Virus record (IMG/VR): IMGVR_UViG_3300047362_000042
Span: 1 to 22,997 of that record
DNA length: 22,997 bases
Source: a virus
Reading direction: 5' to 3' (one strand)
Shown here: positions 1 through 22,997 of the stretch, one piece after another
Numbering within the stretch: position 1 is the first letter of the stretch
Layout: the number at the start of each line of letters is the position of its first letter
The notes under the pieces: generated by a model
Told to the model about the DNA's origin: nothing
The model's database searches: none
Seen by the model: the letters and a program-made list of their open reading frames with translations, nothing else
Position numbers and translations under genes: made by a program

Positions 1-2
1 CT

Positions 3-131
3 ATACCGCATAAATATAATACGTTAAGGTTGGACTATATAGACAATGTAGCGGTTACCAATCCGGTAATCATCCATCATACCGGACAGAAGGGTAACCT
101 AAAAATAAAACAGATGATGAACCTGTCATAG
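3..131 (+). CDS. C-terminal end of a probable GT8-like glycosyltransferase (5' end outside window)
   Basis: The frame is open from the first bases of the window to a TAG at 129-131, giving 42 residues. The tail reads like the C-terminus of family 8 glycosyltransferases: a KYN segment (near residue 5) followed by PVIIHHTGQKG, comparable to the conserved P-x-IIHxxGxxKPW ending of that family, where the histidine helps bind the nucleotide-sugar diphosphate and metal. The stop is followed directly by the AGGAGG ribosome site of the holin gene, so this is probably the upstream member of the same transcript. Such enzymes would modify host surface glycans or phage DNA or proteins; which one cannot be told from the fragment. 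Identification rests on a short motif and is tentative. Confidence 0.5.
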   Translation: MPHKYNTLRLDYIDNVAVTNPVIIHHTGQKGNLKIKQMMNLS

Positions 132-140
132 GAGGCAGTT

Positions 141-605
141 ATGCTTAGTGGTTTAATAGGGTCAATATTGGGGTTCGGTAGTTCAGTCGTTCCTGCCATT
201 ACGGAACACTATAAGACCAAAAAAAGTATGGAGTTTGAACTCAAGAAAATGGAGAAGATGGCGGAACTCACTGCCAAAGGTTACGAACATGAAATTCGAC
301 GTTTTGCTGAGATGGGTCTTCACGAAGAACAGAAGGCTCTTTTAGAACACGACACGGCGATTTCTAGGGGGACTGGGTTTATGTCCGCACTTCAAAAGTC
401 AGTGCGTCCTGTCATCACTTACGCTTTCTTCGGTCTATTTGCAGCGATAGAAATTGCATTGTTGCAAGAAACCCTCAGTAACGGGACACCGTTATCAGAG
501 GCTTTAAACACATTATGGGACGATGATACAAAGGCAATCTTTGCCGCGATCATCTCGTTTTGGTTCGGGTCACGGGCGGTCGAAAAGGCACGCTCTCAAA
601 TTTAA
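141..605 (+). CDS. Holin, three-TM type (GTA_holin_3TM-like)
   Basis: This 154-residue protein has the layout of the three-transmembrane holins found in gene transfer agents and marine phages. It has a short hydrophobic N-terminal segment (about residues 1-20), a charged helical region (25-80), a second membrane segment after the typical RPVITY entry (88-108), and a third segment (about 128-146) ending in FWFGSRAVEK, which matches the family signature. Holins accumulate in the inner membrane and open it to start lysis. The start is fixed by a strong AGGAGG at 130-135. The next genes are a small conserved protein and a nuclease; no endolysin is visible in the window, so the lysis enzyme must lie elsewhere. 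The family call is from motif recognition and is fairly secure. Confidence 0.82.
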   Translation: MLSGLIGSILGFGSSVVPAITEHYKTKKSMEFELKKMEKMAELTAKGYEHEIRRFAEMGLHEEQKALLEHDTAISRGTGFMSALQKSVRPVITYAFFGLFAAIEIALLQETLSNGTPLSEALNTLWDDDTKAIFAAIISFWFGSRAVEKARSQI

Positions 606-617
606 CAAGGATATATT

Positions 618-836
618 ATGAAAACCCTACGTAATCGTATGATCGATGCGACTATCGCTCATATGAAAGGAAAGATCGCCTTACACAAAGCAAACGTGGA
701 GGTCTATCTACAAAACCCAGCGGGTATCGGTGAACATTCAGACGTAATGGAGGCTTTGGAACAAGAGTTAAAGCAGGTTGCCGAGTATCAAGATATCTTG
801 GAAGTTGCTTACACCATTGTTCCTGATTCGGAATAA
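618..836 (+). CDS. Conserved small phage protein of unknown function
   Basis: This 72-residue, mostly helical protein starts 12 bases after the holin stop behind an AAGGA site. The pattern AxxHMKGKIALHKANVEVYLQNP followed by GIGEHSD and an acidic helix looks like a small protein commonly found next to holin or structural genes in marine T4-like phages. There is no membrane segment, signal peptide or cysteine. The stop codon is followed immediately by the start of the next gene (TAAATG), so translation is probably coupled. No function can be assigned. Confidence 0.75.
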   Translation: MKTLRNRMIDATIAHMKGKIALHKANVEVYLQNPAGIGEHSDVMEALEQELKQVAEYQDILEVAYTIVPDSE

Positions 837-1190
837 ATGTATGAATATAGTGCGACTATTCGCAGGTGGGTTGATGGTGATACTGTTGACCTTGATATCG
901 ATCTTGGTTTTGGTGTCTTATACGCTAATCAAAGGGTTCGCCTCTTTGGTATCGACGCGTTCGAGACAAGAACAAGAGACTTGCACGAAAAGCAGAAAGG
1001 TCTGGCCGCGAAAGACTTTGTCGAACGTATGGCTCCCAACGGATCTAAAGTAATCCTTCGATCCAAGAAGGACGGCAAGGGAAAGTTCGGTCGCATACTC
1101 GGCGAGATCATCATAGATACGCCCGACGGTCAACAAAATCTGAATACCTTACTCACCTTCGAAGGACATGCGGTCAGGTATGAATATTAA
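837..1190 (+). CDS. Staphylococcal nuclease-like (SNase fold) endonuclease
   Basis: The 117-residue protein spans the whole SNase OB-fold with all expected active-site elements: VDGDTVDLD near residues 12-20 (metal-binding Asp), RLFGIDAFET at 35-44 (Arg35, Asp40 and Glu43, aligning with Arg35/Asp40/Glu43 of the staphylococcal enzyme), and GKFGRILGEI at 82-91 (Arg86, equivalent to Arg87). The C-terminal GHAVRYEY matches the family ending. It should be a calcium-dependent phosphodiesterase acting on DNA or RNA. There is no signal peptide, so it probably acts in the host cytoplasm, perhaps degrading host nucleic acid or after lysis. It starts directly after the upstream stop and overlaps the next gene by 11 bases. 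Confidence 0.85.
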   Translation: MYEYSATIRRWVDGDTVDLDIDLGFGVLYANQRVRLFGIDAFETRTRDLHEKQKGLAAKDFVERMAPNGSKVILRSKKDGKGKFGRILGEIIIDTPDGQQNLNTLLTFEGHAVRYEY

Positions 1191-1533
1191 AATAATCGGC
1201 GCGGTAGTTTTATTAGGAATAATGGTTTCGTGTGATCCAATTCCTTCGCCACTAAACAAGACACACGACACCACAGGAGAATATGTCGATATTCGAGTAC
1301 AGACATTCTCATCACAACGTCAACTCAACAAGCACTTAAAACGAAAAGAGGGTGACGAGGTTGAAGGTCTCGCTCAGTGGGCGCATCCTAAAGATGACCT
1401 AAACAAGGTCAAAAGATGTGATATATACGTTGTAGAACCAAAAGGTTCTAAAGATTATAATCAAATGGAAACATGGGGACACGAATTGATGCATTGCGTC
1501 TATGGATCGTATCACCCAAAGGGTCAGAGATAA
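1180..1533 (+). CDS. Lipoprotein with HExxH zinc-protease motif
   Basis: From the ATG at 1180 the product has 117 residues. A charged start (MNIK) leads into a hydrophobic stretch and a lipobox-like MVSC, with the lipidated cysteine at 18 and Asp at +2, which in enterobacteria is an inner-membrane retention signal. The body ends in WGHELMHCVYGSYH (HExxH at 101-105, another His at 112), the form of a zinc metalloprotease active site. It would sit in the envelope on the periplasmic side. An ATG at 1168 gives four extra residues; its AAGGA lies only one base away, so 1180 is preferred. It follows the holin and nuclease and overlaps both neighbours, so a role in lysis or envelope remodelling is plausible but unproven. 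The substrate is unknown. Confidence 0.72.
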   Translation: MNIKIIGAVVLLGIMVSCDPIPSPLNKTHDTTGEYVDIRVQTFSSQRQLNKHLKRKEGDEVEGLAQWAHPKDDLNKVKRCDIYVVEPKGSKDYNQMETWGHELMHCVYGSYHPKGQR

Positions 1534-2189
1534 TGAAGGTTAATTTAATCGGTAACGGCGACAATGCGGGTCTTTTCAAAAGACGTTTAGATGGAACATA
1601 CCCAACAGGGTCTAATGTCGTATGCAATATGCCGCCTTTAGACATGTTATCGATAGAGGTTTACGCTTCGGTTATGGTCGATTTCAAAATGATGATCGCA
1701 CTAGACGAAGGTAAAATCGAGTTAGGGAAGTATGACTGGATTCTTGGTACTAGACCCCGTCGTTGGATGGAACAAAAACCATCATTTTACTTAAAGTACG
1801 CACAGAACGTGAAAGGGTTCCACACCTACGTTCCTAAGTATGCACAACTACCAGGCCACAAACTGGAAGAGGCGGCGACAAACTATTCGTGTGGTCACGT
1901 CGCAGCAGACTACGTGTGTAGAATTATGAAAGCAACCGAAGTTCACATGTACGGGTTCGACTCAATGTTCGACATGAACCTCAACAGTTATACTGATAAC
2001 TTTTTGACCAGTGATCGCAGTGCTCTAAATGTACACCGCATGTCATCAAATTGGAGACCAATTTGGACGAAATTCTTTACAGAGTTTAAAGATACCAAAT
2101 TTATCATTCACCACTCACATGCGGACATTAAACTCATATTGCCAGAAAACGTTACGGTGGAGGTCGGGAAACTGGATGAAACAGATTAA
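1533..2189 (+). CDS. Sialyltransferase-like / DUF115-like putative glycosyltransferase
   Basis: The start at 1533 (TAATG overlap with the lipoprotein stop) gives 218 residues beginning MKVNLIGNGDNAGLF. A beta-strand followed by GNG and a small helix, then a strand with a CN pair (VVCNMPP, about 29-36), a middle YDWILGTRPRR, and a later GHVAADYVCRI helix followed by VHMYGFDSM resemble the nucleotide-sugar fold of bacterial GT42/GT29 sialyltransferases and related DUF115 proteins. In those the GNG loop binds CMP-sugar and a GxD strand follows the second helix. This is fold-level recognition only. With the probable GT8 tail upstream it suggests sugar-modifying functions next to the lysis genes. 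A DUF115-type unknown is the main alternative. Confidence 0.5.
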   Translation: MKVNLIGNGDNAGLFKRRLDGTYPTGSNVVCNMPPLDMLSIEVYASVMVDFKMMIALDEGKIELGKYDWILGTRPRRWMEQKPSFYLKYAQNVKGFHTYVPKYAQLPGHKLEEAATNYSCGHVAADYVCRIMKATEVHMYGFDSMFDMNLNSYTDNFLTSDRSALNVHRMSSNWRPIWTKFFTEFKDTKFIIHHSHADIKLILPENVTVEVGKLDETD

Positions 2190-2304
2190 AAAAGTTTTAG
2201 ATTTTATCAAGTATACTGGGGTAGACATCAAACATTGTTGGGAAGATTATCCCAACGTTCTGATCTGGTGTGGTGTCGCTGGACTCATACTATACTTCAT
2301 ATAA
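2176..2304 (+). CDS. Small membrane protein, 42 aa
   Basis: An ATG at 2176 overlaps the end of the upstream gene by 14 bases and gives MKQIKKVLDFIKYTGVDIKH followed by a WEDYP turn and one hydrophobic segment (about residues 28-42: LIWCGVAGLILYFI). The protein ends inside the membrane segment, so it is a basic N-terminal helix with a C-terminal anchor. It is the last gene before the terminator at 2308-2332. A longer frame from 2029 exists but most of it lies out of frame inside the upstream gene. Function unknown; a small lysis or anti-host membrane peptide is possible. Confidence 0.62.
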   Translation: MKQIKKVLDFIKYTGVDIKHCWEDYPNVLIWCGVAGLILYFI

Positions 2305-2307
2305 AAG

Positions 2308-2333
2308 AAAGGGGGACACATGGTCCCCCTTTT
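2308..2333 (+). terminator. Bidirectional intrinsic terminator
   Basis: The stem AAAGGGGGAC (2308-2317) pairs with GTCCCCCTTT (2323-2332) around a 5-base loop. The A and T ends make it usable in both directions. It lies exactly between the ends of two convergent gene sets (+ stop at 2304, - stop at 2357). Confidence 0.85.
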
Positions 2334-2356
2334 GGTTCTTACTTGTCGGGTAAGTT

Positions 2357-3214
2357 TTAGAAGATTTTGACCATACCTTTCATGATCATCTCTTCCTCTG
2401 GGCGGCCGCCCTGAGATTGAACATCACCATCCCAAATAGATCTTACCGCAAATGCTTCCTCTACACCTACTGAAGAATCTTGTTCTTCACCGTTTATCCA
2501 ACGGTTAGGGGTAGGAGCACCATACCAAATATCAATGATGTCGAAGTCCTCTGTACAATGAGGTGCGAACATCTCACGTACTTGATCTTCTTCAAATCCT
2601 GTTTCAGGATGCGCCATAGGCACACCTAAGAATACTACTGCGTCGAACTTCTCTGAAGTCGAACCGTTCATTTCCCATGAACTCATACCATGTTGATACT
2701 GAGACGAACAAGGCATCGTATTTTCATCTACTCCCATCGCTGGGTATACTGCATTGTGCATTGCACCTTGATGTGAAGGTGATGGTGGTGCCATGACAGT
2801 CATGCTTGCGTCATACTTTCCCCACTTCCACCATGCTGGAATGAATTGTGCGACAATGTTTAAGTCTGGGAATGTCTGCATACCAGTTCTTTCAGGCGGC
2901 ATCACATCAATCATACGACCAGCGTATTGATCTAGCATCCAGTGTGACTGAGACGCTTGGTGATGACCTACAAAAAGAATGTTTGAGTAACCGCGATTTG
3001 CGATCATGTTGCAGAACATTGGTGCACGATTTAGGCCTTCTTCTACTACGTTGACATCTTCATCCGCCCAACGTACATAAGTGCCTTCTGACTGTGTCCA
3101 CGACTTCATTTCGCCGTTGATATCACGTGAAAGATTTTCTTTCTCTACGCCGCGAACAGTCTGCTCTAACCCAGGCTTACGAACAATGGTTTCTAGTTTT
3201 GTGTTAAAAAACAT
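2357..3214 (-). CDS. Unrecognised 285-aa late protein
   Basis: I do not recognise this protein. It begins MFFNTKLETIVRKPGLEQTV, is acidic, and carries a possible Rossmann-like strand and loop (NILFVGHHQASQSHW, about residues 78-92), a Trp-rich middle (PAWWKWGKYD), and a His/Met/Ser-rich segment around AMHNAVYPAMG and SSQYQHGMSSWEMNG. The strand VVFLGVPMAHPETGFEEDQ (about 193-211) could be another nucleotide-fold strand, and the C-terminus is acidic. It lies 3 bases after the 84-aa gene in the same direction; both follow TATAAATA boxes on this strand, which suggests late expression and perhaps a virion component. Alternatives are an enzyme of surface or nucleotide modification. Its product is certain to be coding (long frame, good ribosome site context); its role is not known. 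Confidence 0.75.
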   Translation of the reverse strand: MFFNTKLETIVRKPGLEQTVRGVEKENLSRDINGEMKSWTQSEGTYVRWADEDVNVVEEGLNRAPMFCNMIANRGYSNILFVGHHQASQSHWMLDQYAGRMIDVMPPERTGMQTFPDLNIVAQFIPAWWKWGKYDASMTVMAPPSPSHQGAMHNAVYPAMGVDENTMPCSSQYQHGMSSWEMNGSTSEKFDAVVFLGVPMAHPETGFEEDQVREMFAPHCTEDFDIIDIWYGAPTPNRWINGEEQDSSVGVEEAFAVRSIWDGDVQSQGGRPEEEMIMKGMVKIF

Positions 3215-3217
3215 TGG

Positions 3218-3472
3218 TTAGTTTCCCTTGTAAATGTTTTGAATGTGTGTTTCAAATTTTTCGATCTTATCAACGCGATCCGGCCATAGGATGTATTCCT
3301 TCTCAGGACTCATCTTCAAGTTTGCTAGCAAGGGCAGTATCGCGTCATATAAAAGATCTAAGCGCGCTTGGTATTCATCGACTGAAGACTCGACAGACTC
3401 TAATCTCTGCGCAGATTCGAGTTCTGATTCGTCGACTAGGGTGAAACCAAAGTCAAAAAGTTCATTATCCAT
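3218..3472 (-). CDS. Conserved T4-like marine phage protein of unknown function
   Basis: The 84-residue protein starts MDNELFDFGFTLVDESELES, continues with a helical, acidic stretch (coiled-coil-like, about residues 20-50) and ends with MSPEKEYILWPDRVDKIEKF. This pattern (DFGFT at the start, then LLANLK..P-x-K-x-YI-x-WP-x-R) is familiar from many T4-like marine phages, usually unnamed and close to structural genes. No enzymatic motif is visible. It is the first gene after the late boxes at 3479-3486 and 3569-3576 and probably travels with the 285-aa gene as a small late operon. Confidence 0.75.
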   Translation of the reverse strand: MDNELFDFGFTLVDESELESAQRLESVESSVDEYQARLDLLYDAILPLLANLKMSPEKEYILWPDRVDKIEKFETHIQNIYKGN

Positions 3473-3478
3473 ACGGTA

Positions 3479-3486
3479 TATTTATA
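3479..3486 (-). promoter_or_regulatory. T4-type late promoter box
   Basis: TATTTATA on the + strand reads TATAAATA on the - strand, preceded by G, seven bases before the ATG of the 84-aa gene. By T4 rules the start of transcription would fall at about 3474, leaving almost no leader, so the second box at 3569-3576 may supply the translated message. Confidence 0.6.
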
Positions 3487-3497
3487 CAAAAAAAGTG

Positions 3498-3526
3498 TTG
3501 ACAGTACGTGTTTTTGGTGGTAAAAT
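3498..3526 (+). promoter_or_regulatory. Sigma70-type promoter
   Basis: TTGACA at 3498-3503, 17-base spacer, TAAAAT at 3521-3526. An A-rich AAAAAGTG lies just before the -35, as at the promoter at 5456. It directs transcription of the gene at 3562, back to back with the late box for the opposite strand. Confidence 0.85.
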
Positions 3527-3561
3527 ATCTCTATCCAATGGGGAGAGTAAATACCACAATT

Positions 3562-4128
3562 ATGAACATATTTATACTGAACGAATGTCCTGTCATATCT
3601 GCACAAGAACAGTGTGACAAACATGTTGTCAAAATGATCGTCGAGTCTGCACAGATGTTGTCAACAGCACATCGTATGCTTGACGGTCAATCTTATCGCA
3701 AACCTTCCAAGTCTGGTAAGACCATGATCAAGTACTACGATCATCCTACCCTAGACGACCAACTCTACAAAGCAGTCCATCACGGACACCCCTGCACCAT
3801 CTGGACGATGGAATCTATCTGCAATTACATCTGGCACTACAAGCACTTCATCGCTCTCTGTGATGAATATATGTATCGTTATGGTAAACGACACTTGACA
3901 GACACCCTTCTACGTGATATATTACTCACTCCACCGGCGCGTATACCACACGTCGAGCGGACACCGTTCAAGCTTGCTATGGGTTCCAACCCTGAGTGTA
4001 TGATGTCTGACCCAGTAGAGTCATACCGTGCATTCTATCAGACCAAGCAAGATCGGTTTAGTATGACGTGGACTAGTCGTTCCGTCCCATCATGGTTTGA
4101 GGTAAAGAATGAAAGAGCAAGTGCTTAA
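3562..4128 (+). CDS. Conserved marine-phage protein of unknown function (MNIF-CDKHVVKM family)
   Basis: The start at 3562 gives 188 residues; upstream in-frame codons lie before the promoter's transcription start and are excluded. The N-terminus MNIFILNECPVISAQEQC followed by DKHVVKMIVESAQMLSTAHR is a pattern I associate with a widespread family in marine phages and some bacteria. Conserved-looking Cys, His and Trp residues continue through HHGHPCTIW (about 84-92), NYIWHYKHF, and a C-terminal SVPSWF. Four His/Cys clusters suggest a metal or nucleic-acid binding site, but no catalytic motif is known to me. It is the first gene behind the 3498 promoter, so expressed early. It overlaps the next gene by 20 bases. 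Confidence 0.75.
   Translation: MNIFILNECPVISAQEQCDKHVVKMIVESAQMLSTAHRMLDGQSYRKPSKSGKTMIKYYDHPTLDDQLYKAVHHGHPCTIWTMESICNYIWHYKHFIALCDEYMYRYGKRHLTDTLLRDILLTPPARIPHVERTPFKLAMGSNPECMMSDPVESYRAFYQTKQDRFSMTWTSRSVPSWFEVKNERASA
3569..3576 (-). promoter_or_regulatory. T4-type late promoter box inside an opposing gene
   Basis: TATTTATA (+) reads TATAAATA (-), preceded by G. It lies within codons 3-5 (IFI) of the early gene at 3562 and about 100 bases before the - strand gene ending its start at 3472. It would give a leader of about 90 bases for that operon. Confidence 0.5.
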
Positions 4129-4276
4129 GATCATCAAAGAAGAACTCTCTGAGAAGATGGACCAGATACGAAATCTTCCCGTTGACAACACATCACCCAA
4201 CACCAAGTTGCATTTCTTAACAGCAGAGTTGGGTGCGATGCAACAGATACTACGTCGAATAGAGAAAGAACTATGA
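4109..4276 (+). CDS. Small helical protein, 55 aa
   Basis: An ATG at 4109, 20 bases inside the upstream gene, opens a 55-residue frame MKEQVLKIIKEELSEKMDQI and so on, ending in LGAMQQILRRIEKEL. It looks like two amphipathic helices joined by a proline/asparagine loop. Its stop overlaps the next ATG (ATGA at 4273-4276), so it fills the gap between two genes exactly. Function unknown; the tight coupling on both sides supports it being real. Confidence 0.65.
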   Translation: MKEQVLKIIKEELSEKMDQIRNLPVDNTSPNTKLHFLTAELGAMQQILRRIEKEL

Positions 4277-4686
4277 AGACAAAAAAATGTACTTTATGTA
4301 AAGAGACCAAGCGAACCAGTGAGGTTAAGGAAGAAAGCATGTTCCACTTCAACGGGTGGAATGTTGATGGTACTCGTAGATTTTTATCTAGGTGCAAACC
4401 ATGTCACACCTTTTCGAACAGAGGATACGAATCTGATCGGAAACGCAAAATCTATGAGATTCGTGCAGAAAAATACAATCAATGTGAAAATTGTGGCATG
4501 GTAGGATGGAGGAGAATGACATTTCATCATCCGAATGGAGACAAGACTGGCAACCCTTCAGATCTGACTAAAGGTGGACTTGCCAAATGGCAGTCTGAGG
4601 TTGATAAATGTATGGTCTTATGTGGAGGGTGCCATAATGAATTGCATTTTAATGAGAGAAACCCACACTTAATAGGTGCAGTATGA
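4273..4686 (+). CDS. HNH endonuclease-like zinc protein
   Basis: The 137-residue protein contains two zinc sites. The first is a CxxC (Cys6, Cys9) with CKPCH (Cys41, Cys44). The second is the HNH module: CENC (71-74), the FHHPNGDK stretch (84-91) with the catalytic-type His pair and Asn, and CMVLCGGCHNELH (113-125) with the closing CxxCH and final His. Free-standing HNH proteins of this size are common in phages as homing or nicking endonucleases. It sits within an operon, overlapping both neighbours by 4 bases, so it is not an obvious recent insertion. Target unknown. Confidence 0.8.
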   Translation: MKTKKCTLCKETKRTSEVKEESMFHFNGWNVDGTRRFLSRCKPCHTFSNRGYESDRKRKIYEIRAEKYNQCENCGMVGWRRMTFHHPNGDKTGNPSDLTKGGLAKWQSEVDKCMVLCGGCHNELHFNERNPHLIGAV

Positions 4687-5018
4687 TTCACGGTTCAATG
4701 AGACATACCCCTAGTGGTCGTAAGATTAAAAAAGTGAAACCTAAAGGAGAAGTTTATGGGAAATACCAACCGCCAGCGTTCCGTGCAATCAAGACAACGA
4801 AACCAACGCGCATCCTTTCATATGCAGAGCAAAGATGCGCGGAGTCAAATCAGTACCCCAGTCGGTCAGACTTCGCAACACCGGAGTCATGTTCTAAGCC
4901 CGAACGAAAAGAGTACACTGGAACTCTCGTAAAGGGTATCGGTACTATGCACAAGTCAAATGCGATTCCCGTAATTGACGAACAACAGATGAAAGACCTT
5001 GCGTCTATGAGGAGATAA
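4683..5018 (+). CDS. Conserved T4-like marine phage protein of unknown function
   Basis: The 111-residue basic protein starts in an ATGA overlap. Recognisable elements are the N-terminal SGRKIKKVKPKG basic stretch, a middle SYAEQRCAESNQYPSR, and the C-terminal YTGTLVKGIGTMHKSNAIPV ending in DLASMRR. The latter pattern (YTGT-x-VKGI-x-TMHKSNA) recurs in marine T4-like phages without assigned role. It is predicted to be largely unfolded except for the C-terminal part. The gene that follows is in the same frame, separated only by TAA and two codons. Confidence 0.72.
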   Translation: MIHGSMRHTPSGRKIKKVKPKGEVYGKYQPPAFRAIKTTKPTRILSYAEQRCAESNQYPSRSDFATPESCSKPERKEYTGTLVKGIGTMHKSNAIPVIDEQQMKDLASMRR

Positions 5019-5024
5019 TCAAAT

Positions 5025-5426
5025 TTGATTACTTTAGAATTTGGAGGCCGAGTTAAGAATCGGAAAAGACACGAAGAGTTTGCAATTAATGTCATCAATG
5101 ACTTATTACCACGGTCCTTCAAAAGAGACATTAGCGTGTTTGTTCACTTCACTAAAAACATTGAAGAGATGGGTCTTTGTCATGTTGAAGAAAAAGACGT
5201 GATTGGTGTCCAGATTAACACTAATCAGAGTGCTGGTGAGATAGCCCAGACTCTTGCCCACGAACTGGTCCACGTCAAACAGTTCATTCGCAAGGAATTA
5301 AACGCCGACATGGATCGATGGAAAAGAGACCGCATCCCTGAAGATGTGATGATTCCCTATCGCAGTCAACCTTGGGAGATTGAAGCGTTCGAAAAGGAAG
5401 TTTGGTTAACAAAGGCGTATTGGTAA
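5025..5426 (+). CDS. HExxH metallopeptidase-like protein (SprT/zincin-like), TTG start
   Basis: The 133-residue product carries AHELVHVKQF (HExxH at 79-83) and, 32 residues later, QPWEIEAFEKE (115-125), whose glutamates could supply the third zinc ligand. The same two motifs in the same order occur in the protein at 9682, so the two are probably paralogues. The only plausible start is TTG at 5025: the frame is closed by the TAA of the upstream gene at 5016-5018, and GGAG at 5011-5014 lies 10 bases before the TTG. It should be a small cytoplasmic zinc peptidase; the substrate is unknown. It ends the operon that begins at 3562. Confidence 0.7.
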   Translation: MITLEFGGRVKNRKRHEEFAINVINDLLPRSFKRDISVFVHFTKNIEEMGLCHVEEKDVIGVQINTNQSAGEIAQTLAHELVHVKQFIRKELNADMDRWKRDRIPEDVMIPYRSQPWEIEAFEKEVWLTKAYW

Positions 5427-5455
5427 AATTACCATAAAAAAGTTTTCAAAAAGTG

Positions 5456-5485
5456 TTGACACATGTTTCCAAATCGTGTTATACT
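5456..5485 (+). promoter_or_regulatory. Sigma70-type promoter
   Basis: TTGACA at 5456-5461 and TTATACT at 5479-5485 (17 or 18 base spacer), preceded by AAAAAGTG as at 3498. The leader carries GATGAGAGAGAG before the ATG at 5520, a purine-rich ribosome site shared with the leaders at 6628 and 8543. Confidence 0.8.
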
Positions 5486-5519
5486 TACCCTGTAAGTTGA
5501 GATGAGAGAGAGAAACCAA

Positions 5520-5651
5520 ATGATCAAACTGAAACCCGCAACTACCCAGCGATATGTTGAAGTGATCTTCGGCCAAGCAATCCTTTGGATGTTTGTCTAT
5601 ACTGCGATGCAACTCGCCGCCGGTCACCCAGTTGAACCCTACGTCTACTAA
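5520..5651 (+). CDS. Small membrane protein, 43 aa
   Basis: The first ATG after the 5456 promoter opens a 43-residue frame beginning MIKLKPATTQRYVEVIFGQA. A hydrophobic segment (about residues 15-33) carries GQAILWMFVYTAMQLAA, and the end is HPVEPYVY. One membrane pass with a short polar tail is likely. GAGAGAGAAA lies 6-16 bases upstream, and the next gene follows after 9 bases. Function unknown; as a promoter-proximal small early gene it could interfere with a host membrane process. Confidence 0.68.
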   Translation: MIKLKPATTQRYVEVIFGQAILWMFVYTAMQLAAGHPVEPYVY

Positions 5652-5660
5652 GGATTTATT

Positions 5661-5960
5661 ATGTTAAAATTTGAAAACACTGCGAACGTCGGAGACATGA
5701 TCCGTGCATATGACTTCCAACCTATGCCCGATCGTCCTGATTCTTACCTCATAGGTGAGGTTCTTGAGAAAGGTGAGATTTGGGCGAAACCCCACCACAC
5801 CTTTCCCCGTAAAGTCCATATGTGTAACGGATACACTGTTTTTGTTAAGGATTCTGAGACAGGTTCTGTGAATCACGATATGGAACGTGTGGGTCGTATC
5901 ATGTACGTCCCTTTTGAAATGTCATTGACTGATTTTGATAACCGTGTGGAGGTGATCTAA
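5661..5960 (+). CDS. Hypothetical early protein, 99 aa
   Basis: Starts behind AAGGA (5650-5654). The protein is mixed alpha/beta without cysteine clusters or membrane segments; the pattern GDMIRAYDFQPMPDRPDSYL, then GEVLEKGEIW and a C-terminal GRIMYVPFEM suggests a small SH3-like beta-barrel (the DSYLIGEVLE portion reads like strands), but that is an inference. TAATG overlap with the next gene indicates coupled translation. Confidence 0.7.
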   Translation: MLKFENTANVGDMIRAYDFQPMPDRPDSYLIGEVLEKGEIWAKPHHTFPRKVHMCNGYTVFVKDSETGSVNHDMERVGRIMYVPFEMSLTDFDNRVEVI

Positions 5961-6421
5961 TGACTGCTACTTTTGATCGAATCTGGGAAGAGTTGGTTCC
6001 TCGTGAAGGTAACGCCGCTACTGTCGCTGGTGAAATGATCCGTGCTGCAGGTCGCCTTCGTTACGACTTTTACAACAACGGTATGGGTAACAATACGTCC
6101 GGTGCCCTGAAGTTCCTACGTGAGAAAAGCGCGATCGATAAGGAGTTGTTTGAGTACGTCCTACCCTATACGACGGGACGACTCTATGAAGGTAAGTATG
6201 AGAACGACTTTTTCCATGTTGCCATCGATCGCATCGTGGAGATGACCACTAAGATGGTGACCTTCAATCCTCAGTTGATGACGATGGAGAACACCGAAGA
6301 CATGTTCGACTATTCGGATGAAGATCTTGATGAGACGTGTCAAGAGTGTTCGGGTTATGGGTACGATGACTACGGCGATGAAGACTGTTACATGTGTGAC
6401 GGCACCGGATTCGCCAGTTAA
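5960..6421 (+). CDS. Early protein with C-terminal DnaJ-type zinc repeats
   Basis: The 153-residue protein has an N-terminal helical domain starting FDRIWEELVPREGNAATVAG with a conserved-looking GEMIRAAGRLRYDFYNNGMGN (24-44), then an acidic linker and two CxxCxGxG repeats (Cys127/Cys130 and Cys143/Cys146) at the very C-terminus. Two such repeats form one zinc site like half of the DnaJ cysteine-rich domain. There is no J domain, so it is not a DnaJ; the repeats may bind unfolded protein, DNA or a partner. The N-terminal pattern resembles small phage and plasmid proteins of unknown role. It closes the 5520-6421 unit, before a strong structured terminator. Confidence 0.7.
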   Translation: MTATFDRIWEELVPREGNAATVAGEMIRAAGRLRYDFYNNGMGNNTSGALKFLREKSAIDKELFEYVLPYTTGRLYEGKYENDFFHVAIDRIVEMTTKMVTFNPQLMTMENTEDMFDYSDEDLDETCQECSGYGYDDYGDEDCYMCDGTGFAS

Positions 6422-6426
6422 TAGTT

Positions 6427-6490
6427 TAGAGGGGAGTCGGTCTTTCGGAGAATGCGACTGACAGCAGTGTGGACCACTCCCTATTTTTTT
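6427..6490 (+). terminator. Long structured terminator / possible small RNA
   Basis: GGGGAGT (6431-6437) pairs with ACTCCCT (6476-6482), extended inward by GGTC (6439-6442) with GACC (6472-6475) around one bulged C. A 29-base apical region, with its own small CTG/CAG hairpin (6458-6467), is followed by seven T (6484-6490). It ends the operon at 6421. The apical part is much larger than in ordinary terminators. The remaining stretch to 6565 is A/T-rich with no visible gene. Confidence 0.7.
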
Positions 6491-6565
6491 CTTTCTATAT
6501 ACGAAAAAGTTATAAGGTTATTCCAAAATATTCTAAAAATAATCCATTTATTTTCGCTCTTGTTG

Positions 6566-6594
6566 TTGACTCCTGTTTCAAAAACATGTATAAT
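6566..6594 (+). promoter_or_regulatory. Consensus sigma70-type promoter
   Basis: TTGACT at 6566-6571, exact 17-base spacer, perfect TATAAT at 6589-6594. The 6601-6627 leader contains AAATTGATAAAGAGAGAG, almost the same as the leader at 8519-8536. Confidence 0.9.
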
Positions 6595-6627
6595 GTCTAC
6601 ATTAAATTGATAAAGAGAGAGTAGATT

Positions 6628-6882
6628 ATGACTAATGAGAACTGGACAGACAACACAGAAACCAACGAAGACGCTACCTTCCTAACACAGGAAGAGTACG
6701 ATGTCGCCATGAAAGTTATTCCAGTAGACATCAAAGACGTTAAGAATTTCCGTGCCGGTTTCGAACTGGTCGAGTATGAGGCAGATACCGATCCTTTAGA
6801 CGGTTTTTGTTTGATGGGTTTCGATGAGATCGGAATGTTTTGTAAGAATCCTCGTTATGCATTTATTGGAGGTGCCGCATGA
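6628..6882 (+). CDS. Hypothetical early protein, 84 aa, acidic
   Basis: First gene behind the strongest promoter in the window, with GAGAGAG 8-14 bases upstream of the ATG. The 84-residue product is acidic at the N-terminus (MTNENWTDNTETNEDATFL) and then contains a small folded part (EEYDVAMKVIPVDIKDV, GFCLMGFDEIGMFCKNPRYA) with two cysteines. No motif recognised. Overlaps the next gene by 4 bases (ATGA). Confidence 0.7.
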   Translation: MTNENWTDNTETNEDATFLTQEEYDVAMKVIPVDIKDVKNFRAGFELVEYEADTDPLDGFCLMGFDEIGMFCKNPRYAFIGGAA

Positions 6883-7100
6883 TAGATTACATTTCTTGTA
6901 CCGAAGACGGTTCAACGATCCGTCTCTATGACTCCGACGAATTCCGTCCAGTGTGTGAGTCCAACAGTGTCGCTGAACTTGCGAACGCATACCTCAAGTA
7001 TGGTATTGCGCCTACAGTGATGGGTTCGTCTGACTGGTTTGAGGCACCGTTCTCAACCGCTCGCGATCACATCATGAAAAAAGTCTATGAAATAATCTAG
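6879..7100 (+). CDS. Hypothetical early protein, 73 aa
   Basis: The 73-residue product begins MIDYISCTEDGSTIRLYDSD and ends RDHIMKKVYEII; the strand-turn-strand start followed by a helix (SVAELANAYLKYGI) suggests a small alpha/beta fold. Translationally coupled to the upstream gene by an ATGA overlap. Function unknown. Confidence 0.68.
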   Translation: MIDYISCTEDGSTIRLYDSDEFRPVCESNSVAELANAYLKYGIAPTVMGSSDWFEAPFSTARDHIMKKVYEII

Positions 7101-7110
7101 GAGAAATTGC

Positions 7111-7263
7111 ATGATGGATGTTTGGTGTGTCGAGTGGTATGATGAAAACGATGAACGTCACATAGAATGGAATGTTCGAGATCCCGAACTTCTTCGACAG
7201 AACTTACTTGACCTTGGTATGGATCCTACCCGAATCGATATCTACATGAAGGATGTGTCCTAA
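7111..7263 (+). CDS. Small acidic protein, 50 aa
   Basis: An ATGATG at 7111, 6-10 bases after TAGGAGAAA, opens a 50-residue frame: MMDVWCVEWYDENDERHIEW, then VRDPELLRQNLLDLGMDPTR and a C-terminal strand. The stop overlaps the next start (TAATG at 7261-7265), and ribosome site, spacing and overlap all support coding. It reads as a strand-helix-strand mini-domain. Function unknown. Confidence 0.68.
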   Translation: MMDVWCVEWYDENDERHIEWNVRDPELLRQNLLDLGMDPTRIDIYMKDVS

Positions 7264-7532
7264 TGCCTAAGATCGTCAAACTGAACTACGACCGGAAGGT
7301 CCGTTACATATTCGACAAGGACACCGAAGAGTGTTCTCGCCTCTCTAACGAGGTCATGGACCACTATGGTCAATATTTAGAAACCCCACACGGTTGGTGG
7401 ATGGAAGATATTAAAACTTTTCATAAGACCGTCCGAGAGTGTGGATTATCAGTCAGGGAGTTCCTCACAAAGACATGGAAACCACCAAAGAAAAAGGCTC
7501 CCGTGAAGAAACGGGTGAGGAAAAAGAAATGA
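7263..7532 (+). CDS. Small protein with very basic tail, 89 aa
   Basis: The 89-residue product has a compact N-terminal part (MPKIVKLNYDRKVRYIFDKD, then a helix with HYGQYLETPHGWW) and a tail of about 20 residues that is almost entirely Lys, Arg, Pro and Val. The tail suggests nucleic-acid binding or contact with an acidic partner. The stop overlaps the ATG of the SprT-like gene (ATGA). Confidence 0.7.
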   Translation: MPKIVKLNYDRKVRYIFDKDTEECSRLSNEVMDHYGQYLETPHGWWMEDIKTFHKTVRECGLSVREFLTKTWKPPKKKAPVKKRVRKKK

Positions 7533-8134
7533 GGGCAGCATATCGAAGAGCGATAGACGCGGGTCTCACTACCTCTCAGGCCCACAAGTATTCCGACTAC
7601 TACCGTCGCAAGACGATCCTACCAAAACGTGACAGCGAGAAGACCAAGACCTACACCGCCGAGTGGAAACTCGAAAATGAACACCCCGACTTGATCGGTC
7701 CACTCAAGGACTTCAAGGACGTGGAGAAGTTTGTAAAACAAGTGACTTCGTCCAAGACGTGGGAGAAGGTGTCTCGTTACCACGGCAAGGTGCGCGTCGT
7801 CCAATCGCGCAATATGGGAGGTCGTGCCGCCTACATGGGTAAGTCGCATGGGTCGTGGATTGAGATCTCGCCTGCGTTCGACTTCAACAAGTACATTGTC
7901 CTACACGAACTTGCACACAGTGCGGGACACAACCACCACCACGTGACCTTCCGTGAGTGTCTTTTGAAGTTGGTGTCTAGGTTCCTTGGTCGTGAGACCG
8001 CCGCGATCCTGAAGGCGAACTTCAAGGAGCAGGGTCTGAGAGTGACCCCGTCGAAAGCGAAGGATCCGGAGTCGTGGTTGAGGGCTGTAAAAAATGTGCC
8101 GTGTGACTTATTACCGAAAAATAGTCACGTTTAG
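7529..8134 (+). CDS. SprT-like zinc metallopeptidase
   Basis: The start at 7529 (ATGA overlap, AGGAAAAAG just upstream) gives 201 residues; an in-frame extension to 7439 would run through the upstream gene and is not supported. The N-terminal 30 residues are a helical, basic region. The core has HGKVRVVQSRNMGGRAAYMG and the active site YIVLHELAHSAGHNHHHVTF (HExxH at 126-130, further His at 134 and 136-138), the arrangement HELAH...H...F of SprT/wss1-type proteases. It may cleave DNA-bound or host proteins early in infection. This gene has visibly higher GC than its neighbours. No zinc ribbon C-terminus is present. Last gene of its unit. Confidence 0.75.
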   Translation: MRAAYRRAIDAGLTTSQAHKYSDYYRRKTILPKRDSEKTKTYTAEWKLENEHPDLIGPLKDFKDVEKFVKQVTSSKTWEKVSRYHGKVRVVQSRNMGGRAAYMGKSHGSWIEISPAFDFNKYIVLHELAHSAGHNHHHVTFRECLLKLVSRFLGRETAAILKANFKEQGLRVTPSKAKDPESWLRAVKNVPCDLLPKNSHV

Positions 8135-8137
8135 TAG

Positions 8138-8166
8138 TTGACTTTTGTTATCAAAACGACTATAAT
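8138..8166 (+). promoter_or_regulatory. Consensus sigma70-type promoter
   Basis: TTGACT at 8138-8143, 17-base spacer, perfect TATAAT at 8161-8166, only three bases after the upstream stop. Confidence 0.9.
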
Positions 8167-8205
8167 GGTAGTCTATTTTGATTGTGGTGTTGGAGAGAAG
8201 TGAGT

Positions 8206-8427
8206 ATGTTATCTAATTTTGAAAAGTTTAAAACTATACTGTTTGGTCTAACCTTTGGTGTTGCTTTCGCTGTGTGTGTAAATGCCATGCATAACGTTAT
8301 CGATATGCCAGACGTGTTGGTCAGTAACAGTACGGGCGAATGTGTTGATGTCTTCAACTACAGAGAGGGAGACAAATATACGTGTCAGAACTTACCCGAT
8401 CGTTATAACCATATTTGGGTAATATGA
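8206..8427 (+). CDS. Conserved small membrane or secreted protein (STGECV...NLPDRYNHIWV)
   Basis: The start at 8206 has TGGAGAGAAG 8-17 bases upstream and gives 73 residues; the ATG at 8182 has no ribosome site. A hydrophobic segment (about 12-27, ILFGLTFGVAFAVCVN) acts as signal anchor. The outside part carries SNSTGECVDV and YTCQNLPDRYNHIWV, a two-cysteine pattern I recognise from many marine phages (STxxCV....Y-x-C-x-NLP-x-x-x-x-H-x-WV). The cysteines could form a disulfide in the periplasm. Single-gene unit between two promoters. Function unknown. Confidence 0.75.
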   Translation: MLSNFEKFKTILFGLTFGVAFAVCVNAMHNVIDMPDVLVSNSTGECVDVFNYREGDKYTCQNLPDRYNHIWVI

Positions 8428-8482
8428 TATGTCTTTATTCCAAAATAATCTAATAAAAAGCGAAAAAAAGTGTTGTAATCGC

Positions 8483-8510
8483 TTGACAATATCTGAAATT
8501 TTGGTATAAT
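8483..8510 (+). promoter_or_regulatory. Consensus sigma70-type promoter
   Basis: TTGACA at 8483-8488, 16-base spacer, TATAAT at 8505-8510. An A-rich AAAAAAAGTGTTG lies further upstream (8463-8475), echoing the sequences ahead of the 3498 and 5456 promoters. Confidence 0.9.
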
Positions 8511-8542
8511 GGTTACATAAATTGATGAGAGAGAGATTAGTT

Positions 8543-9091
8543 ATGATGAGTTTGATTGAGAAGTACGAGTCGCGCGGTCTTGAGTTGAAGATCGACGAAG
8601 AGAAAATCACTGCGGTTTGTACCCGCCCCACTAAACGTGCCCGTCTGGGTTACAAGACTGAGTTCGCTTACCGTTACGGTACTGTCGCTCGTATGATTGA
8701 ACACGCTGAACAGTTCCTTGTTGATCTTGAACGCGCTGACCAATACAAACAAGAACGTAAGATCGCTCGTGCCGCTGCCAAGGTTGCCGCTCTTGAGACT
8801 GTCAAAGAGGGTGACATCTTCGTCGCGTCTTGGGGTTGGGAACAAACCAACATCGATGCCTACCAAGTTGTCGCTCGAAAAGGTGCGACTGTCACTCTGC
8901 GTGAAATTGGTCTTGAGAGTATTGAAGGTTCTGAAGGTTTTATGAGTGATCGTGTTCGAGTTGTCAAAGACGCCTTCATCGGTAATGAGTTCACGAAGCG
9001 AATCACTGGTAAACACATCAATATCGACGATGTGCGAATGGCAAGTCCTGTTGAAGAAGGTCAAGAATTCTACCGCAGTTGGTACGCGTAA
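8543..9091 (+). CDS. Conserved phage/plasmid protein with SWGWEQTN domain
   Basis: The start at 8543 follows the GATGAGAGAGAG leader; a TTG at 8522 would swallow the ribosome site. The 182 residues comprise an N-terminal helical, basic region with repeated Ala/Arg (a helix rich in ARAAAKVAAL around 80-90) and a C-terminal beta domain, VKEGDIFVASWGWEQTNIDA continuing into YQVVARKGATVTLREIG. The GDI-x-x-x-SWG-x-x-QTN-x-x-x-YQV pattern is shared by many phage and mobile-element proteins; no activity is established to my knowledge. Highly expressed codons (CGT, GGT, ACT) and a strong promoter suggest abundant early synthesis. First gene of the 8543-10416 unit. Confidence 0.75.
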   Translation: MMSLIEKYESRGLELKIDEEKITAVCTRPTKRARLGYKTEFAYRYGTVARMIEHAEQFLVDLERADQYKQERKIARAAAKVAALETVKEGDIFVASWGWEQTNIDAYQVVARKGATVTLREIGLESIEGSEGFMSDRVRVVKDAFIGNEFTKRITGKHINIDDVRMASPVEEGQEFYRSWYA

Positions 9092-9252
9092 TGGACTTTC
9101 GTCACTGGTGTACTCAAAAATGGTTCGATCACTGCGATGAGGTCGAATCTTTCGAAGGGTCTCGACCCAATTATGATTCAAAACGTTATTTTAACATGTA
9201 CAAGTGGTGGTTAAAGAGAGAATACCGTCACGAAATGAAAGGAGAGAAGTAA
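9091..9252 (+). CDS. Conserved small protein, 53 aa (Trp-rich)
   Basis: A TAATG overlap at 9089-9093 opens a 53-residue frame MDFRHWCTQKWFDHCDEVES, then NYDSKRYFNMYKWWLKREYR and a basic end. Rich in Trp, His and charged residues and predicted helical. The pattern of WC-x-x-KW, then YF-x-x-Y-x-WWLKREYRH looks like small proteins seen in other marine phages. The stop again overlaps the next start (TAATG at 9250-9254). Function unknown. Confidence 0.72.
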   Translation: MDFRHWCTQKWFDHCDEVESFEGSRPNYDSKRYFNMYKWWLKREYRHEMKGEK

Positions 9253-9476
9253 TGGAATTTGTAGCTAAACCCCAACTAACTAATCGTCGACACACTGAGA
9301 CCTTCAACACTCTGAAGGAAGCGGTCGACTATCTTAATGAGTTCAACAACCTTGGTGATGAGGAAGGTGGTTTACCCCGTCTCAAGGCAGAGGACTTCGC
9401 CCTTGTCGGTAAGTTATCAACCCCTACTGGGTTCTACTACCGTGAGAACCGATTGATGGAGATGGGAACTAAGTGA
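9252..9476 (+). CDS. Hypothetical early protein, 74 aa
   Basis: The start at 9252 (GGAGAGAAG upstream, TAATG overlap) gives MEFVAKPQLTNRRHTETFNT followed by a helix LKEAVDYLNEFNNLG and PTGFYYRENRLME. An ATG at 9204 in the same frame lies inside the upstream gene and is unnecessary. Function unknown. Confidence 0.68.
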   Translation: MEFVAKPQLTNRRHTETFNTLKEAVDYLNEFNNLGDEEGGLPRLKAEDFALVGKLSTPTGFYYRENRLMEMGTK

Positions 9477-9682
9477 TGGAATGGTATGAAATGGGAGATG
9501 CTGGTGAGCATCTCCGAGACGTGATTGATGCTTTTATCGATGGGTTTACCAACGAGAGAGAATTCTCTGCGGAACTGGATGCGATGGGACTGTCCTATGA
9601 AGAACAGAACGAGATTATTCGAAGTGAAATTCGTGTCTTGGAAACGCAAATCGCAGAGTCTGCACAAGGTACGATCCACTAA
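9476..9682 (+). CDS. Hypothetical early helical protein, 68 aa
   Basis: Start at the ATG 9476 within a TGATG overlap (a GTG at 9473 adds one residue). The product is acidic and helical: GEHLRDVIDAFIDGFTNERE, then LSYEEQNEIIRSEIRVLE. No motif. Overlaps the metallopeptidase-like gene by TAATG. Confidence 0.66.
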   Translation: MEWYEMGDAGEHLRDVIDAFIDGFTNEREFSAELDAMGLSYEEQNEIIRSEIRVLETQIAESAQGTIH

Positions 9683-10173
9683 TGAACGTCGCAGAAAATG
9701 TCATCATTGAAAACTCGCCCAGTTTTGCGCTGTCGGACTACACGTTCCGCGTTGCAGAGGCGTTAGGAATTAATCGCCTTGGTGGATACATCAAGGTCGA
9801 TTTCAAAGAAGAAGACATCACCCATTTCTCAGCTGAGGTGGATGGAACCGAAGACCGAGTCGACCTCACTGTCCGATTGGATAACGAGATTACCGAAGAT
9901 CAGGTCAAAGTGCATATTGCACATGAGATGATTCATGCTGTACAGATTCTCACAGGCAGACTTATACATATAGGTCTCACATGGTGTGAGGAGTCGCATG
10001 GTATCGTCTACAAACATATTTTTGACGACAAGGAATATATCAACGTCAAGTACGCTGATCAACCTTGGGAAATAGAGGCATACTCTTATGAAGAAGAAGT
10101 CTATAACGCGGTCGAATCCGGTAGCGAAACACTCGCCGAAATTCAATCGTCCATCCACCCACGTCGACCGTAA
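9682..10173 (+). CDS. HExxH metallopeptidase-like protein, paralogue of the 5025 gene
   Basis: The 163-residue product contains IAHEMIHAVQILTGR (HExxH at 81-85) and DQPWEIEAYSYEEEVY (126-141). The same HE-x-x-H ... QPWEIEA order and spacing class occurs in the 5025 product, with a longer insert (GLTWCEESHGIVYKHIF) between them here. A preceding strand-rich region (GYIKVDFKEE, VDLTVRLDNE) fits a zincin fold. Probably a cytoplasmic zinc peptidase or a catalytically altered relative; substrate unknown. Its last 86 bases also encode the start of another gene in a different frame. Confidence 0.72.
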   Translation: MNVAENVIIENSPSFALSDYTFRVAEALGINRLGGYIKVDFKEEDITHFSAEVDGTEDRVDLTVRLDNEITEDQVKVHIAHEMIHAVQILTGRLIHIGLTWCEESHGIVYKHIFDDKEYINVKYADQPWEIEAYSYEEEVYNAVESGSETLAEIQSSIHPRRP

Positions 10174-10237
10174 GAAAGAGGTGAAGAAGCGAGGTTACAC
10201 CCAAGACCTTCTCTACCCTAACAACGAGCACTCGTAA
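10088..10237 (+). CDS. Small very basic conserved phage protein, 49 aa, overlapping the upstream gene by 86 bases
   Basis: An ATG at 10088, with TAGAGG about 10 bases upstream, opens a 49-residue frame in the +1 phase relative to the metallopeptidase gene: MKKKSITRSNPVAKHSPKFN, then RPSTHVDRKKEVKKRGYTQD and LLYPNNEHS. The NPVAKH-x-x-x-FN-(K/R)-x-x-x-x-x-DRKK pattern is one I know from many phages as a small basic protein of unknown role. It ends in a TAATG overlap with the next gene. Strong similarity to that pattern makes the overlap credible; a nucleic-acid-binding role is a guess from charge. Confidence 0.7.
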   Translation: MKKKSITRSNPVAKHSPKFNRPSTHVDRKKEVKKRGYTQDLLYPNNEHS

Positions 10238-10416
10238 TGACCGAAGATCAATACATTCAGGAAGCACTCGACCACGCAATTTCCCAGACTTTTATGGCGA
10301 CTGTGGATTGGGCGAAGGTAATCGACTTTCTGCGTGAAAAGTATCCACACATGGATACAGAGTACCTTTTCACGATTGCGAACCGTGCTCGGTTTAAGTA
10401 TAATAATTTTTCTTGA
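10237..10416 (+). CDS. Small helical protein, 59 aa
   Basis: A TAATG overlap opens a 59-residue frame: MTEDQYIQEALDHAISQTFM, then ATVDWAKVIDFLREKYPHMD and a C-terminal helix FTIANRARFKYNNFS. Three short helices of a HTH-like size are likely. The TGA stop (10414-10416) lies within the -35 hexamer of the next promoter. Function unknown. Confidence 0.7.
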   Translation: MTEDQYIQEALDHAISQTFMATVDWAKVIDFLREKYPHMDTEYLFTIANRARFKYNNFS

Positions 10417-10441
10417 CACACACCACTTAATGAGGTATACT
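10413..10441 (+). promoter_or_regulatory. Sigma70-type promoter overlapping gene ends
   Basis: TTGACA at 10413-10418, 17-base spacer, TATACT at 10436-10441. The upstream gene's TGA is in the -35 and an ATG begins at 10442, directly after the -10. Transcription would start near 10448. Confidence 0.8.
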
Positions 10442-10669
10442 ATGCAGGTTTCTAAAGAAGAACGATACGCGATGATTCGTCGAGCAGCGCTCAAGATTCA
10501 GAAACGTAGTAAGGTTTCCCGTGCGAACACCCAGTTGGCACGAGAAGTAATTGCTCTTGATGAGCAAGATTGTAAGTCCAAGATTTCTTGGGCTGACACT
10601 GATCGGTACGTAGCTACACACTACTCCGATGTTTATGAAGCAAATGCCCAACCAGAGGAATGGAACTAA
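10442..10669 (+). CDS. Hypothetical early basic protein, 65-75 aa
   Basis: The frame from the ATG at 10442 gives 75 residues, MQVSKEERYAMIRRAALKIQ and on through KVSRANTQLAREVIALDEQD to an acidic end. Because the promoter at 10413 would start RNA at about 10448, that ATG would be missing from its transcript. The next in-frame ATG, at 10472 (MIRRAALKIQKRSK), has AAAGAAGAA 13-20 bases before it and would give 65 residues. The longer form could only be made from read-through of the upstream unit. A helical, Arg/Lys-rich N-terminus followed by an acidic tail; function unknown. Confidence 0.65.
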   Translation: MQVSKEERYAMIRRAALKIQKRSKVSRANTQLAREVIALDEQDCKSKISWADTDRYVATHYSDVYEANAQPEEWN

Positions 10670-10965
10670 TGGCAAACACACCCGAAAATCTGATCGATCT
10701 TGGTCAGTACCCACAGAATGATGTCCTACTTATAGTGCGTGAGTATATGCGCTGTTCGTACATCGATCTGTTAACAGAGTTCGGTAAGACCTACGCAGAA
10801 CGCGATGATTCAGACACCGAACGTGGAAACGTCCTGAAGACACTAGAGGCGTTCGAACACACTATTGCAGTCCTAGACCAAAGTGAAGACTTCTTGGAGT
10901 TCGTACACCAAAGTGAGGAAGGTGACGAAGAGTCAACTGAAGATGAAGAATTTGAACGATTCTAA
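10669..10965 (+). CDS. Hypothetical acidic protein, 98 aa
   Basis: Start at 10669 in a TAATG overlap. The 98 residues are helical in the middle (VLLIVREYMRCSYIDLLTEF) and end in a strongly acidic tail (SEEGDEESTEDEEFERF). Such tails occur in phage DNA mimics and RNA polymerase binders, but nothing more specific supports either. Function unknown. Confidence 0.68.
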   Translation: MANTPENLIDLGQYPQNDVLLIVREYMRCSYIDLLTEFGKTYAERDDSDTERGNVLKTLEAFEHTIAVLDQSEDFLEFVHQSEEGDEESTEDEEFERF

Positions 10966-10975
10966 GGAGATCGAT

Positions 10976-11233
10976 ATGTCATATGATAAAATCGTAGAGC
11001 AACTGCGATCGGATGTTCTTGAGGTAACATTCACGAAGGTAAATGGTGAGACACGCACTATGCCGTGCACTCTTCTGACTTCGTTTATGCCATCTTATAC
11101 ACCATCTGAGGCGACCGACATTGATCAGCATTCTGTCAACAAGACAGTGATCCGTGCGTTCGCAATCGACAAACAAGCGTGGCGGTCGTTTCGTGTAGAC
11201 AACGTCACTAATATTGAGGTACTGAATGGTTGA
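10976..11233 (+). CDS. WYL_2-like (Sm-like SH3 barrel) small protein
   Basis: The start at 10976 follows TAAGGAGATCGAT; the longer frame from 10883 is inside the upstream gene. The 85-residue product reads LRSDVLEVTFTKVNGETRTM, CTLLTSFMP, then VIRAFAIDKQAWRSFRVDNV. This is the layout of the WYL_2 (DUF2693) family of T4-like phages: a V-x-FTK-x-(D/N)G-x-x-RTM-x-x-TL start and a D-x-x-x-x-WRSFR ending. The fold is a small SH3/Sm-like barrel, of unproven function, perhaps RNA or protein binding. It overlaps gp33 by 8 bases. Confidence 0.75.
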   Translation: MSYDKIVEQLRSDVLEVTFTKVNGETRTMPCTLLTSFMPSYTPSEATDIDQHSVNKTVIRAFAIDKQAWRSFRVDNVTNIEVLNG

Positions 11234-11471
11234 AGGTAACGAGAATCCAGAAGAGAACTTCCTAACAAAGAAGTCGTTCTCTCAGATGATCGAGACCTTC
11301 GTCTATCAGAACCGTATGTCCTATATGGATAGCATTGTTCACCTATGCGAGAAAAATGGTCTGGAACTGGAGGATATCAAAAAATATCTGACACCGACCA
11401 TCGTCGAACATCTGGAGAATGAGGCGCGTCAACTGAACTTTCTGCCTAAGCAGAATTCGCTGGACGTATAA
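11226..11471 (+). CDS. 33: gp33-like late transcription co-activator
   Basis: The 81-residue protein lies directly before gp32, where gene 33 sits in T4. Its core, FLTKKSFSQMIETFVYQNRM followed by YMDSIVHLCEKNGLELEDIK and LENEARQLNFLP, has the shape of the short gp33 of cyanophages: helices with a YM-(D/E)-x-(I/V) and L-x-x-EA-x-x-LN-(F/Y)LP pattern. In T4, gp33 binds the RNA polymerase beta flap and links it to the gp45 clamp, activating late promoters recognised by gp55. This fits the many TATAAATA boxes here. gp59, which neighbours gp33 in T4, is absent. Its final GTA TAA forms part of the next late promoter. Confidence 0.75.
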   Translation: MVEGNENPEENFLTKKSFSQMIETFVYQNRMSYMDSIVHLCEKNGLELEDIKKYLTPTIVEHLENEARQLNFLPKQNSLDV

Positions 11472-11474
11472 ATA
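11467..11474 (+). promoter_or_regulatory. T4-type late promoter box
   Basis: Exact TATAAATA, preceded by G, overlapping the gp33 stop (11469-11471) and 62 bases before the gp32 ATG. The A/T-rich leader (11495-11535) includes AAGGTAAT as ribosome site. Confidence 0.8.
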
Positions 11475-11535
11475 CACATGCCCTAGAGGCAATCTCATAT
11501 TTTAGTTTATATTTAAGTTTATACAAGGTAATATT

Positions 11536-12483
11536 ATGTCTTTTGCAAATCTCAAGTCCAAATCTATGGACATCTCTACATTGGTTAACGCAGCTACAGA
11601 GGCTGCTGGTAAAACAACCAACACCAACAAATATCAAGACGACCGAAAGTGGAAACCGACTGTTGATGAACAGGGTAACGGTTACGCTGTAGTTCGTTTC
11701 CTTCCCCCTACTGAAGGTCAAGACCTTCCTTGGGTCCGTTACTGGGATCACGCGTTCAAAGGTCCAACCGGACAATGGTACATTGAACGATCGCTCACAA
11801 GTCTTGGTCAAAATGACCCAGTCGGTGAGTTGAACTCACGTCTATGGAACTCAGGTATCGAAGAGGACAAGGAAACTGCACGTCGTCAGAAGCGTCGTCT
11901 ACACTACGTCACAAATGTCCAAGTGATCAACGATCCCGCGAACCCAGCGAACAACGGTAAGGTGTTCATCTACGAGTTCGGTAAGAAGATCTTTGACAAG
12001 ATCATGGATATGATGCAACCAGAATTCCCAGGCGAAGAACCAGTTAACGTGTTTGACTTCTGGAAAGGGGCAGACTTTGAGTTGAAGATCCGTAACGTTG
12101 CGGGATACCGTAACTATGATAAGTCGGACTTTAAGTCTCCAACACCACTTGCTGGTGCAGATGAGACACAACTCGAAGCGATCTACAATACGTTGTACGA
12201 TCTCAACGAGTTCATTGTCCCCAACTATCCGAATGCGCACGATGCGAACTGGTTTAAGTCATACGATGACCTAAAGAATAAGTTAGAGACTGTATTGGGT
12301 ATTGCTACAGGAGCGGGTGCGACAGTACGCAACGAGGCTGTTGCAACTGCACAAGAAGCGCCGCCTTGGAACACTGCGGATGAACCAAAGATCGTTGCTG
12401 CTGAAACTGTTGTTGCTCCTGCGGTAGCAGAAGAAACAGACGACACACTATCTTATTTTGCACAAATGGCATCGGAGGATTAA
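11536..12483 (+). CDS. 32: gp32 single-stranded DNA-binding protein
   Basis: The 315-residue protein matches gp32 in order: a basic N-terminal cooperativity region (MSFANLKSKSMDISTLV), the OB-type core with YAVVRFLPPTEGQDLPWVRY and WDHAF, DPVGELNSRLWNSG, RRQKRRLHYVTNVQVINDP, GKVFIYEFGKKIFDKIMDMM, FDFWKGADFELKI and NYDKSDF, then an Ala/Glu-rich linker and acidic C-terminus DTLSYFAQMASED for contacts with replication partners. It coats ssDNA during replication, recombination and repair. There is no cysteine in the whole protein, so the zinc site of T4 gp32 (His and three Cys) is absent; the DPVGELNS loop replaces it. AAGGTAAT lies before the ATG, after a late box. Confidence 0.92.
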   Translation: MSFANLKSKSMDISTLVNAATEAAGKTTNTNKYQDDRKWKPTVDEQGNGYAVVRFLPPTEGQDLPWVRYWDHAFKGPTGQWYIERSLTSLGQNDPVGELNSRLWNSGIEEDKETARRQKRRLHYVTNVQVINDPANPANNGKVFIYEFGKKIFDKIMDMMQPEFPGEEPVNVFDFWKGADFELKIRNVAGYRNYDKSDFKSPTPLAGADETQLEAIYNTLYDLNEFIVPNYPNAHDANWFKSYDDLKNKLETVLGIATGAGATVRNEAVATAQEAPPWNTADEPKIVAAETVVAPAVAEETDDTLSYFAQMASED

Positions 12484-12486
12484 TCG

Positions 12487-12993
12487 ATGGATACTAACAT
12501 GATTGTTCTAATCCTAGCGGGATTAGTTATTTTAGGTCTGATTATTAGATCAACGTCCAGCAAGTCATCTAATAATGGTCCCATTGTGGGACCATCTACA
12601 GGTGGTGTGGACACAGAAGTAACAGACGCATTTCAGTTTGCGGGTAAACATGGTGCAGTAGTCACCGGATGGGTAATTGAGGGAGACTTAGTAGAAGTCA
12701 AAATCAACGGCGCAACCGTTGCAACTGGGTCAGGTATATTGACTACATCGGTCGTTGGAAGTAACGGTGTGACATACTACCGTGCGGCACAGAAACGTCA
12801 GATGGAAGAGACATACGTCTATGGTGTGTCTTACTCGACTGGTTCGAGTTCGTCTTCTTATACCGCCGAGGAGTTACAGGCGTTTACCAAAGCAGAGTTG
12901 ATCGCTATCGGTAACACGATTGGTATACGACCTCTCAACTTGCGTCCGTCTTGGACTAAGGCGCGTATGATCGAAGCAATTCTAAACCACTAA
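12487..12993 (+). CDS. Membrane-anchored protein with C-terminal SAP-like domain
   Basis: The 168 residues start with one membrane segment (NMIVLILAGLVILGLIIRS, about 4-22), a Ser/Gly linker, a small beta domain (AVVTGWVIEGDLVEVKINGA, then TYYRAAQKRQMEETYVYGV) and, after a Ser-rich stretch, a SAP/Rho-N type helix-turn-helix: YTAEELQAFTKAELIAIGNT followed by RPSWTKARMIEAILNH. SAP-type domains bind DNA. A membrane anchor plus a DNA-binding tail might tether DNA or replication complexes to the membrane, but this is inference. It starts 3 bases after the gp32 stop, and the transcript ends at the terminator at 13014. Confidence 0.72.
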   Translation: MDTNMIVLILAGLVILGLIIRSTSSKSSNNGPIVGPSTGGVDTEVTDAFQFAGKHGAVVTGWVIEGDLVEVKINGATVATGSGILTTSVVGSNGVTYYRAAQKRQMEETYVYGVSYSTGSSSSSYTAEELQAFTKAELIAIGNTIGIRPLNLRPSWTKARMIEAILNH

Positions 12994-13013
12994 TCGACAC
13001 TGCCAGTGGACAT

Positions 13014-13035
13014 GGGGACTTCGGTCCCCTTTTTT
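13014..13035 (+). terminator. Intrinsic terminator with UUCG tetraloop
   Basis: GGGGAC (13014-13019), TTCG loop, GTCCCC (13024-13029), then six T. It ends the gp33-gp32 unit; the - strand gene's stop codon lies in the T run. Confidence 0.92.
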
Positions 13036-14713
13036 ATGCGCGTAGGCCTAAGGTTGGATCGTGACCATCCATCTCTGACCATTGCATCGAGACGGAGGTG
13101 TGTCCGTTTGTGGTGTTCTTGACTACACGTTGACTTGAGTCTTGTACGACGACACCGTTGACCGTCTTGGTGTGTCTACTCTCAGACACTTCTTTTCTAA
13201 CACTCTGACCACTCGTTGGTTTATTTGCGGTAGGTGTAGATTCCAATTCAGCGCCTGAATTCACTTCCGCTGCATCGAAGATGTCCGCGAAACTGAACGA
13301 TTTCTTTCCGGTCAACATGTCATAGATGTTACTGAAATTGAACATCTCCTTCGCCTTTGCGACGATCATGTCGAAGGTGTCTGTGATAGGTGAGAACATT
13401 GATGAGAAGATTTTGGAAATTCCGCCAAGCACGTCACCACTGAACAACATCTTGAGACCTTCCCAGATCCCGCCATAGAAGTTAGTCAACATCCCCTTGA
13501 TCCAGTCGACTACTCCACCGATAAATCCAGCGATACCGTCACTCACTGACTGGTACAGTTCACCAAAACTGAACGAGTTCAGTGACTCTGCGATCCCGTC
13601 GAACCCTAATTTACCGGCGATCCACGAAAACGCGCCCTTGATCATATCGAGAAGGTCTACGACAAAAAATTTGATGAGGTCGTCAATGACTCCCTTTACT
13701 AGGAATCCAATGCCGCCTAGAATGTCACCGTCTTTGAACATGTCCAGTGCAGTGGAGAAGTTGGTGAACAGAGACTTGATTGTCACACCGATTGCGAGGA
13801 TAGGTGTACTCAGGATTCTCGCAAGTGCCATCACTGGTTTGAATATGGAGGTCATACCACCTAGAGTTCTACCCAGAGAACCGAAGAACGTTTTGATCTT
13901 ACCGAATGCCTTAGTGACCGGACTGTTCTTCAACGTGTCCTTAATTGTGCTCGCACCTCTCGCGGCATCGTCAGTATAGGATCCTATAAGACCGATGGTT
14001 TTACCAAATCGAGTGAACATTGTTCCGGCACGTGACACGAAACCTTTTATGACGGTCATTGCGTCTTTCGCTTTGCGACCCAATGCGTCCATACCCATGT
14101 TGATAAAGAATCTACTGATACCGTATATGGACGCAGCAATGTTTTTCACTGCGCGACCGATAGACATGATCGCATTCCCTAGTGTAGTGAAGGGTTTCAT
14201 TAGGAATTTGATGACCCTGTTCTCACCTACGATACCACCGATCCTTCTCATTGTCAGGGCCAGTGATTTGACCGCACTACCGATCAACTTGGACAACTTC
14301 ATTATTGGTGTGAGGTAACCACCGATTGCACCTACAACGATACCCGCAGTGATCGCAAGCGCCCTGAGTTTTTTACCCAAGAAACTAGAACTATCGTCAT
14401 CATTATTATTGTTAGATGAGTCTTCGTTTCTATTGTTGTTCGAGAGTTGATCTCTGATCCCCTGCATCACCTCAAGCAGTTCGTTCTGGTACGCGGAGTT
14501 CTCACGCGCCTCTTCCAGTTCGTCTGGATTTCTGGTTCGACGCGAGATTGCGTTTTTCATTTTACGCACATCGCTGAAGATAGTCATCAAAGCGTTTTCG
14601 GTACGACCCGTACGCATGGCGACAGTATCCATAACCTTAACTATACTGTCGGTGTTCTTTTTATTATCTTCTTTTTGTTCGGTTAGTTGACCGACAACGG
14701 CTTCTAAACTCAT
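13034..14713 (-). CDS. Tape-measure-like tail protein (gp29 equivalent)
   Basis: The 559-residue protein is close in size to T4 gp29 (590) and lies at the end of the gp26 operon. It has a coiled-coil, charged N-terminus (EAVVGQLTEQKEDNKKNTDS, to about 110, ending in a Ser/Asn/Asp-rich linker). A long Gly/Ala/Phe-rich helical region follows with repeated hydrophobic patches (ALAITAGIVVGAIGGYLTPI, GDILGGIGFLVKGVIDDLIKF at about 330-350, GDVLGGISKIFSSMF at about 430-445), then a polar C-terminus. Tape measures fill the tail tube and set its length; their hydrophobic segments may enter the host membrane. The call rests on composition, length and context right after the gp26 frameshift cassette, not on a specific motif. 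Its ATG overlaps the TAATAA after the preceding frame. Confidence 0.65.
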   Translation of the reverse strand: MSLEAVVGQLTEQKEDNKKNTDSIVKVMDTVAMRTGRTENALMTIFSDVRKMKNAISRRTRNPDELEEARENSAYQNELLEVMQGIRDQLSNNNRNEDSSNNNNDDDSSSFLGKKLRALAITAGIVVGAIGGYLTPIMKLSKLIGSAVKSLALTMRRIGGIVGENRVIKFLMKPFTTLGNAIMSIGRAVKNIAASIYGISRFFINMGMDALGRKAKDAMTVIKGFVSRAGTMFTRFGKTIGLIGSYTDDAARGASTIKDTLKNSPVTKAFGKIKTFFGSLGRTLGGMTSIFKPVMALARILSTPILAIGVTIKSLFTNFSTALDMFKDGDILGGIGFLVKGVIDDLIKFFVVDLLDMIKGAFSWIAGKLGFDGIAESLNSFSFGELYQSVSDGIAGFIGGVVDWIKGMLTNFYGGIWEGLKMLFSGDVLGGISKIFSSMFSPITDTFDMIVAKAKEMFNFSNIYDMLTGKKSFSFADIFDAAEVNSGAELESTPTANKPTSGQSVRKEVSESRHTKTVNGVVVQDSSQRVVKNTTNGHTSVSMQWSEMDGHDPTLGLRA

Positions 14714-14715
14714 TA

Positions 14716-14904
14716 TTATCCTTTGTTCTTATTACGTTCGTTTTCTTCTTTGATGTGTTCAACCAACATAGCAAGATATATCTCTCTCTCCCAAGGCATC
14801 ATATTTTCAACTTCATGTAACGAGTAGTTGAAGTTCTGAAGTAACTGAAAATTTACTTGGTAGTAATTTGTCAGGTTATCATGAGAGAGATTAACTAAAA
14901 AAAA
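14716..14904 (-). CDS. 62-codon extension frame, probably read as a -1 frameshift fusion with gp26
   Basis: The frame runs from a TGA just before the T8 run to the TAA at 14718-14716, and encodes (from the slip site) FFLVNLSHDN then LTNYYQVNFQLLQNFNYSLH and ENMMPWEREIYLAMLVEHIK, ending EENERNKNKG. It has clear protein character (amphipathic helices, PWERE-I-Y) like the small gene beside gp26 in related phages, yet contains no ATG, GTG or TTG before an internal ATG pair (14802). It is in the -1 frame relative to gp26 and joins it at a slippery run. A fusion of gp26 plus about 60 residues is expected, as with lambda GT. Alternatives: transcriptional slippage in the U8 run, or an internal start giving only 28 residues. 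Confidence 0.62.
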   Translation of the reverse strand, partial: FFLVNLSHDNLTNYYQVNFQLLQNFNYSLHEVENMMPWEREIYLAMLVEHIKEENERNKNKG

Positions 14905-15602
14905 TCATCCATCCCCTTTAGGACTCTTGTGTTCACATGTCCGCAAGATTGGCACGTAAATTCAACTTTCTGCGATATCGCAGGCATAGTGTTAACGAAC
15001 TCTGCAACCTTCTCGAACTGAGCGGCGGTCATTGAGTCGATGAACTCTACAATCGCTTCGCGCGGTTCGTCTGATAGAACCACCCTCTCTTCTTCGGTAA
15101 GGACAGCGTCCATACATGTTATTAAAAGTTCTACCAGACCTTCTGTCATCGTACCCTCTTCGCTGAGGACAGGGTTCTTTAGGAACTCTTCATACGTCGG
15201 GAATCGCATCTCGACCGACACACTATCCGTTAGTTCGATAGTCTTCGCGTCAACGTCTCCTTCAAGAACGATGTTATCCAACTCAATTTTGATCTCGTTC
15301 GTGGTGTCACATTCACTACACTTGGTTTGAACGTCTGCGGTCTCACCCACTGACTTCGCACGTATCTTAGTGAACAAATAATCCACGTCGAAGGTAGTCA
15401 ATTTCGTATTGATTGGATCCTCAACACAGGCGTGGATTGTCCTAATAATAGATCGCACCATATCCTGTTTGTCTTGGGTCTCATACGCAATCAGTAACGC
15501 TTTCTGTTCCTTCACAAGGAAGGGACGAAAGGACGTTTCTTGTCCCGACGATGGTATGGTCACCGTATAACTCGGCGACTCATTCAGTTTTGGTAATGCC
15601 AT
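14895..15602 (-). CDS. 26: gp26 baseplate hub / tail-assembly protein (T4_baseplate family)
   Basis: The 235-residue protein has the family start MALPKLNESPSYTVTIPSSG, SFRPFLVKEQKALLIA (about 25-40), and a middle TTFDVDYLFTKIRAKSVGET (about 68-87), all typical of the gp26 family. It also holds two CxxC pairs: KCSECD (94-99) and CQSCGH (219-224), a probable zinc site. In T4, gp26 is needed to assemble the central baseplate hub; the family is now often compared with tape-measure chaperones. The gene stands just before the tape-measure gene, as such chaperones do. The coding end DDFF-stop is a slippery run of eight U (14904-14897), preceded by AAAGGGG about 10 bases before, which could stimulate a -1 frameshift. 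Confidence 0.85.
   Translation of the reverse strand: MALPKLNESPSYTVTIPSSGQETSFRPFLVKEQKALLIAYETQDKQDMVRSIIRTIHACVEDPINTKLTTFDVDYLFTKIRAKSVGETADVQTKCSECDTTNEIKIELDNIVLEGDVDAKTIELTDSVSVEMRFPTYEEFLKNPVLSEEGTMTEGLVELLITCMDAVLTEEERVVLSDEPREAIVEFIDSMTAAQFEKVAEFVNTMPAISQKVEFTCQSCGHVNTRVLKGMDDFF
14897..14904 (-). other. Putative -1 slippery site (U8) at the end of gp26
   Basis: On the - strand the message reads GAU UUU UUU UAG; moving back one base gives UUU UUU UUA GUU and continues in the 62-codon frame. An AAAGGGG Shine-Dalgarno-like stretch lies about 8-10 bases upstream, as in bacterial -1 sites such as dnaX. A short GTTA/TAAC pairing is possible downstream, but no strong hairpin is evident. 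Confidence 0.6.
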
Positions 15603-15617
15603 AATGTATCCTAATGA

Positions 15618-16391
15618 TTAAATAATTCCACCTAGATTGAGGTTTACATCTCCCCCAATCAGGTCCGTTAGACCGCGTTTGTCTTCCTTCACCTTCCATC
15701 TGGTGTAAGATAATTGCACGGTCAATTCAACAACGGTTCCCGTATCACTCATAAACTCAACACCGCTTATGCTAGTTGGGAACGCATCTTCTAACTCCAC
15801 TGTGTATATAGACAAACCACCAATATCGAAATTGATGTCTAGTGGACCTATGTCAAATCCTGCTCGCATCTGTGGTTTGGACAGTTGCGAGATTGTAACT
15901 GGATGCGTGATCTGACTCTGATAGGCGACAGACTCATATCCTTTCTCGCCCTCATTCACGACCTTGGACATCCAATTGTCGAAATACTTCTTTACCTCAT
16001 AATCGTTCAATACGTAGAACGTCAGTGACACGTCACCCACCGCATATCCGTTCGCGACCTTTCGCATCTCCATACCTACTTGACGGTCCAAAGACATGAT
16101 CTGTTTTTCTGGTAGTGATGCACTCTTACACAATAGGTTCAAGGTCTCTGGATCATCTCCAGACATACTTGGTAGATTGATGTTCTCTGCAACTGCCTTG
16201 ACGGTGTCTATCGCCTTGTCTAAAAACGACCCATCATCTGCTGTCGCTTTCTTCGCCGGTGACTCCTTCTTGACACCACCCGCCTTCGCGTTAATGGACT
16301 TTACCGACGGCATCATTACCGCGAACTGGTTGTTGAAAGCCATCCCGTTACGAAGACTGACCTTTGATTTAAATGTCTCTATACCTGCCAT
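15618..16391 (-). CDS. 54: Tail tube-fold baseplate protein (gp54-like tail tube initiator)
   Basis: The 257-residue protein belongs to the gp19/gp48/gp54 tail-tube fold. After an N-terminal strand (NNQFAVMMPSV) and a basic, Ala-rich insert (about 35-75), it has LLCKSASLPEKQIMSLDRQV, a stretch with GDVSLTFYVLNDYEVKKYFD, WMSKV and YQSQITHP, and the C-terminal IYTVELEDAFPTSISGVEF followed by VVELTVQLSYTRWKV. This order is that of tube subunits (PF06841). In T4, gp54 sits on gp48 and starts tube polymerisation; its place among baseplate hub genes suggests gp54 rather than the main tube protein gp19, which is shorter. Starts directly before the upstream gene's end with GCGAATAAATGGC spacing, so translation is coupled. 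Confidence 0.68.
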   Translation of the reverse strand: MAGIETFKSKVSLRNGMAFNNQFAVMMPSVKSINAKAGGVKKESPAKKATADDGSFLDKAIDTVKAVAENINLPSMSGDDPETLNLLCKSASLPEKQIMSLDRQVGMEMRKVANGYAVGDVSLTFYVLNDYEVKKYFDNWMSKVVNEGEKGYESVAYQSQITHPVTISQLSKPQMRAGFDIGPLDINFDIGGLSIYTVELEDAFPTSISGVEFMSDTGTVVELTVQLSYTRWKVKEDKRGLTDLIGGDVNLNLGGII

Positions 16392-16991
16392 TTATTCGCC
16401 TATCATACTTTTTGCATCGGAGTAGACTTTTTGGTTACTCGCGTATCGGAAATCTGCCGTCGGTAGAAATGTTGCGATCTCCCACTCAGGGGCGGGAACC
16501 ATCGCGAATCTACCGTCAACGTGTTTGTTTAGATAGTGTTTAAAACACGGTCTGAAGTGTTTAAGTTTTGCGGTCTTGGTCAATAGTTGATAAGACGCCT
16601 TAAAACGAGTTGTCTTATCAAACTTTGTGTTGTTAGTGATGTCCATCAATGAGTCCAACATCTTTGCACGTAATACCGGAGGTAAGTAGTGCAGGTTCAA
16701 CCCATAGAATCCGTCCTTCGCTGGACCCACCACAATCACAAGTGGGAACGCATCGTAGTAGGGCAGTTTTCTTCGATCGTTTTTAAACTTGGGATCGTAA
16801 AAGAACATATACATGCCACCCACGACCTCTTGTCCAGTCTTCTTGAGTGGATCCTCATCCATCAAGTCCTCGCGTTTAATACTACGCATGTTCTTGATTT
16901 TGTTTTGAAACCATCTGCGGGATTCCTTGGTACGGGGTGTGATACCTGCACGGAATGCCTGCAACTCTAAGTTCTGGAATATTTTAGACAT
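16392..16991 (-). CDS. Conserved T4-like late protein (YDAFPLVIVV...GLNLHYLPP family)
   Basis: The 199-residue protein shows a pattern I recognise from many T4-like phages: FYDPKFKNDRRKLPYYDAFP, then LVIVVGPAKDGFYGLNLHYL, PP-x-LRAKMLDSL, a lysine-rich FRPCFKHYLNKHVDGRF, and PAPEWEIATFLPTADF. It is usually annotated as a virion or DNA-end/structural protein without firm role; a link to gp2 (DNA end protector) is a weak possibility because gp4 is its neighbour. The basic N-terminus may bind DNA. It is the first gene after the late box at 17020-17027, with AAAGG before the ATG, and is likely made late. Confidence 0.72.
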   Translation of the reverse strand: MSKIFQNLELQAFRAGITPRTKESRRWFQNKIKNMRSIKREDLMDEDPLKKTGQEVVGGMYMFFYDPKFKNDRRKLPYYDAFPLVIVVGPAKDGFYGLNLHYLPPVLRAKMLDSLMDITNNTKFDKTTRFKASYQLLTKTAKLKHFRPCFKHYLNKHVDGRFAMVPAPEWEIATFLPTADFRYASNQKVYSDAKSMIGE

Positions 16992-17019
16992 AAGACCTTT
17001 GTCCTAAAACCTTTCTCTC

Positions 17020-17027
17020 TATTTATA
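17020..17027 (-). promoter_or_regulatory. T4-type late promoter box
   Basis: TATTTATA (+) reads TATAAATA (-), preceded by G and overlapping the gp4 stop codon (17025-17023). The ATG at 16991 follows 28 bases later with AAAGG between. Confidence 0.78.
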
Positions 17028-17541
17028 CACGTTTTTTACGTTTCTTGAACGCGGGCATCTTTTTGAGAGGTTTCTTAGACTTTATGCGTTGCGCAGCCTT
17101 GGGCATGATACCCTTTGTGGTGAGTTCTTTCTCTGTCCAGATCTCAAAGTGGTGTCCGCGATCTTTTGCGTACTCGACCGCCGCCTTCCACTTGGATTGG
17201 TTCTTGATGTAGGTGAGACCCTCAGTCATGAGTGTCTGTCGAGACTTACCTTGTTTCTTCTCTGGTCTCTTGGTCTCTTTGGCGGGTTTGACCTCAACCA
17301 ACACCACACGACCCGACTTGTACTTGATCACAAAGTCGACGAAGTATCGGTGAGGTTTCTTGTCGGTCTCGCAGATGTAGGGTATTACCAACTCCTCAGA
17401 GACCCACTGGACCACATCTGAGTTCCTGTCACACCACATCATCACATACTTCTCCCACCCTGAACGGTAGACAATATCATCGACGTTGCCTGCGTACTTC
17501 TGCGGTTTGGTGGGTTTGTACTTTCCCTTATACGTTTTCAT
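17023..17541 (-). CDS. 4: gp4-like head completion nuclease
   Basis: The 172-residue basic protein begins MKTYKGKYKPTKPQKYAGNV, then YRSGWEKYVMMWCDRNSDVV and a restriction-enzyme-like core: WVSEELVIPYICETDKKPHR followed by YFVDFVIKYKSGRVVLVEVKP (Glu in SEE, Asp in YFVDF, and E-x-K in VEVKP, the PD-(D/E)xK arrangement). The C-terminus is very Lys-rich. This is the T4 gp4/50 head-completion family, with a TnsA-like nuclease fold; it acts on DNA-filled heads before tail joining. The start overlaps the methyltransferase end by 14 bases, and the last codons GTA TAA contribute to the next late promoter. Confidence 0.85.
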   Translation of the reverse strand: MKTYKGKYKPTKPQKYAGNVDDIVYRSGWEKYVMMWCDRNSDVVQWVSEELVIPYICETDKKPHRYFVDFVIKYKSGRVVLVEVKPAKETKRPEKKQGKSRQTLMTEGLTYIKNQSKWKAAVEYAKDRGHHFEIWTEKELTTKGIMPKAAQRIKSKKPLKKMPAFKKRKKRV

Positions 17542-18112
17542 AACGTCTCAATAGTACCATACAGTTAAGGCGGTCAGTGGAAGGGTAGTAGAACTCTCGC
17601 ACCTTGCGGTATGGGAAGTCGTCTCGATCCAGTTGGTTGTCGATGACCGCCTTGGGGTATAGGTCACCCATACATCGGACGTAGTCGTCCACCAACATCC
17701 ACTCGACACCCGACTCAGCGCATAGGTCCATGTCCTGAACCATTCCCTTGGGTGTATGGTCCCCATCAATGAAAATCATATCATAACCAGTTACGTCGTC
17801 AGGTACCAACTGGTGTGAGTCGCATAGGGTGAACTGGAATCGATCCTTAAACTGGTCCTTTATCTTCCCAGCATTGACCTCTGTGTGTGGGTAGTGTCCA
17901 ATATCTGTTGAGTGCACTCTTACACGACGATTGACGGATAGGAATGTGTACGCACTGTGACCAAAGTTGAACCCAATCTCGAAGACGGTATTTGCCTGTG
18001 TCATAGATAATATACTCGCAAACGCCAGACACGTCTTATTATCAGGCAGAACGTGACCCTCAATGGTGTCCCATCCCTCAGTCAGGAATTTAGTGTCGTC
18101 TATTAAGTTCAT
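17528..18112 (-). CDS. Class I SAM-dependent methyltransferase
   Basis: The 194-residue protein has the Rossmann methyltransferase order: FEIGFNFGHSAYTFLSVN (motif I, ExGxxxGxS, about 44-61), VHSTDIGHYPH (acidic end of strand 2, about 66-76), YDMIFIDGDHTPKGMVQDMD (motif IV with IDGDH, about 109-128) and WMLVDDYV (strand 5). This is the Methyltransf_24 kind, acting on small molecules, sugars or proteins; target unknown. It is the first gene of the - strand late operon, before gp4. The leader from the late box at 18140 has no visible Shine-Dalgarno sequence, so translation may be weak or leader-independent. Overlaps gp4 by 14 bases. Confidence 0.82.
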   Translation of the reverse strand: MNLIDDTKFLTEGWDTIEGHVLPDNKTCLAFASILSMTQANTVFEIGFNFGHSAYTFLSVNRRVRVHSTDIGHYPHTEVNAGKIKDQFKDRFQFTLCDSHQLVPDDVTGYDMIFIDGDHTPKGMVQDMDLCAESGVEWMLVDDYVRCMGDLYPKAVIDNQLDRDDFPYRKVREFYYPSTDRLNCMVLLRRYENV

Positions 18113-18122
18113 CGATTTTGTG

Positions 18123-18130
18123 TATAAATA
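18123..18130 (+). promoter_or_regulatory. T4-type late promoter box (right-going)
   Basis: Exact TATAAATA preceded by G, 36 bases before the annotated gp48 ATG. With T4 spacing RNA would start near 18136. Confidence 0.8.
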
Positions 18131-18139
18131 GTGTAACGA

Positions 18140-18147
18140 TATTTATA
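18140..18147 (-). promoter_or_regulatory. T4-type late promoter box (left-going)
   Basis: TATTTATA (+) reads TATAAATA (-), 27 bases before the methyltransferase ATG at 18112. Expected RNA start near 18134, overlapping the right-going start. Confidence 0.75.
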
Positions 18148-18166
18148 GAACCGCGAGTCCACTCAT

Positions 18167-19066
18167 ATGGTAACAGAAGAAACTAAGAAAGACGGAGCAC
18201 TTATGTATCCGTTGCGTCAAGATAGGTGTAATACTTGGGTCACCTTTGGTGTCAAGACGGTAGTTACCCCAGAAGAACAGGGTAAACAGGTCTCTGAAAC
18301 AAGTTCTGAAAACAACCAGTCTAACACGAAAACCGAAGTTACTAAAAAAATGAAACTATATCTCCCTGCGGGGTTTGCTGTTTCGGACTCTTTACAGTAC
18401 ACTAACGTAGACATCGGTATGTCTGGTGCGGCCGCAATGAAAGGTATGGGCGCAGCTGCCTCTGGTGAAGGAAGTGCAATCATGGGTGTTGTAGGTGCAT
18501 TTGCTGGGGGTCTCAAGGACGGACTGTCGTCAATCGGAGATCTTTTTCAAACGGGTCAGATGGACGCACTTGCGAAACTATCTGTTGCACGTGGTATCAA
18601 TGCCACCAAAGACCTAATGAGTGACGAAGTCAAACTTGGTTCTCAACTCGCACTACAGGTTGCACTGAACCCTAACTCTCGCGCCATGTTCAAGGGAGTG
18701 AATCTACGATCGTTCTCTTTTGCGTTCACGTTCGTCCCAACATCACCCGAAGAAGCAGAAATGGTCGAACAGATCATCTACCGATTCCGATGGCACGCTT
18801 ATCCCAAACCAATCAACTTGGGTAGCACTGGTATCACCGGAGGTTTCGAGTATCCGCACCTATTCTCTATCGAACTTAAACACGAAGAGTCAAACCAGAC
18901 TGTGGGGACAAAAATCAAGGACTGTTACCTTGAGTCGGTTGCGACTGGATATAACCCATCGTCCATGGCATACCATGCAGACGGTCGTCCAGTAGAGTAT
19001 AATATGACTCTTAATTTCCGTGAAACTATTGCACTCACCCAAACAGATATTGAGCAGGGTTACTAA
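18167..19066 (+). CDS. 48: gp48 baseplate tail tube cap
   Basis: The 299-residue protein has an N-terminal strand region (YPLRQDRCNTWVTFGVKTVV), a Thr/Glu-rich linker, LYLPAGFAVSDSLQYTNVDI, a long Gly/Ala-rich segment (about 85-140), and the conserved C-terminal tube domain: LNPNSRAMFKGVNLRSFSFA, FVPTSPEEAEMVEQIIYRFR, YPHLFSIEL and a final YHADGRPVEYNMTLNFRET. That order is the gp48 family, which caps the baseplate and starts the tube. The ATG at 18167 has only a weak ribosome site; the ATG at 18203 (12 residues shorter) has GGAG with 5-base spacing and may be the true start. It begins the right-going baseplate operon. Confidence 0.85.
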   Translation: MVTEETKKDGALMYPLRQDRCNTWVTFGVKTVVTPEEQGKQVSETSSENNQSNTKTEVTKKMKLYLPAGFAVSDSLQYTNVDIGMSGAAAMKGMGAAASGEGSAIMGVVGAFAGGLKDGLSSIGDLFQTGQMDALAKLSVARGINATKDLMSDEVKLGSQLALQVALNPNSRAMFKGVNLRSFSFAFTFVPTSPEEAEMVEQIIYRFRWHAYPKPINLGSTGITGGFEYPHLFSIELKHEESNQTVGTKIKDCYLESVATGYNPSSMAYHADGRPVEYNMTLNFRETIALTQTDIEQGY

Positions 19067-19833
19067 TGTACTTTCAAAATATTCCAAAAACTTCGTATCG
19101 ATTCGGTGATCTGAACGATGAGGCAATGATATCCAACCTAACCGCATACAGTGAGGTGTTGGATACTATAAAGGGTAACGCGGCATTCTATCAGGACTAC
19201 TATATCCAACACGACGAACGTCCAGACCATGTCTCATACAAACTCTATAAGAACCCCCAGTTACATTGGACGATTTACCTATTAAACCCTAAGTTGCGTG
19301 AGAACGGTTGGCCACTGTCCGATCTGGAGGTTCTAGAGAAGGTTAAGAAACAGTACCCAGACACTACACTTAACACCGACGAAGATATCTCACAGACATT
19401 TCATGTGGGTCAAGTAGTCACTGGACAAATGTCTGGTGCTTCTGGTGTTGTAGTACGCAGAAACCTAGACCTTGGACAGATCGTCGTGAACGTCGATTCC
19501 TCGTTGCCTGCGTTCCGTACAGACGGTGAACGTATCACCTCAGTTGTGGGTGAGACACTACAGGCAATCGATATTGTGTCCAGTGAGGACGAACACCAAT
19601 CCCTACGTCACTACGTAGAAGATGTGGAGTATGCAGTAGACGAAGATAAGTCGTTATCTGAACGTCACGTGATCACCTCGCGTCTTGATCTACCAGAAGG
19701 TCTGTCTCTTGCAGAGGTCTCCCATTACGATCATTATGTCGCAGAGAACAACTCCCTTAAACAGATCCGTATCGTAAGACCGGGCAACATTCGTGAAATT
19801 GTCAGTGCATTCATCGCCGCAGTAGGTTCGTAA
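19066..19833 (+). CDS. 53: gp53 baseplate wedge
   Basis: The 255-residue protein has the gp53 start MYFQNIPKTSYRFGDLNDEA with DLNDE and a following helix, then IKGNAAFYQDYYIQHDERPD, HVSYKLYKNPQLHWTIYLLN (the W-x-IYL-x-N stretch, about 66-75) and WPLSDLEV. These define gp53, which joins baseplate wedges around the hub in T4. The middle part (about 110-170) has a HVGQVVTGQMSGASGVVVRR barrel-like domain, and the C-terminal IRIVRPGNIREIVSAFI matches the family's end. T4 gp53 has 196 residues, so this is longer by the inserted domain. TAATG overlaps at both ends. Confidence 0.88.
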   Translation: MYFQNIPKTSYRFGDLNDEAMISNLTAYSEVLDTIKGNAAFYQDYYIQHDERPDHVSYKLYKNPQLHWTIYLLNPKLRENGWPLSDLEVLEKVKKQYPDTTLNTDEDISQTFHVGQVVTGQMSGASGVVVRRNLDLGQIVVNVDSSLPAFRTDGERITSVVGETLQAIDIVSSEDEHQSLRHYVEDVEYAVDEDKSLSERHVITSRLDLPEGLSLAEVSHYDHYVAENNSLKQIRIVRPGNIREIVSAFIAAVGS

Positions 19834-21146
19834 TGACTAAACTAACAGAGATCTCCACGCCTTTCGAATTCGCATCGGTAGAGATCGAGTCGAGTGCAAA
19901 AAAGAAGAAGAAGATCGAGATTAAGTCGCTAGTAACCGACCTTGATATCTTCGAACACATCGACAAACCATATTTGACCGCACAGATCATGTTTCGTGAT
20001 ATGAATGATTTCATGTCAGGTGACGATATCCGTGGGGGCGACATTGTGCGTATCAAACTCAAACAGACAACCGGATTCTCGCGAGTCTTTGTGCAGAAAG
20101 AGTTTCGTATTGACAAATTCATGGGATCCAGTCGTACCGACCTGAATAACAATGTCGAGGTCCACATTCTCCACTTAATCGAGAAACATTGGTACGACTC
20201 TACTGCACAAAACGTCAATAAGTCCTATTCTGGTTCTGCCACCACTATCCTACCTAAGATTGCTAAAGAATTTTTGGACGATAAAGAGGTAGAGTCTTCG
20301 GGTGAAGATATTCAGGACATGAAATTCATCGTTCCGAATATGACTCCATTAGACGCTATGTCTTGGATCAAGAATAGAGTAACCACCAAGGAAGGATATC
20401 CTTTCTATCTGTATTCCAGTGTTGTCAAGGATGAACTTCAGTTCAATGACCTTAAAACCATGATGGAAGAACCCCCTTGGAATAAGAAGAATCCATTCTC
20501 TCATATTGCGGCAGAACAGAACGATGAAGAGTCCGCGCGTGTACGATCCATCAAGGCATTCAAACATAAGGGTACTGACAATCTACTCACTCTCATAGAC
20601 AAAGGTCTGGTAGGCGCCAAACACTCATATTATGATGTCACAACCAATCAGATGACTCATGTTACCTTCGATCTACATAAGGATGTCATGACCCGTCTTA
20701 AAGATGATGGTATTCAAAAGGACAAACCTTTCTATACCGAAGATATGGGACTCGAAGACGAACCTTTCAATAAGATCATCTCACGACATACCACACAGAT
20801 CGGTGGCACTAACGCTTATGACCAACCTTCTCTGAATGAATCTCCTTCTGAAGGACAGTATAGACTCAATGTCATCACCCGCGCTATGACTCTCCTTACT
20901 CAACACAATCCTATGTCTATTGTCATCTCAGGTATCGATTTCGCTAATAAGACACATAACTCTGTTGGTAAAACAATTGATCTCGCATTTCTCAAAACAG
21001 ATGTACTCAATAATAAAGAAAACCCCTATGACCAAAAGAAATCAGGCACCTATCTCATCTATGCTGCTAAACACTCTTTTAAAGTAGATGGATATGATAT
21101 CATGCTCTCTTGCATTAAACTTACTAATGGTGGTTATACATTATGA
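19833..21146 (+). CDS. 27: Baseplate hub protein, gp27-like
   Basis: The 437-residue protein sits between gp53 and gp5 and has the hub-protein layout: N-terminal beta domain (LVTDLDIFEHIDKPYLTAQI, MFRDMND, then KQTTGFSRVFVQKEFRIDKF), a middle with LDAMSWIKNRVTTKEGYPFY (about 176-195), and a C-terminal barrel MSIVISGIDFANKTHNSVGK followed by YDQKKSGTYLIYAAKHSFKV. Those features correspond to gp27/gp44-type hub subunits, which form a trimer that joins the tube to the gp5 spike. T4 gp27 has 391 residues. A Lys-rich patch near residue 25 (SSAKKKKKIEIK) includes an A6G run. ATGA overlap with gp5. Confidence 0.8.
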   Translation: MTKLTEISTPFEFASVEIESSAKKKKKIEIKSLVTDLDIFEHIDKPYLTAQIMFRDMNDFMSGDDIRGGDIVRIKLKQTTGFSRVFVQKEFRIDKFMGSSRTDLNNNVEVHILHLIEKHWYDSTAQNVNKSYSGSATTILPKIAKEFLDDKEVESSGEDIQDMKFIVPNMTPLDAMSWIKNRVTTKEGYPFYLYSSVVKDELQFNDLKTMMEEPPWNKKNPFSHIAAEQNDEESARVRSIKAFKHKGTDNLLTLIDKGLVGAKHSYYDVTTNQMTHVTFDLHKDVMTRLKDDGIQKDKPFYTEDMGLEDEPFNKIISRHTTQIGGTNAYDQPSLNESPSEGQYRLNVITRAMTLLTQHNPMSIVISGIDFANKTHNSVGKTIDLAFLKTDVLNNKENPYDQKKSGTYLIYAAKHSFKVDGYDIMLSCIKLTNGGYTL

Positions 21147-21916
21147 TACCAAAACAATTCATTGAATACTATGGAGACCAAACACGCTGGTTCCTAGGTA
21201 CAGTTGTCAATAATGCAGATGATCCTCTCCAGATAGGACGTGTTCGAGTACGAATTTTTGGAGTACATGACGGCGTAGAGAAAGATGAAGATCTACCGTG
21301 GGCACAAATAGTGATTCCAACCATCTATGGAGTACACGAAGGTACAGGACAGTATCTGGGTATGTTAACGGGTACTAACGTATTCGGGATGTTTCTGGAT
21401 GGACCTAGTTCGCAACTCCCGCTCGTGGTAGGTACGATTCCAAAGAAAGGCGATGAAAATCAACGTGCTACAGAGAACTATCCGTATAATAAGGTCTACC
21501 AAACAGAGAACGGACACTTCAAAGAGTATGATGATACCAGTGAGAATCTCCGTATACGAGAACAACATGCTTCTGGTACATACACAGAGATGCAACATGA
21601 TGGCAGTCGTGAGACCGTGGTGGAGAAAGACGAGTATATACGCGTTAAGGGTGATTTAAAGATCGTAGGTGATCTCGATGCAACTATAGAGATATCGGGT
21701 AATTGTAAGGTCGTGATCGGTGGTGACGCGACGATAGAGGTTGCAGGCAGTACTCTCCTAGACTGTCCATCCACGACCGTCACAGGGGATCTGAGAGTCG
21801 ATGGTGAGGTCTCTGTGGGAGGCGATGTGAACACTGACGCGGGAATCTCTCTGAATAAACACAAGCATAAGATCCTCAGTGGTTCCTCTAAGGGGACTTC
21901 GGACAAACCTGTATAA
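21143..21916 (+). CDS. 5: gp5-like baseplate spike, no lysozyme domain
   Basis: The 257-residue protein starts with the OB domain typical of gp5/VgrG: FLGTVVNNADDPLQIGRVRV and RIFGVHD (about 17-42), followed by LPWAQIVIPT and PSSQLPLVVGTIP. A short YPYNKVYQTENGHFKEYDDT segment links to the triple beta-helix needle (about 160-235, with repeated GDLKIVGDLDATIEI, GGDATIEVAGSTLL, GDLRVDGEVSVGGD), and the end is LNKHKHKILSGSSKGTSDKP. T4 gp5 has 575 residues including a lysozyme domain between OB and needle; here it is missing, as in cyanophages. It forms the trimeric membrane-puncturing tip. Its final GTA TAA is part of the late box at 21912. Confidence 0.88.
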   Translation: MIPKQFIEYYGDQTRWFLGTVVNNADDPLQIGRVRVRIFGVHDGVEKDEDLPWAQIVIPTIYGVHEGTGQYLGMLTGTNVFGMFLDGPSSQLPLVVGTIPKKGDENQRATENYPYNKVYQTENGHFKEYDDTSENLRIREQHASGTYTEMQHDGSRETVVEKDEYIRVKGDLKIVGDLDATIEISGNCKVVIGGDATIEVAGSTLLDCPSTTVTGDLRVDGEVSVGGDVNTDAGISLNKHKHKILSGSSKGTSDKPV

Positions 21917-21919
21917 ATA
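21912..21919 (+). promoter_or_regulatory. T4-type late promoter box
   Basis: Exact TATAAATA preceded by G, overlapping the gp5 stop (21914-21916), 19 bases before the gp25 ATG, with GGAGG between. Confidence 0.8.
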
Positions 21920-21938
21920 GAACCACGGAGGTTTCACT

Positions 21939-22382
21939 ATGTCAGAATCAGTATTCTCAGTCGAAGACGGTAATCTATACAACCGCCCTATCACAAGTTC
22001 TGTTCCAAGAGTCAACAGTGATATCGATTGCGCGTTTGTTGCGCGGCCTAGTGGGGATCTCTATAAGAAGACAGACGCTGCCTCAGTGAAACAGGCGGTG
22101 AAGAATCTGTTGATGACCAATCACGGGAGTGTACCATTCAAACCATTGTATGGTGCAAACCTAGGCAGTCTCTTATTCGAACTGGATACGATGATCGATG
22201 AGGGTGATGTAGAGACTGTTGTTTCAGAAACATTACGTGACCATGAACCGCGAGTACGTCTACAGGATTGTAAGGTAGATCTCTATAGTGATTATAATGC
22301 GGTGAACATAAGAGTGACGTTTGAAATCATTACGACGTTTGAAGTAGTTACTTTGAACGTTGCCATTGCGAGGACAAGATGA
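21939..22382 (+). CDS. 25: gp25 baseplate wedge
   Basis: The 147-residue protein contains the gp25/GPW family (PF04965): DAASVKQAVKNLLMTNHGSV, then PFKPLYGANLGSLLFEL (about 66-82), an acidic helix, ETLRDHEPRVRL (about 99-110; EPR is the family signature), and the strand VNIRVTFEIITTFEVV. gp25 builds the wedge core together with gp6 and gp53 and contacts the sheath start. It follows its own GGAGG ribosome site 10 bases upstream, behind a late box. ATGA overlap with gp6. Confidence 0.92.
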   Translation: MSESVFSVEDGNLYNRPITSSVPRVNSDIDCAFVARPSGDLYKKTDAASVKQAVKNLLMTNHGSVPFKPLYGANLGSLLFELDTMIDEGDVETVVSETLRDHEPRVRLQDCKVDLYSDYNAVNIRVTFEIITTFEVVTLNVAIARTR

Positions 22383-22997
22383 CAATAAAGAGTAGTGACC
22401 TAGACTTTGCGTCCATTAAGACAAGTCTCATAGATCATTTCCGTAAGTATGACGAATACAGGGATTATGATTTCGAAGCGAGTGGTCTGTCTAGTATTAT
22501 GGATGTGCTTGCGTATAACACCCACATTAATGGGTTGATTGCGAACATGGCGATTAACGAATCGTTTCTTAGTAGTTCGCAGTTACGTTCTTCTGCTGTT
22601 GCACACGCAGAGACTTTAGGGTATACTCCTATGAGTAGAGTGGGGTCTAATGCGCGTCTCACTCTATCCACACCTACCACTGACGTACAGCACACTCTAC
22701 CCAAAGGGCATACAGTACTGGGTGATGTCGACGGCGTCACCTTTAAGTTCACTACTGCTGCTGACCATATGGTTACACGTACAGAAGACGGTAAGGACAT
22801 CTATGAGGATGTCATGGTATACGAAGGTGTAACTCGCACTAAGACTTTCCTTGCTAATTCGGGAGAGTCAGTCTATGTTATACCAGATCAGAACCTAGAT
22901 GTCAACAGCATGGTCGTAGAAGTATTTGAATCCTTTGACTCCGAGAATGGAAGTATAGTATACCACAACGTACAGAGTGTGTCAAATGTTTCTTATG
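22379..22997 (+). CDS. 6: gp6 baseplate wedge, N-terminal part (cut by window end)
   Basis: The frame opens in an ATGA overlap with gp25 and runs 206 codons without a stop to the end of the window. The N-terminus MTIKSSDLDFASIKTSLIDH, then FRKYDEYRDYDFEASGLSSI and MDVLAYNTHINGLIANMAIN (about 41-60), followed by ESFLSSSQLRSSAVAHAETL and GYTP, is the highly conserved start of gp6, with the DYDFE-x-SG and AYNTH signatures. gp6 forms the double ring around the hub that transmits the conformational change on adsorption. The following part (about 90-206) is a beta-rich domain. The rest of the gene is outside. Confidence 0.92.
   Translation, partial: MTIKSSDLDFASIKTSLIDHFRKYDEYRDYDFEASGLSSIMDVLAYNTHINGLIANMAINESFLSSSQLRSSAVAHAETLGYTPMSRVGSNARLTLSTPTTDVQHTLPKGHTVLGDVDGVTFKFTTAADHMVTRTEDGKDIYEDVMVYEGVTRTKTFLANSGESVYVIPDQNLDVNSMVVEVFESFDSENGSIVYHNVQSVSNVSY

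Follow-up and report, generated by a model that had tools for sequence, protein, structure and literature searches.

How is the start-less reading frame that follows gp26 at this locus translated, if it is translated at all? In the stretch of DNA analysed here, which comes from a marine T4-like virus (22,997 nt, hereafter the window), the −1 frame across the 3′ end of gp26 continues almost up to the next gene. The sequence-only reading of this DNA had proposed that a programmed −1 frameshift joins the two frames. Here, we compared the locus with its relatives, and the comparison indicates that the −1 frameshift is very probably real, conserved and functional.

The gp26 gene and its putative slip junction

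The features of the junction are as follows.

15602..14895, minus strand: gp26, 235 aa (PF12322, E=1e-55; phrog_150, E=3e-59)
14898..14904, minus strand: slippery heptamer U UUU UUU, the first seven U of a U8 run, with the 0-frame UAG directly after it
14716..14898, minus strand: −1 extension, 60 codons after the slip plus the stop; gp51 C-terminal domain with a startless first part

The 3′ end of gp26 reads GAU GAU UUU UUU UAG in the window, in agreement with the ending GAU UUU UUU UAG given earlier, and the U8 run (14904..14897) is the sole A/T homopolymer of at least 8 in the 23-kb window. A UGA in the −1 frame lies directly 5′ of the U8 run, after which this frame stays open for 62 codons (FFLVNLSHDNLTNYYQVNFQLLQNFNYSLHEVENMMPWEREIYLAMLVEHIKEENERNKNKG). 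Therefore, the open stretch can be entered only via the U run. Its first possible start is an ATG at codon 35, followed by another at codon 36, so that the length of 62 codons and the lack of a start in the first 34 were both read correctly from the sequence. The −1 frame closes at a UAA (14718..14716), and the ATG of the next gene at 14713 follows 2 bases further on, not 3 as previously counted. Similarly, the predicted gp26 fusion, computed from the window, has 295 aa and a mass of 33.8 kDa instead of the 30 kDa first suggested.

The start-less frame belongs to the gp51 family

The 62-aa extension hits phrog_634, the T4 gp51 family ("baseplate hub assembly catalyst"), with E=9.5e-24 over profile positions 56–115 of 121, and a further match (E=8.8e-9) falls on the C-terminal end of phrog_150, the gp26 profile. 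T4 gp51 (249 aa) aligns to the window fusion over its gp26 domain as well as its extension, while T4 gp26 (208 aa) covers the gp26 part only, its end lying no more than a few residues from the slip point. By this homology to T4 gp26 and gp51, which the alignments establish, the startless frame encodes the C-terminal domain of T4 gp51, and thus a peptide of a known family. Both features of the gp26/gp51 family, the PF12322 domain and the gp51 C-terminal domain, are present in the window, and a second, full-length gp51 was not found in the window record, which is a 23-kb fragment. Sullivan et al. remarked that cyanophage gp51 is without its first ~200 residues (PMC3037559). The protein would appear too short there because it represents the frameshift tail of gp26.

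Conservation of the junction among relatives

Using gp26, 80 viral loci were fetched, and 72 unique ones, including the window and three phage records, were examined; one fetched locus ended before the junction and was left out of the count. A 0-frame heptamer (U UUU UUU, U UUU UUC or U UUU UUA), which fits the X XXY YYZ pattern of tandem slippage, is found at the end of gp26 in all 72, and the same conserved peptide follows it in the −1 frame across the relatives' loci. This frame is closed at most 3 nt upstream of the U run in 34 of the 72. Over extension codons 1–33 (524 pairs), the −1 frame has a pN/pS of 0.20, against values between 1.4 and 1.7 for the two remaining frames; by this comparison, the −1 frame is coding. 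The first Phe codon at the slip is UUU in 72/72, compared with 72% of the Phe codons elsewhere in gp26. The first start codons of the −1 frame are scattered over codons 0 to 33, and among the first starts of the 72 unique sequences none is common to the relatives.

Chance does not account for the observation, because 72 unique relatives share the frame, the peptide and the slip site, and because purifying selection acts on the −1 frame. The conserved heptamer, the low pN/pS and the missing shared start thus agree with the frameshift proposed from the sequence. An alignment of relatives had been suggested as its check, and both the slip heptamer and the lack of a start proved to be conserved. 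Two outcomes had been named as speaking against the proposal, namely homologues with a conserved ATG of their own and the lack of a slip-prone run at the same place; the alignment yielded neither.

A junction of this type is also seen in C48C1, P-SSM2, ACG-2014b, pelagiphage Mosig, Vibrio R11Z, Pseudomonas Milchi, Aeromonas AS-yj, Stenotrophomonas Moby and Delftia PhiW-14. A joined gene is annotated in none of these nine phage records, which carry either a separate short CDS or nothing. In ACG-2014b, no gp51 is annotated though the frame is present, and the annotated gp51 of C48C1 (34 aa) omits the conserved first half. Extension codon 3 of P-SSM2 is an ATG; therefore, an independent start is possible in some relatives.

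In Klebsiella phage Menlow (Ackermannviridae), the gp26 relative likewise has a −1 frame, the tail of which (LMPWHLDM) weakly resembles gp51; the junction lies near position 3304. A clear U6 heptamer was not found at the Menlow junction.

Candidate stimulatory elements on both sides of the slip site

Elements that may stimulate slippage flank the heptamer on both sides.

14919..14913, minus strand: AAAGGGG, a 5′ element resembling a Shine-Dalgarno sequence, 8 nt upstream of the heptamer (evidence: anti-SD pairing)
14890..14882, minus strand: 5′ arm of the stem, UCUCUCUCA, 7 nt after the heptamer (evidence: covariation and synonymous-recoding controls)
14793..14785, minus strand: 3′ arm of the stem, UGGGAGAGA, in the PWERE codons (evidence: covariation and synonymous-recoding controls)

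The mean pairing energy of the 24 nt before the slip with the 16S anti-SD is −6.7 kcal/mol across sequences, compared with −5.2 kcal/mol in synonymous recodings and −2.0 kcal/mol at random places in gp26, and the native sequence beats its own synonymous recodings in 86% of cases. The K/E/Q/R-Gly amino-acid pattern explains part of this signal, so the SD-like element is supported, though not cleanly separated from protein constraint. The sequence-only reading had already noted a dnaX-like purine stretch before the slip, which fits the pairing being stronger than under synonymous recoding; its AAAGGGG is indeed present, at a measured distance of 8 nt rather than about 10.

On the 3′ side, within the clade of the window, a local hairpin in the 60 nt downstream did little better than shuffled sequences, and a long-range stem was therefore looked for. 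Extension codons 4–6 are unusually fixed in their nucleotides (of 70 Leu at position 4, 58 are CUC and 11 are CUU, in contrast to the mixed codons of other Leu columns), and they are complementary to the UGG GAG AGR of the PWER motif. The resulting stem encloses about 90 nt of the extension. In the window, an alternative 9-bp register (14891..14883 with 14788..14780) exists, and the stem may close a branched fold with inner hairpins.

Comparison of 98 unique sequences demonstrates that this stem covaries. The outer pair is C-G in 37, U-A in 41, C-A in 19 and U-G in 0 sequences (Fisher p=5e-13, ignoring shared ancestry), and it is the strongest covarying pair among all pairs in the 132-nt region; the C-A mismatch in 19/98 sequences counts against the stem. 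The inner pair is C-G in 82, U-A in 8, U-G in 4 and C-A in 2 (Fisher p=1.5e-7, ignoring shared ancestry). Parsimony on the gp26 tree gives about eight C-G/U-A double switches for the outer pair and six for the inner one. Since all four covarying positions are third codon positions and the main changes are synonymous, coevolution of amino acids is an unlikely cause.

Folding controls point in the same direction. A helix of at least 8 bp is formed in 92% of sequences versus 15% of synonymous recodings, and the folding energy over 126 nt is −29.3 versus −19.7 kcal/mol for the recodings. The stem is part of the minimum-energy fold in 57 of 60 sequences, 96.3% of alignment cells are paired in its register compared with 45–78% in slid registers, and 34 cells are doubly changed versus 16 after shuffling (0 of 500 shuffles reach 34). 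RNAalifold recovered the long-range stem and nothing else, and an Rfam search over 14600–15050 returned one match only, at chance level. Downstream structures of −1 frameshifts are recognised by a spacing of 5–9 nt and by covariation; here, the spacer is 7 nt and the stem covaries.

In P-SSM2-type cyanophages, the long-range stem is replaced by a strong local hairpin (GUAUGGCUCA...UGAGUCAUAC) located 6–7 nt after U UUU UUC. Of 59 unique loci, 56 have this hairpin, and a GGAGGG-like stretch lies upstream. We consider it somewhat more probable than the contrary that, in marine T4-like phages of the window's clade, the chaperone frameshift is driven by a long-range stem enclosing about 90 nt, that such a class of stimulator is undescribed for phage tail chaperones, and that it is evolutionarily exchangeable with the P-SSM2-type local hairpin, T4 and its close relatives using two separate genes instead. 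No description of the long-range stem was found in the literature covered, which included few subscription papers. Judged by that literature, the RNA stimulator and its exchange between clades are probably the new part of the present findings.

Alternative explanations

The fusion could also originate during transcription if RNA polymerase slipped in T8, whereby part of the mRNAs would gain an extra U and normal translation would give the fusion. This alternative was named in the sequence-only reading; it draws on the T8 of the window being the only run of 8 in 23 kb and on the presence of U8 in many relatives as well. However, 10 of the 72 relatives have only U6, then C or A, and yet keep the heptamer in the right frame. 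The same was seen in almost all of another 82 loci, which two scans had retrieved with the proteins of P-SSM2 and Vibrio R11Z; U UUU UUC was counted in about 80 of these loci, nearly all of the cyanophage type. The long conserved homopolymer expected of a transcriptional slippage cassette is thus absent, and of the conserved U7/U8 that had been proposed for checking, the heptamer is kept while the homopolymer is not. Such a requirement, confined to the heptamer, speaks for tandem slippage of tRNAs, and since several members have only U6, ribosomal slippage is favoured. The stem 7 nt after the heptamer and the SD-like element also fit ribosomal frameshifting, leaving polymerase slippage quite improbable. 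Against frameshifting on these heptamers stands a report that, in E. coli, both U UUU UUU and U UUU UUA slip much less readily than A AAA AAG (PMC5009743). The stem, in turn, may be real and serve another role, for example in mRNA stability or in controlling the tape-measure gene, which would be compatible with the frameshift. Its putative link to the slip is drawn from sequence comparison: the stem begins at the usual spacing of a stimulator, and a different hairpin lies at about the same spacing in the P-SSM2-type loci; another role is therefore unlikely.

A separate small protein, gp51′, made from its own start by stop-restart or from an internal ATG, is what most records annotate. Short separate gp51 proteins of this kind are annotated in several phages, for instance in C48C1 and P-SSM2, and the window offers the ATG ATG at codons 35–36. 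This is highly improbable, however, as conservation begins at the first codon after the slip, with the low pN/pS extending over codons 1–33, and the relatives have no start codon in common; the ACG-2014b and C48C1 annotations, one without any gp51 and the other with half of the conserved peptide missing, likewise disagree with it. Alternatively, the frame might be a decayed, untranslated remnant of an in-frame gp51-like fusion, given that T4 has a full-length in-frame gp51. The probability of this is close to nil: in diverse phages, the frame is under strong purifying selection, its length is kept and the slip site is conserved, and the substitution pattern already contradicts decay.

Neighbouring genes and the putative chaperone role

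The genes on either side of the two frames are as follows.

15618..16391, minus strand: upstream gene of the tail-tube family (tube or tube-initiator), 257 aa (phrog_45 tail tube, E=1.2e-32)
13034..14713, minus strand: downstream gene, probable tape-measure protein, 559 aa (phrog_1535 tape measure, E=4.6e-4)

Family members of the downstream protein match tape-measure PHROGs with E-values down to 7.8e-9, and the candidate itself has no detectable similarity to T4 gp29; the tape-measure assignment thus rests on position and on family-level PHROG matches. As in G/GT-type chaperones, two overlapping ORFs lie between the tail-tube and the probable tape-measure genes, and the second, which lacks a conserved start, is joined via a slippery site that is conserved close to where the first one ends. 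T4 gp26 and gp51 have been listed as hub assembly chaperones (PMC3004832), and those of Konradin are annotated as tape-measure assembly chaperones. Together, synteny and the homology to T4 gp26/gp51 support a G/GT-like role. On this basis, gp26 would be the short tail-assembly-chaperone product (TAC-N), equivalent to lambda G, and the fusion would be GT, as had been suggested from the sequence. The AlphaFold model of gp26 has a pLDDT of 86, and the HK97 tail assembly chaperone (2ob9) is its highest-probability PDB match among the matches listed, but a weak one (probability 0.69, E 1.2, TM 0.2 over the query). A sequence-profile search of gp26 against PDB chains returned nothing credible.

Several other genes of the window were recorded. 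Four small HExxH proteins are encoded on the plus strand within 9 kb (1168–1533, 5025–5426, 7439–8134 and 9682–10173), with the motifs HELMH, HELVH, HELAH and HEMIH; two of the four share their PHROG matches, to families of unknown function (phrog_10499, phrog_16532), and also weakly match SprT/DUF6782 metallopeptidase models. A gene with a methyltransferase domain (17528–18112, minus strand, 194 aa; PF13578, E=7e-10) sits inside the structural cluster, between a head-closure gene (phrog_218) and a divergent tail-tube-cap gene. The gene of the baseplate hub/tail-lysozyme family at 21143–21916 (plus strand, 257 aa) matches the ends of much longer profiles, and it therefore seems to be without a lysozyme domain.

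Proposed mechanism

Taken together, a programmed −1 frameshift, stimulated from both sides, very likely provides a chaperone pair consisting of gp26 and the 295-aa gp26-gp51′. Most ribosomes on gp26 would stop at the UAG and release the short chaperone, while a fraction would slip back by one base on U UUU UUU and continue in the −1 frame to give the fusion. Slippage would most likely be stimulated as in dnaX, by the SD-like stretch 8 nt upstream and the long-range stem 7 nt downstream. Many short and few long subunits would then coat the tape-measure protein and bring in tail-tube subunits, like lambda G/GT. What we infer from the comparisons above comprises the slippage itself and its rate, the part of the two elements in stimulating it, and the function as a chaperone.

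For annotators, this implies that two records could be joined in hundreds of marine phage genomes. It also suggests that, within one protein family, frameshifting and separate genes are two ways of producing the short and the long chaperone, and it offers a compact, testable system for long-range RNA pairing that sets a frameshift rate in bacteria.

Comparison with known systems

The E/E′ pair of P2 consists of a short ORF and a startless −1 ORF directly before the tape-measure gene. Lambda G/GT is arranged likewise (PMC5009743), and the window shares this gene layout, from which the likeness is drawn. It differs from both in that a poly-U heptamer stands at the very stop codon, the protein belongs to the gp26 family and has two Cys pairs, and there is a long-range stem that covaries. 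The frameshifting of G-T has been described as conserved in long-tailed phages "except T4" (Atkins et al. 2016, PMC5009743). The T4-like gp26/gp51 system is built from the same protein families as the window (PF12322/phrog_150 and phrog_634). In T4 and Acinetobacter phage Konradin, the two forms come from separate, divergently transcribed genes (26 and 51 in T4), unlike in the window, where one gene and a −1 shift would yield both.

Judging from later papers, the frameshift in the T4-like group itself is probably at least partly described already. The title of the 2022 work by Vladimirov, Gautam and Davidson refers to a mechanism other than frameshifting. That study (Virology 2022) identified tail assembly chaperone genes of T4-like phages, as related in PMC10885494 and PMC12846349. 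According to the PRFect paper, some T4-like phages have a short and a long gene instead (PMC10885494), while the Adele paper credits Vladimirov et al. with poly-T slippery sites in T4-like TAC genes (PMC12846349), so that the sequence-only reading, which knew of no described case in T4-like phages, was probably not the earliest for this group. In the Vandenendeviridae/Andersonviridae chaperone of phage Adele, a conserved T-rich (GTTTTT) −1 slip site ends the short gene, as in the window, and the extension is misannotated or unannotated, as in the relatives of the window (PMC12846349). Adele belongs to a different phage group, and such a stem does not come up in the parts of that paper covered here.

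E. coli dnaX and the window share an SD-like element upstream, a slippery homopolymer heptamer and an RNA stem downstream. In contrast to dnaX, the heptamer of the window consists of U rather than A, its stem encloses about 90 nt instead of forming a compact hairpin, and the gene is a viral structural one. The P-SSM2-type cassette of GGAGGG, U UUU UUC and hairpin is compact, like dnaX.

Follow-up and report, generated by a model that had tools for sequence, protein, structure and literature searches.

The window analysed here, a 22,997-nt stretch of viral DNA (IMG/VR record IMGVR_UViG_3300047362_000042), carries between two divergent operons a 25-bp element that is in all likelihood a compact bidirectional late promoter made of two nested gp55-type promoters. 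In the mechanism we propose, two T4-type (gp55-recognised) promoters would lie face to face, so that each transcript would run through the box of the other promoter within its first bases, and late RNA polymerase would bind in either of two orientations, melting the same AT-rich core. A start at 18136 would lead rightward into the gp48-gp53-gp5 baseplate operon and a start at 18134 leftward into the methyltransferase-gp4-gp2 operon. The two complexes would be mutually exclusive on one DNA copy, and both operons would be made late in infection by repeated firing on many genome copies. Nesting would fit two leaders of ordinary length into 54 bp with no antisense overlap.

The element and its flanking operons

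The box TATAAATA is found on the plus strand at 18123-18130 and its reverse complement, TATTTATA, at 18140-18147, with the 9-bp spacer gtgtaacga between them. The inverted repeat stops at the box ends, and there is a G on both outer flanks. An earlier note on this DNA had described a perfect 8-base inverted repeat with a 9-base spacer, formed by opposed boxes between divergent late operons; direct reading and a motif scan confirm the repeat at 18123-18147, and the ORF positions and gene assignments agree with the arrangement. The features are the following, the boxes being predicted promoters.

11226-11471, plus strand: gp33-like late transcription coactivator gene (phrog_254, E 2.6e-22)
16392-16991, minus strand: gp2-like DNA end protector (phrog_429, E 5.5e-49)
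17020-17027, minus strand: further late-type box in the left operon, upstream of gp2 (motif scan; counterpart box in phage C48C1 at 117057-117064)
17023-17541, minus strand: gp4 head closure protein (phrog_218, E 4.5e-56)
17528-18112, minus strand: methyltransferase-like gene, first of the left operon (PF13578, E 6.8e-10; no PHROG match)
18113-18166, no strand: 54-bp divergent intergenic gap containing the element (ORF calls)
18123-18130, plus strand: putative right-going late promoter box TATAAATA, with predicted start 18136 and a 31-nt leader to the ATG at 18167
18131-18139, no strand: 9-bp spacer gtgtaacga, putative shared melting zone with both predicted starts, invariant in 17 near relatives
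18140-18147, minus strand: putative left-going late promoter box, TATAAATA on the minus strand, with predicted start 18134 and a 22-nt leader to the ATG at 18112
18167-19066, plus strand: gp48 baseplate tail tube cap, first gene of the right operon (phrog_230, E 2e-42)
19066-19833, plus strand: gp53-like baseplate wedge subunit (phrog_232, E 2.9e-24)
21912-21919, plus strand: further late-type box in the right operon, upstream of a gp25-like gene (motif scan)

The left operon runs from the methyltransferase-like gene through gp4, gp2 and a tail tube protein to a baseplate hub protein, and the right operon from gp48 through gp53 and a tail protein to gp5 and gp25. Both boxes of the element match perfectly the 8-bp consensus TATAAATA of T4-type late promoters, a class that has no -35 element, and they stand just upstream of structural genes, with gp48 and gp53 on the right and the methyltransferase, followed by gp4 and gp2, on the left. 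Two late transcription genes expected of such a phage are also found: the gp33-like gene lies in the window itself, and gp55-like genes are present in the relatives G001 (97 kb) and C48C1, though not in the window fragment. The motif scan found exact TATAAATA seven times in the window where 0.62 would be expected. Of 3000 dinucleotide-shuffled versions of the window, only 1 contained a face-to-face pair with a gap of 0-30 bp and none contained the 9-bp form, so the pair is not a product of chance.

Some further observations concern the neighbourhood of the boxes. The methyltransferase-like gene (PF13578) separates the promoter from gp4 in the window, and there is no such gene in C48C1 or in contigs L436-L440. 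Judged by eye, a purine-rich ribosome-binding site is not obvious before either ATG in 18113-18166; the leader of T4 gene 53 has AGGAGG. Another late-type box, at 11467-11474, stands immediately before the gp32 gene and overlaps the gp33-like gene at its 3' end; it would put a replication gene under late transcription.

Predicted starts

In T4 the late promoter box spans -13 to -6 (PMC1524935), and by this rule starts are predicted at 18136 (plus strand) and 18134 (minus strand). These are two base pairs apart, with the RNAs running back to back and one base pair between them. The earlier note had placed the starts near the same positions and had each transcript crossing the opposite box, and both claims follow from the T4 rule and the geometry of 18123-18147. 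Its statement that the starts overlap needs narrowing: the boxes and the melted regions would overlap, but the predicted transcripts, rightward from 18136 and leftward from 18134, would not. The proposal that one polymerase would block the other fits starts this close, at which two open complexes should not coexist. It is the non-template strand of the -10-like box, once melted, that gp55 reads (PMC7892883), so two polymerases could not both open a core where no more than a few bases part each box from the start served by the other; we firmly infer that they would exclude each other at the element. For spacers of up to 10 bp the predicted RNAs do not overlap, and for longer spacers the overlap is (spacer - 10) nt, as a consequence of the geometry.

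The base at the predicted +1 of right-going boxes was A in 32 of the 42 distinct boxes surveyed, as it is in the window. This enrichment (p ~1e-5 against an assumed background of 43%, relatedness ignored) is as would be expected for a start site. For left-going boxes the set is smaller and the signal weaker, with A in 8 and G in 4 of 18. Most members of the 9-bp class have A at both predicted starts on the RNA-like strand: of 8 members, 7 have A at spacer position 6 and 6 have T at position 4.

Conservation of the element

Within the near family of the window the identical 25-mer is found in 17 of 17 loci, with 25 of 25 bases invariant. In the methyltransferase genes of the same 17 relatives there are as many as 80 differences in 582 bases, with variation at 40 of 57 four-fold sites over the whole set. 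In five of the near relatives (L010, L013, L019, L021 and L022) the adjoining gp48 is a different allele, 41-47% identical to that of the window. Alignment of these relatives gives a block of 88-92% identity reaching from about 16309-16354 to 18149-18157, which takes in part of the left operon as far as the promoter and outside which the nearest matching segments are only 66-76% identical. The right edge of the block coincides with the right edge of the element, which suggests that the promoter travels with the left genes and plugs into different right operons. The promoter looks as if it were a module boundary for the exchange of gp48 alleles (window 16309-18157). Since a recombined block ends at the element, its invariance in the near family may partly reflect recent exchange, and this invariance alone is only moderate proof of constraint.

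Two boxes with exactly 9 bp between them are kept in the more distant relatives L024/L025 (spacer gtatgacag, adjoining protein 50% identical), C48C1 (spacer gtttaatcg) and L436-L440. The 9-bp spacer marks one supported clade of the gp4 tree, which left out L024/L025: the window, C48C1 and L434-L440 group together (support 99/89), and the spacers of the sister lineage are 23-26 bp long. Beyond this clade, the junction of T4 genes 4 and 53 holds TATAAATAgataataTATTTATA, a face-to-face pair with a 7-bp spacer. Among Straboviridae, the junction of gene 4 with gene 53 (or 48) shows the face-to-face arrangement in 23 of 25 contigs, the spacer being 6, 7 or 10 bp long; in the remaining two, L420 and L421, the boxes overlap. 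The spacer is 11 bp in Acj61 and 10 bp in kv_tblp5, and the cyanophages ACG-2014a, S-RIM2, B23 and ACG-2014d have face-to-face boxes 16-18 bp apart. At marine gp4 junctions where both boxes were detected, 50 of 59 are face to face with spacers of 2-27 bp (mean 16) and in the other 9 the boxes either overlap or stand back to back. Related contigs are among those counted, so that the events are not independent. About 20 further junctions showed one box or none, and D486, CC2 and HTVC008M are back to back when read by eye with relaxed boxes. From this minority it follows that nesting is not essential.

Two of the less common arrangements deserve mention. In L420, L421 and L479 the boxes overlap as TATTTATAAATA, with predicted starts 23 bp apart, like one common spacing of shared -10 promoters in E. 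coli. One gp4 lineage (L465, L471, L472, L476, L484 and L485) has back-to-back boxes, of which the one for gp4 is 5 nt away from the ATG. The predicted start there is thus the A of the ATG, and on this sequence arrangement the gp4 mRNA of the lineage is possibly leaderless.

When whole records were searched with 7-base core boxes, the pair at the gp4 junction was the only face-to-face pair in G001, in the complete C48C1 genome and in cyanophage ACG-2014d. The T4 record has four such pairs, one of them at gene 4 / 53, and four other records have none; a back-to-back pair occurred once, in T4. A second nested face-to-face pair of T4 (L422; NC_000866 around 112021-112042) lies in the divergent gap between inh and segE and reads TATAAATA, 6 bp, TATTTATT. 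The exact boxes of C48C1 point 22 one way and 3 the other, and the 3 include one at the element and one shortly downstream in the gp4 operon, which makes the element the place where late transcription would turn round in C48C1.

Why the boxes interleave

The spacing of the boxes obeys a simple identity, which we checked: the spacer equals the left leader plus the right leader minus the gap. Our spacing statistics come from gp4 junctions and make no use of scans over all viral contigs, which took in more than T4-like phages. From box to ATG the median is 31 bp on one side and 36 bp on the other, the gap has a median of 51.5 bp (about 52), and without interleaving the boxes would need about 83.5 bp. 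As the leaders exceed the gap, the boxes must interleave and nesting is geometrically needed. Compact packing is thus enough to account for the interlock, and regulation need not be invoked. When leaders were permuted to ask whether spacer or leader length is under constraint, there was a faint sign of lower spacer variation than expected (0.025 with right leaders permuted), which is unreliable owing to one outlier locus and unequal relatedness and is given no weight here.

This bears on the last claim of the earlier note, that the element is a compact switch sharing polymerase between the two operons. A true regulatory switch would mean that the overlap was selected for competition between the operons, firing in one direction determining how much head-completion protein is made relative to baseplate protein. 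A distance of two base pairs between the starts, which makes simultaneous open complexes impossible on geometric grounds, would suit such a device, as would the 9-bp spacing held in one clade and the competition and lower noise shown by strongly activated two-way promoters of E. coli (PMC12825309). We nevertheless consider a switch improbable and do not uphold the claim, because homologous junctions have spacers of anything from 2 to 27 bp, the boxes of some lineages are back to back, two boxes of full consensus give no built-in bias, and packing alone accounts for the nesting. The further late boxes in both operons (17020-17027 and 21912-21919) would also blunt its effect. An unsystematic look at the sequence of the element revealed no operator and no feature that might bias or toggle direction. 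In E. coli, basal firing of two-way promoters in one direction has no effect on the other, and competition sets in only on strong activation (PMC12825309). By analogy, whether exclusion matters may depend on the firing rate at T4-type late promoters.

Two other readings would do away with the pair of promoters. It seems very improbable to us that only one box is an active promoter and the other a chance or relict AT-rich match: some catalogued T4 late boxes have no demonstrated activity in vivo (PMC2988020) and only one side gives a clear +1 signal, but distant gp4 lineages have retained the two boxes together, each correctly spaced from its own gene. An RNA hairpin or a symmetric protein operator in place of two promoters is barely credible. 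The 8-base arms are perfect and the isolated 25-mer can fold (-2.2 kcal/mol), but the plus strand in its context folds no better than shuffles (z 0.20), and we reject the hairpin on this ground. The arms also drift uncompensated in relatives, with AATAAATA facing TATTTATA and CATAAATA facing TATTTAGG, each within the tolerance of a late box, and an operator of fixed geometry is rejected on the variable length of the spacer.

Comparison with known systems

Among the closest known counterparts of the proposed two-way late promoter is the gene 4 / gene 53 junction of T4 itself (NC_000866 77349-77371), which belongs to the gp55/gp33/gp45 system and has the same exact TATAAATA boxes, face to face, at a homologous divergence of gene 4 and baseplate genes. 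The T4 spacer is the 7-bp gataata and its right gene is gene 53, whereas the window has 9 bp, gp48 on the right and a methyltransferase gene before gp4. Our literature searches, which missed much older T4 work, found no description of the nested pair at the gene 4 junction and no mapped 5' ends there. The parts are textbook T4 late promoters; what we did not find described is their nested geometry at a single homologous junction in phages ranging from T4 to uncultured marine ones.

In vitro work on T4 has established that the direction of late activation depends on which strand is nicked, through the orientation of the clamp (PMC2988020). This makes a two-way late promoter a natural place for testing clamp polarity in infected cells, and the element is available in laboratory T4 as two identical boxes that would compete for one polymerase. 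If the in vitro rule holds in infected cells, the direction of the element should depend on clamp orientation. By extension, the nested promoter might be an ancient feature shared by T4-like phages, in which the orientation of the arriving replication clamp picks the firing direction and couples the balance of the operons to replication strand polarity, but we regard this as speculative and rather unlikely.

The cyanophages (Kyanoviridae: ACG-2014a/d, S-RIM2 and B23) share the motif class and the face-to-face arrangement at the gp4 junction. They differ in their longer spacers of 16-18 bp and their weaker boxes, CATAAATA and TATTTAGG, and the RNA 5' ends would overlap there but not in the window. 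In E. coli, bidirectional promoters with symmetric -10 elements (Warman et al., PMC12825309) are likewise single short sequences that fire both ways. They share the bases of the -10 element, have diverging starts 10, 18 or 23 bp apart and depend on host sigma factors (PMC12825309), whereas in the window two separate gp55-class boxes flank the predicted starts and no -10 is shared. Only L420, L421 and L479, with their overlapped boxes, resemble the shared-box form of E. coli. The element of the window would work like an E. coli bidirectional promoter, but with a different geometry.
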